Below, in pieces: positions 1 to 59,637 of a DNA stretch of 59,637 nucleotides. Numbering within the stretch: the first letter of the stretch is position 1; each line of letters begins with the position of its first letter. Position numbers and translations under genes: made by a program. Source of the stretch: Melioribacteraceae bacterium. GTDB taxonomy: Bacteria; Bacteroidota; Ignavibacteria; Ignavibacteriales; Melioribacteraceae. The notes under the pieces are model-generated. The model did no database searches, was not told the origin of the DNA, and saw only the letters and a list, made by a program, of their open reading frames with translations. The stretch covers positions 1 through 59,637 of the forward strand of contig JAFGMI010000022.1 in the NCBI GenBank assembly GCA_016927595.1. Reading direction: 5' to 3'.

Positions 1-71
1 CGCATATCCTGTGCGTTCAATAATGTGGCTGCTAACAGCAGAAAAACTATTTCCAATTTATTCATTTTCAT
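1..71 (-). CDS. flgH: Start of a secreted flagellar protein, probably L-ring protein FlgH (partial)
   Basis: Only the first 23 or so codons lie in the window; the gene runs off the left edge. Its ATG overlaps the flgA stop codon as ATGA, so it is the next gene of the flgF-flgG-flgA operon. The visible residues form a signal peptide: MKMN, a hydrophobic stretch, then LLNAQD as a likely signal peptidase I site. No lipobox cysteine is seen, although most FlgH proteins are lipoproteins. FlgH is inferred mainly from the widespread order flgF-flgG-flgA-flgH. A second in-frame ATG two codons on (65) could also serve as start. Identity is uncertain because the body of the protein is missing. Confidence 0.5.
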   Translation of the reverse strand, partial: MKMNKLEIVFLLLAATLLNAQDM

Positions 72-715
72 CACTCAATTATTAACACGTTTTTATTATC
101 TAATACTCTGGCTTTGAATAGCTTATTATCGGCAGACCTTACTCTTATAACTTCGTCAATCTTGCCTTCCTGCCTGGAATAGACGGTTGTATTTACTTCA
201 ACCTGCCCGATTACAGACCGGGCTGTAAGTTTATCTCCCGGCATGATAGCCGGAATATCATCAAGAACTAAATGCGAAAGCACTTCACCTTCTGCAACGT
301 ATTCATTCACTCTCTTGTTTTTTAAGAATGATATATCTTTTACAGGCTCCCTTAGTAATGTTACATCGCTGAGCCTGAACCTGAAGTCAGTCTCTGTTAC
401 AACCTCTCCTCTCTTTATCGAACGTGTTGCAACCAGGACTTCATCAAACATTTTAATTTCTACTGCAAGGTTTGCACTTGCGAACGATTTATCGTTTCTT
501 ACAAACCGCACAGGCACATATATTATATTACCATTTACCCCGGGACTTCTTTCGGAATCAATCTCAACATCATTATATTTTTCCCAGTCGCTCAGGAGTT
601 TAACTTCAATTTTTGCATGACTGCTGAACTTATCGCAGATATATTTCTCAACTTTCTGCTGATGGTTATTCTGCATTGTAAACAACAGGACCATATTTAA
701 GATTATAGCAATCAT
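71..715 (-). CDS. flgA: P-ring assembly chaperone FlgA
   Basis: This 214-residue protein begins with a hydrophobic segment that is a plausible signal peptide. It then shows the SAF-type segment of FlgA at about residues 92-112 (ATRSIKRGEVVTETDF) and the FlgA C-terminal pattern ending in VRSADNKLFKARVLDNKNVLI. FlgA is a periplasmic chaperone that helps FlgI form the P ring around the rod. It starts 4 bases after the flgG stop and overlaps the next gene by ATGA. The Shine-Dalgarno is weak, so translation is probably coupled to flgG. Confidence 0.9.
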   Translation of the reverse strand: MIAIILNMVLLFTMQNNHQQKVEKYICDKFSSHAKIEVKLLSDWEKYNDVEIDSERSPGVNGNIIYVPVRFVRNDKSFASANLAVEIKMFDEVLVATRSIKRGEVVTETDFRFRLSDVTLLREPVKDISFLKNKRVNEYVAEGEVLSHLVLDDIPAIMPGDKLTARSVIGQVEVNTTVYSRQEGKIDEVIRVRSADNKLFKARVLDNKNVLIIE

Positions 716-719
716 TTTA

Positions 720-1514
720 TTATGTGCTCAGATTATTAGCCATTTTCATCATTTCTTCGACTGTTTTTACTGTCTTTGAGTTCAGTTCATAAGCTCTTTG
801 AGCAGTGATCATTGCGATCATTTCTTCAACTATATCTACATTTGACATTTCCAGATACCCCTGGTGAAGCTCCCCGAAACCGCTGGATCCCGGCGTGCCG
901 AATAACGGAGTACCCGAAGCTTCTGTTTCGGCGTATAAATTATTTCCTAGCGCTTTCAATCCTCCAGGATTAAGAAAACGAACTAGCTGAATCTGATCTG
1001 CCACGAATACATTTCCATTCGATTCCTGTAATTCCACAACACCTTCCCTGTTTATGCTTATACTAACCGTATCTTCCGTTAAGGAAATTTCTGGTTCAAG
1101 AATAAAACCGCTTGACGTGACAAGTTTTCCCTCACCGCTCAATTTGAATGCGCCGTCTCTCGTGTAGGCAAACGTCCCGTCAGGTTTTTGAATCTGGAAA
1201 AAACCCTGCCCCGAAATGGCTATATCATACAGATTGTTAGTCGGCTGTACATCGCCCTGTTCAAAAATCTTTTGTGTAGATACCGGCTGAACACCGTTGC
1301 CAATCTGTATTGTGTTCGAGGTAGTTATTTGACTGGAAGTTGTATCAGAAGTCGATTCCACAGGCACTTCCTGATACATCAGATCCTGGAACTCCGCTTT
1401 GTTTTTCTTAAAGCCATTTGTGTTCATATTCGCAATATTATTCGCAATTACTTCAATGTTAAGTTGCTGTGCATACATTCCCGAAGCAGCTGTTCTTAAT
1501 GACCTGGTTGCCAT
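720..1514 (-). CDS. flgG: Distal rod protein FlgG
   Basis: The 264-residue length is normal for FlgG, which forms the distal rod of the basal body. The N-terminus carries the rod/hook signature (AASGMYAQQLNIEVIANNIANMNT). The C-terminus carries the matching helix (SNVDIVEEMIAMITAQRAYE). These two ends form the coiled-coil D0 domain. The ATG has a strong Shine-Dalgarno (AAAGGAG). It lies 15 bases downstream of flgF and 4 bases upstream of flgA, in one operon. The protein has no signal peptide, as expected for an export-apparatus substrate. Confidence 0.96.
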   Translation of the reverse strand: MATRSLRTAASGMYAQQLNIEVIANNIANMNTNGFKKNKAEFQDLMYQEVPVESTSDTTSSQITTSNTIQIGNGVQPVSTQKIFEQGDVQPTNNLYDIAISGQGFFQIQKPDGTFAYTRDGAFKLSGEGKLVTSSGFILEPEISLTEDTVSISINREGVVELQESNGNVFVADQIQLVRFLNPGGLKALGNNLYAETEASGTPLFGTPGSSGFGELHQGYLEMSNVDIVEEMIAMITAQRAYELNSKTVKTVEEMMKMANNLST

Positions 1515-1529
1515 AATAATTCTCCTTTA

Positions 1530-2237
1530 TTAAACTCTTCCGATCTGGTTTGCATTCTTCAATGACTCATCCAGCTGGTTCATAATTTTATATGATGATT
1601 GGTAGTCGGTATTTAATCTTATCATATTTTCCATCTCTTCAACCGGATTAACATTGGAAGATTCCAGATAGCCCTGAGAAAGCTCAAATTCACCTTCCTC
1701 TACTTCCATATAATCACCGTTTAATGATGTAAAATAATTGTTGCCCGCTTTTTCAAGTGACTTAAGATCTTCGGGTTTTACGATCTTCAATTCATCAATA
1801 ATATTTTTACCGGCAAGTATCTCGCCGTTTTTCGTAACAGTAATTGTACTTTCATTGTCAAAAATATTTGCGCTGAAACTTATTTCGCCGTCCTTTCCCA
1901 AAACTTTATCCCCGTTTACATTTACGAGAAACCCCTCTTGAGAAACTGTGAACCTGCCGTCTCGGGTAAGCATCTCACCGTTTTCAGTTTCAACAGTGAA
2001 AAATCCTTCGCCTTTTATTGCAATATCCAGAGGGTTTCCGGTATGTGTTAATTCCCCCTGCTTGTAATCTGTAACCTGACGAATCACCAGATTGCCGGCT
2101 TCATCCAGCAGTTGGGTAAACGGTGCTTCCTTCTTAAAACCGCTGGTATTTATATTCGCAATATTGTTTGCTACAACTTCGATATGCTGATTACCTGAAT
2201 GCAGACTTCTGCCTGCCATAAAAATTCCTTTGATCAT
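1530..2237 (-). CDS. flgF: Proximal rod protein FlgF
   Basis: This is a 235-residue rod protein of the flgF/flgG family. The N-terminus has HIEVVANNIANINTSGFKKE and the C-terminus SSNVNPVEEMENMIRLN. Its position before flgG and its length, shorter than flgG, favour FlgF, a proximal rod subunit. The ATG overlaps the stop of the upstream gene as ATGA. FlgF and FlgG are close paralogues, so the name rests on order as well as sequence. Confidence 0.9.
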   Translation of the reverse strand: MIKGIFMAGRSLHSGNQHIEVVANNIANINTSGFKKEAPFTQLLDEAGNLVIRQVTDYKQGELTHTGNPLDIAIKGEGFFTVETENGEMLTRDGRFTVSQEGFLVNVNGDKVLGKDGEISFSANIFDNESTITVTKNGEILAGKNIIDELKIVKPEDLKSLEKAGNNYFTSLNGDYMEVEEGEFELSQGYLESSNVNPVEEMENMIRLNTDYQSSYKIMNQLDESLKNANQIGRV

Positions 2238-2791
2238 GGCATCCTCACTTCCACATTTCTGTTAAACTGATGTGCATTAAGCCTCGAGGCTAAAAGAAAT
2301 TCCTCCTTTGCCAATTGTAATTTTCTGGCTGCAATAATTATTTCCTTTTCCGGCTTCTTCAGATAAATCGAGTTAAGGCATAATCGCTTTCTTATATACT
2401 TCAGGCGAGGATCAATTTCCTTTACCAGACGTTCTTCGCGCAATGCTTTTACGTTCTGTTTCAGCTTTATCCTGTCAGCAATTTTTTTCATTTTGAGTCT
2501 TCTTTTTAGCACCACACCTGCTGCAATAAGGCTTGCACTGCCCAGAATAATAAATTGTAGAAACGGGAAACTGAAATTTTCAGATTCCGAACTTGCCTCA
2601 ACAACAACCGGTGAAGATTTTTTAACCAACCGGTGCGATTTGGATGTTTCCGATATGGTCTGTTTTTGTTGTGCTTCCATTATCTGCTGTTTAACAATTG
2701 CCTTCACATCAACCGAATCGGATTGAGAAGCAAGGGCACTGCCGGTTAATATCAGTAATAATATCGATGAATATGTTATTAACTTTTTCAT
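2234..2791 (-). CDS. Bitopic membrane protein of unknown function in the flgF operon
   Basis: I do not recognise the family. The 185 residues start with a signal peptide (MKKLITYSSILLLILTGSALA), followed by a hydrophilic periplasmic stretch to about residue 72. A transmembrane helix follows at about 73-97 (FLQFIILGSASLIAAGVVL). The C-terminal half is strongly basic and helical (LKRRLKMKKIADRIKLK and on), presumably cytoplasmic. It is joined by ATGA overlaps to both the degenerate kinase upstream and flgF downstream, so it is made with rod genes. Topology resembles FliO (short periplasmic part, one helix, basic cytoplasmic tail), but a normal FliO exists at 13694-14032. A basal-body assembly role is inference. 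Confidence 0.75.
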   Translation of the reverse strand: MKKLITYSSILLLILTGSALASQSDSVDVKAIVKQQIMEAQQKQTISETSKSHRLVKKSSPVVVEASSESENFSFPFLQFIILGSASLIAAGVVLKRRLKMKKIADRIKLKQNVKALREERLVKEIDPRLKYIRKRLCLNSIYLKKPEKEIIIAARKLQLAKEEFLLASRLNAHQFNRNVEVRMP

Positions 2792-4083
2792 TTTTTTAAT
2801 TTCCTTTTGATTGGGAAATTTAAAATGATGCTGGTCCCACCAGATTCATTATTAATTATTTTAATTTCTCCCTGATGTTTTTTTACAATATTGGAAATCA
2901 TTTTAATATTGAGATTTGTCCTTTTCCCACTGTTATCATCAGAATAAATATTAAGCCTGTCGGTAACAACAAATCTGAGAATGATTTGGTTATTTACAAA
3001 TTTCGACTGAATCAGAATTCCACCGCCATCGACATTAGTATTAAGAACAAGACCAAACATATTTGTGAGCAGCTGATATATATAGGTCTTACTTGTTAAT
3101 ATCGGCGGAAGATTTTCATCCAGGTCCAGAATACACTCATAATTCTTATATCTGAGCGATGAGAGAACAACATCATAGTAATCTTTAACGGGTTCATTCA
3201 GTACGCATGGCATTAAAGTATCGCCGGCGGGCTGGGCACCGGCAAATTTGCTTAGTCTTTTAAGTACGTTCTCAATTTTTTTAATCTGTGATGAAATTGT
3301 ACCTGTTAATTTTCTGTCAACATTCTGGTATTCTTTTTCTATAAAATTAGCGCAGCTTAAAACAACCTGTACCGGATCCATTACGTCTTCAACTATACCC
3401 GCTGTCAATTCTCCGATTGCTGAGTATTTATAGTCGTTTGTTAATTTTGACTGCAGAAGCTGAAGGTCTTCATAAGCTGATGATAAGCTGGTCTTCTGTC
3501 TTTCAATATCGATTCTGTTCTGAACAAGCGATAAGAATATTTGTATGGTTTCAGCTTCAAACGAGTGTGTTGAAAGCGAACCGATGGGCGTTACAATACA
3601 GTAAATACCCTGTGGTTTATCATTCTTAAAAATCGGCAGTACAATCAGATTAAGAGGTGTCTGCTTGTTCTTTGCCTTTGTAATATCGGGTAATGCCGAA
3701 ATTTTCTTGGTTTCAAACAGCCAATCGAGGATTCCGTTTTTATATGCCTTGTTCACAAAATTCGTATATGCTTCAATTTTTTGTTTGCCGGCGGGAGTTA
3801 AATTATTATTGTCGTCGAACAGAAATAAGAACGCATCCTTCAACGGAAGAATTTCTCTCAGAGAATTTTTAAGATAATTCAGGACTGAATCGAGGTCATC
3901 TGTTTCCAGTAACTGAGCATTGAATTTATTTATTACATAATAAAATCTTATTCTTTTCTGCTGCTCAGCCGGAGTAAGCTCGAAATCAGTTCTTCGTACA
4001 GCCGATTTTTTATTATTAATCGATTGTCCGATTGTATCTTCGAGCGACGGGAATATTATATATTTATTCTTTATGACTTTCAA
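2788..4083 (-). CDS. GAF domain plus degenerate histidine kinase (pseudokinase)
   Basis: The 431-residue soluble protein has a GAF-like sensor region at about residues 50-195, a coiled coil at about 195-225, then kinase-like domains. Aligned to the intact kinase at 40337-41035, the H-box GKLTAGLLHEIRNPL corresponds to GELTAGIVEDVMDPV, so the phospho-accepting His is a Glu (about residue 230). The ATPase part has also lost its motifs: the N-box reads NMFGLVLNT, the G1 position VTDRLNIY lacks DxGxG, and G2 reads RTNLNI. It should neither bind ATP in the usual way nor autophosphorylate. ATGA overlaps join it to the HDOD gene upstream and the bitopic gene downstream. A scaffold or sensor role is inference. 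Confidence 0.85.
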   Translation of the reverse strand: MKVIKNKYIIFPSLEDTIGQSINNKKSAVRRTDFELTPAEQQKRIRFYYVINKFNAQLLETDDLDSVLNYLKNSLREILPLKDAFLFLFDDNNNLTPAGKQKIEAYTNFVNKAYKNGILDWLFETKKISALPDITKAKNKQTPLNLIVLPIFKNDKPQGIYCIVTPIGSLSTHSFEAETIQIFLSLVQNRIDIERQKTSLSSAYEDLQLLQSKLTNDYKYSAIGELTAGIVEDVMDPVQVVLSCANFIEKEYQNVDRKLTGTISSQIKKIENVLKRLSKFAGAQPAGDTLMPCVLNEPVKDYYDVVLSSLRYKNYECILDLDENLPPILTSKTYIYQLLTNMFGLVLNTNVDGGGILIQSKFVNNQIILRFVVTDRLNIYSDDNSGKRTNLNIKMISNIVKKHQGEIKIINNESGGTSIILNFPIKRKLKK

Positions 4084-4961
4084 TTCAGTAATCCGATTAT
4101 ATCTTGTTCATCTCCAATGGCGCTGCTGTAATTGTTTAAAAATTCCTCTCTTTTACTCTCCTCGATATTGAGTATCTCGAACGCCTTTTCCTCCAGATCA
4201 AATCCTGATTCCCAGAATAACTTATCGGGACGAATGGTTCTTGCAATATGATCTGCCAGATGAATAATTGCCGGCAGCATGGGGTCGTTATTATCCGGCG
4301 ACGGAGAATGATGGTACACAACGCCATTGATGAGAGGCTGGGGAATATTCCACCTGCTTAACAAATTCTCACCCAGTTCGCCATGAGACATACCTACCAC
4401 TTCTTTCTCTACGTCACAATAGTTATTTTTTTCATCCGCCAGCTTGTCCAGAATTTCTATGAAATTGTTCTTAAAATATCTGTGAATAATCGACACACCT
4501 ATATCATGAAGAAAACCAGCAACGAAGGCTTCACCGCTCTTACCGTAGCCATGTTCTTCTGCTATACGCTTGCTGATTTTAGCTGTAATGAATGAATGCA
4601 GCCAGAATGCATTCTGGTCAAAATTTTTCGAATGAGCCCCACGGAAGGATTCGAGGAAAGAGATAACAAAAACAATATGCCGCAATTCATTGTAACCGAG
4701 GACCATAATTGCAAAATCGAGCGACGATACCTCTTTCCTCAAACCGTAGATTGGGGAATTGGCTAACGCAAGAACTTTTGTAACAAAACTTTGTTCTTTT
4801 GAAATAATATTAATCAGCTGCTGGCTTGAAGTATTTTTGCTGTTTAACAATCTTAACGCTTCCGTTACTATATCGGGAAGTGCCGGAAGGTTATAGATTT
4901 TTTCGAGAGTATTTCTGATTCTCTCTCTTTTTTCTTCAGATATGTTTTGCGTCTGTTCCAT
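4080..4961 (-). CDS. HDOD domain protein (second of a tandem pair)
   Basis: The 293 residues carry an HDOD domain at about 15-215 (for example TKVLALANSPIYGLRKEVSSLDFAIMVLG, quoted in part, and AGFLHDIGVSIIHRYF). HDOD domains are non-catalytic relatives of HD phosphohydrolases found in many signalling proteins. It is a clear paralogue of the 4971-5849 protein, which it follows by 9 bases, so the pair arose by tandem duplication. A hydrophilic tail of about 60 residues follows the domain. In other bacteria HDOD proteins affect motility and c-di-GMP or stress signalling. Here its place in the fliA operon suggests flagellar regulation, but no mechanism can be read from the sequence. Confidence 0.9.
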   Translation of the reverse strand: MEQTQNISEEKRERIRNTLEKIYNLPALPDIVTEALRLLNSKNTSSQQLINIISKEQSFVTKVLALANSPIYGLRKEVSSLDFAIMVLGYNELRHIVFVISFLESFRGAHSKNFDQNAFWLHSFITAKISKRIAEEHGYGKSGEAFVAGFLHDIGVSIIHRYFKNNFIEILDKLADEKNNYCDVEKEVVGMSHGELGENLLSRWNIPQPLINGVVYHHSPSPDNNDPMLPAIIHLADHIARTIRPDKLFWESGFDLEEKAFEILNIEESKREEFLNNYSSAIGDEQDIIGLLN

Positions 4962-4970
4962 TTTGATCTA

Positions 4971-5849
4971 TTAAAATATTAGTGTTTCCAGTTGTAGTTT
5001 TATTTTTTCTTCCTGCTCATATATCATCTCTTCCAGTTTTTCAACACTTCCATAGCCAAGTACGTCAACAACACTTTCATCAATAGCAAAATTTTCATCC
5101 CATAAAAATTTTCCGAGCCCGAGTTTACAGGTAGTATAATCAGCCACGTGTATCACAGCAGCCAATTCCTTGTGTTCTTCCGCACCGGAAGGTTTATGAT
5201 GAAAAAGAATTGACTGGCTTAAACTGACGGGCAGGTTCCATTTATCGCAGAGAATCCGTCCTACTTCTTCGTGAGAGAGCTGCAGGACTTTCTGTTCTGC
5301 TTCGGCATAACTTATTTGAGTGGTCGATACGAGTTCATTTATCTCGATGAACTCTTTATTGAAATATTTTTGAATGACTGAAATGCCCAGATCGTGCAAC
5401 AAGCCGGCGGTAAAAACTTCACTTGTCTTCGGAAGATTTTTCTCGGCGGCTATATATTTTGCCATAAGAGCTGTAATAAATGAATGCGTCCAAAAAGCTT
5501 TTCTGTTCCAGTATTTCGAATTTTCGTTCCTGAAAGTATCCATCAAGCTGAGGGCGATTACAATTTGTTTAATCTGATCGAACCCTAATACCAGTATCGC
5601 GAAATCTATGCTGGGTACTTTTCTCGGAAGACCGTACAACGGTGAATTCGCTACCGTTAGAATCTTGGTAGTAAGAGCCTGATCCTGATTCAGAAGCTGG
5701 CTTATTTCCTGAGTCGAAGTCATCGGATCATTTAAAAGCTGGGTAATTCTTAATACAACATTAGGTATAGGAGGCAGATTTCTGATATTCAGTAAATAGT
5801 TTGTTCTTTTATTCTTAATAGCTGTTTCTTCCTGCACCGCGTTACTCAT
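4971..5849 (-). CDS. HDOD domain protein (first of a tandem pair)
   Basis: This 292-residue protein has an HDOD domain at about residues 20-225 (TKILTVANSPLYGLPRKVPS, AGLLHDLGISVIQKYF, LSHEEVGRILCDKWNLP). It shares the same layout as its neighbour at 4080-4961. The ATG lies inside the end of fliA with an 8-base overlap, so the two are translationally coupled. The C-terminal 50 residues are charged and helical. Function in flagellar regulation is inferred from the operon. Confidence 0.9.
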   Translation of the reverse strand: MSNAVQEETAIKNKRTNYLLNIRNLPPIPNVVLRITQLLNDPMTSTQEISQLLNQDQALTTKILTVANSPLYGLPRKVPSIDFAILVLGFDQIKQIVIALSLMDTFRNENSKYWNRKAFWTHSFITALMAKYIAAEKNLPKTSEVFTAGLLHDLGISVIQKYFNKEFIEINELVSTTQISYAEAEQKVLQLSHEEVGRILCDKWNLPVSLSQSILFHHKPSGAEEHKELAAVIHVADYTTCKLGLGKFLWDENFAIDESVVDVLGYGSVEKLEEMIYEQEEKIKLQLETLIF

Positions 5850-6471
5850 TTAAGTCACCAAGCATTGATTTAAGGTTTTCAATGATTTTACTGTGAATTT
5901 GTGAAACACGGGAAACAGAAATATCCAGCACATCAGAAATTTCCTTGTAGCTGAGATGCTCGAAATAGTAAAGTGTTATCACCATTCTATCCCGTTCTTC
6001 CAAATTTTTTATTGCTTCAATCAACATCTCTTTTGCTTCAGCATTTTCAGTTTGCTGCTCGGGAGTATCAACTTCATCCGGAATAACTTCGTAAAGCATA
6101 CTGCCGTCCTCGTAACTGACGGGCTGATTTAACGAGATATTTGAATACTGAATTTGATTAGGATCATCTTTTGAAAGCACCCTTGGTTTAATCTGCGCTT
6201 TTCTCAACTCATCAATAATTTTACCCCTGATGCGTTGTATCGCGTAAGTCTCAAACTTAGTCCCATACTCAGGGTCGAACCTGTCAACAGCCTCGTTTAA
6301 TCCCTCAATTCCGAACTGGAAATAATCTCTGTCATCAAAGATGTTCATGTTTATAAATTTGGAATGATGGATAACATAATGCACAAGGTTTGTGTAATTA
6401 AGTATGATTTGTTTCTTAAGTTTGGTAGATGGCTTAGTTTTGTATTCGCTCCAAAGTGTAGCTGTGTCCAT
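5842..6471 (-). CDS. fliA: Flagellar sigma factor sigma28 (FliA/WhiG family)
   Basis: The 209-residue protein has sigma region 2 at about residues 45-95 (YFQFGIEGLNEAVDRFDPEYG, quoted in part, then KFETYAIQRIRGKIIDELR). Region 4 with its helix-turn-helix is at the end (SYKEISDVLDISVSRVSQIHSK). The region between is short, typical of FliA, which directs RNA polymerase to late flagellar genes and is held by FlgM (41139-41384). Candidate target promoters of the form TAAA-N15-TTCGATAA precede fliC and the TonB-C/MCP unit. It starts 3 bases after the small membrane protein gene. Confidence 0.95.
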   Translation of the reverse strand: MDTATLWSEYKTKPSTKLKKQIILNYTNLVHYVIHHSKFINMNIFDDRDYFQFGIEGLNEAVDRFDPEYGTKFETYAIQRIRGKIIDELRKAQIKPRVLSKDDPNQIQYSNISLNQPVSYEDGSMLYEVIPDEVDTPEQQTENAEAKEMLIEAIKNLEERDRMVITLYYFEHLSYKEISDVLDISVSRVSQIHSKIIENLKSMLGDLNE

Positions 6472-6474
6472 TTG

Positions 6475-6699
6475 TTACTTTCCGCTTATGTTATCGGTTA
6501 TATTATTTGTCTTGCTTAAAGCTTTTTTGTTTATAGAACGTATAAAGACAATCCCCACAACTGCCAGCATTCCGGTAGAAAAAACAAATATTGCAAACGA
6601 TTTGAGAAGGACATCGTAAAAAGGTAACTGACGCTGACTGAAAAAAACGATAGCCAAGAAGAAGAGAAGCAATCCGATGTTCAAAACTATCCTGTTCAT
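6475..6699 (-). CDS. Small two-helix membrane protein upstream of fliA
   Basis: I do not recognise this family. From the ATG at 6699 it has 74 residues with two hydrophobic segments (about 4-21 and 28-52) joined by a short loop, and a polar tail rich in Lys, Asn and Ser. The longer reading frame to 6732 begins with TTG and no ribosome site. The ATG at 6699 has AAGGA six bases upstream, and the predicted transcript start falls at about 6717, which excludes the longer form. It is the first gene of the unit that contains fliA and the HDOD pair. A membrane-linked control role would be speculation. Confidence 0.7.
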   Translation of the reverse strand: MNRIVLNIGLLLFFLAIVFFSQRQLPFYDVLLKSFAIFVFSTGMLAVVGIVFIRSINKKALSKTNNITDNISGK

Positions 6700-6716
6700 G
6701 TTTTTCCTTTTTTTTT

Positions 6717-6741
6717 GTATAGTATTACTCAAACACTATAC
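6717..6741. repeat. Inverted repeat at the small membrane protein-fliA promoter
   Basis: A perfect 7-base inverted repeat, GTATAGT and ACTATAC with an 11-base spacer, sits across the proposed sigma54 promoter and its start point. It could be an operator for a dimeric regulator, or a hairpin at the very start of the transcript. It lacks a following U-tract on the minus strand, so it is not a terminator for flhG. Confidence 0.5.
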
Positions 6742-6743
6742 CA
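6728..6743 (-). promoter_or_regulatory. Candidate sigma54 promoter for the small membrane protein-fliA operon
   Basis: The minus strand reads TGGTAT-AGTGT-TTGAG, matching the -24/-12 layout (TGGCAC-N5-TTGCA) with invariant GG and exact spacing. The -12 half TTGAG is the same as in the flgB promoter. Predicted start is near 6717, giving an 18-nt leader before the ATG at 6699. It lies in the only sizeable gap between flhG and the next gene. Confidence 0.55.
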
Positions 6744-6817
6744 CTCAGACTTGAAAATCGGATTGTATTTTTTAACTAAAAAGCCTGTTTTGAGTGTAAA
6801 TTGAAAAGCGGAAAGAA

Positions 6818-7645
6818 TTAAAGATGGTTAATATTAGCCATCTGTTTAGCGCTCGACAAATTGGTAGCTATTGTTCTTATTTGTCCTGCGACTACGCTTT
6901 TTTTGAACTGATCGACAAAGAGGACCTGGTCAACCACGGATTTTCTTACATTCATTGAAAATTCGATGTATCCGAGGTAATTAATTGAGGTTTTTAGAAA
7001 ATGCGAAAGGGCAGTATTTAAATTATTTAATGCTTCATTGGCTTCGTTTTCGTTTTCTGCAGAGTTTATTATAACCGAATTATTAACGGCTACGGCCTTT
7101 GCCAAAAGTAGTTTTATCACTGCATAGGTATCCATCAAAGATGTAGGTTCAGGCGTTGTAACAAAAACGTTTCTATTCGATTTGCTTAACAGATAAATAA
7201 TTTCCTGTGATATGCCCGCTCCGGTATCAATAATTACATAATCATATACACTGTTTATTCGCGAACAGTCATTTATAAATCTGCTCACATTTTCAAAAGT
7301 TATCCTGGGAAAATCAATTTTACCAGACTCCCCAAAGATATAATCCAGATTGTGATCACCACTGCTTATAGCGTTCCGGAACAAGCATCTGCCTGTAAAA
7401 TAATCAACAATCGTTTTTTCCGGTGAAATATTCAGCAGAATATCGGCATTCGAGAGGTTCGAATCAAAATCAACATAGAGTGTTTTATATCCCATGTAAG
7501 ACAATTCAGTAGCAACGTTAAGGGATACAAATGTTTTTCCGGTACCTCCCTTTCCCGAGGTAAACGTAATAATATTATTCCCGAGTGGCTGGGTATCGGT
7601 TTGATTCCTGAGCATACTATGCAGTTTTTCTATCTGCCCTGTCAT
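6818..7645 (-). CDS. flhG: MinD-like ATPase FlhG (FleN/YlxH)
   Basis: FlhG controls flagellar number and activates the GTPase of FlhF at the cell pole. The 275 residues show a deviant Walker A at residues 30-38 (SGKGGTGKT), the ParA/MinD Asp in YVDFDSNLSNAD, and a Walker B-like YVIIDTGAGISQE. The N-terminus MTGQIEKLHSMLRNQ resembles the helix (DQAxxLR type) that stimulates FlhF. It overlaps flhF by 4 bases. The usual amphipathic membrane-targeting helix may be the C-terminal segment (IRTIATNLSSAKQMANINHL). Confidence 0.93.
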   Translation of the reverse strand: MTGQIEKLHSMLRNQTDTQPLGNNIITFTSGKGGTGKTFVSLNVATELSYMGYKTLYVDFDSNLSNADILLNISPEKTIVDYFTGRCLFRNAISSGDHNLDYIFGESGKIDFPRITFENVSRFINDCSRINSVYDYVIIDTGAGISQEIIYLLSKSNRNVFVTTPEPTSLMDTYAVIKLLLAKAVAVNNSVIINSAENENEANEALNNLNTALSHFLKTSINYLGYIEFSMNVRKSVVDQVLFVDQFKKSVVAGQIRTIATNLSSAKQMANINHL

Positions 7646-8775
7646 GCAAGTACTTTTCCTGTATATATCATATTTGCAATAAACTCCGAATCGGCAGAAA
7701 TAATGTCATCGGGAATTACCTGCCCGTTTGTAAGGTAAATTATAGGAGAATTTACTTCAACCATTACATTCAGAATATTGCCGAAAGAAACACTTTCATC
7801 AATTTTTGTAAAGATCAATGAATCATAGTTGTAAAACTTAAATTTCTCTGCTGTATCAATCAGATTTTTTGATGAACTTGTAGAGCTTAAAACCAGATAT
7901 GTTTCGTTAACATTAACATTATCGAGAAACTCCTTAGTTTTTTCCATATCCTTTCTGTTATTCTGGCTTCTGCCTGCTGTATCGATAAAAATTATATCCT
8001 TATTCTTTAATTGTTTGATTAAACCGGGCATTTCCTGAGGTTCATAAGCAACCAGCATATCGATGTTGCTGATATCAGAAAAGATTCTTAGTTGATCGAT
8101 TGCACCCAGTCTGTAGGTATCGACAGAGATGATCCCAATATTAAGATTATGAAGTATTTTTGATATCGCAGCCAGTTTTGCAATACATGTTGTTTTGCCA
8201 ACGCCGGTGGGTCCCACTAATGCAACAACTTTAGGTTTTCCTTTGCGCTCAATCTCGAAATGTGAAGTACTGACAAGAGAGGCAATAGTCGAGATAATGT
8301 AATTTTCGAGATTGGAATCCGTTATAAGATTCTGGGATTTCTTCAACTGGCTTACTATTGTTTTTACAATAGGTTTATCTACCTCTTTATGCAATAGATT
8401 TTCAATCGCAGTATTCAGCAGCTCTTTTGTTAGTTTTGTATTCTTTTTGAAACTCTTGATTTTTGCCGTGTCGAGGATATTCATCAGGCTGGAGTGATTT
8501 TTTCTCTTGCCTATATTTTCAGAAATCCTGCTTAACTCAGCAGTAAAATCGAGCTCTTTTTTATCCGAATCATCATTCAAACCATGATCTTCTTTTGCGA
8601 AGCGGTCGGATTCTTCCTCAATTCCGGAAGTAATCTCAAAGAGTTTTACCGATCCGGATTCAAGCTGCTTGTTCACGACTCTTGTTCCGAGAATAATTGC
8701 TTCATCGCCAAACTCCAGCTTCATCTTTTCAGATGCTTCTCTTAAGGTTGGAGCTAAGAACTTTTTAATTTTCAT
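7642..8775 (-). CDS. flhF: SRP-type GTPase FlhF
   Basis: FlhF recruits the first flagellar components to the pole. I set the start at the ATG at 8775 (MKIKKFLAP), which has GAGGT seven bases upstream, rather than the longer frame to 8796. This gives 377 residues. The N-terminal B region (FLAPTLREASEKMKLEFGDE) is typical. The G domain begins near residue 190 with VALVGPTGVGKTTCIAKLAA, followed by VDTYRLGAIDQL, DTAGRSQNN and the TKIDE motif. It overlaps flhA by 11 bases and flhG by 4. Confidence 0.95.
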   Translation of the reverse strand: MKIKKFLAPTLREASEKMKLEFGDEAIILGTRVVNKQLESGSVKLFEITSGIEEESDRFAKEDHGLNDDSDKKELDFTAELSRISENIGKRKNHSSLMNILDTAKIKSFKKNTKLTKELLNTAIENLLHKEVDKPIVKTIVSQLKKSQNLITDSNLENYIISTIASLVSTSHFEIERKGKPKVVALVGPTGVGKTTCIAKLAAISKILHNLNIGIISVDTYRLGAIDQLRIFSDISNIDMLVAYEPQEMPGLIKQLKNKDIIFIDTAGRSQNNRKDMEKTKEFLDNVNVNETYLVLSSTSSSKNLIDTAEKFKFYNYDSLIFTKIDESVSFGNILNVMVEVNSPIIYLTNGQVIPDDIISADSEFIANMIYTGKVLA

Positions 8776-10816
8776 TTGATACCTCGATCTTATCAATAAA
8801 TTCTAATTCTACGCTGGCTGGTAGTTCCGAAAATGACAGTACTGCAAAATCCGGGAATGACGAGTTTATTAACCTGTAAAAATACGGACGTATTGTAGCC
8901 GAGCATACTATTACAGGACTGTATCCCAGTGAAATAAACTTTTGTTCAACTAACTTTAAATTTTTATTCAGTTCCTTCAGGCTTGCCGGATAAAGTCCAA
9001 GATTTTGTGATGCTTCCTTTTGACTCTGGAGAGAATCCGTAATTATCATTTCAAGATTTTCCCCGATCACCGCTGCTCTGATAATTCCGTTATTATCTTT
9101 GTATATATTTGAAATGGTCTCCCCGATAGAGTGCCTGCAGTACTCGGTTAAAACGTCAATATTCTTCGTCACTTTTGAATAATCTATTAATGCTTCCAAT
9201 ATCTGTACAAGATCTTTAATAGGTATGTACTCTTTCAACAATGCCTGCAAGACTTTCTGAATGGTTCCCAAAGGAAGCACTTCGGGATCAATATCATCAA
9301 TAACAGCACTGTAATTATGCTTCAGGTTTTCGAGTAACTGTTTAACGGATTGACGCGTAAGTATCTTGTCGAAATTCTTTTTAAGAGTTTCCTGCAGATG
9401 AGTCGATAGAACGGACAAGCCGTCAACGACTGTTAAACCCACCAGCTCCGCTTTTTCCTTCTCTTCACTGCTTACCCAGTAAGCGGGCAGCCCGAATGCC
9501 GGATCGGTGGTTTGTATTCCATTAACAGATTCCTGTACATCCCCTGGATTCATTGCAAGATATCTGTCGGTATGAATTTCGTAATTGGCAACAATATTAC
9601 CCTTTATTTTTATAATATACTCGTTCGGTTCAAGTTGTAAATTGTCCCGGACTCTCACAGGGGGTATCAGTACACCATATTCAAGTGCGATATATTTTCT
9701 GGTTGATGAAATTTTATTGAATAAATCTCCCCCTTTATCTTCATCGACAAGACTTATCAAGCCGTATCCTATTTCAACCTCTATCGGATCGACCTGAAGA
9801 TATTTTTCAAATGATTCCTCATGCGATTCAGCTTCAACTTCCTCCTCAACAACTTCCTTACCATCATCAACGGTTTTCTTTCTGCTTTTTATATAAGAAG
9901 TTGTGCCGAGAGTAATACCGAGTATAACGAACGGTACTGTAGGCATCCCTGGTACCAGACCGAATAACAGCACAACACCTGCCACAGTGCCCAAAACACG
10001 CGGATTGTTAAGCAGCTGGGTTTTCATCTGGAAATCGAGCGGAGTGCCTGCGGCGCTTCTTGTAATTACGAGACCGGCTCCGGTGGCAATTATAAGCGCC
10101 GGGATCTGAGAAACCAGACCGTCGCCGATTGTAAGGATAGTGTAAGTCTGAATAGCGTCTTCGAACGGCATACCCTTTTGTGCAACACCTATAATAAATC
10201 CGCCTATAATATTTATCGCGTTGATCAGTAGTCCTGCAATTGCATCACCTTTCACAAACTTGCTTGCACCATCCATCGCTCCGTAAAATTCAGCTTCACG
10301 CGAAATCTGATCTCTTCTTGTTCTTGCCTGATCCTCTGTAATCAGTCCGGTATTCAAATCTGCATCAATAGCCATCTGTTTACCGGGCATTGCATCAAGC
10401 GTAAATCTTGCAGATACTTCAGAAATTCTCCCTGATCCTTTAATAATTACAATGAACTGAATTATGACGAGAATTATGAAAATAATGAATCCTACTATAT
10501 AATCACCGCTTACTACAAACTGTCCGAATGATTCAATTACCTTACCGGCATAACCTTCTATAAGAATTAACCTCGTAGAGCTTATGTTAAGCGCAAGCCT
10601 GAATAATGTTACTACCAGCAGTAAACCGGGAAATACTGAGATATCCAGAGGGGATTTAATATATAATGAAACGATTAATATGAGTACAGACAGGCTTATA
10701 TTCAGTGCCAGGAAAAAATCAAGGAACATTGCGGGTAAAGGAATAAGCATTAAGCCCAGCATAAATACAAGGGCAAATGCCAGTATAATATCGCTATTTT
10801 TTCCCAGGTTGAACAT
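8765..10816 (-). CDS. flhA: Flagellar export gate protein FlhA
   Basis: FlhA forms the nonameric ring of the flagellar type III export gate. The 683 residues have an N-terminal membrane half (several helices up to about residue 310) and a cytoplasmic C-terminal half that docks substrates. The family FHIPEP-type signature is clear (SARFTLDAMPGKQMAIDADL). Length is normal. The gene begins one base after the flhB stop codon and its end overlaps flhF. Confidence 0.97.
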   Translation of the reverse strand: MFNLGKNSDIILAFALVFMLGLMLIPLPAMFLDFFLALNISLSVLILIVSLYIKSPLDISVFPGLLLVVTLFRLALNISSTRLILIEGYAGKVIESFGQFVVSGDYIVGFIIFIILVIIQFIVIIKGSGRISEVSARFTLDAMPGKQMAIDADLNTGLITEDQARTRRDQISREAEFYGAMDGASKFVKGDAIAGLLINAINIIGGFIIGVAQKGMPFEDAIQTYTILTIGDGLVSQIPALIIATGAGLVITRSAAGTPLDFQMKTQLLNNPRVLGTVAGVVLLFGLVPGMPTVPFVILGITLGTTSYIKSRKKTVDDGKEVVEEEVEAESHEESFEKYLQVDPIEVEIGYGLISLVDEDKGGDLFNKISSTRKYIALEYGVLIPPVRVRDNLQLEPNEYIIKIKGNIVANYEIHTDRYLAMNPGDVQESVNGIQTTDPAFGLPAYWVSSEEKEKAELVGLTVVDGLSVLSTHLQETLKKNFDKILTRQSVKQLLENLKHNYSAVIDDIDPEVLPLGTIQKVLQALLKEYIPIKDLVQILEALIDYSKVTKNIDVLTEYCRHSIGETISNIYKDNNGIIRAAVIGENLEMIITDSLQSQKEASQNLGLYPASLKELNKNLKLVEQKFISLGYSPVIVCSATIRPYFYRLINSSFPDFAVLSFSELPASVELEFIDKIEVSNEN

Positions 10817-11899
10817 TTATACTATCTTTCTTTTTTTACTGTTTCTTAAATTGAAGATATATGCAAGTATTTTTGCAACTGCATGGAATAACTTTTCAGG
10901 AATAAAATCACCGACATCGCACATTTTATATAATGCTCTTGCAAGTTCCCTGTCTTCGTGCATTGGTACATTATTCTCAGCGGCAATCTTCTTGATCCTC
11001 TGCGCCAGTTCATCCACGCCCTTGGCTACGACTTTAGGTGCATGATGTTTTTGAGGCTCGTATTTAATTGCTATAGCGAAGTGTGTCGGGTTTGTTATAA
11101 CGACATCTGCGGTCGGTATATCCTGCATCATTCTCCTTCTAGCCATTTCCAGTTGCATGCCTTTGATTTTACCTTTTACCATCGGATCGCCTTCAACCTG
11201 CTTGTGCTCTTCCTTAACTTCCTGCTTCGTCATCATATTGTCTTTCTTATACTTGTATCTCGTCCAAACAAAATCCGCAGCAGCAAGCACGGCGTAAACA
11301 AGTGCGACTTTCCAGACGAGTTGAAGCGCACTTTCTATCAGATTATTCAGGATTTCAAAGACGGTTAAATTGACCAATGAGATCGAATCAACCACGAGTG
11401 TCTCGAGAATGAAGTAGGTAAATCCCCCGATAAGCATAACTTTAAATAAAGTTTTCAGTACTTCAACCAATGATTGTGTTGAGAAGAATATTTTCTTAAT
11501 CCCGTTTAATGGATTTAATTTTTCGAATTTCGGTTTCAGAGCCTTTACTGTAATTCTGAACCCTACCTGACTTACATTAGCGGCAAAAGAGACCAGAACA
11601 ATTCCCAATAAAATCGGCGAGATTGTGATAAAGAAATACAACATCATTTTAGCGAAGTAAAGCTGCAGCAGACTGGATGTAAGCTGAAGTGTATCGAGCG
11701 AGTTGAATACATACTTGCTTAAATCCGAAAGCTGATTACCGACAAAGTTTCGGGACAGAAAAAGTATTATTAATCCGGATCCGAACACAGCAAACGAGGA
11801 AATCTCCTGGCTCTTTGCAACCTTTCCCTCCTGCCTCTGATCTTCCAGCTTTTTACTGGTAGGTTGTTCGGTTTTTTCCTGACCTTCATTATTAGCCAT
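10817..11899 (-). CDS. flhB: Export specificity switch protein FlhB
   Basis: FlhB switches export from rod/hook to filament proteins after self-cleavage. The 360 residues begin with the soluble leader GQEKTEQPTSKKLEDQRQEG, followed by four membrane helices and a cytoplasmic domain. The autocleavage NPTH motif is intact (VVITNPTHFAIAIKYEP, about residue 265). It sits between fliR and flhA with no gap, the standard order. Confidence 0.97.
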   Translation of the reverse strand: MANNEGQEKTEQPTSKKLEDQRQEGKVAKSQEISSFAVFGSGLIILFLSRNFVGNQLSDLSKYVFNSLDTLQLTSSLLQLYFAKMMLYFFITISPILLGIVLVSFAANVSQVGFRITVKALKPKFEKLNPLNGIKKIFFSTQSLVEVLKTLFKVMLIGGFTYFILETLVVDSISLVNLTVFEILNNLIESALQLVWKVALVYAVLAAADFVWTRYKYKKDNMMTKQEVKEEHKQVEGDPMVKGKIKGMQLEMARRRMMQDIPTADVVITNPTHFAIAIKYEPQKHHAPKVVAKGVDELAQRIKKIAAENNVPMHEDRELARALYKMCDVGDFIPEKLFHAVAKILAYIFNLRNSKKRKIV

Positions 11900-12676
11900 T
11901 TAACTTCCCATAGCTTTTACTAACAAATAGAGTTTCTCCTCGAAATCGTAGAGGAGGTTCTTAATAACGTGCAGGTATAAAGGTGTTAACAGCATAAGTA
12001 TTAAAAATCCGACACCTAACTTTACCGGATATGTAACAAAGAATACCTGCATCTGGGGCACTACTCTTGCAAGTATGCCTTCTGCAATATTTATTAATAC
12101 ATAAGAGACCATAATCGGAGCGGCAATTTTTACAGCCAGTATAAATACTGCGGCTGAATATTTTACGAGCAGATCCGAAACGGATTCATTAATTGCTACC
12201 GTACCGAGTGGCATTACCTGAACTGAATATGTGAGTGCCCGGATAACGTAATGATGTCCATTAATTATAAAGAAAATCATTATGGCTAAAAGGTAAACCA
12301 GTTGTCCTATGACGTTGGATGATGTTTCTTCCACGGGATTAAAAACCGTTGCCATAGCAAGTCCGATTTCGAACCCCATGATATGTCCCGCAAAAGAAAT
12401 ACCGTAAAATATAAAGTTAAGCGTAAATCCTATTATAAGACCTGTGATTATTTCCTTCCCGGCATTCAGAAGAATCCACCAGGGATTAAACTCAATAACT
12501 ATTCCCGAAGTATCGATTGAGCTGAAGATTATGAAAGCTATTATAAATGATATTAATACCTTCGTTACGACCGGAACCGCAGAATGCCCGTAAATAGGAG
12601 CTGCGATCATAGCAGACAAAATTCTCATAAAAATGAGAAATACAATTAAAAAATCTGTAATTAAGATATCACTCAT
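11900..12676 (-). CDS. fliR: Flagellar export gate protein FliR
   Basis: FliR is one of the three proteins (FliP, FliQ, FliR) forming the export gate core. The 258 residues are mostly hydrophobic with about six segments and family features such as EIITGLIIGFTLNFIFYGI and GHIMGFEIGLAMATVFNP. It overlaps fliQ by 4 bases (ATGA) and abuts flhB. Confidence 0.95.
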   Translation of the reverse strand: MSDILITDFLIVFLIFMRILSAMIAAPIYGHSAVPVVTKVLISFIIAFIIFSSIDTSGIVIEFNPWWILLNAGKEIITGLIIGFTLNFIFYGISFAGHIMGFEIGLAMATVFNPVEETSSNVIGQLVYLLAIMIFFIINGHHYVIRALTYSVQVMPLGTVAINESVSDLLVKYSAAVFILAVKIAAPIMVSYVLINIAEGILARVVPQMQVFFVTYPVKLGVGFLILMLLTPLYLHVIKNLLYDFEEKLYLLVKAMGS

Positions 12677-12942
12677 TGAATCACCGAATTCATCATTGCT
12701 ATTACACGATTGGTAATGCCGATCATTTTTTCAACTATCCAGGGAATTAACAGAATAACTGCGATGCCTGTAAAAATAATTTTCGGAACAAATGTTAACG
12801 TCATTTCCTGTATCGATGTTGCTGCCTGGAAAACCGAGATGAAAATTCCCACAACCAACGCAACGCTTAGTATCGGAAGTAATATTTGGAAAACAGTAAA
12901 AAAAACATCTGTTAACAACTCTATTACCAGTTCCTCGGTCAT
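12673..12942 (-). CDS. fliQ: Flagellar export gate protein FliQ
   Basis: The start is set at the ATG at 12942 (MTEELVIELL), which shares its last base with the fliP stop (TAATG). This gives 89 residues, exactly the common length of FliQ; the longer frame to 12984 adds a non-homologous tail. Two hydrophobic hairpin helices are seen (LLPILSVALVVGIFISVFQA and IIFTGIAVILLIPWIVEKM), with the typical QEMTLTFVPK between them. Confidence 0.95.
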   Translation of the reverse strand: MTEELVIELLTDVFFTVFQILLPILSVALVVGIFISVFQAATSIQEMTLTFVPKIIFTGIAVILLIPWIVEKMIGITNRVIAMMNSVIQ

Positions 12943-13697
12943 TATGCAAAACTCCTGACAAGAGATCCTATTATTAAATTCCATCCGTCTACCAGAATGA
13001 ACAGTAAAATCTTGAACGGTAATGCAACCATCATCGGAGGGATCATCATCATACCCATTGACAACAATATGCTTGAGATTATCATATCGACCATTAAAAA
13101 GGGAACGAACAGGAAAAATCCTATAATGAACCCCGTCCTCAATTCGCTGAGCACGAATGCGGGTATAAGAACGTACGTGGGCAGATCTTGTCTGTTTTCC
13201 GGTTGCTCTATACTCGACATACTGATGAATAATTCAAGATCTTCATCTCTTACCTGTTTAAACATGAATTCTCTTATCGGAACTATACCGGCTTCGTAAG
13301 CTTGTTCCATACCTATTTTACCGTCAAGCAAAGGTTGCAGGGCGGTATCATTAACCTGTGTCCAGGTTGGTGACATTATAAAAAAAGTTATAAAAAGGGC
13401 TATGCCGGCGAGCAGCTGACTCGGGGGCATTTGCTGCGTTCCCAGCGCAGACTTAAGAAAATGAAATACAATTATCAGGCGCAGGTATGCGGTAGTCATA
13501 ATCATTATTGACGGTGCAAGCGACAATACCGTCATCAACAGTAGTATCTGCAGCGTTACCGAAACATCTTCCGGATTGTCCGAAGCACCGATATCAATAC
13601 CTATTTTCGGTATCGGCAAAGTTGTGTTCTGCTGTGCATTAACTGGCAGGTTGAATAATATCAGTGAAACAAAAACAATAAGGATCAGTCGTTTCAC
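12942..13697 (-). CDS. fliP: Flagellar export gate protein FliP
   Basis: The 251 residues begin with a cleavable signal peptide (MKRLILIVFVSLILFNLPVNA), as is normal for FliP. The family signatures follow: SLAPSIMIMTTAYLRLIIVF and RTGFIIGFFLFVPFLMVDMI with GMMMIPPMMVALPFK. It overlaps fliO by 4 bases and fliQ by one. Confidence 0.96.
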   Translation of the reverse strand: MKRLILIVFVSLILFNLPVNAQQNTTLPIPKIGIDIGASDNPEDVSVTLQILLLMTVLSLAPSIMIMTTAYLRLIIVFHFLKSALGTQQMPPSQLLAGIALFITFFIMSPTWTQVNDTALQPLLDGKIGMEQAYEAGIVPIREFMFKQVRDEDLELFISMSSIEQPENRQDLPTYVLIPAFVLSELRTGFIIGFFLFVPFLMVDMIISSILLSMGMMMIPPMMVALPFKILLFILVDGWNLIIGSLVRSFA

Positions 13698-14032
13698 TTT
13701 AACCCCAGATTTTTCTTCAGTATATCGCCGAAACTTTCATTAACCGGATCTGTATTTTCCTTTAGATCCGTACCATCGTAGTCTATTTCTTTTAGAACAG
13801 ACATCGTGTTCTCTGCAATACCGACCAATAATACTTTATCTTTCACCCTTATAAGAGTAAGAAATTTCTTGGGCATTATTGTCTGAGTCGCCAGAATTTC
13901 GATCCCTTTTACCTTGGAACCTATAGGATTTAATCTGAATCCTTTCCTCTTCACAAAATATAATACCGCATACAAAAGCAGAAGAACCAGTATAAGCGGA
14001 ACAAAGGATTGTAGAATTTCCAGAGAACTCAT
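13694..14032 (-). CDS. fliO: Export gate assembly protein FliO
   Basis: The 112-residue protein has one N-terminal membrane helix (FVPLILVLLLLYAVLYFVKR) and a basic cytoplasmic domain with the FliO pattern (IEILATQTIMPKKFLTLIRVKDKVLLVGIAE). FliO helps assemble the FliP ring. Position between fliN and fliP supports the call, with 4-base overlaps on both sides. Confidence 0.9.
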   Translation of the reverse strand: MSSLEILQSFVPLILVLLLLYAVLYFVKRKGFRLNPIGSKVKGIEILATQTIMPKKFLTLIRVKDKVLLVGIAENTMSVLKEIDYDGTDLKENTDPVNESFGDILKKNLGLK

Positions 14033-14436
14033 TTTTCAAGCCCGTTCAAAATATCAGTTGAATTGTCAAGATTGGTTATCCTTATACCGAAATGTTTATC
14101 TATAACCACAACTTCGCCCTCGGCAATTTTCTTGTTGTTTACAAATATATCAACGGGCTCGCTTGCCATTTTATCAAGTTCGATTACATAACCGCGCTCT
14201 AATTCCAGGATATCTTTTATTTTCATCTTTGTTCTGCCTAATTCTATATACAGATTCAGATAAAGGTCCTGAAGAAAATCGAGCTTATCCAAACCGCCCG
14301 GTCCGCGGCTTATTGAATCGTCGAACTCTTCAAAGTCTGCAACTGCACCCGATACTTTTGAGCCTTCGGGCTTGGCATCCGGATTAGAAAAATTAGGTTT
14401 CTTAGACTCACTGTTTGTATTTTGTTCTTCTGTCAT
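14029..14436 (-). CDS. fliN: C-ring switch protein FliN
   Basis: The C-terminal 75 residues are a SpoA domain (LYIELGRTKMKIKDILELERG, quoted in part; then PVDIFVNNKKIAEGEVVVID and FGIRIT), the hallmark of FliN. The first 60 residues are hydrophilic and low in order, a common extension. FliN forms the base of the C ring with FliM and FliG and binds CheY-P and FliH. It starts 20 bases after fliM. Confidence 0.95.
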   Translation of the reverse strand: MTEEQNTNSESKKPNFSNPDAKPEGSKVSGAVADFEEFDDSISRGPGGLDKLDFLQDLYLNLYIELGRTKMKIKDILELERGYVIELDKMASEPVDIFVNNKKIAEGEVVVIDKHFGIRITNLDNSTDILNGLEK

Positions 14437-14456
14437 ATAAAATCCGATTTGAATAA

Positions 14457-15425
14457 TTAAAAAACTTTATGTGTTATTTTCACTGCTTTTTTATTATTGA
14501 TAACACCCACCTTACCAAAGAATAATACTTTGTCTTCCACTTTTACTTTTAATTCTTCACTGATTCTTGTTTTCAGTTTAACCACATCACCTTTTTTCAG
14601 ATTCATTAATTCATTCATCGTTACCGTTGCATGACCGAATTCTATCTTCAGCGGTATATCAGCCTGAAGGATTTTGCTCGAAACAATTTCTTCTGACGTT
14701 GTGCCTTTATACTTTGCTGGTCTGATTGACGATAATTTCTGCGAGGACAATTTTGCAAGTACAGTGTCGAAGGCATAGGTTGCAAAGCAGATATTCATCA
14801 GATATGCTTTTTCACCGAATGAAATTTCAAACGATACCAGCAGTACCGACTCGCTCGGGCTGGTAATCTGTGCGAAGTCAACATCAGGTTCAAACCTGTC
14901 CACGGCAAATTCATAATTGTCGATCATCTGCCATGACTTCTGCAGGTCGCCCATAATTCTTTCTACAACCACTCCCAGTATTTTCTGTTCTATAGGAGTA
15001 ATAAGATTTGTCGATTTACTGCCGTATCCGTTCCCGCCCAATAATCTTTCAACAAGAGTTATTGCAAGCTCCGGACTTAATTCAAGAATTCCTTTAATAT
15101 CAGTATCAACAATGTCGAAGGTAAAAAGACAGGCTGGATTTGGAACTGAAAGAACATATTCCGAATAGTAAATCTGATCAACGCTGGTTACATGGATATT
15201 AACAATACTCTGAAGTTTGGAAACCAGGAATGAACTGAAGCCTTCAGCAAAATTTTCATGAATATTCCTCATCGTTCTTAACTGATTCTTCGATATTCTG
15301 TTAGGCAATCTGAAATCGAAGGGGATTACTTCTTTATTCGATGTATAATTTTGTGAAGATTCTGTTCCGCTCTTAACGTTGTTGAGCAGCTGGTCTATTT
15401 CGGTCTGGGATAATAATTCTGCCAT
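14457..15425 (-). CDS. fliM: C-ring switch protein FliM
   Basis: The 322 residues open with the CheY-P binding peptide (LLSQTEIDQLL), then the middle CheC-like domain with its GGxG-type motif (LLGGNG) and a C-terminal SpoA domain (KIEFGHATVTMNELMNLKKG). FliM sets rotation sense when it binds CheY-P. An intact N-terminal peptide shows that the switch can respond to the CheY proteins encoded at 32577-33331. It sits one base from fliL. Confidence 0.96.
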   Translation of the reverse strand: MAELLSQTEIDQLLNNVKSGTESSQNYTSNKEVIPFDFRLPNRISKNQLRTMRNIHENFAEGFSSFLVSKLQSIVNIHVTSVDQIYYSEYVLSVPNPACLFTFDIVDTDIKGILELSPELAITLVERLLGGNGYGSKSTNLITPIEQKILGVVVERIMGDLQKSWQMIDNYEFAVDRFEPDVDFAQITSPSESVLLVSFEISFGEKAYLMNICFATYAFDTVLAKLSSQKLSSIRPAKYKGTTSEEIVSSKILQADIPLKIEFGHATVTMNELMNLKKGDVVKLKTRISEELKVKVEDKVLFFGKVGVINNKKAVKITHKVF

Positions 15426-15426
15426 T

Positions 15427-15972
15427 TTAATTCAATATATATTTACTGAAATAAATTTTATTAATAACAAGATCCGGGAAATTTGCCTGAACCCTGTCGG
15501 CAATTTCCACTCTGAGAGAATCTTTGAATTTATTATTGCTCAATTCCGAAGTGGTTTTACTGGAAAGAATCGATAAAACCATGTCTTTTACAAGAATATC
15601 CTTGGTTACCAGTTCTTTTTGATTTTCCTCCGAACCCAAATCGAAAGCCAACGAAGTAAGTAGCAGCTGTTCACCTGTTGTGTTTGCAGGATTAACAATA
15701 ATATCATCAATGGTATGAATGTATTTTCCATATTCGATATTATTTTCTGATTTTTCCCCTTCATCCGACTGCTCGGCTGGCTCGTCCGAAATTATTTCCC
15801 CTATTATTTCTTCCTGTGCGTGCTGTGCCTCGAACTTTTCAATTAAAATATTTGCGGTTATAAAATAAACCACTATCAGCTGTACCACGAACAGAGGTAA
15901 GCCGACAATAAAAATTTTTGGATTAATTGAAGATTGTTTCGGTTCACTTATGTTATTTGTTTCTTCAGCCAT
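15427..15972 (-). CDS. fliL: Flagellar basal-body protein FliL
   Basis: The 181 residues have a short cytoplasmic N-terminus, one membrane helix (about 22-46), a charged linker, and a periplasmic domain ending in FPDLVINKIYFSKYILN, with the typical DIIVNPANT motif. FliL surrounds the stator and supports torque. It is the first gene of the long fliL-to-flhG operon. A Shine-Dalgarno AGGA precedes the ATG, and a sigma54-type promoter sits just upstream. Confidence 0.9.
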   Translation of the reverse strand: MAEETNNISEPKQSSINPKIFIVGLPLFVVQLIVVYFITANILIEKFEAQHAQEEIIGEIISDEPAEQSDEGEKSENNIEYGKYIHTIDDIIVNPANTTGEQLLLTSLAFDLGSEENQKELVTKDILVKDMVLSILSSKTTSELSNNKFKDSLRVEIADRVQANFPDLVINKIYFSKYILN

Positions 15973-15999
15973 TTTCCTGTCAATTTTTTTTATTTTATA

Positions 16000-16015
16000 C
16001 CCAATTGCTATGCCA
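16000..16015 (-). promoter_or_regulatory. Candidate sigma54 promoter for the fliL operon
   Basis: The minus strand reads TGGCAT-AGCAA-TTGGG, a -24/-12 element with five of six bases of the -24 half and exact spacing. Predicted start is near 15989, giving a leader of about 17 nt before the fliL ATG, the same geometry as at flgB and the small membrane protein gene. A TATAAAAT string just downstream could alternatively act as a sigma70-type -10. Confidence 0.55.
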
Positions 16016-16092
16016 TAAATAAGTTTCCTTTTAGCTCAAAAACTGAGGAAATCCAGCAATTTATGTGGTTAATATTGTACAGTTGGCTATAT

Positions 16093-16120
16093 AAAGAAAA
16101 GGAGAGCTTCCCTGCTCTCC
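16093..16120 (-). terminator. Rho-independent terminator after flgE
   Basis: On the minus strand GGAGAGC and GCTCTCC pair as a 7-base stem with a 6-base loop, followed by TTTTCTTT. It lies 40 bases past the flgE stop codon and separates the flgB-to-flgE operon from the fliL promoter. Confidence 0.88.
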
Positions 16121-16160
16121 AATTTCGATGCTGCGTAGGTGTATCTATTTGGAAAAGTTA

Positions 16161-17837
16161 TTATCTGATAAGATTTGTTATTTCCTGAAGTAATGTATCG
16201 GCGGTTGTAACTACTCTTGCATTTGCCTGGAATCCCCGCTGCGAGACTATCATTCTTGTGAATTCTTCAGACAAATCAACATTCGACTGTTCGAGTGCAC
16301 CCGATTGAATTGTAGTAACAGAATTTTCGCCGGGACTATCAATTCTGGGTTCGCCTGCGTTGGCGGCAACATTGTACATATTATCGCCTACGCTTACAAG
16401 ACCATTAAGGTTTTTGAAAGTAGCAACCATTATTTGAGCCAGTGTGCGTGAATTACCGTTCGAGAATATACCAATTATATTACCATACTGATCAATATTC
16501 AGGTTCGATAAAGCGGCAGAAGCCGATCCGTTCTGCGATAATGCCGCAATCTGAGATGTAAGGTTTGTTTGTGTAACACCTGCTGTACCCTGACCGAAAT
16601 TAAGATCTATCGGCTGAACTTCGGCACCGCTTGCAGGTGTAAAAGTAACTTCAGGAATAGGAGGGCTGCTCGTTACCTGGCTGCCGTTCTGCCAAACACT
16701 CTGAATTGTACCATTAGGATCAAACATCAGTTCGCCTGCCGAATCCGAACTTAACGTTCCGCTCGTTGCCGGAATTGATGCTGTCCATGACCATCGGTTG
16801 TTGTCGATGTGATCATATTTTATCGAAAGTGTATGAGGATTACCCAATGAATCGAATATTGTTACCGAACTCAGTACAGGCTCAGGAGTTTCACCTTTAT
16901 CGATTCTCGAAATTACATTTGTATCGGCATTTAAATTCGTTATTGAGGAGAAGTTAAGTTTATAATCAATTTTTTCAACAGCGTCGCTGATTGTGATTTG
17001 AGTTGATGTACAGGCTCCTGATGTTGCATTAAAAGCCAAAGCCTGGCTGCCGGTAATAGGAGTTGTTAAAGCTGCGCCGGCATCATCGCGTATTTCATAA
17101 TGATATGTCCATGCACCAGCTGTAGTCTCTTCGTACCTGCTCCATAATTGATACTCGTCGCCGTCTTTGTTGCAAATTGTACTGATCGAGAAGTCGGTAT
17201 CTGCTGGACCAGGATAATACTGTGTAGCTGCAGGAGTTTCAAGTTTCAGGTTGCCTACGAGTTCTACTATATCGGTTCTGATTGTAGCTGAACTACTCTG
17301 AAGGTTGCCTCCCCATGTGGTTTCGCTTGTTTTCACGGCAGGCAGTCTTAAATTCTTATCTATAACGATATCCTGCAAAGTTGTACCGGCAGGTATTTCT
17401 CCCAAGCCGTTTGCAACTTTACCCTGAACAATAGCACCGTTTTGAGGATTAACCAGTTTGCCATCAGCATCAAAAATATACGCACCGGCTCTCGAATAAA
17501 ACTGCTGACCGTTGCTTTTAAGTATAAACATACCCGGACCCTGCAAAGCAAGATCGGTTGTAATGCCTGTTCTTTCGAATGTACCCTGGTTCCAGTTTCT
17601 ATCGATTGAGTTGACTTTCATACCAAGACCCACCTGGAAACTGTTGGTACCGCCTGATGATGAAGTGGGGTTTGTACCGGCTTTAACGAACTGATTAAAA
17701 GTATCGCTGAATGTAACTCTTGAACCTTTATACCCGATCGTGTTAACGTTTGCAATATTGTTACCGATAACGTCCATCATCGACTGGTGATTTCTTAAGC
17801 CTGATACACCTGCGAAAAGTGAATTGAGAAGTGCCAT
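16161..17837 (-). CDS. flgE: Flagellar hook protein FlgE
   Basis: FlgE polymerises into the hook. The 558 residues show the N-terminal signature (NSLFAGVSGLRNHQSMMDVI, then GNNIANVNTIGYK) and the C-terminal one (SNVDLSEEFTRMIVSQRGFQ, then ANARVV). The large middle part forms the exposed hook domains and is longer than in enterobacteria. A strong AGGAGG precedes the ATG, but it lies in a small hairpin. The last gene of its operon, ended by the terminator at 16093-16120. Confidence 0.96.
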   Translation of the reverse strand: MALLNSLFAGVSGLRNHQSMMDVIGNNIANVNTIGYKGSRVTFSDTFNQFVKAGTNPTSSSGGTNSFQVGLGMKVNSIDRNWNQGTFERTGITTDLALQGPGMFILKSNGQQFYSRAGAYIFDADGKLVNPQNGAIVQGKVANGLGEIPAGTTLQDIVIDKNLRLPAVKTSETTWGGNLQSSSATIRTDIVELVGNLKLETPAATQYYPGPADTDFSISTICNKDGDEYQLWSRYEETTAGAWTYHYEIRDDAGAALTTPITGSQALAFNATSGACTSTQITISDAVEKIDYKLNFSSITNLNADTNVISRIDKGETPEPVLSSVTIFDSLGNPHTLSIKYDHIDNNRWSWTASIPATSGTLSSDSAGELMFDPNGTIQSVWQNGSQVTSSPPIPEVTFTPASGAEVQPIDLNFGQGTAGVTQTNLTSQIAALSQNGSASAALSNLNIDQYGNIIGIFSNGNSRTLAQIMVATFKNLNGLVSVGDNMYNVAANAGEPRIDSPGENSVTTIQSGALEQSNVDLSEEFTRMIVSQRGFQANARVVTTADTLLQEITNLIR

Positions 17838-17840
17838 TTT

Positions 17841-17854
17841 AACCTCCTAAGGTT
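17841..17854 (-). promoter_or_regulatory. Hairpin enclosing the flgE ribosome binding site
   Basis: The minus strand AACCT-TAGG-AGGTT can fold into a 5-base stem whose 3' arm contains most of the AGGAGG Shine-Dalgarno of flgE. It would reduce hook translation unless opened. A GGA at the loop edge also suits CsrA binding. The fold is predicted by eye only. Confidence 0.45.
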
Positions 17855-17870
17855 TTAAGTTTACTTGATC

Positions 17871-17921
17871 CGGCTTCAGTCAGTCAGCCGAACCGGGAGC
17901 GTCCTTGGAAGGTCCCGCTCC
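17871..17921 (-). other. Two hairpins in the flgE leader
   Basis: The 101-base gap before flgE can form a hairpin at 17896-17921 (GGAGCG with CGCTCC, 14-base loop) and another at 17871-17890 (CGGCT with AGCCG, 10-base loop). Neither is followed by a U-tract on the minus strand, so they look like leader structure or a processing site, not a terminator. This is the longest gap inside the flgB-flgE operon. Confidence 0.45.
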
Positions 17922-17938
17922 ATCTGTTAATTAATTTT

Positions 17939-18313
17939 TTAAGCGAATACTACGCTGTCTATATTGGTAAATACATTTTCCTTGCTTTCTTTTACATCCA
18001 TTGCTGTAATGATTGTCCTGTTGGCTATGTTAACGATGAAAGCAGTGTCGTTCATCATAACCAGTGAATCTTTGGCTCCTTTCAGCTGTGCTCTTTCTAC
18101 CGCAGTTTGAATTTTATTCAACTGATCGTTATCAAGTGTTATGTTTCTTGATTCCAGACGTCTCAAGGCATGGTTGGAGAACTTAACCTTCTCCAGCTCA
18201 CTGTTGAATATCTCATCAAAATTCGATTTAACATTGCCAGCCGGAGCTTTATAACCATTGTTATTCCCTACTATGGGAACAAAAGGTACTTTTACACCAT
18301 TCAGCTCTGCCAT
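17939..18313 (-). CDS. Flagellar operon protein, TIGR02530 (flg_new) type
   Basis: The 124-residue soluble protein matches the short protein found between flgD and flgE in many bacteria. It has KFSNHALRRLESRNITLD (residues near 50-67) and ends with AFIVNIANRTIITAMDVKE, and shows no membrane segment. Its exact role is unsettled; the conserved place next to flgD, fliK and flgE points to hook assembly. It starts 5 bases after flgD. Confidence 0.85.
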   Translation of the reverse strand: MAELNGVKVPFVPIVGNNNGYKAPAGNVKSNFDEIFNSELEKVKFSNHALRRLESRNITLDNDQLNKIQTAVERAQLKGAKDSLVMMNDTAFIVNIANRTIITAMDVKESKENVFTNIDSVVFA

Positions 18314-18318
18314 TTTAT

Positions 18319-18993
18319 TTATCCCTCAGAACTAAAAATTTCAGTTATGAATGAAAGATTATATTCATTTCCGTCTACCAGCAAATTCGTACCCGATTCA
18401 CCAAATCTCACACCGTTTATCTTACCTACTAAATATTTGTTTATTTCCATTTCGTTTCCGTTTGTCGATAATGCTTTTACTTCAAATGTGTACGAACCAT
18501 TTCTGATTTTACTACCATTATTATCGGTGAAATCCCAATTTAGTTTAGCATCACCCATTAATTTTTCCGGCGAGTCTATACTTTTTACCAATGTACCGTA
18601 CTGGTCGTATATATTTACCACAACCGAGCTGGCTTCTGCTGGAAGCGTATAACCAATTGAAACACTTTCCTGACCTGAATATGCAATTTCATACGTGTCC
18701 AGTTTTACTTCTTTACCTATTAGCGCTGCAGTCATCGTATTATTTACCGACTGAGTGAGAAGGTAATTGGCGTTTATGCTTTCCTGAACAGATTCGTTCA
18801 AATTGGTCAGCTGTTCAAGCGAAGAAAACTGTGCGAGTTGAGCCGCATATTCATTACTGTCGAGAGGATTCATCGGATCCTGATACTTCATCTGTGCTAT
18901 CATTAACTTCAGGAAATCGTCTTTACCCATCGCTGAATTTGAACCGGGTGCCGATTGTATGCTGCCAGAACTGCTGTTTATACTATTAACCAT
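18319..18993 (-). CDS. flgD: Hook capping protein FlgD
   Basis: FlgD is the scaffold that caps the growing hook. The 224 residues have the N-terminal signature (GKDDFLKLMIAQMKYQDPMNP, quoted in part, then LDSNEYAAQLAQFSSLEQL) and a C-terminal FlgD Ig-like/tudor part (VVNIYDQYGTLVKSID, DNNGSKIRNGSYTFEVKA). It follows fliK by 8 bases. Confidence 0.96.
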   Translation of the reverse strand: MVNSINSSSGSIQSAPGSNSAMGKDDFLKLMIAQMKYQDPMNPLDSNEYAAQLAQFSSLEQLTNLNESVQESINANYLLTQSVNNTMTAALIGKEVKLDTYEIAYSGQESVSIGYTLPAEASSVVVNIYDQYGTLVKSIDSPEKLMGDAKLNWDFTDNNGSKIRNGSYTFEVKALSTNGNEMEINKYLVGKINGVRFGESGTNLLVDGNEYNLSFITEIFSSEG

Positions 18994-19001
18994 TTTATCT
19001 C

Positions 19002-21452
19002 CTAGGCTATATAATCGTAAGTGTTGTAACCCATGCTCTTTGGTGCATCGGTATCCAGCATGAATTTATTTTCATCGCTGTTGTATTCAGAGTCTTTTTT
19101 CTTCTGCCTGAAATGTTTCGGCTGTTTGTCGTCTGATGTCGTAAGCGATACATTTATATTGTTGGATGAAAATCCGCTCTGTACCAATGTTGTCCTTAAT
19201 TGATCGAGATTAGAATTCACTATTTGCCTTACTGATTCGTTCTCGACTTCTATGTGAGCATTAATAATATCTTTAACAATTTCAACTCTCAGTTCAACCT
19301 TACCGAGAGATTCGGGATTTAATTTCAGTACTGCATTCTGAGAATTGCGGGATGTTAACACCGATTCAATTTCTCTGTTAATCCTGCTTAGCTCAACGTT
19401 CTTTAAAATTTCGACGCGTTTTTGAGCTTCATGATTATCGTTTGCAAAATGATTCAGCTTATTTTCAAAATTATTATTCGGTTTGTCTGCAGGTTTTAAA
19501 TTCGGATCCTGAACATTGTTCTGTAATTTACCCGAGCTGTTTTCATTGTTGAATTCCTGCGAACTGCTGTTTGAATTTAAATTTTGTTCGGTTGATTTTA
19601 TGTTAAGACGACCTTCCTCAGTTTCAATAACGCTCGTTTTTATATTGCTCTTTGTTTCAGACCCTCTTACGTGTATTTGATTATCATGGTCTTGTTGCGA
19701 TGCTTCTTTATTCAAATTGCCCTGATTACTTACCCTGGCAACATCATCTGAATGATTTTTGCCGGCTTCCTCAAGCGGTTGATTGTATTTACTATTATTA
19801 AATGACCTGGATAGCAGATTCTCTTTGATAAATTTTAGTTCATCTTCTGAAGTAGCGAGAAATTTCTCTGCATTTACATGAACTCTCTGTTCAGCATCAG
19901 CGTGAGTGCCGGCTTTCCCGGATATCTCTGGAGTATGAGTTTGTTTATTCCCAATATTACTAATCAGAATTTTATTAACCTTGCCTGCTACCGTTTCATC
20001 TTCACTTCTGCTTTTATTTGCGATGATTCTGGTTAACTGGTTTAACCTATTCGCTTTTTCATCCTCAACTCTGGACATTTTAAACAAGTATTCATCGGAA
20101 GATTTTAGTTTAATATCAGAGTTCGATTTATTTTCTTCTTTGTTCTCACCTTTCAGTGAATGCAATGCTATAGCATTACCCAGATTCGATAATTTTCTTT
20201 GGGATTCAAATACAGAGTTGCTCTCTAAGTTTTTAAGAATGCTGATATTATCTGCGAGATTTTTTGCATTCGGGCTGTTCAACTCCAGCTCGTCAAGCCT
20301 GCTTTCAAGCGCTTTAATAAGCGGATTGATTGATTCGGTCTTGTAAAAATCTTTAAGAGTTTCATTCCTTTTTAATCCGAAAGTTTCAATTACTTCATTA
20401 AGCTTTTCTTCAAATGCACTTCTGGGCAGCTTAAGCAGAGCTGAAAATTCCGATTCAGCTTTCTTAATAATATCTGCGGTAATATCAATCCGGGGCACCG
20501 GGTTATTTACGTTACTTTTCAATTCTCCTATAACCTCGGCAAAAAGTCTTCGGATTTCATCATTATTCCTGATTAAATTTTCAACTTCCGATTTACCCAG
20601 AATGGAATTTAAAAAGTTAAATTGCGGTTTGCCGAGCGACCTAATCAAAGAATCATCATCTTGATCATCATCTTGATCATAATCATGATCATAATCATGA
20701 TCATAATCATGATCCGAATCTTTATTTAATATAACAGTTCCGTAATCCGGATCGGTAATATTTTGCTTAATCTTATTAAGCAGCTGTGTCATCACTTCTG
20801 TTGCTTCGATATCCTTGTTTTTAATACGCTTCTGAAGTTCTTTGATTTCATCACTGCTTAATGAAATAACGGGGACCGCAGTTGATGTAAAGTCCGTTTC
20901 TAACTCGTACTTTTGATCGTTTAACGTTTCCTTCACCGAATTATTAATATAAAAACCAGATTGCACCTTAAACGAATTGCCGGCTGGGACCAACGTCTTT
21001 ATTTCTATTTTATGGGTTTCGTCCCCCTGACCTGCTATCAAAGTAACAGTATTGTTATCAACTATTTCGTGAAGAATCTGCTGCAGACTTGCAGTTATAT
21101 CTTCTTCACTGCCCGTAATATCATAAGAATTCTTTGATGTTTTAAGATGAACGTTACTGCTGTTAAGGAGTATTTCCTTTATTACTGACGACAGTTCCTT
21201 AAGATTCAGCTTGAATCCATTTGTAAAATATGTATGCAGTTCATTACTATCATCCGTTTCGCTTTTCTGAACTGACTGCAGCGATTCCATTAGTGATAGT
21301 GAGAAATTTTTAACTATATCAGATGTTTTTGCTTCATTGCCTTCACTAACATTAATAATGTCTGTAAAAAGATAATTAGCATTCGCAAATTTGCCGCTCC
21401 CGTTATCGGATGCCGACTTACTGTTCGAAATAAATAAAGGATTAAATATCAT
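19002..21452 (-). CDS. fliK: Hook-length control protein FliK
   Basis: This 816-residue protein is recognised by its C-terminal Flg_hook domain (about residues 700-790: LKLNPESLGKVELRVEIVKD, then NSNLDQLRTTLVQSGF). FliK is a secreted ruler that triggers the FlhB specificity switch. It is about twice the usual size. The middle is hydrophilic and Asn/Ser/Glu-rich with little predicted order, as in FliK rulers. An acidic DHDY repeat lies near residues 247-266. It overlaps the upstream gene by 4 bases and lies before flgD. Confidence 0.9.
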   Translation of the reverse strand: MIFNPLFISNSKSASDNGSGKFANANYLFTDIINVSEGNEAKTSDIVKNFSLSLMESLQSVQKSETDDSNELHTYFTNGFKLNLKELSSVIKEILLNSSNVHLKTSKNSYDITGSEEDITASLQQILHEIVDNNTVTLIAGQGDETHKIEIKTLVPAGNSFKVQSGFYINNSVKETLNDQKYELETDFTSTAVPVISLSSDEIKELQKRIKNKDIEATEVMTQLLNKIKQNITDPDYGTVILNKDSDHDYDHDYDHDYDQDDDQDDDSLIRSLGKPQFNFLNSILGKSEVENLIRNNDEIRRLFAEVIGELKSNVNNPVPRIDITADIIKKAESEFSALLKLPRSAFEEKLNEVIETFGLKRNETLKDFYKTESINPLIKALESRLDELELNSPNAKNLADNISILKNLESNSVFESQRKLSNLGNAIALHSLKGENKEENKSNSDIKLKSSDEYLFKMSRVEDEKANRLNQLTRIIANKSRSEDETVAGKVNKILISNIGNKQTHTPEISGKAGTHADAEQRVHVNAEKFLATSEDELKFIKENLLSRSFNNSKYNQPLEEAGKNHSDDVARVSNQGNLNKEASQQDHDNQIHVRGSETKSNIKTSVIETEEGRLNIKSTEQNLNSNSSSQEFNNENSSGKLQNNVQDPNLKPADKPNNNFENKLNHFANDNHEAQKRVEILKNVELSRINREIESVLTSRNSQNAVLKLNPESLGKVELRVEIVKDIINAHIEVENESVRQIVNSNLDQLRTTLVQSGFSSNNINVSLTTSDDKQPKHFRQKKKDSEYNSDENKFMLDTDAPKSMGYNTYDYIA
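20652..20714. repeat. Short tandem repeat inside fliK
   Basis: A 12-base unit (GATCATGATTAT on the coding strand, encoding DHDY) is repeated about three to four times and decays into GAT-rich variants encoding DQDDDQDDD. Gains or losses of whole units stay in frame and would change FliK length by four residues each. Confidence 0.85.
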
Positions 21453-22048
21453 TGCTTTACTCTCGTTATTCTGTTTGCGGTTTCCGGATTTAATGCTGCT
21501 AATATTTCTGCTGCTTTCTTTTTCTTCATGCTGTATATAATATCCCTTGCAACATTATCGGAATATTTGGTAATGATTTTAGCTGCCTGGTTAGCTTCCA
21601 TCGATTCATACAGCCCTGAGGTTGTTTTTACCCATTCCTTATATTTTAAATTATCTTCATTTTCCTGATTCTCAGTTCCCTTTTTCCCGTTGCTTTCGGT
21701 TTTTACAGAACGATTTTTTTGAATCATAATAAGTTTTTCTTTAAGCACTTTTATGCTGTCGAGAATTTCCGTATTAGTCATATGGTAATTGCTGTCAGCC
21801 AGATAATTATTCTGCTTTATACTCTGTATGGAATCACTCAATTCATTTCTCAGGTTTGTTTCAATGTTTTTCTTGATCATCGAGAGTGCTTTAACATCAA
21901 AACTGCTTTTTACCATTTCTGCTGTTACCGGAGGTGAAAAATCCAGCTTAAATATATTATTGTACGTATTGTTAAGTACGGCAATTGCCCCGGTTACTAC
22001 AAAAAACGCCACAGCGTATACAGAAGCAACCACTAGTTTTTCTTTCAC
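21449..22048 (-). CDS. MotE/MgtE-N-like flagellar membrane protein
   Basis: The 199 residues have one N-terminal membrane helix (about 5-27), a coiled-coil middle, and a C-terminal MgtE_N-like segment (AAKIITKYSDNVARDIIYSM, then KKKAAEILAALNPETANRIT). Such proteins are common next to fliJ/fliK. In some bacteria the homologue MotE acts as a periplasmic chaperone for motor proteins. It lies between fliJ and fliK, with 2 bases to fliJ. The exact role here is inferred from family and place. Confidence 0.75.
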   Translation of the reverse strand: MKEKLVVASVYAVAFFVVTGAIAVLNNTYNNIFKLDFSPPVTAEMVKSSFDVKALSMIKKNIETNLRNELSDSIQSIKQNNYLADSNYHMTNTEILDSIKVLKEKLIMIQKNRSVKTESNGKKGTENQENEDNLKYKEWVKTTSGLYESMEANQAAKIITKYSDNVARDIIYSMKKKKAAEILAALNPETANRITRVKQ

Positions 22049-22050
22049 TT

Positions 22051-22482
22051 TTATTTCCTGCCAGTTTTTTGTATTGCTAATTCATCTAAAAAAGTATTTT
22101 CTGTTTTCAATTGTTCTTTCATGTATTGCTGGTAATGTTTTTCTTTAAGCAGCTCAAACATTTTTTCTTCTTTCGCCTTGTTGGTAAGTTCAATCAGTTT
22201 TTTTACTTTTTTCTTCTCCAGAAATTCAAGCTCTGCTTTAAATCTTTTGATCATACCATTAAGAAATATTCCATGTCTCTCATAATAATGAATTTCGTGA
22301 ACCTTGAAATTTCCACTCCGAAGCATGGTTTTTGTCTGTCTGTATTCTTCACGTGTCTGCTCAATTTTTTGTTTTTTCTGTTCTATCTTTAAATTTATTT
22401 CAGCAAGTTCTCGCTGAGCTTTTACTTTCAGCTTATCTTTTATCCTGTGTATAGAATCGAATTTATACTTGAATCCTGCCAT
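22051..22482 (-). CDS. fliJ: Export apparatus stalk protein FliJ
   Basis: The 143 residues are almost wholly charged coiled coil (KFDSIHRIKDKLKVKAQREL and on, with no membrane segment), the length and nature of FliJ. FliJ links the FliI ATPase to FlhA and acts as a chaperone escort. FliJ is poorly conserved in sequence, so the call relies on fold and on its place 4 bases after fliI. Confidence 0.87.
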   Translation of the reverse strand: MAGFKYKFDSIHRIKDKLKVKAQRELAEINLKIEQKKQKIEQTREEYRQTKTMLRSGNFKVHEIHYYERHGIFLNGMIKRFKAELEFLEKKKVKKLIELTNKAKEEKMFELLKEKHYQQYMKEQLKTENTFLDELAIQKTGRK

Positions 22483-22486
22483 GGCA

Positions 22487-23815
22487 TTACATTAATGGTT
22501 CTTCAATTATTGAATTTAGTCTGCCGATAGTCTCTTCAAACAGTGTTCTTTCATCCATACTCTGTTTCAGAAACGTTCTAAGTGAATTAATTTTTGAAAG
22601 GGCATGATCAATCTGAGGATTGCTTCCCTTTACATACGCACCAATATTAATCAGATCCTCGGCTTCATTATATGTGGCAAGAATTTCATTAAAGAGACGC
22701 GACCGTTTGAAATGATCTTCCGGAACAATATCCGTCATTACTCTGCTGACGCTCTGCAGCGGATCAACAGCCGGATATTGACCTTTATTCGCAAGCTTAC
22801 GGGAGAGAACAATATGCCCGTCCAGTATCGACCTGACAGCATCTGCTATCGGTTCATTCATGTCGTCTCCATCCACAAGAACGGAATAAAATCCGGTTAT
22901 TGAACCTTTGGAAGTTACACCAGCTCTTTCGAGAAGTTTCGGAAGCAGTGCAAATACGGAAGGTGTATATCCTTTAGTCGTTGGCGGCTCACCGATTGTT
23001 AAACCAATTTCTCTCTGAGCCATAGCGAATCTTGTGACAGAATCCATCATTAAAAGAACGTCCTTCCCTTTGTCACGGAAATACTCGGCAATTGTTGTTC
23101 CGATAAATGCACCCTTTGTTCTGAGCAGAGCCGATTTATCACTGGTAGCCACAATCACGACAGATCTTTTCAGACCTTCTTCTCCCAGATCTTTTTCTAT
23201 GAATTCTCTGACTTCCCTGCCGCGTTCGCCGATGAGCGTAATTACATTCACATCTGCGGACGTGTTTCTGGCCATCATACCCAGCGTAACACTCTTACCG
23301 ACTCCGCTGCCTGCGAATATTCCTATTCGCTGACCCTTGCCTACCGTAAGAAGCCCGTCTATTGAACGAATTCCGGTCTGAAGCGGAGTGGTAATTCGGT
23401 CTCTCTCAAGTGGATTGGGCGGGTCTCTGTATATTGAATATTGTGATGCTAGCTTTAAAGGTCCCTTACCGTCTATCGGATTGCCAAGACCGTCGATTAC
23501 TCTTCCTAAAAGTTCTTCGCCTACCGAGATATCAAAACTTTTTCCGGTTGCAATAATCTCGCAGGCGGGTGATATATCGTGAACTTCACCAAGAGCAATT
23601 GACAATACTTTACCCGACTTGAAGCCAACAACTTCCGATTTACAAACTTCTCTGCCGTTGCGGTCTGTAACCCTGCATAGTTCACCAAGAGATACATTAG
23701 GACCTGATGACACAATCACTAATCCTATAACATCATTTACCTTGCCGTTAAGCTTGAAGATTTCGGCAGATTTTATTATCGGATCGTAATGTTCTATGTA
23801 GGTTTCCGTAAGCAT
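22487..23815 (-). CDS. fliI: Flagellar export ATPase FliI
   Basis: FliI energises flagellar protein export. The 442 residues have a Walker A at GIFAGSGVGKSVTL (about residue 165), the motif GERGREVREFI, and a Walker B DVLLMMDSVTRFAMAQREIG. It resembles F-type ATPase beta subunits but has the FliI/YscN pattern. Its ATG shares a base with the fliH stop codon. Confidence 0.97.
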   Translation of the reverse strand: MLTETYIEHYDPIIKSAEIFKLNGKVNDVIGLVIVSSGPNVSLGELCRVTDRNGREVCKSEVVGFKSGKVLSIALGEVHDISPACEIIATGKSFDISVGEELLGRVIDGLGNPIDGKGPLKLASQYSIYRDPPNPLERDRITTPLQTGIRSIDGLLTVGKGQRIGIFAGSGVGKSVTLGMMARNTSADVNVITLIGERGREVREFIEKDLGEEGLKRSVVIVATSDKSALLRTKGAFIGTTIAEYFRDKGKDVLLMMDSVTRFAMAQREIGLTIGEPPTTKGYTPSVFALLPKLLERAGVTSKGSITGFYSVLVDGDDMNEPIADAVRSILDGHIVLSRKLANKGQYPAVDPLQSVSRVMTDIVPEDHFKRSRLFNEILATYNEAEDLINIGAYVKGSNPQIDHALSKINSLRTFLKQSMDERTLFEETIGRLNSIIEEPLM

Positions 23816-24441
23816 CAGTTTTGATTGTTCAATAAATTTTTTGTTATTGTCTGTTTAATTTCCTGCAATTGTGTGGTGATTCTTGCATCCACATTCCCTA
23901 TTTCCGATTCAATAATACATCCGCCCTTTTCAATTTTATCGTCGGATTCAAACTTCACTTTCGAAAAGGTCTCGTCATTAAATAATTCTTTCGATGCTCC
24001 TTTCAGCAGCTTATAATCATCCGGATTGATTTTAACTCCTATGCTTTCGGCACCGTTTAATTTTTGCGAAGCTTCCTTCACTACCGATTTTATAATCGAT
24101 TCTTCATCAATTTTCTTTTTAACAATTTTTTCTGCAATCAGAGTCGATAACTCAACAACTATATTTTCAAATGATTTCTCGTATTCGAAAAATTTATCAT
24201 TCAGTGAATTAACCAAATTCTCGAACTCACCATATTTTTCAAAAAGCTGCGATTCGAAGTACGACTCATATTCAATTTTTGCCGCTTCTCTGCCTTCATC
24301 AAAATACTTTCTTCTGTCCTGCTCAATCTGTTTTTTCAGATACTCCTGCTCCGATTCTGCAGACTGGGCATTATCGCTGTTTATATTCAGAACCTTTACG
24401 GCAGCAGAACCATTCGACCTGATCTTAATAACATTAGACAT
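23815..24441 (-). CDS. fliH: FliI regulator FliH
   Basis: The 208 residues are mainly charged coiled coil (YLKKQIEQDRRKYFDEGREA and on), followed by the FliH/YscL C-terminal domain (IVVELSTLIAEKIVKKKI, GVKINPDDYKLL, GGCIIESEIGNVDARITTQL). FliH binds FliI and anchors it to FliN. It overlaps fliG by 8 bases and fliI by one. Confidence 0.9.
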   Translation of the reverse strand: MSNVIKIRSNGSAAVKVLNINSDNAQSAESEQEYLKKQIEQDRRKYFDEGREAAKIEYESYFESQLFEKYGEFENLVNSLNDKFFEYEKSFENIVVELSTLIAEKIVKKKIDEESIIKSVVKEASQKLNGAESIGVKINPDDYKLLKGASKELFNDETFSKVKFESDDKIEKGGCIIESEIGNVDARITTQLQEIKQTITKNLLNNQN

Positions 24442-25471
24442 AGATATCGTCCGTGCCTCCTCTCAGGTTCAATGAAATTTCACCCGATTCTTCCAGGGAT
24501 TTGACAACATCTATAATTCTCGCTTGTGCAGCTTCAACTTCTTTTAGTTTAACCATGCCCATGTACTCGAGTTCTTCCTTCAGAAGATCGGATGCTCTTT
24601 CCGACATATTGGAAAATATTTTTTCCTTAAGTTTTTCATCAGCAACTTTCAGGGAAAGCGTAAGATCTTTCCTGTCTATTTCGCGCAGTACCTTTTGCAT
24701 ATCTCTGTCCTGCAGATTTATCAGGTCGTCGAACAGGAACATCTGTCTTTTAATTTCGACTCCTACGTCAGGATCGTAATCCATAAGCTCGTCCAAAATT
24801 TCTTTACTGAACGAAACTTTTGTTCTGTTAAGAATTTGAGCCAGACTTTTTACTCCTCCAATTTTACCAACCGATTGACTCATTGTTAAGCCTGCCATTT
24901 CATCAACGACTTTCTCAATCCTTTTCAGTGTCTGAGGTGAGATTTTACCCAATGTGGCAATACGATATGCGACATCAGCACGAAGATCTTTTGGCAATTC
25001 TTCAAGTGCACTTGCTGTCTGCTCGGGATTGAGATGAGTAAGGATCAATGCAATTGTCTGCGGGTGTTCTTTGTTCAGGAAGTTTATCAGCTGCGTAGAG
25101 TCCGCTCTTTTAAGCACATCAAATCCCCTGAGTGTGGTCAGGTTTTTAACCTTCTCAATTATTTCAACTGCTTTATTATAACCGAATGCTTTCTCGAGTG
25201 CGCTCTGTGCATATTCAAGTCCTCCCTCAAGCAGATATTCGCGGGCTGTTACCATATTATGAAATTCAACCATAACATTATCGACAGTTGTCGAAGGAGT
25301 ATTTTTCACTTGTGAAATTTCAGCCGAAATGGTTTCAACATCGTTCGGATCCAGATATTTGAAAACTTCCGCAGCAGTTTCAACATCAAGAGCAACAAGC
25401 AGCAGCGCTGCTTTTTGCGTGCCGGATAGTTCTCTGATCTTTAAATCAGTTGAATTATTATTAGTACTCAT
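24434..25471 (-). CDS. fliG: Rotor protein FliG
   Basis: FliG transmits torque between stator and C ring. The 345 residues include the N-terminal part that binds FliF (LSGTQKAALLLVALDVETAA), the middle HPQTIALILTHLNPEQTA (EHPQ-type motif), and the C-terminal torque domain (QMFLFDDLINLQDRDMQKVL, then REIDRKDLTLSLKVA) with its alternating charges. It overlaps fliF by 11 bases. Confidence 0.97.
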   Translation of the reverse strand: MSTNNNSTDLKIRELSGTQKAALLLVALDVETAAEVFKYLDPNDVETISAEISQVKNTPSTTVDNVMVEFHNMVTAREYLLEGGLEYAQSALEKAFGYNKAVEIIEKVKNLTTLRGFDVLKRADSTQLINFLNKEHPQTIALILTHLNPEQTASALEELPKDLRADVAYRIATLGKISPQTLKRIEKVVDEMAGLTMSQSVGKIGGVKSLAQILNRTKVSFSKEILDELMDYDPDVGVEIKRQMFLFDDLINLQDRDMQKVLREIDRKDLTLSLKVADEKLKEKIFSNMSERASDLLKEELEYMGMVKLKEVEAAQARIIDVVKSLEESGEISLNLRGGTDDIYV

Positions 25472-27080
25472 CTTCGTGTAACCAGGAATTTATTAATTTT
25501 GCTGCTTCAACCGGATTTTTCTGTACATAGTTTGCAATTTTTTCCTGCTGCGATTGTTTTAGCAATGCCTCGTCCGAGATCTCATCTTCAAGATCGCCTA
25601 TATGAAACAACCTCTTTTTGGCAACCGGCTGATTCAACATATGACTGTTTGAAAGACTGGATTCCAGCGTATGTTGCATATCCCCGGCTAATGCGAAGCT
25701 GGGCTGATTGCTGTTTACAGTTCCGATCATGATCTTCTCATTTTTAAGTTTGTTCATAAGACCCTTCAATAGAAAGAGTGACACAATAATGGCTCCGAGA
25801 AGCAAGCCTATATTTATATACTTCTCATACTGGTTCAGATTCAGGAAACCGGTTTCAGGCAGCTGTTCAGGAGCTTCGAACTCATCAACACTGTTCGTTT
25901 CAAAAGGGATGTTAACAAGTGAAAATTTATCCCCTCTCTCTTCAACAAGTCCAACTGCATTTTTAATCAGGACCTCAAGTTTATCCAGTTGTTCCCGGCT
26001 TCTTGGTTCGTACACTATTGTCGTCTCTTTACCCTCGGCAACTTCTCTTTTTACATCATTAATAACGGCAGCTACACTCATTCTTTTAATATTACCAGTA
26101 CCCTGAACAACTTTTTCTATTGTAGAACTTATTTCATAATTGGTTGTGGAATTCTTTGTTATCTGCGCACTCGAATCCACCATGTTCGATCCGGTAGATT
26201 CGTTTTTAATAGTCTGTTCACTTATAGCCACCTGCGATTCCGGATCGTATAACTGCATGGTTTTTTCCACGAGATCGAAATTCAATTCAACATCAACCTG
26301 TATCATTGAATTTGAATAACCCAGAACATTATCCAGCATTGCCTGCGATTTACGTACAAGATATCTCTCGATAGACTGCTTTATTTCGTACTGTCTTGAA
26401 GTTGATATTCCGAAATCCTGTTCATCGTATTGTTGCGAAAGGAGATTTCCCTGAGTATCGATCAATGTTACTTTATTCTTTTCAAGTCCTTCAACACTGC
26501 TCGAAACAAGATTTACAATTGAGTTTACATTTTCCTTTGAGAGAGGATCGGTTACTTTTAATACAACCGAAGCCGTTGGAGGTTTTTGCTCTTCTTTGAA
26601 TATCGACTTCTCGGGAAATACTATATGAACTCTGGCTGCCTGTATCCCTTCCTGCTGCGATATAGTTCTTGCAAGTTCCCCTTCAAGCGCCCGTTTGAAA
26701 TTTAATTTCTGCATAAACTCCGACATTCCCATCGAGCTTTTATCGAATATTTCATAACCTATCATGCCCGAAGAAGGAATACCCTTGCTTGCCAGTTTAA
26801 GTCTCGACTCATAAACCTTATCATCCGCTACTGTAATAGTTGAACCGCCGTCTTCAATTTTATACTGTACTTTATCTGCATTCAGCTGCTCAATTACTTT
26901 TGAAGCATCGCTTTCTGCCAGATTGCTGTACAGAACCATATAATTCGGTTCATTAAGAAAAGCAAAAAGGAAACCGAGTAAGATTATTGATACGACCGAA
27001 ATGCCGCTGATCAGTATTTTCTGCTGAGGAGCTAGTTTATTAAAAATCCCGAATAGTTCTGATAGTGGATTCTTGTTCAT
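25461..27080 (-). CDS. fliF: MS-ring protein FliF
   Basis: FliF builds the MS ring in the inner membrane. The 539 residues have membrane helices near residues 22-44 and 425-445, with the YscJ/FliF domain between (GLEVLYSNL-type YMVLYSNLAESDASKVIEQL; AARVHIVFPEKSIF). The C-terminal tail after the second helix binds FliG. It follows fliE by 5 bases. Confidence 0.96.
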   Translation of the reverse strand: MNKNPLSELFGIFNKLAPQQKILISGISVVSIILLGFLFAFLNEPNYMVLYSNLAESDASKVIEQLNADKVQYKIEDGGSTITVADDKVYESRLKLASKGIPSSGMIGYEIFDKSSMGMSEFMQKLNFKRALEGELARTISQQEGIQAARVHIVFPEKSIFKEEQKPPTASVVLKVTDPLSKENVNSIVNLVSSSVEGLEKNKVTLIDTQGNLLSQQYDEQDFGISTSRQYEIKQSIERYLVRKSQAMLDNVLGYSNSMIQVDVELNFDLVEKTMQLYDPESQVAISEQTIKNESTGSNMVDSSAQITKNSTTNYEISSTIEKVVQGTGNIKRMSVAAVINDVKREVAEGKETTIVYEPRSREQLDKLEVLIKNAVGLVEERGDKFSLVNIPFETNSVDEFEAPEQLPETGFLNLNQYEKYINIGLLLGAIIVSLFLLKGLMNKLKNEKIMIGTVNSNQPSFALAGDMQHTLESSLSNSHMLNQPVAKKRLFHIGDLEDEISDEALLKQSQQEKIANYVQKNPVEAAKLINSWLHEDEY

Positions 27081-27085
27081 AACTA

Positions 27086-27373
27086 TTATATACCCATTTT
27101 TGTTAATTCTTTATACATATCAAGAGCTTTGTTGCGGATCTCCATTAATAGCTGCAAACTTGTTTTGGCTTTCTCGCCGGCAATCATTACTTCGTGGAGA
27201 GCAACATCTTCCCCTTTTATAAATTTGCCTGTTAATTCGTTCGATTCAGCTTGTGCTTCTTTTACATTGCTGATAAGAGTGTTTAAAAAATCTTCCGTAG
27301 GTTTTTTCTGAATTTTGTTGCTCTGATTTATTATCGAACCATTGGCAATATTTGAAAAATCACCTATTTTCAT
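27086..27373 (-). CDS. fliE: MS ring-rod junction protein FliE
   Basis: The start is set at the ATG at 27373 (MKIGDFSN) because GAGAGGT lies four bases upstream; the longer frame to 27403 has no such site. This gives 95 residues, normal for FliE. The C-terminal half (GEDVALHEVMIAGEKAKTSL, then QLLMEIRNKALDMYKELTKMGI, quoted in two parts) is the conserved FliE helix pair. FliE joins the MS ring to the rod. Confidence 0.93.
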   Translation of the reverse strand: MKIGDFSNIANGSIINQSNKIQKKPTEDFLNTLISNVKEAQAESNELTGKFIKGEDVALHEVMIAGEKAKTSLQLLMEIRNKALDMYKELTKMGI

Positions 27374-27374
27374 T

Positions 27375-27629
27375 TTAACCTCTCTTATCGAATAGTGAAC
27401 CAATCGTTACTCCGGACATGTTGCCGTTTTTCATGTAGAAATGATGCGACATGATTTGTTCCTTTTTCTCCGGATACATCTGGGAAAAGAATGCTTTTTC
27501 TTTTTTAGATATCTGAACTGCATCTTCGACCGCAGTGTTTTCAGCTTTTATTGTATTCTGTATGTTTGTTGTTTGACTTTTTCTATAAACAGGACTGTAG
27601 TTACCTACAGGATTAGTACCAATTTTCAT
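27375..27629 (-). CDS. Small protein of unknown function between flgC and fliE
   Basis: Not recognised. From the ATG at 27629, which has GGAG seven bases upstream, it has 84 residues without a membrane helix or signal peptide. The N-terminus (MKIGTNPVGNYSPVYRK) is disordered-looking and resembles the start of export substrates. The C-terminus (KEKAFFSQMYPEKKEQIMSH) is helical, followed by a Gly-rich end. It starts one base after the flgC stop and ends one base before the fliE start, so it belongs to the rod-building set. A rod cap, substrate or chaperone role is possible but unproven. Confidence 0.75.
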   Translation of the reverse strand: MKIGTNPVGNYSPVYRKSQTTNIQNTIKAENTAVEDAVQISKKEKAFFSQMYPEKKEQIMSHHFYMKNGNMSGVTIGSLFDKRG

Positions 27630-27630
27630 A

Positions 27631-28131
27631 CTATATCTCCAGTGAATCTTTGGCCATTTCTTTGGATGCATTTAATGCTGTAATATTTGCTTCGTAACTT
27701 CTTGTTGCAGCGATCATCTCAACCATTTCCTGTACTACATTTACATTCGACATTTTCACGTATCCCTTCTCGTCTGCATCCGGGTGATTTGGCATAAATA
27801 TCATTTCGCCGTCTTTACTGTCTTCGATTACCTCGAGCTTAATCTGTTCTTTTCCCGGAACTGCTGCGGATGCCGTTTTGAAGCTTGAATTCATGTGCTC
27901 AACACTGGAAGTTTTAAGAGTTAGTATTTCTTCCTCAGCTTTAAACGGTTTCAACATCTGGTTCGAATTGTTTGAAACCACCATAAATTTTCTTTTATAA
28001 GGCTCCCCTTTATCCGTTCTTGTGTTTTCAGCATTCGCAATATTTTCTGCTATGAGATTCATTCTCTGACGCTGTATGCTTAATCCCTTGGCGCTTATTT
28101 TAAATCCGGGTAAGTGATTTCCTATTTTCAT
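27631..28131 (-). CDS. flgC: Proximal rod protein FlgC
   Basis: The 166 residues have the rod N-terminus (SAKGLSIQRQRMNLIAENIA, then NAENTRTDKGEPYKRK) and the C-terminus (YVKMSNVNVVQEMVEMIAAT, then RSYEANITALNASKEM). Both match FlgC. It shares a base with the flgB stop codon. Confidence 0.95.
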   Translation of the reverse strand: MKIGNHLPGFKISAKGLSIQRQRMNLIAENIANAENTRTDKGEPYKRKFMVVSNNSNQMLKPFKAEEEILTLKTSSVEHMNSSFKTASAAVPGKEQIKLEVIEDSKDGEMIFMPNHPDADEKGYVKMSNVNVVQEMVEMIAATRSYEANITALNASKEMAKDSLEI

Positions 28132-28511
28132 TACCTGCCACCTCCGTTAATAACTGATCTTAATGTTTCGTAATAACTCGAAATCTTTTTGGAAGCAAAT
28201 TTGAAATTGATTGTGTTCTCTGCCAGGGTTGCCATTTCCATTTCAATATCCACATTGTTTACACCCGATTTATCATCACCGGAATTATCAACTGTAATAT
28301 CAAACGGCGATGTGCCTGCAGCGGAAATATTTAAATGCTTTTTATTGTTTGAGGTAATTTTGGGGGTCTGTTCGCCGGCTAAAATATCTTTGAAAGTAAC
28401 GTCCTCGCGGTTATAATTCTTTGTACCGACATTTGCTATGTTCTTGCTTATTACCTGGTTCTTAGCTGTGCAGTACTGAATAAAATTTTCGAGTTGTTTG
28501 ATAGTTGACAC
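28131..28511 (-). CDS. flgB: Proximal rod protein FlgB
   Basis: The 126 residues include QVISKNIANVGTKNYNREDV, the FlgB N-terminal rod motif, and VDIEMEMATLAENTINFKFA near the end. I set the start at GTG 28511 with AAAGGG about eight bases upstream. The longer frame to 28544 would begin with a TTG that is part of the proposed sigma54 -12 element and lies upstream of the predicted transcript start. It is the first gene of the flgB-to-flgE operon. Confidence 0.93.
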   Translation of the reverse strand: MSTIKQLENFIQYCTAKNQVISKNIANVGTKNYNREDVTFKDILAGEQTPKITSNNKKHLNISAAGTSPFDITVDNSGDDKSGVNNVDIEMEMATLAENTINFKFASKKISSYYETLRSVINGGGR

Positions 28512-28539
28512 CTTCAATACCCTTTTTTTAGGGTAAAGA

Positions 28540-28555
28540 CTCAAATCTGGTGCCA
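28540..28555 (-). promoter_or_regulatory. Candidate sigma54 promoter for the flgB operon
   Basis: The minus strand reads TGGCAC-CAGAT-TTGAG. The -24 half is a perfect match to the sigma54 consensus and the spacing is exact; the -12 half has TTGA instead of TTGC. Predicted start is near 28529, about 18 nt before the GTG start of flgB. A 10-base palindrome TAGAATTCTA at 28590-28599 lies about 60 bases upstream of the start point, where an activator could bind. Confidence 0.7.
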
Positions 28556-28633
28556 GTCGGTTTTAATGTAAATTGGAGTGTTTTCGGGTTAGAATTCTAT
28601 ACTTAGTGGCTATTATTAGACAGTTGAAAATTA

Positions 28634-28879
28634 TTAGTCAGTGTAATCCAGTAAAATTGTTTTTGATTCGCCGCAGGAACAAACGAATTTTATCTCTTTA
28701 ATAGTATCATTTTCATCTTTTTTAAGTATAAACTTCACACCGCCCAGACTTTCCTCTTCAACTGTAACTTTTGTGTACCCTGCAACGTTGAAGTCTTCGG
28801 CTTTTATTACATTCCCGCTTTGTTTTGCGTTGGATTTATCAAGTTCCCTGTAGACTGGTTCTAAGAATTCTTCTTTCAT
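28634..28879 (-). CDS. Small CxC-motif protein at the end of the che operon
   Basis: Not recognised. I choose the ATG at 28879 because AAGGTG lies seven bases upstream, which gives 81 residues overlapping the end of cheB by 41 bases. The protein is acidic and beta-rich by appearance, with no membrane helix. Its C-terminus holds IKFVCSCGESKTILLDYTD, a CxCG motif that could bind a metal through dimerisation or mark a partial zinc ribbon. It is the last gene of the chemotaxis operon. A role in taxis is inferred only from position. Confidence 0.75.
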   Translation of the reverse strand: MKEEFLEPVYRELDKSNAKQSGNVIKAEDFNVAGYTKVTVEEESLGGVKFILKKDENDTIKEIKFVCSCGESKTILLDYTD

Positions 28880-29948
28880 TACTAAACACCTTGTTAATGT
28901 TTTCAGATATTTGTTCAAGTCCTAAAACAGCATCTGCTATTCCTGCATCTACAATTGCTTTAGGCATTCCGTATACAATGGATGTACGTTCATCCTGAGC
29001 AATACATGTGCCACCCAGTGATTTTAATTTTTTCATTGCCTCCAGCCCGTCTTTTCCCATTCCTGTCATAATTATAGCGAGTGTTTTTTTTCCGTATATC
29101 TCCACCACAGAATTCATCATTACATCAACGGATGGTTTGTGCAATGTATCGATAGGTCTTTCAGCGATTTTTATAACGGGTATGTTTTTTTGATTTGTTT
29201 TCACCATCATGTGAAATCCGCCGGGTGCAATATAAACAGTATTTTTTTCAACGGTTTCCTCATCTTCAGCTTCCTTTACCTTTAATTTACTCAAATTGTC
29301 AAGCCTGTCGGCAAGCGACCTGGTAAACTTAGGCGGCATATGCTGCACAACAAAAACCGGTACGTTTATATTTTCCGATATAGAGGGAATTACCTTCTGA
29401 AGCGATAAAGGACCACCTGTCGAAATTCCTAAAGCTACAGCCCTGTAATCCGAAACCGGTATTGTATTTGAATGCAAAATAGTTCCGGCTACTTTCGGAG
29501 ACTGGATCCTCTTTAATCTTTCTAATCTTTCCAGTGAACGTTTGTGCTGAACAATAGCTTTTATTTTTTTTATCAGATCATCTTTGATCTTGATAATATT
29601 TACATTCACATATGAAAGTTCTTTAGGAATAAAATCGATAGCTCCGTATTCCATCGCTTTAATAGTGGATTCTGCGCCTTCGGTGGTAAGAGAACTTACC
29701 ATAAGAACCGGAGTCGGACAGTCGGTCATAATCTTTTTCAGTGCAGTGAGCCCGTCCATACGGGGCATTTCAATATCAAGCGTTACGATATCAGGACGAA
29801 GTTTCTTAATCAGCTCGTATCCTTCCAGACCATCCTTTGCTGCAGCGATTATTTCGATACTGTCATCACTTTCAAGCATTATTGAAAGCGATTTACGCAT
29901 GAATGCTGAGTCGTCAACAATTATTACTTTAATTTTTGAGTTTAACAT
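28839..29948 (-). CDS. cheB: Chemoreceptor methylesterase CheB
   Basis: CheB removes receptor methyl groups when phosphorylated. The 369 residues have a receiver domain with phospho-site D58 (VTLDIEMPRMDGL) and a C-terminal methylesterase. The catalytic Ser is in GISTGGPLSLQKV, the His in VVQHMPPKFTRSLADRL, and the Asp in IIMTGMGKDGLEAM. It overlaps cheA by 20 bases. Confidence 0.97.
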   Translation of the reverse strand: MLNSKIKVIIVDDSAFMRKSLSIMLESDDSIEIIAAAKDGLEGYELIKKLRPDIVTLDIEMPRMDGLTALKKIMTDCPTPVLMVSSLTTEGAESTIKAMEYGAIDFIPKELSYVNVNIIKIKDDLIKKIKAIVQHKRSLERLERLKRIQSPKVAGTILHSNTIPVSDYRAVALGISTGGPLSLQKVIPSISENINVPVFVVQHMPPKFTRSLADRLDNLSKLKVKEAEDEETVEKNTVYIAPGGFHMMVKTNQKNIPVIKIAERPIDTLHKPSVDVMMNSVVEIYGKKTLAIIMTGMGKDGLEAMKKLKSLGGTCIAQDERTSIVYGMPKAIVDAGIADAVLGLEQISENINKVFSNERRILRTSLQGT

Positions 29949-31800
29949 CTTCCCGCATGTTGTTTACTAATTCGGCAATATCAAGTATCATTATAACTCT
30001 CCCGTCTCCCATAATTGTGGAGCCTGCTATACCGTCAACTTTTTTGAGATAATTACCGAGAGATTTAATAACAACTTCCTGCTGACCAATCATTCTGTCA
30101 ACTTTTATCCCGTATTGTTTTTCTGCAATTCCTACAACGACAATAAATTGAAAAACGTTTTCCGATCCGGACTGATCAACTCCGAACATGTACGAGTCGA
30201 TATCGATAATCGGCAGAACTCTTTCTCTTACTTTTATAACCGGATTTCCATTGATTGTTGAAATGTCTTCGGTATGAACTCTTAATACTTCTACTACCGA
30301 ACTTAACGGAATAATAACCTGCTCTTTTGAAAGCTGCACCACCATACCCGATATAATTGCCAGGGTTAACGGCAGTTTAATTATCATTCTGGTTCCTTCA
30401 CCGACTTTAGACTCAACATTAATAATTCCACGAAGTTTAGTAACGTTGGTTTTCACAACGTCCATTCCGACACCGCGACCCGATACGTTTGTAACCAAAG
30501 CGGCGGTAGAGAAACCTGGTAAAAATATTAAATTGTATACATCCTGCAGTGGAAGTTCTTCCGCCTTTTGTTCTGTTATAAGCCCTTTTTCAACAGCTTT
30601 CCTTTTTATAACCTCGGGATCTATTCCTTTCCCGTCATCTTCAACGGTAATAATAACATTGTTTCCCTCATGCTCAGCCGAAAGAATTAAATTACCGGTT
30701 TTCAATTTACCGTTCTTCTTTCTTACATCAGATGATTCAATACCGTGATCAATAGAATTGCGCACAAGGTGAACAAGTGGATCGTTTATCTCTTCTATCA
30801 ACGTTTTATCAAGTTCGGTTTCTTCACCTTTGATTATAAGATTAACATCTTTCTGGAGTTCTTTTGAAAGATCACGCACCAGTCTTGGAAATCTGTTGAA
30901 CACTTTTCCGATTTTAACCATTCTGGTTTTCATAACAACCAGCTGTAACTCATTTGTCATCAGGTCTATTTGTTTTGCTGCATCACCTAATTCCCTTGCA
31001 ACATCCGAACCTTCCTGCTCGAGTGAAATTTTTGAATTTACCTGAAGCAGCTGATTCCTTCCGAGAACGAGTTCCGAAACGATATTCAGAAGTTCATCGA
31101 GCCTTTCTACCTCTACTCTTATATTCGCATCAACACTTTTTGTTTTGCTCGAAAGATATCTGTCTTCAGATCTTTGGTCATCATTCTTTTTCTCAGCCGC
31201 TGCCAAAGCCGGTAAAGTTTCCTCTTCTTCGGTCTCTGTTTCCTCTTCAATTTCGGTCCCGGCGTCAAGTTCATCTTCAATTAAAACCGCTTCCGGTTTC
31301 GGAGCCGCAGATTTCTTACTCCTCGCTGGGGCTTTCTTTTTCGCAGCTGCTGTCTTAACCTTTGATTTGGCTTTTCCTTTTCCGGGATTTTCCATTATTT
31401 CAGTCAGAGCTTTAATTGTATCTTCGATGTCCACATTTTCGTTCTTCTCGCTCTCAATAACTGCGGTAAGTGCTTTTATGGTATCGTAGGATTTAAGTAT
31501 CACGTCCATTAATTCTGACGTTAGCCTGATCTCAGATTTCCTCAGTTTGTTGAGAATATCTTCGCATCTGTGAGTAACTTTAGTAAGTTTCTCCAAACCC
31601 AGAAAACCCGACGTACCTTTGATTGTATGGAATGCTCTGAATATTGCATTCAGCAATTCGGTGTCTTCCGGTGTAGATTCCAGTTCAACAAGATCCGAAT
31701 CGAGTTTTTCTAGAAGTTCATAAGTTTCAACCAAGAAACTGTCAACGATCTCCTTCATTTCGGGATCGTTAAGCATCGCGTATTTGTTATTTTGTGCCAT
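29929..31800 (-). CDS. cheA: Chemotaxis histidine kinase CheA
   Basis: The 623 residues have an Hpt (P1) domain with H58 in AFRAFHTIKGTSGFLGLEK-type sequence (FRAFHTIKGTSGF), then a Lys/Ala/Pro and Glu-rich linker (about 140-215), the P3 dimerisation region, the P4 kinase (NDPLVHLVRNSIDHGIE; VEDDGKGID; GRGVGMDVVKTNV) and the P5 CheW-like domain. No CheY-binding P2 domain is visible; the linker takes its place. It overlaps cheZ by 14 bases. CheA phosphorylates the CheY and CheB proteins of this operon. cheW is not in the window. Confidence 0.97.
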   Translation of the reverse strand: MAQNNKYAMLNDPEMKEIVDSFLVETYELLEKLDSDLVELESTPEDTELLNAIFRAFHTIKGTSGFLGLEKLTKVTHRCEDILNKLRKSEIRLTSELMDVILKSYDTIKALTAVIESEKNENVDIEDTIKALTEIMENPGKGKAKSKVKTAAAKKKAPARSKKSAAPKPEAVLIEDELDAGTEIEEETETEEEETLPALAAAEKKNDDQRSEDRYLSSKTKSVDANIRVEVERLDELLNIVSELVLGRNQLLQVNSKISLEQEGSDVARELGDAAKQIDLMTNELQLVVMKTRMVKIGKVFNRFPRLVRDLSKELQKDVNLIIKGEETELDKTLIEEINDPLVHLVRNSIDHGIESSDVRKKNGKLKTGNLILSAEHEGNNVIITVEDDGKGIDPEVIKRKAVEKGLITEQKAEELPLQDVYNLIFLPGFSTAALVTNVSGRGVGMDVVKTNVTKLRGIINVESKVGEGTRMIIKLPLTLAIISGMVVQLSKEQVIIPLSSVVEVLRVHTEDISTINGNPVIKVRERVLPIIDIDSYMFGVDQSGSENVFQFIVVVGIAEKQYGIKVDRMIGQQEVVIKSLGNYLKKVDGIAGSTIMGDGRVIMILDIAELVNNMREDVKLKN

Positions 31801-32563
31801 TGTTCGAGAATAATTTGTCTATTTCTTCCTGTGAGGTACTACTTTTAATTAAGTTGTCTACTAATTCCTGGGCGTTGTCTTCCCTTATGTATTTTGCATT
31901 GGGATCAAAGTGGCTCGAATCGGGTGCCTCTGTTTTCCCGGACATATTTCTGAGTTTCAATTCACCGTCCGTAAGATCCATAACAAGCGACGATAATTTC
32001 TGCTGAACTTCCACTATCAGATGATTTACTGCCGAAAGCTGCTGAGCAGTAATATCCTGCACCTGAAGCGTCATTGTAATGTTTTCGAGATATTTCTTTA
32101 TTTTAGCTATGGACGTTTCAATTTTTTTCAGTGTTTGAGTTGCGTTTGCTTCATTATCCAGTTCTTCAATCTCACTAAATATACTTACCGCTTCCCTGTT
32201 GTTCTCAATTAAAGGTTTGAGTTTATTGAGAAGTTCAAGTCTTTTATGATATCTCTCTTTAAAGTAAATAAAGGCATTTTCGCTTTGTTGCACTTCCTGA
32301 GCAATCTCGTCAACACGATCCAGTATTTCGGTTGTGGCAATTTCAGTAGCTGATGTAACATCGGAAAGGTGATGACTGGCTTTGGGTATTTTCTTATTGC
32401 TCTCCTCAATGGAGGAATTGATAACGTTTAGAAATGGTACAATTTCCACCATAAAATCTATAAGCTTTTGAATACCCGGTATAATTTTCTCACCAAGTTT
32501 AAACAAGCTCTGGAGATCGTTAAGCTTGGCATTGAGCTGCTTCATTTCTTCTGTTTGATGCAT
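31787..32563 (-). CDS. cheZ: CheY-P phosphatase CheZ
   Basis: From the ATG at 32563, preceded by AAAGGAG, it has 258 residues. It is mostly long helices. The CheZ active-site motif is present near residue 170: TLQVQDITAQQLSAV, where D and Q of DxxxQ match D143 and Q147 of the Escherichia coli enzyme. The C-terminus TSQEEIDKLFSNNGTK resembles the CheY-binding C-terminal peptide of CheZ and also the FliM N-terminal peptide. CheZ removes phosphate from CheY-P. It lies between cheY and cheA, which supports the call. Confidence 0.88.
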   Translation of the reverse strand: MHQTEEMKQLNAKLNDLQSLFKLGEKIIPGIQKLIDFMVEIVPFLNVINSSIEESNKKIPKASHHLSDVTSATEIATTEILDRVDEIAQEVQQSENAFIYFKERYHKRLELLNKLKPLIENNREAVSIFSEIEELDNEANATQTLKKIETSIAKIKKYLENITMTLQVQDITAQQLSAVNHLIVEVQQKLSSLVMDLTDGELKLRNMSGKTEAPDSSHFDPNAKYIREDNAQELVDNLIKSSTSQEEIDKLFSNNGTK

Positions 32564-32576
32564 AACAGGCTCCTTT

Positions 32577-32954
32577 TTATGCTGTTGCCAGCACTTGATC
32601 AATTTTTTCGTTAAGTACCTGCGGCGTAAAAGGTTTTACCACATAATTATTTACGCGTGCCTGTAGTGCCTGCAGTATATCTTCCTTTACACCTCTGGTC
32701 GTTACCATAAGTATGGGGAGATCAGCCCATCGGGAATCGGCGCGCACTGTTTTTACAAGTTCAAGACCCGATAAAACAGGCATGTTCCAGTCAGTGATAA
32801 TAAAGTTAATATCACTATCGGCTGCAAGTTTGTCCAAAGCTTCTCTGCCGTCAGAGGCTTCGATAAAATTGTTATAACCGAGATTCTTCAAAGAATTAGT
32901 GACAATTCTCCTCATTGTAAGCGAATCATCTACTACCAAGAATTTTAGTTCCAT
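32577..32954 (-). CDS. cheY: Response regulator CheY
   Basis: A single receiver domain of 125 residues with phospho-site D55 in IITDWNMPVLSGLELVKTVR, very close to the classic CheY core (TDWNMPNMDGLELLKTIR), the acid pair VDDS at 9-12, and Lys in VVKPFTP. It is the best candidate for the CheY that binds FliM. It lies next to cheZ and downstream of a second single receiver. Confidence 0.93.
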   Translation of the reverse strand: MELKFLVVDDSLTMRRIVTNSLKNLGYNNFIEASDGREALDKLAADSDINFIITDWNMPVLSGLELVKTVRADSRWADLPILMVTTRGVKEDILQALQARVNNYVVKPFTPQVLNEKIDQVLATA

Positions 32955-32965
32955 TTTCTACTTCC

Positions 32966-33331
32966 TTAATTCAAATATTTTGAAACTTCGTAAGCTATTC
33001 TGTTCGGATCGAATGGTTTTCTCAAATAAGAATTTGCGCCGCAGCTCAATCCTTCGTCAATATCCGAATCCCCTCCGAGCGAACTGAGTATTATAATTGG
33101 GATATTTCTGTATTCATCACTTTGTCTTACCGTTCTTATGAATTCAAATCCGTCAATATTAGGCATATTAAGATCAGTAATAATCAGATCGAATTTTTCG
33201 GACGGGAGCAATTCCAATGCCTCCATTCCGTCGTTCGCAGATGTGATTTTAAAACCTCTGGCTGCCAGCGTAAACGATACGAACTTTCGTATCGTAGGGG
33301 AATCATCGGCAACAAGTATTGATTTTTTCAT
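32966..33331 (-). CDS. Second CheY-like single-domain response regulator
   Basis: A 121-residue receiver domain with acid pair at 9-10 (VADDS), phospho-site D53 (IITDLNMPNIDGFEFIRTVR) and Lys in YLRKPFDP. I use the ATG at 33331, which has AGGTG six bases upstream, instead of a GTG at 33340. It is related to but distinct from the cheY next to it. It may serve as a phosphate sink, adaptation output or second motor ligand. Confidence 0.9.
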   Translation of the reverse strand: MKKSILVADDSPTIRKFVSFTLAARGFKITSANDGMEALELLPSEKFDLIITDLNMPNIDGFEFIRTVRQSDEYRNIPIIILSSLGGDSDIDEGLSCGANSYLRKPFDPNRIAYEVSKYLN

Positions 33332-33340
33332 TTTGAGCAC

Positions 33341-34267
33341 CTAAATCTTTTTATATCCGATTGTTTTGGGAAAACTCTCCAGCTTGAAAGCCTGAGATAC
33401 ACCATGTAATGTTTCAGAGTAGCCGATAAAGAGATATCCGTTTTTATTCAACGAGTTATAAAGATGGTTCACAACTTTAACCTTTGACTTTGTATCGAAA
33501 TAAATCAGAACATTAGCGCAGAATATCACATCAAAATTAATCATCGTTCTCATTTTAAAATCATCGTAAAGATTTAATTCGTTAAACCTTACCATCGATT
33601 TTATCTTCGGATCGAGTATAAATTCGTTGTCCTGTCTTTCGAAATATTTTTTCAGATAGAATATCGGGATATTTCTAACAGCGTACTCTTTATAAATACC
33701 GCTTCTCGCTTTCTGTAAAACGTCGTTGCTGATATCTGTGCCGATTATTTCAAATGCAAAATCCGGAAATTTCGGTTTGATAAGTTCGTTAATAAGTATT
33801 GCAATTGAATATGCCTCTTCGCCGGAGGAACTGGCGGCACTCCAGATTCTTACTTTTTTATTTAACCCGGATGCTTTCGATTTAATAATATCGGGGATAA
33901 TTTTCTGACCAAGAGCATCCATCTGCGGCTGATTTCTGAAAAAGAAGGTTTCATTAATAGTAATTGTTTCGAAAAGTTCTTTTAATTCAAAGCTCTTTTT
34001 CGAATTCTGATTTATATAATCAAGATACTCTTCGTAAGTATTTAGTTTGAGGTGATTCAGTCTTTTTAATAATCTGCTTTCCAAAAGATATTTTTTGTTA
34101 TCCTGGAAATAGATACCGCAGCTGTTATAAATGAATTCACGCCATCTCTCAAAAGTTCCGAGACTCAGCGTTAAATTGTCGCCGCTGCCAAATGCAGATA
34201 TAACTCTGTTATCAGTTTCCGCTGTTCCGAATACACTTCGTGCAAAGTTACTGTTGTTAAATTCCAC
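33341..34267 (-). CDS. cheR: Chemoreceptor methyltransferase CheR
   Basis: The 308 residues have a CheR N-terminal helical domain (about 40-110) and a SAM-dependent methyltransferase domain (VRIWSAASSSGEEAYSIAIL; DVIFCANVLIYFDTKSKVKV). CheR methylates chemoreceptors. A 35-residue N-terminal tail precedes the family domain. It follows the HEAT protein by 13 bases. Confidence 0.96.
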   Translation of the reverse strand: MEFNNSNFARSVFGTAETDNRVISAFGSGDNLTLSLGTFERWREFIYNSCGIYFQDNKKYLLESRLLKRLNHLKLNTYEEYLDYINQNSKKSFELKELFETITINETFFFRNQPQMDALGQKIIPDIIKSKASGLNKKVRIWSAASSSGEEAYSIAILINELIKPKFPDFAFEIIGTDISNDVLQKARSGIYKEYAVRNIPIFYLKKYFERQDNEFILDPKIKSMVRFNELNLYDDFKMRTMINFDVIFCANVLIYFDTKSKVKVVNHLYNSLNKNGYLFIGYSETLHGVSQAFKLESFPKTIGYKKI

Positions 34268-34280
34268 AATTCATCTGCTA

Positions 34281-35636
34281 TTAGTTGGATAATTGCTGAT
34301 CGAGAAGGAAAGCGGCTCTTTCACGCACTATTTCCTCATCGTCCTCAGCCAGCTGTTTAATTATACTTTCTGATTTACACGGATCAAGGTTTGAGAGGTT
34401 GTCCAGCAGGTTCAACCTGTTCCATACATTCGGATCAGTAATGATTAAATCGCAGGAATCAATAGCTCTTACTTCATCGACAGAAAAAAGAAGATCGCAA
34501 GCCGATGTTCTCACTTCGTCATTCTCGCTTTTCATCTGTTCGACCAGCTCATCTATTAATGTATTAAGACTGCCGTTCAATTTCAGTTGTTCAAACTGGT
34601 TATTACCCACAAAGATCAGTTCTTTAATGAACGTGAATAACTCCACGTTATTTTTATTTCCTCTCTTAAGATAATCGGGAACTTTTAGGATAAATTCTTC
34701 AAGATTATCGGCGAAAAAAGTTTTAATTCTTTCATCCAGCTCTAAATTAATGCTGAATACTTTCAGGTATACCGGCAGCAGATCAATATCCGGATTGTTT
34801 GAGACGACATTCAGCGCCGCGTTAATATACTTTTTCTCGATCGCATCTATCAGTAAAATAATTTTATTGGCAGTTTTATCGTCAATAAGGATTTTAGCTT
34901 CAAAATTGCTTTTAATGTTAAAAATTGACTGAACCAGAGGACCTACGAGAAAGGGATCAGCATTTTTAAGTTCGGAAATAAGAATTCCCAATGCGTTTGT
35001 ATTACCTATAATTCCAAGACTTTCAATAATTGCGTATCGGGTAAGTTCATCCTCGCTCCTGTAAATGTGCAGCAGAAAGTCCTGTACGCTTCCCGAACCG
35101 ATTTTTCCCAGTGCTTCGATTACCGTGGGTTTGTAAAGATCATTTACTTTATAAAAAGGGGTTATATGTCTTACTGCAGGTTCATATTTCAAATTACCGA
35201 GGCATTCCAGGCAAGCCAGTATAACGTTAAAGTCCTTGTTTGTTTTCAGAACTTCGATCACTTTTTCTGCAGGTTCAGGATTTCCGATTAAACCCAGAAT
35301 ATCAATGACGAATTTTTTATCGTCGTTATTGCCAGCATCAATATAATCCGACAATGCTTTAACGGATTTGTTGCCGTTTTTAAGTAAAATATCGCCAACG
35401 AAATTTCGGACACTTATGTTACCGGAACTTACGTAACCGGTTATTAAACCGGGTATGCTGGGATTATCGAGAGTTGTAAGTAAAATGGAAAGCGAGTTCC
35501 TGACACCTTTATCCGGATCTTCGACTAGTTTTACAAGTTTCAGAAGTGTTTCTTCGTCGGGTGCTTCGTAGAAATATTTTTCTATTTCCTGGCGCCTTAC
35601 ATCTGCATCATTTGAATAAAGATTACTATTTACCAT
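34281..35636 (-). CDS. HEAT-repeat protein at the head of the che operon
   Basis: The 451 residues form a run of HEAT-like helical repeats (for example DPDKGVRNSLSILLTTLDNP, GNISVRNFVGDILLKNGNKS, ELTRYAIIESLGIIGNTNAL). No membrane helix or catalytic motif is seen. It is the first gene of the unit that continues with cheR and the two cheY genes. HEAT repeats usually bind proteins, so a scaffold role in the chemotaxis array or motor is plausible but only inferred. PBS-lyase HEAT family members without the enzyme also look like this. Confidence 0.8.
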   Translation of the reverse strand: MVNSNLYSNDADVRRQEIEKYFYEAPDEETLLKLVKLVEDPDKGVRNSLSILLTTLDNPSIPGLITGYVSSGNISVRNFVGDILLKNGNKSVKALSDYIDAGNNDDKKFVIDILGLIGNPEPAEKVIEVLKTNKDFNVILACLECLGNLKYEPAVRHITPFYKVNDLYKPTVIEALGKIGSGSVQDFLLHIYRSEDELTRYAIIESLGIIGNTNALGILISELKNADPFLVGPLVQSIFNIKSNFEAKILIDDKTANKIILLIDAIEKKYINAALNVVSNNPDIDLLPVYLKVFSINLELDERIKTFFADNLEEFILKVPDYLKRGNKNNVELFTFIKELIFVGNNQFEQLKLNGSLNTLIDELVEQMKSENDEVRTSACDLLFSVDEVRAIDSCDLIITDPNVWNRLNLLDNLSNLDPCKSESIIKQLAEDDEEIVRERAAFLLDQQLSN

Positions 35637-35678
35637 TTTCCACTTTTAATTATTTTCTTGTTATACGACAAAATCAAT

Positions 35679-35703
35679 GCCTGAATTTATTTGAAATTCA
35701 GGC
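35679..35703 (-). terminator. Possible terminator between the MCP and che units
   Basis: On the minus strand GCCTGAAT and ATTCAGGC form an 8-base stem with a 9-base loop, about 55 bases past the MCP stop codon. The following bases ATTGATTTTGT are only modestly U-rich, so termination may be partial. Confidence 0.5.
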
Positions 35704-35757
35704 TGAAAAAGCAATATTTTAACAAAAAAATGAACACATTTAAGCAACTGAATAATA

Positions 35758-37842
35758 TTAGCCATTATTATATGATATTATCTTACCGTTGCTTCTTACA
35801 GCGTATTTATCCGCAGTTTTAGCGTTTATTTTAAACCTTGCAATCAACTTCTGTAATTTTTCCGTCATGTTAAGAAGTTCTTCCGAAGAACGTGCAATCT
35901 GCTGTGTGCCCACAGCACTTTGTTCGGTTACCTTGGCTATACCTTCTATATTTTTGCTTATAAGTTCGGCTGATGATGACTGTTCTTCACTTGCAGCTGC
36001 AACCTGAACAGCAATATCAACAACTTTTGAAGCACCGGTTATCAGTTCCTGAAGCACACTGCTCGCCCTGGAAGCGAGTCCTTTACCTTTCTCAACTTCT
36101 TCTGTACCCTGCTTCATCGAAGAAACTGCATTTGACGTATCATTCTGAATCTGTTTGATCATATCTGCAATTTCTTTGGTCGCTTTCGTTGTTCTTTCAG
36201 CAAGTTTACGGACTTCATCAGCAACAACAGCAAATCCTCTTCCCTGCTCACCGGCTCTCGCTGCTTCTATAGCTGCATTGAGTGCAAGCAGATTAGTCTG
36301 ATCGGCGATATCATCTATTACCTGTATAATTTCTCCGATCTGATCACTGTTTTTACCCAGCTGTTCAACTGTCCTGGCTGATTCTTCAACAACATCGGCG
36401 ATTCGCATCATTCCGGTAATCGTTTCTTCAACCACAGAACCGCCTTCATGAGCCTTAGATCCTGATTCCTTCGCCGTTTCAGCTGCAAAAGAAGCGTTCT
36501 TCGTATTCTCGAGAATCGTTCTTGTCATTTCATCAACCGATGTAGAAACTTCGGCCGCCTGCGTGGTTTGTTCCTGAGCACCTGCAGCCATCTGCTCTGA
36601 ACTTGAAGAGATCTCGTTAGCGGTCTGCATTACCAGATTTGCGCTTTCGGCAACTTCGCTCAATGCAACATTCAGCGAATCAGCAAGCTGATTAACATTG
36701 TTTTTCATTTGAGCGTAGTAGCCTTTGTAATTTCCTTCAATTTTTCTTGTAAAGTCGCCTTTTGCCATTGCATTCAGGATTTCGGCAGATTCATTCAACG
36801 GAAGAACAATTGTTTCCAGAATGGAATTTATGCCGTCAATCAGTTGCTGCCAGCTACCTGAGAAGTTTTTACTATTTCCCCTCACTTCCAGATTGCCGTT
36901 TCTGTTTGCTTCAACTATTTTTGCCGCTTCTCTTGTAATATTTTCAGTAATATCCACAACCTTATTAAATGCATGTGCCAGGGCATCTGCATCCGACGCA
37001 GGTTCTACTTTTGTAAATTTTCCGGATACAATATCTTCGGCAACATTAATTTTTTCCTGCTGTGCATCCCGGAGTGCAATTAACGACTCGGTTAATTCCC
37101 CGATTTCGTCGTTGGAATCCTTTATCAGCACATGATTGTAATTGCCCAGAGAGAAATCTTTCAGAAGGTTGTTTATTTTGTTCAGCGGCTTCGAGACATA
37201 AGGAGCCAGGTAAAATGTGCTTATCAGATATATGGATGTGCCGAGCAGTATTGTAAGGATGAGTACAAGTTCAGCTTTGGCTACGTTCGAATCGATATTG
37301 GCATTTAACCTGTCTGCTTTAACAGCCAGGTCTTTCAGTATTCCATCGAATTTAACCAACATCTCGCTGCCAAGTTCTTCTCCGGATGTGGTTGCAATAT
37401 CGGCTGCCATCATAAAGTTTTTTGTTACTGAAGCGCTGACAATAGCATCGGCAACAATAGATTTATAATCGCCCCAGATACCATTAACAGCTTTTAATTG
37501 ATCTTTAATACCGGCATCGAATTCGCCGTTGAGAAGTGTGCTGAATGTACTATCGACTTCAGCCTTTTTTTCATTGAATGCAGCATAATTATCTGCAAAC
37601 TTTGATTCAAATTCAGGCATAGACATCTGAAGCATAATAAACTGGATTGATCTGAAATTTGTATGAATATGATCAATATTATTTTTCGGCTTAACGTACT
37701 CCACCACAACTTCCTCATTAGCATCATTAATGCCGGAAAGCTGGAAGAACTGCAGTAAAAGCGACATGCCTGCAATCATTCCAAGTAAGGTATATCCTCC
37801 CTGAATTTTTCTTACGAACTTAACGTTTTTCAAAAAATTCAT
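35758..37842 (-). CDS. Methyl-accepting chemotaxis protein
   Basis: The 694 residues have a membrane helix at about 15-35, a helical periplasmic sensor domain of about 150 residues, a second helix at about 190-212, HAMP-like segments from there (at least two are suggested by repeated [18 protein letters not shown]-like patterns), and a C-terminal signalling domain with the hairpin tip [20 protein letters not shown], then [20 protein letters not shown]. No xWxxF tether is at the C-terminus. It follows a TonB-C protein gene by 22 bases, so both probably share the sigma28 promoter at 38837. Confidence 0.96.
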
Positions 37843-37864
37843 TTTCTACTCGCTTTTAATTTAT

Positions 37865-38245
37865 TTAAGACAATTTAAAATCTATCATCAAAGTTAGTTT
37901 TACTTTTATCGGTTGTCCTTTTGACTTCCCGGGTTCAAACCTTGAAGTTTTTACGGCTTCCACCGCAGCTTCGCCGCATCCATAGCCGATATCTTTTACT
38001 ACTTTTACATCATTAACTTTACCGGCTTCGTCTATAAAGGCAAGCACGTATACTTTACCTTCGATCTTGTTTGTACTTGCTAACACCGGGTACTCAATAT
38101 TTTTTATAACTGAGCTCATTCCGCCAACTGGTTTAGGCATTACTTCGGCGAATGCCGCATATTCTTCATTCTCCTTATTACTGTTTGCAATTAAGATTGA
38201 GCTGAATAAGATAACTGATAAAAAGATTGATATTACTTGCTTCAT
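37865..38245 (-). CDS. Secreted TonB C-terminal domain protein (second copy)
   Basis: The 126 residues have a signal peptide (MKQVISIFLSVILFSSILIA) and a TonB_C-like domain at about 50-125 (KIEGKVYVLAFIDEAGKVND; EAVKTSRFEPGKSKGQPIKV). It also has a VMPKPVGGMSSVIKNIEYP segment like that before the domain in Bacteroidota TonB proteins. It lacks the membrane anchor and long Pro-rich spacer of true TonB. It is a close paralogue of 38403-38792 and lies just upstream of the MCP gene. Confidence 0.82.
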   Translation of the reverse strand: MKQVISIFLSVILFSSILIANSNKENEEYAAFAEVMPKPVGGMSSVIKNIEYPVLASTNKIEGKVYVLAFIDEAGKVNDVKVVKDIGYGCGEAAVEAVKTSRFEPGKSKGQPIKVKLTLMIDFKLS

Positions 38246-38267
38246 AGTTGTTCCTTTTTGTTATTTA

Positions 38268-38294
38268 TTATCGATCATTTATTAATTATTTAAA
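38268..38294 (-). promoter_or_regulatory. Weak sigma28-like element before the second TonB-C gene
   Basis: The minus strand reads TTTA-N15-ATCGATAA, a partial match to the TAAA-N15-TTCGATAA form found at fliC and at the first TonB-C gene. It lies after a terminator, where a second promoter for TonB-C2 and the MCP would be useful. The match is weaker, so the call is tentative. Confidence 0.3.
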
Positions 38295-38332
38295 GATGCT
38301 GGTATTTAAAAATCTGTTTACTGCAGATGGAT

Positions 38333-38371
38333 AAAAAAAACCAAAGACCCCTCTTTTAATGGAAGGGTCTT
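38333..38371 (-). terminator. Rho-independent terminator after the first TonB-C gene
   Basis: On the minus strand AAGACCC and GGGTCTT form a 7-base stem, followed by TTGGTTTTTTTT. It lies 32 bases past the stop codon of the 38403-38792 gene and should end most transcripts before the second TonB-C gene and the MCP. Confidence 0.85.
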
Positions 38372-38402
38372 GTATTCAATTCCCATTTTATCTGTGTAAT
38401 GC

Positions 38403-38792
38403 CTATGATAGTTTGAATTCAATAGGCAGAGAAAGTTTTACTTTAACGTTTTTCCCTTTATTCTTACCGGGTGTAAATTTTGCAGCCATAACAGCAGCTG
38501 CAGCAGCTTCATCACAACCGGCTCCGATTCCTCTAACAACTTTTACATCAGTGCAATTGCCGTTTTCGTCTATATAGGCTAAAACATACACTCTACCCTG
38601 AGTGTTTGTTTTTTGTGCGGTTTCAGGATATTTAACATTTTTTATTATAGCACCCATGCCTCCAACAGGTTCTGGCATTACTTCAGCAAATGCAAGGTAT
38701 TCCTCTTCTCCCATAACCGGTTCGGCTGAAAGCTGTACCAAAAGAACGAAGGAAAAAATTAAGCAGATGGAAAAACTTATTTTACTGCGCAT
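38403..38792 (-). CDS. Secreted TonB C-terminal domain protein (first copy)
   Basis: The 129 residues have a signal peptide ending near LSAEP and a TonB_C-like domain (TQGRVYVLAYIDENGNCTDV; AAVMAAKFTPGKNKGKNVKV). As in its paralogue, MPEPVGGMGAIIKNVKYP comes first. Two Cys residues (in NCTDV and AGCDEA) may form a disulphide; the paralogue keeps only the second. No membrane anchor or catalytic site is present. A strong sigma28-type promoter lies upstream, so it belongs with the late flagellar genes. True TonB is unlikely; a periplasmic or envelope role in motility is inference. Confidence 0.83.
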   Translation of the reverse strand: MRSKISFSICLIFSFVLLVQLSAEPVMGEEEYLAFAEVMPEPVGGMGAIIKNVKYPETAQKTNTQGRVYVLAYIDENGNCTDVKVVRGIGAGCDEAAAAAVMAAKFTPGKNKGKNVKVKLSLPIEFKLS

Positions 38793-38836
38793 TTTGACTC
38801 TCCTTGTCCGTATAAGTTATACAAATCCTATTATTA

Positions 38837-38863
38837 TTATCGAAGCCTTTACGGATTAGTTTA
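38837..38863 (-). promoter_or_regulatory. Candidate sigma28 (FliA) promoter for the TonB-C/MCP genes
   Basis: The minus strand reads TAAA, 15 bases, then TTCGATAA. This matches the FliA consensus TAAA-N15-GCCGATAA in 10 of 12 positions with exact spacing. The same two boxes occur upstream of fliC. The leader would be about 35 nt and carries an AAGGAG ribosome site. Confidence 0.7.
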
Positions 38864-38925
38864 GGGATAAATTATAATTAATTTGAGAAAAGTTTCGGAA
38901 GAGTTAAAGTGATACCGGTTCTTGA

Positions 38926-40326
38926 TTATCTGGCTTTATCTTCGAGTGTTTTTTTGAGATGAATTCCCAATTGTTCCATTCTATATCTTAGTTTAGACCT
39001 CGATAATCCAAGCACTTTTGCTGCATGTACCTGATTGCCGTCCGTTATTTTAAGCGTGTCTTCGATCAGTTTTTTAAGAACAACATCAATTTTTACACCA
39101 TCCGACGGGACCTTAAGTATAAATTCATCAAGTTTTGCGTATGGATCCGCCTTCACTGACTGCAGACTCAAATCCTGTGCTTTCAGTTCATTTTCTTCCA
39201 TTAGCAGGACACCCCGTTCAATTACATTCCTCAATTCCCGAATATTACCCTTCCAAGCATATGAAGTAATCATCTCCAGAGCATCGGGTGAAATTGTTGC
39301 TTTTTCACTCTGGAATCTGCTCGTAAATTCATTTAGAAATGCATACGCTAATAAAGGAATATCTTCTTTTCTATCCCGCAGCGACGGCATTTTAACATAG
39401 GCTACGTTGAGTCTGTAGAACAAGTCCTCTCTGAAATTTCCGTTTTTCACTTCGTTCTCGAGGTTCTTATTCGTAGCGGCTATAACCCTTACGTCGACTT
39501 TAATTTCACGTTCGCCGCCAACTCTGTAAAAATTCTTTTCCTGGAGCACACGCAGTAATTTTACCTGCAGATCGAGTGTTAATTCAGCTACTTCATCGAG
39601 AAGAATTGTACCGCCGTCAGCCAGTTCGAACTTGCCTAGTTTTGTTTTTTGAGCGGCACCGGTAAAGGCACCTTTCTCGTGACCGAAAAATTCGCTTTCA
39701 GCCAGTTCCTTTGGTATCGCAGCGCAGTTGATCTGGATAAATCTTCCGTTTGCACGCGGACTGTTCTGATGAATATATTTTGCAATCATTTCCTTCCCGG
39801 TACCGCTTTCGCCCTCAATTAAAATAGTTGTATCGGGAGACTTTGCCACTTTTTCTGCGTAGGTAAGAATTTTATTTATCTGCCTGCTTTTCCCGAAGAA
39901 TTCGCGCGTCAGCCTGTCCTCTTCGAGCAGACTATGCAATTTATTTACTTCCCTGCTAAGTTCAATTTTTTCGGATATTTTGCCGAGTATTATCTTTAAC
40001 TGTTCTAAATCAATCGGTTTCAGCAGAAAATCCTGGGCGCCGGTTTTAATTGCTTTTACAGCTATATTAACATCTGCATAGCCTGTAATCATAACAACCG
40101 GGACGGATATTCCGGATTGTCTTAATTCTTTTAAAATTTCTATTCCATTATGCGTTGTTAAATATATATCGAGCAGAATAATGTCGGGATCGAATCTTTT
40201 TATGTAATCCTGAACATCGCCCCCATTCAAACAGACTTCTACATCATACCCTAATTTTAAAAGAGCTTTCTTAAGAGAGATACTTACAAGATTATCATCA
40301 TCAATTATTAGTATTTTAAGAGTCAT
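38926..40326 (-). CDS. Sigma54-dependent response regulator, FlgR/FlrC type
   Basis: The 466 residues form a complete NtrC-family activator. The receiver domain has phospho-site D53 (IILLDIYLTTHNG). The AAA+ domain has Walker A GESGTGKEMIA (about 170) and the sigma54-contact loop GAFTGA (about 219). The C-terminal Fis-type HTH is NQVHAAKVLGLSRSKLRYRM. It follows the histidine kinase gene by 10 bases. It most likely activates the sigma54-type promoters of the flagellar operons in this window; that link is inferred from context. Confidence 0.93.
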   Translation of the reverse strand: MTLKILIIDDDNLVSISLKKALLKLGYDVEVCLNGGDVQDYIKRFDPDIILLDIYLTTHNGIEILKELRQSGISVPVVMITGYADVNIAVKAIKTGAQDFLLKPIDLEQLKIILGKISEKIELSREVNKLHSLLEEDRLTREFFGKSRQINKILTYAEKVAKSPDTTILIEGESGTGKEMIAKYIHQNSPRANGRFIQINCAAIPKELAESEFFGHEKGAFTGAAQKTKLGKFELADGGTILLDEVAELTLDLQVKLLRVLQEKNFYRVGGEREIKVDVRVIAATNKNLENEVKNGNFREDLFYRLNVAYVKMPSLRDRKEDIPLLAYAFLNEFTSRFQSEKATISPDALEMITSYAWKGNIRELRNVIERGVLLMEENELKAQDLSLQSVKADPYAKLDEFILKVPSDGVKIDVVLKKLIEDTLKITDGNQVHAAKVLGLSRSKLRYRMEQLGIHLKKTLEDKAR

Positions 40327-40336
40327 TTCAAATCCG

Positions 40337-41035
40337 CTATTTATTTACATCAAATGATATGGTAAAAACTGTTCCTACACCGAGTTCACTTTTAAAACTT
40401 AATTTAGCACCAAATTCTTCCAGAAGCGATCTGCAAACAGTTAAACCCAGACCGGTGCCGGTAGGTTTGCTTGTGAAAAAATCATCAAAAATCTTCCCCT
40501 GATTCTCCTGTGAAATACCAACACCATCATCCTCAACCTGCCAGTGCATGGTCTTCAAATCAGCATCCTCGGAAATAAAAGTACTCACTTTAACATTCCC
40601 TTTGATACTACAAGCATCAACAGCGTTTGTAATCAAATTGAGAAGCACCTGAAGAAGCTTATTCTGGTTAATTAATAAATTAGGAAGGTCTTCAGATAGA
40701 TTGGTTTTTATTTCGATGTTTTTTTTGGATGCTTTCACGCTGAGCAGGTGAACAGCATTCATTGTCAGTTCATTTAATGACACCGACTCGAGCTCACTGT
40801 TGCTCCTTCGGGCATATTGAAGCAGATTTTCTATAAGATCTTCAATCCGCCCCATAGCAATCAGGCAGTCGTCTATCGATTCATTAACATCCCCCGGCAG
40901 TTCCTTTTCATAATAACGCACAAGGTCAAGGTTCAATCTGATTGCAGAAAGCGGATTGCGTATTTCATGAAGCAGACCTGCGGTTAATTTCCCCAGCAGT
41001 TTAAGTTTATTATTCTGAATCGAATCAGATGTCAT
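40337..41035 (-). CDS. Soluble histidine kinase, FlgS/NtrB type
   Basis: The 232 residues hold only the transmitter: an H-box with H23 (GKLTAGLLHEIRNPLSAI), an N-box (LLNLITNAVDACS), G1 (VEDDGVGIS) and G2 (GTGLGLTVC). All motifs are intact. There is no membrane helix or PAS domain, so it should sense the cytoplasmic state directly or through a partner. In Campylobacter and Helicobacter the soluble kinase FlgS senses the assembled export apparatus and MS ring, and phosphorylates FlgR. The same role is plausible here. Confidence 0.92.
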   Translation of the reverse strand: MTSDSIQNNKLKLLGKLTAGLLHEIRNPLSAIRLNLDLVRYYEKELPGDVNESIDDCLIAMGRIEDLIENLLQYARRSNSELESVSLNELTMNAVHLLSVKASKKNIEIKTNLSEDLPNLLINQNKLLQVLLNLITNAVDACSIKGNVKVSTFISEDADLKTMHWQVEDDGVGISQENQGKIFDDFFTSKPTGTGLGLTVCRSLLEEFGAKLSFKSELGVGTVFTISFDVNK

Positions 41036-41127
41036 TAAGGAAATACTTGTTTGATTATAAGTTTAAACAAATATTATTAATTGGATACTAATTATCAACT
41101 TGAATTTTAGAAATGACTTTAGGAGAG

Positions 41128-41150
41128 AGCGGAGATTGTTACTCTCCGCT
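41128..41150 (-). terminator. Hairpin over the flgM stop codon, possible terminator
   Basis: AGCGGAGA and TCTCCGCT form an 8-base stem with a 7-base loop that includes the flgM stop codon. No proper U-tract follows on the minus strand. It may stabilise the 3' end or give partial termination before the kinase gene. Confidence 0.4.
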
Positions 41151-41384
41151 TATTTCTTTCAATATTTCCTCTGCAACTTTAGTGATTACTGCATCTGAAT
41201 TATAATAACCCGTTTGCATTTTCTCTTTGATGCTTTGAAGTCTTGCCTGACTTGCAGTATTCATAGTTTTGGCTAATCCTGAAATTTCTAATTTATCCTT
41301 TGGAGCCGGAGCCTCAGTTTTGGTCGCTTTTACAGTATTATCGCTCGGGATAAATACTTTAGATATTATTGGATTAACTTTCAT
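41139..41384 (-). CDS. flgM: Anti-sigma28 factor FlgM
   Basis: The 81 residues match FlgM: a disordered N-terminus, DKLEISGLAKTMN in the middle (like the DRVELSS box) and the sigma28-binding C-terminal helices (ARLQSIKEKMQTGYYNSDAV, then ITKVAEEIL). FlgM holds FliA until it is exported through the finished hook. It is the last gene of the fliS-fliD unit, 4 bases after the FliT/FlgN-like gene. Confidence 0.88.
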   Translation of the reverse strand: MKVNPIISKVFIPSDNTVKATKTEAPAPKDKLEISGLAKTMNTASQARLQSIKEKMQTGYYNSDAVITKVAEEILKEISGE

Positions 41385-41388
41385 CTAA

Positions 41389-41718
41389 TTACCTCGAATA
41401 TTGTGCAATTTTCTTTTTATTTGACACCGATCGCAGATTATCTGCCAGGACGTTCCTTTCCTCGCCAAATTTCTTAACTATATTATCGTATTTATTTTCA
41501 ATTTGTTTAGCTAAAAATAATAATTCTTCATCATTTTTTTTCAGATCTGAAGACTGATAACCGGCAGTTAGTTCTTCCCTGAGCTTGTGAATAAGTATCA
41601 TGTTAGATTTTGCTCTGAAAAAATGCTCGTCGAAATCGTCAGTAGTAATTCTGTCCAGATCGGCTATTACTTCATTAAATAAATTTTTCAGGTTATGTAT
41701 TTTATATTCTAAATGCAT
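41389..41718 (-). CDS. FliT/FlgN-like flagellar export chaperone (tentative)
   Basis: The 109 residues (from the ATG at 41718) are charged and helical with no membrane segment, the size and look of FliT or FlgN. FliT usually lies after fliS/fliD, and FlgN next to flgM; this gene lies between fliD and flgM, so context fits both. The end KKKIAQYSR resembles the FlgN C-terminus (YxR-type). It should escort FliD or FlgK/FlgL to the export gate. A GTG one codon upstream could also start it. Confidence 0.6.
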   Translation of the reverse strand: MHLEYKIHNLKNLFNEVIADLDRITTDDFDEHFFRAKSNMILIHKLREELTAGYQSSDLKKNDEELLFLAKQIENKYDNIVKKFGEERNVLADNLRSVSNKKKIAQYSR

Positions 41719-41720
41719 CA

Positions 41721-43493
41721 CTAGAAGAAACTCTCTCCGCTGTTTCCGATGAATATTGATTGTGATGAATATAACTGAGCCAGCTGAACCTGCATTCTCT
41801 GATATCGTGAACGCAGAATTTCAGCACTTGCATCTATCCTCTCCTGAATGGAGGTGATTCTATTTCCCAAATAAGATATGGTGCTATCCAGTGAAGTACT
41901 TGCATTCGCCAGATAACCGTCAGCACCGAGATATGGATCTACAAGATCATACAGATTATTTGCCAATCCCGAGGTCGAATTAAACAGAGCTTCTATCTGT
42001 TCTGCACTGTCTTCAATTCTGGATTCCAGTAAGCTGCTGTTTGAAATTGACAGTCCGCTCTGTGAATCGAAGGAAATTCCGATTTGCGAAAGATACGATA
42101 TATCGTTCGCAGGAAGCTCTGAAACCTGTGTTATTACAGCGGACAGAAGCGATTGTCTTAAAGCAGTTGCCTGTGAGTCTCCGACAAATATACCCCGGTG
42201 ACCATCTTCGGATATACTGTTGTTTACAATATATTTATAGACATCGTTGAATTTTGAAATGAAATCTTCAACCTGTCCTTTAACGGAAGCGACATCGTTA
42301 TTTACCGAAATGCTCACGTCATTATCCGTTTCCTGCATAACCGAATGCAGATTGAAGGTCATTCCCTCTACAAGATCATCAACATTGTTCGAGCTCTTCT
42401 GTATATCAAGTCCGTTAAACGAGAATTTGGAGTTAAGCTGATTATTCGCATCTGTAATATCGGAATATACGAATCCGGCGGTGTCGGGATCCAGGCTCTG
42501 ATCGAAGGTGGGTCGTGCGGAGCCGAGATTCAACCCTATTTCCGACAGGGCGGCTGATGCACCCGCGTCGCTTAATTCGGTAAGCCTGTAATCAAGACCT
42601 GATTGTTTTGCCGTTATGGAAAGCTGATGGTAGCCTGAGCGTGGAGTAAAAACCGAAGCGGTTGCAATACCCGATGCTCCTTTTTCCTGTGTAACTGAAA
42701 TACCGAGATCTGAAACCAGATCAAAATCAGCCGAGTGAGAAATTGAAATATAATCGTCTGAATCATCAACGGTTAATTTCAGACTTACGTTTCCGCTGTC
42801 CGAAACTTTTTCGGCAGTAACTCCCGATACATTGGTATTGATAGAAGATACTAATTCATCTATTAATTCCTCGTAAGTACCGCCGCCGTTAACCGTAACT
42901 TCTGTTTCGGTGCCATTAATATCGAACGTAATGGTACTGCCGCCGCCGCTGTAAGATGAAGAGCCGGTTTTGGTTGTAGATTCAACCACGGCTTTGTCGG
43001 AATTAACAGCGTCGCGTATTTTTTCCATCATCGTTTCATTAGTCTCTGAAGCAGAGAATTCAACCTCGACATTACTTACAAACTCTCCCCCTTCGCCGTC
43101 CCCGGCTTTCATTTGAAAAGTATGAGTACCGGTTATCGGGTTGGATGTGGATGATTCGAGATCTTTTGAAACGGCAATGTCGTTTTTAGCAAGCTGACTT
43201 ACAAATAACTCATAAGCACTTTTAGTAGCTGAAGCTGTAGCATCTGCTGTAATTACATCGGAATCCGAAGAAACTGCTGTTTTTGACGCAAATACCGAAC
43301 TGCTCCCTGTCAATTTAAAGTTTGTCAGAAGAGATTTTAAACTATCAAGCTTAGATGAGAGTGTGGAATAAGAAGACATCTTGTTCTCGTAACCTGTTTT
43401 CCTCGTCAGAAGAGGAGTAATGCGCGTATTGGTCTGACTTGCTTTATAGGAAGTGACCAGGTTATTAATACTTGATGTAGTTAATGAACTCAT
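41721..43493 (-). CDS. fliD: Filament cap protein FliD
   Basis: The 590 residues have a FliD N-terminal domain (NNLVTSYKASQTNTRITPLL; KMSSYSTLSSKLDSLKSLL) and a C-terminal domain (FISKFNDVYKYI; RIDASAEILRSRYQRMQVQL, then AQLYSSQSI). FliD caps the filament and folds flagellin into place. The middle is longer than in short FliD proteins. It follows fliS by 14 bases. Confidence 0.95.
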   Translation of the reverse strand: MSSLTTSSINNLVTSYKASQTNTRITPLLTRKTGYENKMSSYSTLSSKLDSLKSLLTNFKLTGSSSVFASKTAVSSDSDVITADATASATKSAYELFVSQLAKNDIAVSKDLESSTSNPITGTHTFQMKAGDGEGGEFVSNVEVEFSASETNETMMEKIRDAVNSDKAVVESTTKTGSSSYSGGGSTITFDINGTETEVTVNGGGTYEELIDELVSSINTNVSGVTAEKVSDSGNVSLKLTVDDSDDYISISHSADFDLVSDLGISVTQEKGASGIATASVFTPRSGYHQLSITAKQSGLDYRLTELSDAGASAALSEIGLNLGSARPTFDQSLDPDTAGFVYSDITDANNQLNSKFSFNGLDIQKSSNNVDDLVEGMTFNLHSVMQETDNDVSISVNNDVASVKGQVEDFISKFNDVYKYIVNNSISEDGHRGIFVGDSQATALRQSLLSAVITQVSELPANDISYLSQIGISFDSQSGLSISNSSLLESRIEDSAEQIEALFNSTSGLANNLYDLVDPYLGADGYLANASTSLDSTISYLGNRITSIQERIDASAEILRSRYQRMQVQLAQLYSSQSIFIGNSGESFF

Positions 43494-43507
43494 TTGAACT
43501 CTTTTAA

Positions 43508-43840
43508 TTACATGTTAAATGCATTTTTCCAGGTATCGCGTAATTCGGTCAGTATTTTATAAACAACATCGTATTCCCGTTTACGCATCTGGTCCTGGCA
43601 GAATTGATATAATCTTAAGAGACCAGTAGAAATTTCTCTGGCAGATTCATCTTCGAAATTAAGACTATTAATCAGCTCCTGAATTGCATTGTTGGTTTTA
43701 CTTAAATCGTGACGTTGACAGTTTAGTATTGCGAAATCATATATTTTAATAAGAAGCTGTTGTGGAGAAGCTTCCAATATTTCTTTTACAATGTATTGAT
43801 TGATTCTGTTATGAGGATGTGAGCCTGTTGAGCCGTACAT
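43508..43840 (-). CDS. fliS: Flagellin export chaperone FliS
   Basis: The 110 residues match FliS: INQYIVKEILEASPQQLLIK near the start, then YDFAILNCQRHDL, and a helical C-terminus. FliS keeps flagellin unfolded for export. It follows the fliC terminator closely, so it is expressed by read-through or by a promoter inside the fliC end; I see none. Confidence 0.94.
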   Translation of the reverse strand: MYGSTGSHPHNRINQYIVKEILEASPQQLLIKIYDFAILNCQRHDLSKTNNAIQELINSLNFEDESAREISTGLLRLYQFCQDQMRKREYDVVYKILTELRDTWKNAFNM

Positions 43841-43861
43841 TAAGGGAATCTCCTATTTTTT

Positions 43862-43888
43862 AAAAAAACCCCCCGAATAAACGGGGGG
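43862..43888 (-). terminator. Rho-independent terminator after fliC
   Basis: On the minus strand CCCCCCG and CGGGGGG pair as a 7-base stem with a 6-base loop, followed by seven U. It lies 22 bases past the flagellin stop codon and should make fliC the most abundant short transcript. Confidence 0.93.
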
Positions 43889-43909
43889 AATTATTTCGGA
43901 TTTAATAGA

Positions 43910-44743
43910 TTATCTGAATAATCCGAGAATATTCTGAGGAGCTGCATTAAGTTGCGCCAGCATCGAAGTTGCAACCTGACCACCTATTTGAGCTTTGGTG
44001 GCATTCAACTGCTCCATTGCCATATCGGCATCAAACAGTCTTGATACCGAAGCTTCAGAGTTCGCGATAGCTACAGTTAGAAAATCTTCTTTCGCGTCAA
44101 GACGTTGCAAATAGTTACCAACTTTACCAAGAGCGTCTTCTATAGTAGATTCGAAAGTATCCAGGTTTGTTTCAAGATTTGTGAAGTCAGCTCTTGCTGA
44201 AGATGATGAAAGTGCATTGATTTCAGCTTCAGAAGTGTTGTAGTTGCTAGCTACGTTATCTGCGTAGTCAATTGATAATGTTTCGCTAGTTGTAACACCT
44301 GTCTGGAATGTGAAACCAGTAGCGGCAGTTGTTCCCAGGAGTACTGAATCGTTAAATTTAGTGTTCGAAATAGCATTTCCAATTTCATCGGAAATAGCTT
44401 TGATGTCATTCTGCAAAGCATTTAAGTCAGCTGCAGCGTTACCTGAGTCAGCTATTTTAGCTTTGATATCTGTTATCATATCTCTGATAGCAACTAACTG
44501 ACCTTCTGCTGTAGCTAACAAATCTTTAGCAGAACCAACGTTCTTCTGAGCAGCTTTCATTAACGAAACTTTAGCCTCGAGAGATTTACCAATGTTGAAA
44601 CCAGATGTATCATCTGCAACGCTATTGATTCTCTTCTGAGTAGCTAATCTCAACTGAGCTTTCTCAGTTTGTGCGTTAAGTTTTGCAAGTGCATTGTATG
44701 CGTTTAATGCACCAACGTTTGTAGCGATTCTGAAACTAGACAT
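43910..44743 (-). CDS. fliC: Flagellin FliC
   Basis: The 277 residues are a short flagellin: D0/D1 N-terminus (SSFRIATNVGALNAYNALAK; QLRLATQKRINSVADDTSGF), a small variable middle (about 135-185, Ser/Thr-rich), and the C-terminus (DADMAMEQLNATKAQIGGQV, then ATSMLAQLNAAPQNILGLFR). I start at the ATG at 44743 (MSSFRIA) because GGAGGT lies five bases upstream; the ATG four codons earlier contains that site. A sigma28-type promoter and CsrA-like leader sites control it. A glycan cluster lies directly upstream. Confidence 0.96.
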   Translation of the reverse strand: MSSFRIATNVGALNAYNALAKLNAQTEKAQLRLATQKRINSVADDTSGFNIGKSLEAKVSLMKAAQKNVGSAKDLLATAEGQLVAIRDMITDIKAKIADSGNAAADLNALQNDIKAISDEIGNAISNTKFNDSVLLGTTAATGFTFQTGVTTSETLSIDYADNVASNYNTSEAEINALSSSSARADFTNLETNLDTFESTIEDALGKVGNYLQRLDAKEDFLTVAIANSEASVSRLFDADMAMEQLNATKAQIGGQVATSMLAQLNAAPQNILGLFR

Positions 44744-44747
44744 TTGA

Positions 44748-44759
44748 ACCTCCATGTAT
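44748..44759 (-). promoter_or_regulatory. Candidate CsrA site over the fliC Shine-Dalgarno
   Basis: The leader RNA reads AUACAUGGAGGU, matching the CsrA consensus RUACARGGAUGU in 10 of 12 positions with the essential GGA inside the ribosome site. Binding would block initiation. Confidence 0.5.
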
Positions 44760-44773
44760 TTTGTTAAAAGTTA

Positions 44774-44791
44774 CAAGGCATCCTTGCCTTG
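44774..44791 (-). promoter_or_regulatory. Candidate CsrA-binding hairpin in the fliC leader
   Basis: CAAGGCA and TGCCTTG form a perfect 7-base stem with loop AGGA, so GGA is shown in the loop, the classic CsrA presentation; the flanking bases CAAGGAUG also fit the consensus. It lies about 30 bases upstream of the start codon. Confidence 0.55.
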
Positions 44792-44874
44792 CGTGTTATT
44801 TTTTTAGATCGCCTATCATCTTACCAGTCTGTATCGACTGTCGAAAACAATATTTGATCTTATTCTCAAATACA

Positions 44875-44901
44875 TTATCGAAGTACGGTATGGAAAGTTT
44901 A
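44875..44901 (-). promoter_or_regulatory. Candidate sigma28 (FliA) promoter for fliC
   Basis: The minus strand reads TAAA, 15 bases (starting CTTT), then TTCGATAA: 10 of 12 matches to the FliA consensus with exact spacing. The predicted leader is about 125 nt and carries the two CsrA-like sites. Confidence 0.75.
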
Positions 44902-44929
44902 GCATTTTAAAAATATTAATTCAGGGATG

Positions 44930-45034
44930 TAATTAAGGCTTCGGCGAATACTATGGAAACAGCTGCGGTTTCAGGAAAAATTATTGGTTTTAATGTACGG
45001 TAATGTTTGAATGATTACGCTTTAATTAAGGCTT
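44930..45034. repeat. Pair of 12-base direct repeats upstream of the fliC promoter
   Basis: TAATTAAGGCTT occurs at 44930-44941 and again at 45023-45034, 93 bases apart, in the otherwise empty stretch between the GT2-TPR gene and the fliC promoter. They could be sites for a regulator; no other feature is seen there. Confidence 0.5.
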
Positions 45035-45042
45035 TATCACAT

Positions 45043-46560
45043 TCAGACTATATGTTCAAGCTTCTTCTCTATAGTTGTGATATGCTGATTGAAGAGCATG
45101 TTGCCTTTAAAATTCTTTTTGCTGGTTTTTATCAGCTCCTCCAGCTTGCCGTAATCTTTCGTTTGAAAATATAATGATATTAGATAGAAAACCGGTGAGG
45201 GTTCACTGGGAAATCTGGTTAAGAGTTGCTCAAAAAGATTGACGGCTTTTTCTGTTTTATCTGCTTTGCTGTATGCCAGACCCAGTTTGTTCCAGACTAA
45301 AACATTATTATCAAATTTTATGAGTGCTTCCCCGATCAGTTTGATTTTGATATCAACTGAATTATACTTTTCAAGAAGCCCGAGATAAAATTCCAGGTTA
45401 TAATCAGAAAGAATAATTCTGAATTTTTCTATCATTTCCTGCGGAATAATCTCATTGCCCGCAAGTGAAACGATTAAGGCAACTTCATCCTCAAACTTAT
45501 ATGTGCTCTTACTAAAATTATTCTCAAGCTCCTGCAGAAAATATTGTATCCCTTCGTTAATACCTTTTTGAACAGAAACATTCAATCCATGATAAAGAAT
45601 TTTATCCTTCTCAATTATAATATCAAGAGCTCCCGTTCCGGTTTTTTTATCCGACAATTTATTATTGAGCAGATAAGCCTTTTTACAGAGCTCAGCAGAT
45701 AATTCCCCGTTTCCCGCTTTAAACATTATTTCAGAACCGACCAGATTTAACAGCGGGTGATCGGGTGATTTTTGAAGACCCTTTTCAAGCATGTCTAACG
45801 CAATTTCTATTTTATTTAATTTCATGTAATAATCAGCTACATATGCGGCACAAATCCCGTAATACTCCTTGCTAAGTTTAGAATCGTTCATTGCAATTGA
45901 ATAATATTCTGATGCCTTTTCTTTATTATCCAGTATACTGTATGTATTACCCAGTTGGAAAGCAGTATAGGAGGATTCTGCTGAATTATAATCTTCAAGC
46001 AGCAGTTTAAGATTTCTGTCCGCTTTTTTTCTTAAGCCCTCGCGATCTAAATTGTAGCCCAGATGAGTAATTATAATACTGCTGTCTACGAACCTGTAAC
46101 CTTTTTTCTCAAGGGAGAACTCGATTTGTTCGTGAGCTTTACCTTCAAATCTGATTCCGGGTGAATTTTTAAAGAGGCGTGTATATTTCATTAATTGCGG
46201 CTTGTTATTTATCTCATCAACACTATAAATACTGCAGTAAACACCTTGCAGCTTGTTTTCCGATGTAATTTTTTTCAGCTCCTTTACAGACTCTTTGCTC
46301 AGACGTTCGTCCGCATCAAGGTATAATATCCAGTCACCTGTACATTTTGAAAGAGAAAAATTACGCGCGGCGGAAAAATCGTTTACCCACTCAAAATTAT
46401 AAATCTGTGCTCCGTAGGCTCCGGCAATTTCAACGGTGTTATCGGTTGATCCGGTATCAACAATCACGATCTCATCAACTACTCCCTTTACAGATTCGAG
46501 ACAGTCTCTGAGATACTTCTCTTCATTTTTAACGATCATACTTAATGTCAGTTTGCCCAA
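45043..46560 (-). CDS. GT2 glycosyltransferase with TPR repeats
   Basis: The 505 residues have an N-terminal GT-A domain of family GT2, SunS-like (LTLSMIVKNEEKYLRDCLES; IVDTGSTDNTVEIA; WILYLDADERL, with the DxD). TPR repeats follow from about residue 200 to the end. The start is a TTG at 46560 with AGAGGT four bases upstream; the first ATG (46539) would cut the first beta strand. TPR-linked transferases often modify proteins. Its place just before fliC suggests flagellin glycosylation. Confidence 0.87.
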   Translation of the reverse strand: MGKLTLSMIVKNEEKYLRDCLESVKGVVDEIVIVDTGSTDNTVEIAGAYGAQIYNFEWVNDFSAARNFSLSKCTGDWILYLDADERLSKESVKELKKITSENKLQGVYCSIYSVDEINNKPQLMKYTRLFKNSPGIRFEGKAHEQIEFSLEKKGYRFVDSSIIITHLGYNLDREGLRKKADRNLKLLLEDYNSAESSYTAFQLGNTYSILDNKEKASEYYSIAMNDSKLSKEYYGICAAYVADYYMKLNKIEIALDMLEKGLQKSPDHPLLNLVGSEIMFKAGNGELSAELCKKAYLLNNKLSDKKTGTGALDIIIEKDKILYHGLNVSVQKGINEGIQYFLQELENNFSKSTYKFEDEVALIVSLAGNEIIPQEMIEKFRIILSDYNLEFYLGLLEKYNSVDIKIKLIGEALIKFDNNVLVWNKLGLAYSKADKTEKAVNLFEQLLTRFPSEPSPVFYLISLYFQTKDYGKLEELIKTSKKNFKGNMLFNQHITTIEKKLEHIV

Positions 46561-46577
46561 TCGAACCTCTTGCTCTC

Positions 46578-49500
46578 TTAAACTTCTTCACCGATTTTAC
46601 TGCTTATATATTCAAGATTACCCCTTGCAATTTCGTTCTGCGGATCGATGGAAATAATCTTGTTTATTAGTTTTAATGCTTCTTCAAAATTATTTTCAAG
46701 TATTCTGATCACTGACAAATCATTCAGCGCATCAATATAATCCGGTTCCTTTTCCAGAATTCTGCTTAACATTTCTTCAGCTCCGTTATAATTTCCCCGT
46801 TCTATCAATATCTCTGCTTCATCAACTATTTCCTGAGGATCGCACTCTAACAAAGTATTATCATTTTCCGGCAGACCAAGTTTAAAATTGACTTCAGCCA
46901 GTCCTTTTCTCGCATCATTATTCTGTAAATTGTTTTTAACTGCCCACTCAAACATGGTTTTCGATTCCTCCGTCTTTCCCATCGCATAAAATACTTCACC
47001 TAATCCCTGACATGCAGTGCTCGATTCCGGATTTATTTTCAGCTCTTCCTCGTAATACAATTTTGATTCATCGTACTCGCCGTTGTAATAAGATACTTTG
47101 CCTGCCAGGTTAAGTACTTCCGTGAGTTTTATTTCACTAAAAGTTTTACTGTCCGATCTGCTGAAAGAATCGACTGCTTGTTTAATTTCGATGTATGCAA
47201 GACCCAGTTCATTATCTTCGATATGCTGAAGAGTTCTTTCAAAGTGTTCCGTGAAATCATCAGCAGATATCGGATACCTTATAGAGTGCACTTTAAGCTG
47301 TTTTTTATTAATCCAAATATCCTCGGGTGTTCCGCCCCACTTGTCTGCAAACAGTTCCTTATTCATATCAGAGATCTTTACTCTGTTATCGTCTCCAAGT
47401 TCGCTGAACGATACAGACCCGTAGTGATGAATGAATACATCCTGAGCGATTACACTTTTAAATCCTGCTAATTGCGCCCGCAGGCAAAAATCATCGTCTT
47501 CATAATATCCCGGCGAGAACCTTTCGTCCAGTCCGCCTATTTCATCCACCACTTCACGTTTGATCAGAGTAAATAAAAACGTTACTCTTGGAAATTCGCC
47601 GTACTCACCTTTCATTGTGTTTCTTATTTTTTTGGCGTACTCATGCATTTCGGGAATTGTTTTATATTTCGCATCTCTATCCCACTGGGGACCGCCTGCA
47701 TGATTGCTGATTACACCGACCAAACCTATTTTTTTATCGGATTCCGCCAGTTCAATCATACGATCAATGCTGCCTTCGGTGCAGATTGTATCGTTATTTA
47801 CAATCAGCAAATATTTACCCGATGCCGATTTTATACCCAGATTCACAGATTTGGGGAAACCCAGATTCATCTCGTTTCTGATTACCGAAACTTTTTTGTT
47901 ATTTATAAACGGTTCGTTGAAATTCTCGGTCGAACCGTCGTCAACAATAATAATTTCATAGTCCTTATTTATGCTCTTCTCTATGCTTTCAACAGCTTCA
48001 AGAACGTATTTAATTTTATTAAAGCTGGGTATTATAACCGATACGATATCACATGCCTCTTCCGCCTGAGTCCTGCTTCCGGATGATATCAAAGTCTTTA
48101 ACGCATCATCGGAAAGTTCAACAGGAGCACTTTGCTCGGATAATAATTTTTGCCTGGTTTGCTTGTCAAACTCAAAATGCGATATCGATTCAATTGTTTT
48201 AATAAGCGCATTCAGCGTATTTTTTTCATTGAATTGATAAGCGGTTTTTATACCCTCTATTGCCATTGCAGCATATGAATCGATATTCTGCATTATAGTA
48301 ATTATTGCTGAGCTTAATGCCTGCGTATCTTCATAATCAACCACATAAGAATTTTTACCGTTCACACAAAAACTTTCGGCACCCATATTACTTGTGGTAA
48401 TTACCGGTGTACCGCATGCCATTGCTTCGACCAGCGGTAATGAAAAACCTTCGTACATTGAAGAGCATACAACAAGACTGCTTTTCTTTAATATTTCAGC
48501 AACTTCATCTGATCGCAGTTTTGTCAATAGTTCTATGCTGAATCCCGCTTCCTCTTCAAAGTTTTTCCTGAGTTCTAATTTATCCCCGGGATCGAATCCC
48601 ATTATCATGTAAAGTTTTAATCCTTCTATTTTATATGCAGACTTCTGCAAGACTTTCAGCGTATTAAAGAGAAAAGAAAAACCCTTTAAAAAATGAAAAG
48701 GACTTCCGACAAATACTACGGACTTTTCCCGTGAATTTAACGGAAGCGACGGTTTGAATATTTCGTGATTTATACCGTTGGGGACGTAATAGCTAGTATG
48801 ATTAAACCTTTCCCTGAATAAATCACTTAAATGTGTCGATACAACAATACTTCCGATAGGTAACGAGTGCATCTGATCAAAAATATATTTATCGGCTCTG
48901 ACGCTTTTATTATCAACTCCGTAATGGTAACCCTCGTATCCCTGGCAGAACAGAAAAACACGGGAAGGATGAATCCGCTGCACAACTCCCGGGACTTCAA
49001 ATATGCTGAACACTATTATATAATCGAATTTCCTGTCATCAAGCTCCGTAAAATTCTTTATTTGTTTAAAGTTAATTTTAAATTCAATCCAGGTCGGTTT
49101 CGGTTCAAATGAATAAATGCTTATTTCAGCGCCCAGTTGTTTCAGCCAGCTTATATGCTTAAACACCACCTTGGTGCCGCCTCCGATAAAGTTGGCGTCT
49201 TTAAGGAAGTATGCTATCCGAGGAGAAGATGTTTTATTAAGTGTACCAGCATCGTTTAATTTTTCATATAAAGATTTATGGTGCCCGCTGAATAATTCTT
49301 CGCTGAATCTGTACCCGGTTTTACATTCCGGGCATACAAGCTTATCTGTGCCAGGCTTATCGTTAAATTGAAGAGTAGTATTAAATTTGAATTCTGATCC
49401 GCAATGATCACATTTAAGCTCCAGCTTGTGGCTGATGCGGTTGAAATCGCCGAATACTCTCCCGACATTCCAGGCGACTATTGATCCAGGGGACAAATCC

Positions 49501-50717
49501 GGATATTCTTTTTCATCGTCAATAGCGCCATAAAGAATAGGTTCGTATTGATTCCCGTCGCTGAATAACTTATCGCCCAGCTTTTCTGCACGTATCATAT
49601 ATCGTTCAAGACTTAAAATCTTTTTATGATCGCCTGTCTTCAGCAGATATCTTAAATATTTTTTAACCTCCCTGCCGGCATCATATTTACCCAGCTCAAT
49701 ATGATCCTTTATTAAAAATCTTTTAAGTACTTCTTTTACCTCAGCGGGATGATCATCTTTTAACGCTTCAGATACAATTTTCGCTGCTCTTTGATAAATA
49801 TTTTTTCTGAATGAATATTTGCATTCTTTGAGCAGCCACCGCTTTGCCCTTTCCAGCAGCAGAGACGACGGACCGAACTTATGTATAAAAGCGTTCGGTT
49901 TAAGAGTAATGGCTATAATTTCGAAAACAGCTTTAAGTGCATTGCTTTCTACCGACAGATTAAAATCAGGGAAAAACTCCTCGAATTTGTGCGTGTTTGC
50001 AAATTCGATAAGAGATCTGACGGCATCGAAATTTCCGCCTTCCTCGAATGTATTTGTCGTTTGTCCCTCATGTATCCTTGTTACGCAGGTTCTAACAGGA
50101 ATAAACTGGAAATTGTATTTCGACACAATTCTCAGCCACATATCAAAATCCTGACCCTGCCATAATTTCTGATCGAACAAACCTATATCTTCAAATACCG
50201 TCCGATGAACCGTAACCGATATTGCATGGATATAATTAGCATAGAAGAAATGAAGCACTCTGAATTCATCTTTAGGAACAGGCATCCACAAATTAGCCGG
50301 GATCAGCACCTGCGATTCTTCGACAAGATAATACCACATACTAATGAAAAATTTTTTCTCGGGGTGTTTTTCAATGTTCTGTAGGTGCGCTTCCAGTTTT
50401 ACAGGATCGAACAAATCGTCTGCAGACAGCCAGGTAATAAATTCACCGCGTGCATTTTTTATACCTTCATTTAGCGCTGATGAAACTCCTCCGTTCTCTT
50501 TATGAAAGCCTCTTACCCTGTAATCTTTATTCTCATACTCCTTAATTACATCGGGCGTGTTGTCAGTACTCCCGTCATTTACGACAACAATCTCCCAGTC
50601 ATCATAAGTCTGATTGAAGATAGATTCAATTGCAGCAGGCAAATAATTTGCGTGATTATAAACCGGAATGATAACCGAAAATTTTGGTTTCTTCGTCTCA
50701 GCGGTTTTTATTTTCAT
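46578..50717 (-). CDS. Multidomain glycosyltransferase: GT2, zinc ribbon, GT4, GT2, TPR
   Basis: This 1379-residue protein contains three glycosyltransferase domains. GT2 at about 12-240 (FSVIIPVYNHANYLPAAIES; TWLSADDLFDP). A helical part, then a CxxC-CxxC zinc-ribbon-like segment at about 434-464 (KCDHCGSEF; VCPECKTGY). A GT4-type GT-B domain at about 497-840 (SPRIAYFLKDANFIGGGTKV; SSMYEGFSLPLVEAMACGTP). A second GT2 at about 889-1130 (VSVIIPSFNKIKYVLEAVES; IVNNDTICTEGS). TPR repeats fill 1170-1379. No membrane helix is seen, so it should act in the cytoplasm. It may build a chain of two or three sugars on one scaffold. Confidence 0.88.
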   Translation of the reverse strand: MKIKTAETKKPKFSVIIPVYNHANYLPAAIESIFNQTYDDWEIVVVNDGSTDNTPDVIKEYENKDYRVRGFHKENGGVSSALNEGIKNARGEFITWLSADDLFDPVKLEAHLQNIEKHPEKKFFISMWYYLVEESQVLIPANLWMPVPKDEFRVLHFFYANYIHAISVTVHRTVFEDIGLFDQKLWQGQDFDMWLRIVSKYNFQFIPVRTCVTRIHEGQTTNTFEEGGNFDAVRSLIEFANTHKFEEFFPDFNLSVESNALKAVFEIIAITLKPNAFIHKFGPSSLLLERAKRWLLKECKYSFRKNIYQRAAKIVSEALKDDHPAEVKEVLKRFLIKDHIELGKYDAGREVKKYLRYLLKTGDHKKILSLERYMIRAEKLGDKLFSDGNQYEPILYGAIDDEKEYPDLSPGSIVAWNVGRVFGDFNRISHKLELKCDHCGSEFKFNTTLQFNDKPGTDKLVCPECKTGYRFSEELFSGHHKSLYEKLNDAGTLNKTSSPRIAYFLKDANFIGGGTKVVFKHISWLKQLGAEISIYSFEPKPTWIEFKINFKQIKNFTELDDRKFDYIIVFSIFEVPGVVQRIHPSRVFLFCQGYEGYHYGVDNKSVRADKYIFDQMHSLPIGSIVVSTHLSDLFRERFNHTSYYVPNGINHEIFKPSLPLNSREKSVVFVGSPFHFLKGFSFLFNTLKVLQKSAYKIEGLKLYMIMGFDPGDKLELRKNFEEEAGFSIELLTKLRSDEVAEILKKSSLVVCSSMYEGFSLPLVEAMACGTPVITTSNMGAESFCVNGKNSYVVDYEDTQALSSAIITIMQNIDSYAAMAIEGIKTAYQFNEKNTLNALIKTIESISHFEFDKQTRQKLLSEQSAPVELSDDALKTLISSGSRTQAEEACDIVSVIIPSFNKIKYVLEAVESIEKSINKDYEIIIVDDGSTENFNEPFINNKKVSVIRNEMNLGFPKSVNLGIKSASGKYLLIVNNDTICTEGSIDRMIELAESDKKIGLVGVISNHAGGPQWDRDAKYKTIPEMHEYAKKIRNTMKGEYGEFPRVTFLFTLIKREVVDEIGGLDERFSPGYYEDDDFCLRAQLAGFKSVIAQDVFIHHYGSVSFSELGDDNRVKISDMNKELFADKWGGTPEDIWINKKQLKVHSIRYPISADDFTEHFERTLQHIEDNELGLAYIEIKQAVDSFSRSDSKTFSEIKLTEVLNLAGKVSYYNGEYDESKLYYEEELKINPESSTACQGLGEVFYAMGKTEESKTMFEWAVKNNLQNNDARKGLAEVNFKLGLPENDNTLLECDPQEIVDEAEILIERGNYNGAEEMLSRILEKEPDYIDALNDLSVIRILENNFEEALKLINKIISIDPQNEIARGNLEYISSKIGEEV

Positions 50718-50748
50718 ATCGTAACCCGAACTAAAATATTATTAAGAT

Positions 50749-52701
50749 TTATTTTGCGTTTTTGATTTTCAAATACTTTTCTATAATTCCAGGATGATAA
50801 TTTGTCATGTCCAGTTCCACAACAGCCTCGGCATAATTCAACAGATAAGTTTCGTTAGACTCGTCAAGATTAAAGGCATCGATAAAATAATTAAGAGCAA
50901 TGTATTTTTTATTCATATTCCAGTAAGCAATTCCAATATTATTTCTGGCTCCCGCATTTTCAGGTTCGATAGATAAAATCATGTTAAATATCTCAATTGC
51001 TTTTTCATAATTCTCATTAGAGGCAAGTAATAATTCGCCGGCTTCAAGCAGTTTGTTAACAGAATTTTTTTCTTGTTCTGATATGATTACAGAATTATTT
51101 GCTGATCCTTCTTTATAAAAGTTATTTATACATTCACTGTAAATATTTTCACAGCTTTTGACCATTCTTCCTGGGTTACCATTAATTTGAACAATGGCTT
51201 CTTTACATCTTTTACCCAAAGACTTCCGTTTTTCATTATTACGCAGCAGGTCAGTTATTCTTTCTTTCATCATCTCAAAATTATTACGGGGAAGAATCAA
51301 CTCCGGAATATCGATTAAAATTCCGGCTGTTGTTTGATTGGAATAGTCATAATCACCCGTAAGTTTGCATTCAAAGGTCAGAATCGGTATAGAAAGCGAC
51401 ATGGTATCCATCATAACTATTCCGCCGCCCATGGGGTAAGTACTCAGTACAAGATCCGCCGAGGCTAAATAATTATAATAATTATAGATCCATCCCATCA
51501 GATGAATTCTGTTTTTTACTGAAAAATATCCTTCCAATTCATTCAGGAAAGGAATTTCCGCTTCCTTTGGACCAATAACCACATAGTCGAAATCGGGATT
51601 ATCAGTCAATAAACCAACAATGGTTTGCCAGTACTCCCTGTTTTGAAACTTCGGAAACCGTCCTACGCTCATCAGTATTTTCTGTCCCGGTAATACACCA
51701 AATGCATCTGGTTTAACAGTTACTACATTTTCCTTATTGGGCAATTCCACTTCCATATTGAATACACTCGTATCAACGGGTGATGCCATCTGAATTTGCT
51801 GAGGCCACGCAATTGCATGGTTGAACTTGTGCGAGATAGAAAACTCAAGTGCATTACCCAGAACTAAACCCAGGAGTACAGGAGCAGGTTTTAACAGTGA
51901 AACAAAGTAATGTTTAAAATCCGCCAAACCCTGTGTAGTAACCATTATATGAGGATTGAAACGATTGATTGAATGAGCAAGCGATATGAGCTTTTGGTCA
52001 ACTTCTTTTGCATTTGGTGCAGCAAAAACTTTCCAGCCATATGATTCAAGCAATTTTACATGCGCTTTACCGCCTTCAGAATTATTAACAACTGCCTCAC
52101 TTTCGGGAAAGTAGAACCGGATATCATATTTACTTTTATCATGATGCACGGCGAAATGCCTCATAACTTTCATCAGGGTACCATCCTTAATGGTACCGTC
52201 TTTAATCAGATAAGCAATTCGGATTTTACCTTCTTCCGGTTTCTCCGGCTTGTTTATAAATTTTACATTATAGCTATCAACAAGCCTGTCTGTAGCATTT
52301 AATATATCCTGATCGTATACATATTTATCTCTTTTTTCCAGTTTTACATAAGAATACAACCAATGTTCAAACAGTTTTGAAGCTATTTCAATATTACCGG
52401 CATCAGCCTCTTTTATATATAGTCTTTTTAATCCCTCTCTTACAGGTTCGGTATTCTTAAGGTTTTTATGTACTGTCATAAATAAATCGAATAATTCGCC
52501 GTTATAACCTGATAAACTAAAGGCTCTGGTTATGTACGATACGGCTTCCTCAAATTTTTTAACATAACAATATGCTTCAGCAATTTTAAAATTTGTCCGC
52601 CATCTCTTTTCAACCGAAGGGGTAAGCAGTATTTGCTGAATTTCGGATGCTGGAACATCTTCATTGTTAAGTATCCTGCTTAAGATTTTACTTTGGGTCA
52701 T
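50749..52701 (-). CDS. TPR-flanked GT-B glycosyltransferase (O-GlcNAc-transferase-like)
   Basis: The 650 residues have helical TPR-like repeats at about 1-110 and a clear TPR run at about 560-645 (ENYEKAIEIFNMILSIEPEN, then AGARNNIGIAYWNMNKKYIA). Between them is a GT-B fold (IRIAYLIKDGTIKDGTLMKV; LMSVGRFPKFQNREYWQTIV; DLVLSTYPMGGGIVMMDTMS). The last motif resembles the nucleotide-sugar site of GT41 (OGT/SPINDLY) and GT4 enzymes. A protein O-glycosylation role, probably on flagellin, is inferred. The donor sugar cannot be read from the sequence. Confidence 0.8.
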   Translation of the reverse strand: MTQSKILSRILNNEDVPASEIQQILLTPSVEKRWRTNFKIAEAYCYVKKFEEAVSYITRAFSLSGYNGELFDLFMTVHKNLKNTEPVREGLKRLYIKEADAGNIEIASKLFEHWLYSYVKLEKRDKYVYDQDILNATDRLVDSYNVKFINKPEKPEEGKIRIAYLIKDGTIKDGTLMKVMRHFAVHHDKSKYDIRFYFPESEAVVNNSEGGKAHVKLLESYGWKVFAAPNAKEVDQKLISLAHSINRFNPHIMVTTQGLADFKHYFVSLLKPAPVLLGLVLGNALEFSISHKFNHAIAWPQQIQMASPVDTSVFNMEVELPNKENVVTVKPDAFGVLPGQKILMSVGRFPKFQNREYWQTIVGLLTDNPDFDYVVIGPKEAEIPFLNELEGYFSVKNRIHLMGWIYNYYNYLASADLVLSTYPMGGGIVMMDTMSLSIPILTFECKLTGDYDYSNQTTAGILIDIPELILPRNNFEMMKERITDLLRNNEKRKSLGKRCKEAIVQINGNPGRMVKSCENIYSECINNFYKEGSANNSVIISEQEKNSVNKLLEAGELLLASNENYEKAIEIFNMILSIEPENAGARNNIGIAYWNMNKKYIALNYFIDAFNLDESNETYLLNYAEAVVELDMTNYHPGIIEKYLKIKNAK

Positions 52702-52708
52702 ATTCTAT

Positions 52709-53815
52709 TCATCTAAAATTTTTTATTGTATTTATTATCCTTTCCTGCTGCGATTCTTCCAGAAAGGGGCAGATAGGCAAACTTAGAGCCGTTTCGGAAA
52801 TTTTACTTGCAACAGGAAATGATTCATTACGTTCGAATTGTTGGATGTAAGCTTGTTGTTTGAAAGGCGGAACGGGATAGTGAATCATGTTTTGAATTCC
52901 ATTCCCGGTTAAATAGTTTTTTAATTCATCTCTTTCGTTCAATCTGATAACGAATAAGTGCCAGACTGATCTTACCTTATCTATTTCCTGCGGTAAGCTC
53001 AAGAAATCACAGGCACTTAACTCGTTGATATAATTCCTGGCCAGTGTTTGTCTTTTGTCATTCCATAAATCCAGGTATTTTAATTTAACACGTAAAATAG
53101 CTGCCTGAATTTCATCGAGTCTATTATTGTAACCAATCATATCATGAATGTATTTTTCATTTGATCCGTAATTTCTAAGAGCAAATATTTTGTCGATTAG
53201 TTCCTTGTCGTTGCTTACAATTGCGCCGCCGTCACCAAGCGCACCCAAATTTTTCGTTGGATAAAAACTAAAACCCGCAGCATCTCCGAGCGATCCGGTT
53301 TTCTTCTCATGGTATATCGCACCATGCGACTGTGCGGCATCCTCAATAACTATAATGTTATATTCAGCCGCTATAGATCTTATGGATTCCATATCCGCCG
53401 GCTGCCCGTATAAATGCACTGGTATTACTGCTTTCGTTTTATTTGTAATTTTTGATTTCAGCAATTCAGGATTTATGTTAAATGTGGCATCAGATACATC
53501 GACGGGAATTACAGTAGCGCCGACATATGATACTGCCAGCCAGGTAGCTATAAAGGTGTGGGCGGGAACGATTACTTCATCACCCTTGCCGATGTTATAT
53601 GCCCTCAGAATGAGGCTCAGTGCATCAAGCCCGTTGCTAACCCCCGAACAATACTCGGCGTTACAATAAGCAGCAAATTCTCTTTCAAAAGCCTCAACTT
53701 CTTCCCCTAAGATGAACTGACTTTTCGACACTACTTTTTGGAATGCATCGGTAATTTCTTCTTTCAGATATTCGTTAGCTGCTTTAATATTTGTAAATAG
53801 TATCGGCTCTGTCAT
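52709..53815 (-). CDS. DegT/DnrJ/EryC1 family sugar aminotransferase (QdtB/FdtB-like)
   Basis: The 368 residues are a PLP-dependent sugar aminotransferase. The PLP Lys lies near residue 188 ([20 protein letters not shown]). Other family motifs are [35 protein letters not shown], and [14 protein letters not shown]. Next to two ketoisomerase genes it should make the 3-amino sugar of a dTDP-3,6-dideoxyhexose (Qui3N or Fuc3N type). It overlaps the ketoisomerase gene by 4 bases. Confidence 0.92.
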
Positions 53816-54246
53816 TCGGCACTCAATTTTTCTCTGAAAGAAATGTAATTATCATAATCCCGTATATATTCATTTTCATCGTAAGGTAATGAAGCGAGAA
53901 CAAGGCATATTCCGCCCGTACTGAAATTTACAATTTCGCGCCAGATTAACTGCGGGACATAGAGTCCTTCATAAGAACGATTAAGTTTTATGGTTTTTCG
54001 CTCTTTTCCATCATCAAGAATTACATCAAAACTTCCCGACGGACAAACAATAAACTGTTCCAGTTCTTTATGTGCATGTCCACCCCGGGTTTCGCCGCCC
54101 GGCACATCATATAAATAGTAAACACGCCTGATATCGAAGGGGATTTCCTCGCTGTTATGTACAGGTGTAAGATTGCCTTTGGGATTCTGTATCTTAGGTA
54201 ATTTAATGATCCGTGTATCGTTTATTGTGTTGATTTTATATTCCAT
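53812..54246 (-). CDS. dTDP-4-keto-6-deoxyglucose 3,4-ketoisomerase (FdtA/QdtA-like)
   Basis: The 144 residues are a small cupin with the family core [20 protein letters not shown], keeping both His of the HAH pair that is used in catalysis. It also has [19 protein letters not shown] and [20 protein letters not shown]. It converts dTDP-4-keto-6-deoxyglucose into the 3-keto sugar used by the aminotransferase next to it. FdtA and QdtA differ in stereochemistry, which I cannot resolve. Confidence 0.9.
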
Positions 54247-54643
54247 CTTTTAATTTTCTGAAATCTTCATAATGGTATATATAGTCATCTTTCTCATAAG
54301 ATCTTGAAACAAGGTAAAGCGCAACAGAATTAGTGGAAAAATTCGATAGTTCTCTCCAGTAAAGATTAGGTATATATAAACCGTAATACGATCTATTTAA
54401 CGTGTACGTAATTTTATTCATCCCGTCATCGACACTTACATCGAAACTGCCCGTTAATGCAACAATAAATTCTTCAAGTTGTTTTTTTGCATGACCGCCC
54501 CTGACTTCGCCGCCGGGGACATCATATATCCAGAATGCTCTCTTAATTTCAAAAGGAAGGTGATTTTCACTTTCAATATAAGTCAGATTTCCCCTGGGAT
54601 CATTAATCTTAGGAAGTTTGATTATTCTCGGTTCGTTTTTCAT
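54236..54643 (-). CDS. Second FdtA/QdtA-like cupin with an altered HAH motif
   Basis: The 135-residue paralogue of the next gene has PGGEVRGGHAKKQLEEFIVA, so the second His of HAH is Lys. The remaining layout (TGSFDVSVDDGMNKITYTLN; RSYYGLYIPNLYWRELSNFS) is kept. It overlaps its neighbour by 11 bases and is the first gene of the transcript. It may have a changed specificity, or act as a non-catalytic partner, since these enzymes are dimers. Confidence 0.85.
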   Translation of the reverse strand: MKNEPRIIKLPKINDPRGNLTYIESENHLPFEIKRAFWIYDVPGGEVRGGHAKKQLEEFIVALTGSFDVSVDDGMNKITYTLNRSYYGLYIPNLYWRELSNFSTNSVALYLVSRSYEKDDYIYHYEDFRKLKDGI

Positions 54644-54712
54644 CAGAATTATTTCAATTATTTATTTTTTATACGTAATAATTTCTTTTCACCTTTTGTG
54701 TGCATCTTTTCA

Positions 54713-54728
54713 AACAAATACTGAGCCA
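54713..54728 (-). promoter_or_regulatory. Possible sigma54 promoter for the sugar/glycosyltransferase operon
   Basis: The minus strand reads TGGCTC-AGTAT-TTGTT, five of six bases of the -24 box with exact spacing. The leader would be about 59 nt. It is weaker than the flgB element because the -12 half ends in TT. Confidence 0.35.
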
Positions 54729-54935
54729 AAGAATAAATTCTTACTTTTTTCATATTACTACAGGTTATGATCAGGTTAAATGTCGATTTTTTTTTGGAAA
54801 AGTCGTTTTCTTTGTGAGATTTTGCAGAATGGCAAGCATCAGAATGGTTATAATTGGCTAATATTATTCATCTGTATATTTTCGTGCTACCCTGATAATC
54901 ATAATATTATTAAAAAAGTAGAAATGAATAACTAA

Positions 54936-54983
54936 TTTATAAAGTGCTTAGTGGAACAAAAATTGTTGATTTGTAAAGTGTTT
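54936..54983. repeat. Direct repeats upstream of the MaoC-CitE operon
   Basis: TTTATAAAGTGCTT at 54936-54949 and TTTGTAAAGTGTTT at 54970-54983 match in 12 of 14 bases, 34 bases start to start, flanking the plus-strand sigma54-like element. They may be regulator sites. Confidence 0.5.
54952..54967 (+). promoter_or_regulatory. Possible sigma54 promoter for the MaoC-CitE operon
   Basis: The plus strand reads TGGAAC-AAAAA-TTGTT, five of six bases of the -24 box with exact spacing. Predicted start near 54978 gives a leader of about 91 nt. Confidence 0.35.
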
Positions 54984-55068
54984 TTGATTAATTACAATGC
55001 ATCGAGTGCGTATTTTCAACATTAGCCTCGTACAATTATAAAGATTTAACTATTAAAGGAAAATTTCA

Positions 55069-55536
55069 ATGCATGCAAACAAACTGGGCAGATATTTTGA
55101 GGAGTTTGAAAAAGGTGCTGTAATTGAGCATGAACTATCAAAAACAATTTTTGAAAGCGACAATAATTTATTCTGCTTACTGACAATGAATCCTAATCCT
55201 CTTCATACAAATGTGGAGTATGCTGAAAAAAACAATGATGGTAAAATTCTTGTTGTGGGAACTCTCGTATTCAGTCTGGTTGTCGGGATTTCTGTTACAG
55301 ATATAAGCGGTAAAGCAATTGCAAATCTCTGCTATGAAGATATTGTGCATAAAAATCCTGTTTATTTAAATGACACTATACACGCAAAATCGACAATACT
55401 CGAAATCAGAGAATCGAAAACAAAAAGGGATCGTGGAATTATATATGTGGAGACGAAAGCCTATAATCAGTATAATGTAGAAGTTATCAGCTTCAGACGA
55501 AAAGTATTAGTAAAAAAACGGGAATCAAATGAGTGA
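55069..55536 (+). CDS. MaoC-like (R)-specific enoyl-CoA hydratase/dehydratase
   Basis: The 155 residues form a single hotdog domain of the MaoC type. After GRYFEEFEKGAVIEHELSKT it has the NPLHTN segment (MNPNPLHTNVEYAEKN), the MaoC pattern NxxH close to the usual D-x5-H active site. Relatives hydrate or dehydrate acyl-CoA, for example mesaconyl-CoA hydratase. The ATG has AAAGGA upstream. It overlaps the next gene by 8 bases. The substrate is unknown; see the CitE-like neighbour. Confidence 0.88.
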   Translation: MHANKLGRYFEEFEKGAVIEHELSKTIFESDNNLFCLLTMNPNPLHTNVEYAEKNNDGKILVVGTLVFSLVVGISVTDISGKAIANLCYEDIVHKNPVYLNDTIHAKSTILEIRESKTKRDRGIIYVETKAYNQYNVEVISFRRKVLVKKRESNE

Positions 55537-56425
55537 TTATCTATTAAGAAGTTTAATGTTTGTGCCGGGGCATAATGAAAAGTTATTGGAAAGTGCTGCC
55601 AAATCCGATGCTGATGCACTTCTGCTTGATATTGAAGATTCGGTTCAACCGGTATCGAATAAAAAAATAGCGCGGGAAAAAATAATTAAATTTGTAACTG
55701 AGGGAAAATTCAACAATCATAAAGTTTTTCCGAGAGTAAATGACAGAGAGAGCGGTCATTTATTAAAAGATGTATATGAACTTTCCATCCCTGGTGTTGA
55801 TGGATTTATGTACCCGAAATCTCATAAGGGAGAGGATGTATATTTTTTTGATAAACTTTTAGAGACCATTGAATTTGAAAAAGGCATAACAAAAGGCACC
55901 TATAAAATTATTCCCTTAATAGAAACGGCAGCGGCAGTTTTAAACGCTCAGGAAATTTGTCAGGCATCTTCGCGTGTTATTGCAATAGCATACGGCTGTG
56001 AGGATTTTATTAACGATTTGAGGGGAATTCACGATCCGGAGTCTGCAAGTCTTTTTACTCCACGCGCCATAATAGCAATGGCAGCAAGAGCAAATAATGT
56101 GATTCCAATCGATACCGTTCATATAAAAGTGCATGATCTCGACGATCTCGAAAGAAACTTGAGGATTGCTAAAAATCTCGGCTTTGAAGGAATGCTTGTT
56201 TTACATCCGAAAGAAATTGAATACGTTCATAAATACTTTTCACCAAACAATAATGAAGTTGAAGCTGCTATCGAAATGTTAAATCTTTCCAGGGAAGCCG
56301 AAGTAAACGGCAAGGGAGTGGCTTATATTAATGGGAAATTTATCGGTCCGCCTATGGTACTGACAGCAAAGGAAGTTATCAGAAAAAATGAATTGATAAA
56401 AAGAAAGAAAGTAAGATATGAGTAA
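55529..56425 (+). CDS. CitE-like lyase (HpcH/HpaI aldolase family)
   Basis: The 298 residues match the citrate lyase beta/malyl-CoA lyase family: RSLMFVPGHNEKLLESAAKS, LLLDIEDSVQP (metal site), IETAAAVLNAQEI, AIAYGCEDFINDLRG (metal site) and GMLVLHPKEIEYVHKYF. Such enzymes join or split acyl-CoA and a 2-oxoacid such as glyoxylate. With the MaoC-like partner this is the pair used for malyl/mesaconyl-CoA type chemistry. The genes overlap on both sides (8 bases), so all three act together. Confidence 0.9.
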   Translation: MSDYLLRSLMFVPGHNEKLLESAAKSDADALLLDIEDSVQPVSNKKIAREKIIKFVTEGKFNNHKVFPRVNDRESGHLLKDVYELSIPGVDGFMYPKSHKGEDVYFFDKLLETIEFEKGITKGTYKIIPLIETAAAVLNAQEICQASSRVIAIAYGCEDFINDLRGIHDPESASLFTPRAIIAMAARANNVIPIDTVHIKVHDLDDLERNLRIAKNLGFEGMLVLHPKEIEYVHKYFSPNNNEVEAAIEMLNLSREAEVNGKGVAYINGKFIGPPMVLTAKEVIRKNELIKRKKVRYE

Positions 56426-57080
56426 AAAAGTTATTATTATTGGCGGAGAAGGCAACGGCGGTGTTGTTGCCTCATGTATTGAAGACAACATTGCGCGATT
56501 CAATGACGATGAGTACGAAGTAGCCGGATTCCTGAATGACCTTGAGAAAGGAAAGACAATAAACAATTATCCGGTTCTTGGTGGAACTGACGAGGCTTCG
56601 AAATTCGTGAATGATTTCTATTTTATATTTGCAATCCATATGATCGGCAGGAATATTCTTACCGAACAGGTTTTCAACAAACTGGAAATTCCAAAGGAAC
56701 GGTACGCAACAATTATTCATAAAACCGCTTTTGTAGCTTCAAATGCTATTTTAGAACCCGGAGTTTTCGTTATGTCTAATTGTTATGTGGGTCCGGCTGC
56801 TCATATCGGACAGTGTTCGCTTTTAATGGCTAATTCGCTTATCGGACACAATACAACGGTGGGCAAATTATGCCATTTTTCTGTGGGCTCCATAACAAGT
56901 TCTTATGTTAACATTGGAAATGTTTCGGATGTAACACTTGGAGCAAAAGTTCTGGAAAAGCGCAGGATCGGAAATTACGCGGTTGCCGGAGCAAACAGCT
57001 TAATTACAAGTGATATACAGGATAAAGAAATTCATATAGGCTCGCCTGCAAAATTCTTAAAGTATGTTCGTGAGGATTAA
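56418..57080 (+). CDS. Hexapeptide-repeat sugar acyltransferase (PglD/NeuD family)
   Basis: The 220 residues have an N-terminal Rossmann-like nucleotide-sugar domain (KKVIIIGGEGNGGVVASCIE) and a C-terminal left-handed beta-helix (SNCYVGPAAHIGQCSLLMAN, SLIGHNTTVGKLCHFSVGS), with a catalytic-type His in SLIGHNT. PglD enzymes acylate amino sugars on nucleotide carriers. Here the acyl donor may be the product of the MaoC-CitE pair. It is the last gene of the plus operon and converges on the formyltransferase gene. Confidence 0.88.
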   Translation: MSKKVIIIGGEGNGGVVASCIEDNIARFNDDEYEVAGFLNDLEKGKTINNYPVLGGTDEASKFVNDFYFIFAIHMIGRNILTEQVFNKLEIPKERYATIIHKTAFVASNAILEPGVFVMSNCYVGPAAHIGQCSLLMANSLIGHNTTVGKLCHFSVGSITSSYVNIGNVSDVTLGAKVLEKRRIGNYAVAGANSLITSDIQDKEIHIGSPAKFLKYVRED

Positions 57081-57148
57081 AAACTTCATTAATATTTTGA
57101 TACGTGAAATTAATTTGGTCGTAAAGATTTTTTTAGTCGGTTATAATT

Positions 57149-58108
57149 TCAACCCAGCATAGCATTCTCGGTAAGTTGTTTTTCCAGTGCCCAGATATCA
57201 CTCCAGACTTCAACATCATTCTCAGGAAGAACGGATTTCAGCCATACTGCTTCGTTATTGCCGACTTGCAGCAAAATGCCTTTTCCTTTTTCTATTTTTA
57301 TTATCGTCCCTGCTTTTTTATCATAATTTTGGTTTGATTTTTCCGCTGTCCACACAATCAGATTACCCAGTTTCGTTTTAAAGAATGCTCCCGGGTAAGG
57401 ATGAGTAAGTGCACGAACATAATTCATTATTTTATCAGCATCCCACTCAAATTCCATTTTACCGTCTTCCGGCTTTCTTTTATAGTAGCGTGTAGCTTTC
57501 ATGCCCGTTTGATTAATACTTTTATAACTGCCGTCCAGAATTTTAGGAAGAGTACGTTTTACCATTTTCAGGGCGGTTCTGTCGGCTTTCAAGTAAGCGG
57601 TTCTTATATCGTCTCTCGGTTCTAGTTCAAACGGTTCGAAATCCAGTATTTCGCCTGCATCAGTTTTCTCTTCCATAATAAACATCGTATTACCCCAGCT
57701 GCCACCGCCTTCTATCAATTTCCAATTCAGAATTGCGGCACCTCTCCCTTCGGGCAACGGAGCTGCGTGAATTCCGGCACAAAACAATTTAGGCACCTCA
57801 AGTACTTCCTTCTTCCAGATCTGCGACCAGCCTGACTGCAGAATTACATCAGGTTCGCGGTTTCGTATCCATTCAATTGATTGGGAGTCATTTATGTTAT
57901 CAATATATATTATATCGTCAGGTCTTCTCAATTTAAAATCAAACATCGGGGCAAAGTTCGATCTGTTAAAAAACTTTTCCGGTTTGAGATTAACGACACC
58001 CGCAAGCTCAACTTCCTGCATTGATTCTAAAAGCACATTAATTTTTTCCGTCATCGGAGTTGTCCCGATGGAAACCACACGAAGTTTATCACTATTCATT
58101 TTCTGCAT
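57149..58108 (-). CDS. Formyltransferase-fold protein (methionyl-tRNA/sugar formyltransferase family)
   Basis: The 319 residues (from the ATG at 58108; the frame extends to 58144 inside the PIG-L gene) have a Formyl_trans_N domain: GIHAAPLPEGRGAAILNWKL and the Asp of IMEEKTDAGEILDFEPF. A C-terminal domain follows. The catalytic triad of this fold is Asn-His-Asp, but the Asn of NxH is Gly here (GIH). It may use a different mechanism or be inactive. With the deacetylase it could change an N-acyl group on a sugar. Sugar N-formylation is inference. Confidence 0.82.
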   Translation of the reverse strand: MQKMNSDKLRVVSIGTTPMTEKINVLLESMQEVELAGVVNLKPEKFFNRSNFAPMFDFKLRRPDDIIYIDNINDSQSIEWIRNREPDVILQSGWSQIWKKEVLEVPKLFCAGIHAAPLPEGRGAAILNWKLIEGGGSWGNTMFIMEEKTDAGEILDFEPFELEPRDDIRTAYLKADRTALKMVKRTLPKILDGSYKSINQTGMKATRYYKRKPEDGKMEFEWDADKIMNYVRALTHPYPGAFFKTKLGNLIVWTAEKSNQNYDKKAGTIIKIEKGKGILLQVGNNEAVWLKSVLPENDVEVWSDIWALEKQLTENAMLG

Positions 58109-58109
58109 G

Positions 58110-58781
58110 TTATAACTTATTCTTTGAAAAAAGCCCAAGCTCATGAGAATCTACAAGTCTTGTAACCATGAAAGCCTCGGCGTAATCATGTCCGCACTGA
58201 TACCCCCAGAATCGCTCCCGGTCAAATATTTCCCTCTGCCATCTATTCTTGCGGTACTCCCATTCTGTCTCATGAATTGACAGGAATTTTTCTTTTTGTT
58301 TATATTCTTCAGCCGTAAAGCCCCAGAAATATTGAGGGGTAAAAACTTTTATATTATCGAAGTATGAATTGCTCTGATACTGCAGGAGGTTTCGCACGCG
58401 TCTGAATGCAACTCTCGAAATTTCCCATGATGCAACGTGATCGGTGTTATGATCGCCGAACCAATGTGTAAAAACAAGGTCTATTTTTTCATCTCTCACT
58501 ATTGTTTCAAGTTCCTGCATTACTTTCTGGTCATATACCATTTTCTGATTGGGAAGCGGTGATGTGTGTTTATGGATAATGCCCAGTTTTTCGAAAGCTG
58601 AATTTCCTTCAAGCAACGCAATCTGTTTCTGGCGTTCGTGATTATCTTCTTCGACAATATAATCTGAAGCTGTTAAAACCGCTCCGAAGACTCTGGCACC
58701 GCGCTGCTGAAGTCGCTTAATACTTAATCCGCAACCTATTTCTATGTCGTCCCAGTGTGCACCGACTGCAAGAACATTCAT
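58110..58781 (-). CDS. PIG-L/LmbE family deacetylase
   Basis: The 223 residues start with the family metal motif VGAHWDDIEIGCG (AHxDDxE) and hold the second metal site HWFGDHNTDHVASWE. PIG-L enzymes remove N-acetyl groups from GlcNAc-type sugars and related compounds. It lies 10 bases from the methyltransferase and abuts the formyltransferase gene. Together they look like a sugar re-acylation set; the substrate is not known. Confidence 0.9.
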   Translation of the reverse strand: MNVLAVGAHWDDIEIGCGLSIKRLQQRGARVFGAVLTASDYIVEEDNHERQKQIALLEGNSAFEKLGIIHKHTSPLPNQKMVYDQKVMQELETIVRDEKIDLVFTHWFGDHNTDHVASWEISRVAFRRVRNLLQYQSNSYFDNIKVFTPQYFWGFTAEEYKQKEKFLSIHETEWEYRKNRWQREIFDRERFWGYQCGHDYAEAFMVTRLVDSHELGLFSKNKL

Positions 58782-58791
58782 TTACTTATCC

Positions 58792-59637
58792 TTACCTCTT
58801 AAAATGAAATAAATATCTCTGACCATACATTGTATTTCTATGCGAGGTCAGTTTTTTTTGTAATTCAAATCCGTATTCTTCAGCTTTATTAATAATCTGT
58901 TCTACCTGATAATCATTAATTTCGAATACCAATTCGTTTGCACTGCTGAATATGCTGTTCAGAACACTATCATAATGTTCAGGCGTGGTGTTTCTTTGTA
59001 CATGATGTAACATATTCAGTGCCATAATAATATCGTACTCATCGCCTGGAATAATATTTCCGTTTCCTAACGGTATCGCTTCTGTATCAAAATTATTGAA
59101 GTGATTGGACATTAACATTTCACGATAGACTTTTAATTGTTTTTCGCTCTGGTCAATACCTTTTACTTTTGCCGCACCGCTTTGTAAAACTTTCAAAGAA
59201 AAGTATCCGAAATAACTTCCTATATCAAGCACATATTTGCCTTTCCAATCAATATCGAATTTGCTGATATTCTCCCATGACAACCAGCATTGTTCAGTAC
59301 CCGGACGAATAATTTCCCCTTCGTATTCAATTGTCTGATATGGCTGATCTTCATTCATTGAAACAAACCTCAGGAGCTCCCACTTGTTAAGTCTCCAGTC
59401 AATAACTTCGCCGACTGTCTCCATAAAGTGATCTGCATTTTGAATAGAATAATTATCACCCTCTCTGTATATGTATTCGATATTAGAAATTATTCCTTTA
59501 TTTAAATACTCCTCAAATCTTTCTCTGAGCATATGTTGATTCTTCTGATTCCATATCATGTCTTCTTCTTTACTGAGTTTTTCCTTTTCACGATTCGCGA
59601 TTCGTTCAGGTGTTGATCGTTGTGATGCGTATAATTC
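58792..59637 (-). CDS. SAM-dependent methyltransferase, possibly extending past the window
   Basis: The clear domain is a Rossmann methyltransferase: VLDIGSYFGYFSLKVLQSGA (motif I), KGIDQSEKQLKVYREML, MALNMLHHVQRN. The first ATG in the frame is at 59559 (255 residues), but the frame stays open for 26 more codons to the right edge (through SKEED) and no good ribosome site precedes the ATG. The gene may therefore start outside the window. It resembles CmoB-like and sugar methyltransferases; the target may be a sugar or a protein. Confidence 0.8.
   Translation of the reverse strand, partial: ELYASQRSTPERIANREKEKLSKEEDMIWNQKNQHMLRERFEEYLNKGIISNIEYIYREGDNYSIQNADHFMETVGEVIDWRLNKWELLRFVSMNEDQPYQTIEYEGEIIRPGTEQCWLSWENISKFDIDWKGKYVLDIGSYFGYFSLKVLQSGAAKVKGIDQSEKQLKVYREMLMSNHFNNFDTEAIPLGNGNIIPGDEYDIIMALNMLHHVQRNTTPEHYDSVLNSIFSSANELVFEINDYQVEQIINKAEEYGFELQKKLTSHRNTMYGQRYLFHFKR

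Follow-up and report, generated by a model that had tools for sequence, protein, structure and literature searches.

The locus analyzed here raises the question of what a CitE-like lyase and a MaoC-type hydratase could be doing in one gene set with a sugar N-acyltransferase, next to amino-sugar genes and not far from flagellin. The window, that is, the whole analyzed stretch of 59,637 nucleotides of contig JAFGMI010000022.1 from a Melioribacteraceae bacterium, contains the features listed in Table 1. A first-pass annotation made from the sequence alone had described overlapping MaoC, CitE-like and PglD-type genes divergent from amino-sugar genes, and both the ORF coordinates and the Pfam matches agree with this description. 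The MaoC and CitE-like (hereinafter CitE1) ORFs and the CitE1 and PglD ORFs overlap by 8 bp at each junction, and all Pfam matches are above the respective cut-offs: MaoC_dehydratas (60.8 bits, cut-off 27) and MC_hydratase (56.5, 26.5) for MaoC, HpcH_HpaI (142, 25) for CitE1, and PglD_N (31.8, 23.4) and Hexapep (34.8, 27) for PglD. The cassette is divergent from the two FdtA/QdtA genes and the DegT aminotransferase gene, with 425 bp separating the ORFs, and is followed on its 3' side by convergent genes for a formyltransferase, a PIG-L deacetylase and a methyltransferase; a comparison of base composition between the cassette and its surroundings revealed no clear step. The distance from the cassette to the end of the flagellin gene is about 10.3 kb, and that to the end of FliD about 11.6 kb; three glycosyltransferase-like genes lie in between, of which only the TPR-containing one was covered by Pfam, the other two being judged by eye.

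Table 1. The acylation cassette and the neighboring features of the window
Feature	Coordinates	Strand	Size and evidence
MaoC-type putative dicarboxylyl-CoA hydratase/dehydratase	55069..55536	+	155 aa; Pfam MaoC_dehydratas and MC_hydratase; malate-site residues
CitE1 (CitE-like; G-P-P at 273-275 replacing the lid Asp motif; invariant His15)	55529..56425	+	298 aa; HpcH_HpaI, alignments, tree, model and fold match
PglD/VioB-type hexapeptide N-acyltransferase	56418..57080	+	220 aa; PglD_N and Hexapep
FdtA/QdtA-like sugar 3,4-ketoisomerase, first copy	54236..54643	-	Pfam FdtA, 168 bits (cut-off 23)
FdtA/QdtA-like sugar 3,4-ketoisomerase, second copy	53812..54246	-	Pfam FdtA, 181 bits (cut-off 23)
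DegT-family (QdtB-like) aminotransferase	52709..53815	-	Pfam DegT, 398 bits (cut-off 19.8)
TPR-containing glycosyltransferase, probable flagellin glycan gene	50749..52701	-	Pfam Glycos_transf_1 and TPR; glycan role from place
Glycosyltransferase-like gene adjoining flagellin	45043..46560	-	Family judged by eye; relative next to FliC in 7/7 readable relatives
Flagellin (proposed final acceptor)	43910..44755	-	Sequence judged by eye; between FliD and glycan genes
FliD	41721-43493		Matches FliD models

The cassette is a recurrent, travelling gene set that occurs in the surface-sugar clusters of many unrelated bacteria, beyond chance. A scan of public genomes with the CitE1 protein alone as the query, and thus blind to gene context, yielded 47 loci at 40-77% identity (a few matches scored at their best segment), and three further loci came from 296 genomes of the same phylum, six of which, including the source genome, match at 1e-60. 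By record title, the hosts, many of them metagenome bins, include Bacteroidota, Ignavibacteria, Cloacimonadota, Calditrichaeota, Delongbacteria, Chloroflexi and Peptococcaceae, as well as a Woesearchaeota bin and the betaproteobacterium Malikia. Among the 50 loci, L016/L017 and L020/L022 are near-copies, and two bins contribute two loci each (L034/L054 and L042/L052). MaoC is upstream of CitE1 in 48 of the 50 loci, a co-occurrence that is conditioned on CitE1, through which the loci were collected; it was placed directly by ORF call in 44, by tblastn in three (among them L041 and, in two frames, L058) and with an intervening ORF in one, and went undetected in L034 and L047. The MaoC-CitE1 spacing is between -56 and +8 bp in 43 of 44 cases and 61 bp in the remaining one. 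A PglD-type gene is located near CitE1 in 47 of the 50 loci (all except L015, L021 and L031, where none was found). The ORF calls place it immediately downstream in 25 loci, and it has the same position in L032, which was missed by the ORF caller and counted via tblastn. In 43 of 49 loci, a recognized glycan gene lies no more than nine genes away; in the others (L014, L018, L019, L042, L047 and L052), several of which are short contigs, a small query set detected none. Thus, the MaoC-CitE-PglD triplet that the first-pass annotation proposed to look for near glycan genes elsewhere is indeed recurrent, with the amendment that it is often a four-gene set, a second CitE being present in 22 of 49 loci. 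Scores above 440 bits with a CitE1 profile were obtained for seven of 391 genomes of the class, the source genome included, and, among 398 sampled Pseudomonadota genomes, for Malikia itself only. Matches were present in 500 plasmid records, all below 60% identity, and no viral contig in one scan encodes a relative.

The central protein of the cassette, CitE1, departs from its family at a crucial position. The predicted model (pLDDT 93.7) superimposes on 5ugr with Z of 36.8 and 2.6 A over 291 residues, so that, as modeled, CitE1 has the malyl-CoA lyase/CLYBL fold, a TIM barrel with a C-terminal lid. Residues D34, E36, D37, R69, E132 and D159, which correspond to the Mg ligands Glu and Asp, the water-binding Glu-Asp pair, and the oxoacid Arg with its Asp partner, are invariant in all 37 rows of an alignment of the window protein with 36 of 49 CitE1 sequences. 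The lid aspartate is the proposed catalytic acid/base of these enzymes. This position is occupied by Gly in 50 of 50 CitE1 proteins and by Asp in 13 of 13 references, so CitE1 lacks both the aspartate of malyl-CoA lyases (Asp299/Asp318) and the glutamate of the malyl-CoA thioesterase group. According to the available part of a published account, malate synthases and all members of the superfamily share the lid aspartate, and only the malyl-CoA thioesterase group has Glu instead (PMC3832036). Among further profile matches, all eight above 440 bits contain I/V-G-P-P, six of them being the window or known loci, and all 16 at 204-226 bits, an independent control, contain Asp. Judged by its sequence, then, CitE1 represents a CitE subfamily in which a defining catalytic feature is missing. 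With Gly for the lid Asp in every one of the 50 proteins, CitE1 is apparently not a normal malyl-CoA or citramalyl-CoA lyase and would not be expected to carry out condensation by the established mechanism; accordingly, the earlier reading of this protein as a malyl-CoA-lyase-like enzyme is not supported in its original form, despite the intact metal and oxoacid residues.

Other features of CitE1 bear on its substrate. His15 is present in all 49 CitE1 proteins that cover this position and recurs in two CoA ester lyases from methylaspartate clusters, a shared residue that weakly hints at a substrate of the citramalyl/pyruvate type. Isocitrate lyase was not found in the genome, which is 99.8% complete, so there is no obvious dedicated source of glyoxylate, which is a weak hint against glyoxylate as the partner. 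The best NCBIfam match of CitE1 is citrate lyase CitE (200 bits, cut-off 443), followed by RipC_Ccl (120, 375). An ordinary citrate lyase is ruled out by context, clade and lid motif: there is no CitD or CitF beside CitE1, and citrate lyase CitE belongs to a different clade.

In 22 of 49 loci, although not in the window, a distant second CitE (CitE2) lies directly upstream of MaoC. CitE1 and CitE2 form one clade each in a quick tree (SH-aLRT 99 and 100; the large CitE tree leaves out L016, L020 and L058), and the lid position of CitE2 is Glu in 22 of 22 proteins, 21 of which make up the CitE2 alignment. The presence of CitE2 requires at least six changes on the CitE1 tree of 43 rows, a count from which four edge loci were left out and in which L033, with a CitE2-like ORF between MaoC and CitE1, was scored as lacking CitE2. 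No CitE2 is detectable in the genome of the window, where the only other match is a 404-aa gene located elsewhere, with an N-terminal part that by eye resembles CitD and with the lid Asp present. Nor was CitE2 found in any of 17 other genomes with CitE2-less loci, many of them metagenome bins that are possibly incomplete, the best score being 139 bits compared to 315-320 bits in two positive controls. A heteromer in which the lid Glu of CitE2 serves the site of CitE1, appealing as it is for loci that encode both proteins, is ruled out as a general answer by these absences. Because CitE2 is patchy and missing here, the core of the cassette consists of MaoC, CitE1 and the acyltransferase.

The MaoC protein bears on the type of acyl group involved. 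The closest structures to it are 4e3e and 8hgn, beta-methylmalyl-CoA dehydratase, and its best NCBIfam match is RipB_Ich (NF038241; 131 bits, cut-off 340). The residues around malate in mesaconyl-CoA hydratase are given, in the available part of the source, as Phe71, Ser79, Asn85, Arg142, Asn226, His231, Tyr248 and Gly249 (PMC10164722), letters and numbers that fit 8hgn exactly. Six of these eight are retained, as S80, N86, R144, N41, H46 and G64, in all 32 rows of an alignment of the window MaoC with 31 of 45 cassette MaoCs; the mismatches are Val72 for Phe71 and, in 26 of 32, Val63 for Tyr248. The set is split over two half-domains in 8hgn, whereas both parts are found on one domain in the cassette MaoC; the single-domain chains 1q6w and 4ffu have Asp in place of Asn41 and Tyr or His in place of Arg144. 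Five plasmid MaoCs (46-49% identity) carry the six residues, though mostly not G64, and adjoin acyl-CoA dehydrogenases, along with neighbors that vary from case to case (CoA-transferases, MmgE/PrpD or a CoA ester lyase); judging by sequence, they probably represent a catabolic dicarboxylate family from which the cassette branch was recruited. The match at six of the eight malate-site positions favors a C4-C5 acyl-CoA of the malyl or mesaconyl type, without fixing its exact identity.

The third core protein links the cassette to amino sugars. The Gly-His motif of PglD (G143-H144) is invariant in 28 of 28 sequences (the window protein and 27 of 47 PglDs), the nearest solved relative is VioB (7txp), and the NCBIfam match to NeuD_NnaD (142 bits) is below the cut-off of 160.8. 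The window PglD belongs to one well supported clade with PglDs that are encoded beside QdtA/QdtB-like genes, sharing 75-76% identity with the L012 and L030 proteins and 48% with the L035 protein, and the window DegT aminotransferase is 43-49% identical to those beside the same three cassettes. With RmlB encoded elsewhere in the genome (483.9 bits, cut-off 365.1), the genes of the dTDP-3-amino-3,6-dideoxyhexose pathway, namely, two 3,4-ketoisomerases, the DegT aminotransferase and dTDP-glucose 4,6-dehydratase, are all present. Taken together with the glycan genes that accompany most of the loci, the PglD clade supports the earlier placement of the cassette among amino-sugar genes.

Where readable, the contexts are of the Qui3N type (the window), the DesI/VioA type, or pseudaminic acid clusters; for many loci, the sugar type is unclassified. 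By NCBIfam, the Algoriphagus cassette (L022) is surrounded by PseB, PseC, PseF and PseI above and PseG below the cut-off, and the Pontibacter cassette (L029) is adjacent to RmlA above and a DesI-like aminotransferase below the cut-off. By BLAST, the Pse-type loci, identified with L022 genes, include L022, L026, L036, L045, L054 and others, those of the RmlA/RmlB/Wzx-DesI type include L029, L043, L049 and L055-L060, and the QdtA/QdtB type comprises L012, L030 and the window, along with L035, which has a QdtB-like gene only. PseH is the usual N-acetyltransferase of the pseudaminic acid pathway. In the Pse loci, PglD adjoins PseG, and PseH scores above the cut-off in none of ten cassette genomes (four of the Pse type), with weak matches below it in all ten; among 14 control genomes, such weak matches are found in 13 and one genome scores above the cut-off. 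When sugar labels were mapped on the trees of the same 20 loci of clear context, the PglD tree required two changes, the minimum, which none of 200 shuffles matched; the CitE1 tree required six (four of 200 shuffles as low, so the distribution is not wholly random) and the MaoC tree seven (36 of 200). Thus, the PglD tree follows the sugar and those of CitE1 and MaoC do so far less, which points to a shared supply of acyl-CoA by CitE1 and MaoC, with PglD picking the acceptor.

From the cassette, its contexts, the residue changes and the contrast between the trees, all read directly in the sequences, we infer the reactions and their direction, the identity of the acyl group and the flagellin target. 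The interpretation that we favor, with moderate confidence, is that CitE1 and MaoC may form a mobile acyl-CoA supply module that feeds the PglD-dependent N-acylation of activated amino sugars. Under this scheme, CitE1, together with CitE2 where present, would join an acyl-CoA to a Mg-bound 2-oxoacid, yielding a beta-carboxy-beta-hydroxyacyl-CoA of the malyl, citramalyl or methylmalyl type, with pyruvate as likely a partner as glyoxylate; MaoC would dehydrate or rehydrate this dicarboxylyl-CoA into the form that is used, and the PglD/VioB-type acyltransferase, the lineage of which follows the sugar, would attach the acyl moiety to the amino group of the nucleotide sugar. The acceptor here would be the product of the divergent QdtA/QdtA/QdtB-like enzymes, a 3-amino-3,6-dideoxyhexose similar to dTDP-Qui3N; in other genomes, it would be an amino sugar of the DesI/VioA type or the compound that PseC produces on the way to pseudaminic acid. 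The first-pass annotation had proposed that CitE and MaoC make an unusual acyl-CoA that PglD places on the 3-amino sugar; the context, the PglD clade and the MaoC residues speak for this proposal, and the lid Gly of CitE1 and, weakly, the lack of an isocitrate lyase weigh against its first step. The acylated sugar would probably be placed on flagellin by the nearby glycosyltransferases, a target suggested by gene position. A relative of the glycosyltransferase-like gene adjoining flagellin is next to FliC in all seven relatives with a readable span, and no cassette was found in the span around FliC in any of these seven (eight of 15 relatives with a FliD match were examined, one being too short to read).

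It is possible, if rather unlikely, that CitE1 is not the condensing enzyme at all and that a dicarboxylyl-CoA from other metabolism is hydrated or dehydrated by MaoC. CitE1 itself would then catalyze an aldol step in the manner of HpcH or a decarboxylative condensation, or else be involved in binding or regulation, and the acyl group would differ from simple malyl or mesaconyl. The universal replacement of the lid Asp next to invariant Mg and oxoacid residues speaks for this explanation, as does the absence of the Glu-bearing CitE2 from this and the 17 other genomes. However, the fully conserved metal site argues for catalysis on an oxoacid, and no acyl-CoA ligase or CoA-transferase is present among ten neighbor proteins from nine other loci (six of the ten without a Pfam match), so no other thioester source is seen there. 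There is also a tentative case, which we consider more doubtful than the general scheme, that CitE1 has a new activity, forming a C-C bond without the lid acid/base and, together with the dicarboxylyl-CoA dehydratase, giving rise to an undescribed acidic or unsaturated N-acyl group, as an exchangeable module for the Qui3N-type, 4-amino-6-deoxyhexose and pseudaminic acid pathways. Such chemistry could conceivably involve decarboxylation of a malonyl-type donor or the invariant His15 as the base, both of which are offered as proposals only.

Two further explanations dispense with an unusual acyl group or with the glycan connection. MaoC relatives such as PhaJ produce 3-hydroxyacyl-CoA, and MaoC might be an (R)-specific enoyl-CoA hydratase supplying an ordinary 3-hydroxybutyryl-type group, with CitE1 as an accessory. 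Marine bacteria commonly have N-(3-hydroxybutyryl) amino sugars, as stated in the available part of the source (PMC3210612), but MaoC has Asn41 and Arg144 where 1q6w and 4ffu differ, and the near-constant pairing of CitE1 with MaoC, albeit in loci found via CitE1, also speaks against this explanation, which we consider improbable. Even less credible, and in our view very unlikely, is a catabolic or central-metabolic set (for example, for the turnover of itaconate, mesaconate or citramalate) that ended up near glycan genes by accident. The company kept by the plasmid MaoCs is compatible with such an origin, and so is the ab1917-ab1921 cluster of Arcobacter butzleri, which consists of CitE, a ligase-CitE fusion, a hydratase, CitE and fumarase and, in the available part of the source, is read by its authors as central metabolism (PMC2147049). 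Yet glycan genes surround the great majority of loci that were collected blind to context, across many phyla, and the PglD lineages match the sugar type.

Compared to known systems, the cassette resembles several and coincides with none of them. Malyl-CoA/beta-methylmalyl-CoA lyase and mesaconyl-CoA hydratase of the ethylmalonyl-CoA pathway and the 3-hydroxypropionate bicycle share with the cassette the CitE1 fold, the Mg and Arg residues and six of the eight malate-site residues of MaoC, 4e3e and 8hgn being the nearest structures. The cassette differs from them in the missing lid Asp of CitE1, in a MaoC that consists of one short domain, and in its location within glycan clusters, together with an acyltransferase gene. 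In itaconate degradation, RipB (Ich) and RipC (Ccl) likewise are a MaoC and CitE pair, but the scores of the cassette proteins fall well short of the curated cut-offs (340 and 375), no CoA-transferase was seen with the cassette, and the structure of RipC (3qll) has the lid Asp. The Rhodobacter sphaeroides (3S)-malyl-CoA thioesterase group, compared here by the available part of its published description, has a lid Glu as in CitE2, in contrast to the Gly of CitE1 (PMC3832036); the one annotated relative compared, Marinibacterium mcl2_2, has Asp at this position. The PglD/VioB/PerB N-acetyltransferases belong to the same family as the cassette PglD and share the Gly-His motif, but the latter is tied to a CitE-MaoC pair, which suggests a donor other than acetyl-CoA. 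The pathways for anthrose and 3-hydroxybutyryl-viosamine combine an aminotransferase, acyl-CoA enzymes and an N-acyltransferase in one cluster, as is the case here; to our knowledge, they employ monocarboxylic acyl groups and include no CitE gene. N-malyl amino sugars have been described in Pseudoalteromonas rubra, Vibrio vulnificus and Shewanella algae, and a 2-hydroxyglutaryl group in Flexibacter maritimus (PMC3210612, available part). A literature search, with most subscription journals outside its scope, found no account of CitE and MaoC occurring together in glycan loci, no genetic route for N-malyl sugars and, consistent with what the first-pass annotation had stated, no described pathway with this three-gene set. 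What appears to be new, judging from the genes, is a putative route of amino-sugar N-acylation that is equipped with a dedicated acyl-CoA module, one member of which is a CitE subfamily devoid of the lid Asp.

If correct, this interpretation would provide a route by which bacteria equip surface sugars, and perhaps flagellar ones, with an unusual N-acyl group that is dicarboxylic or unsaturated, and would imply that the supply of the acyl group and the choice of the sugar acceptor can evolve separately, as modules open to exchange. A CitE with a G-P-P lid beside MaoC would then be a sequence marker that predicts such glycans. The loss of the lid Asp in an otherwise intact site offers a direct test of the dependence of malyl-CoA-lyase chemistry on that residue and, if CitE1 indeed has a new activity, a single module would create new surface antigens on several sugar backbones.

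The formyltransferase, PIG-L/BshB1-like deacetylase and methyltransferase genes are convergent with the MaoC-CitE1-acyltransferase cassette (Table), and this set could exchange an N-acetyl for an N-formyl group on a different sugar. Also in the window are two tandem FdtA/QdtA-like genes, which are distinct from each other, and the same kind of pair adjoins the cassettes of two other loci, L012 and L030. Close to flagellin lies a multi-domain glycosyltransferase-like gene of 1379 aa, and related genomes have differently sized relatives of it at the equivalent position.

Locations of the genes discussed
Gene	Location	Strand
Glycosyltransferase-like	46578-50717	-
FdtA/QdtA-like pair	53812-54643	-
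Formyltransferase	57149-58144	-
PIG-L/BshB1-like deacetylase	58110-58781	-
Methyltransferase	58792-59559	-
Fused CitE	L013:8542-9756 (G000:C26)	
Asparagine-synthase-type amidotransferase	L011:11655-13529	
Additional MaoC	L044:8850-9263	

Elsewhere in the genome of the window, at L013, a fused gene of 404 aa, followed by a 516-aa ORF, encodes a CitE part that has the lid Asp, and its N-terminal part looks like CitD. In Arcobacter butzleri, ab1917-ab1921 are reported to comprise, in this order, CitE, a ligase-CitE fusion, a hydratase, CitE and fumarase, an arrangement similar to the CitE2-MaoC-CitE1 order of cassette loci (PMC2147049).

Other cassette loci carry additional genes. The gene immediately 3' of CitE1 in L014, L018, L028, L029 and L043 encodes a WbqC-like protein, and in L044, from a Chloroflexi bin, another MaoC gene, unlike that of the cassette, is close by. 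At L011, an amidotransferase of the asparagine-synthase type adjoins CitE2, the second CitE, and a similar 627-aa gene is found close to the L015 cassette; the amidotransferase might amidate a free carboxylate on the sugar or on the acyl group.
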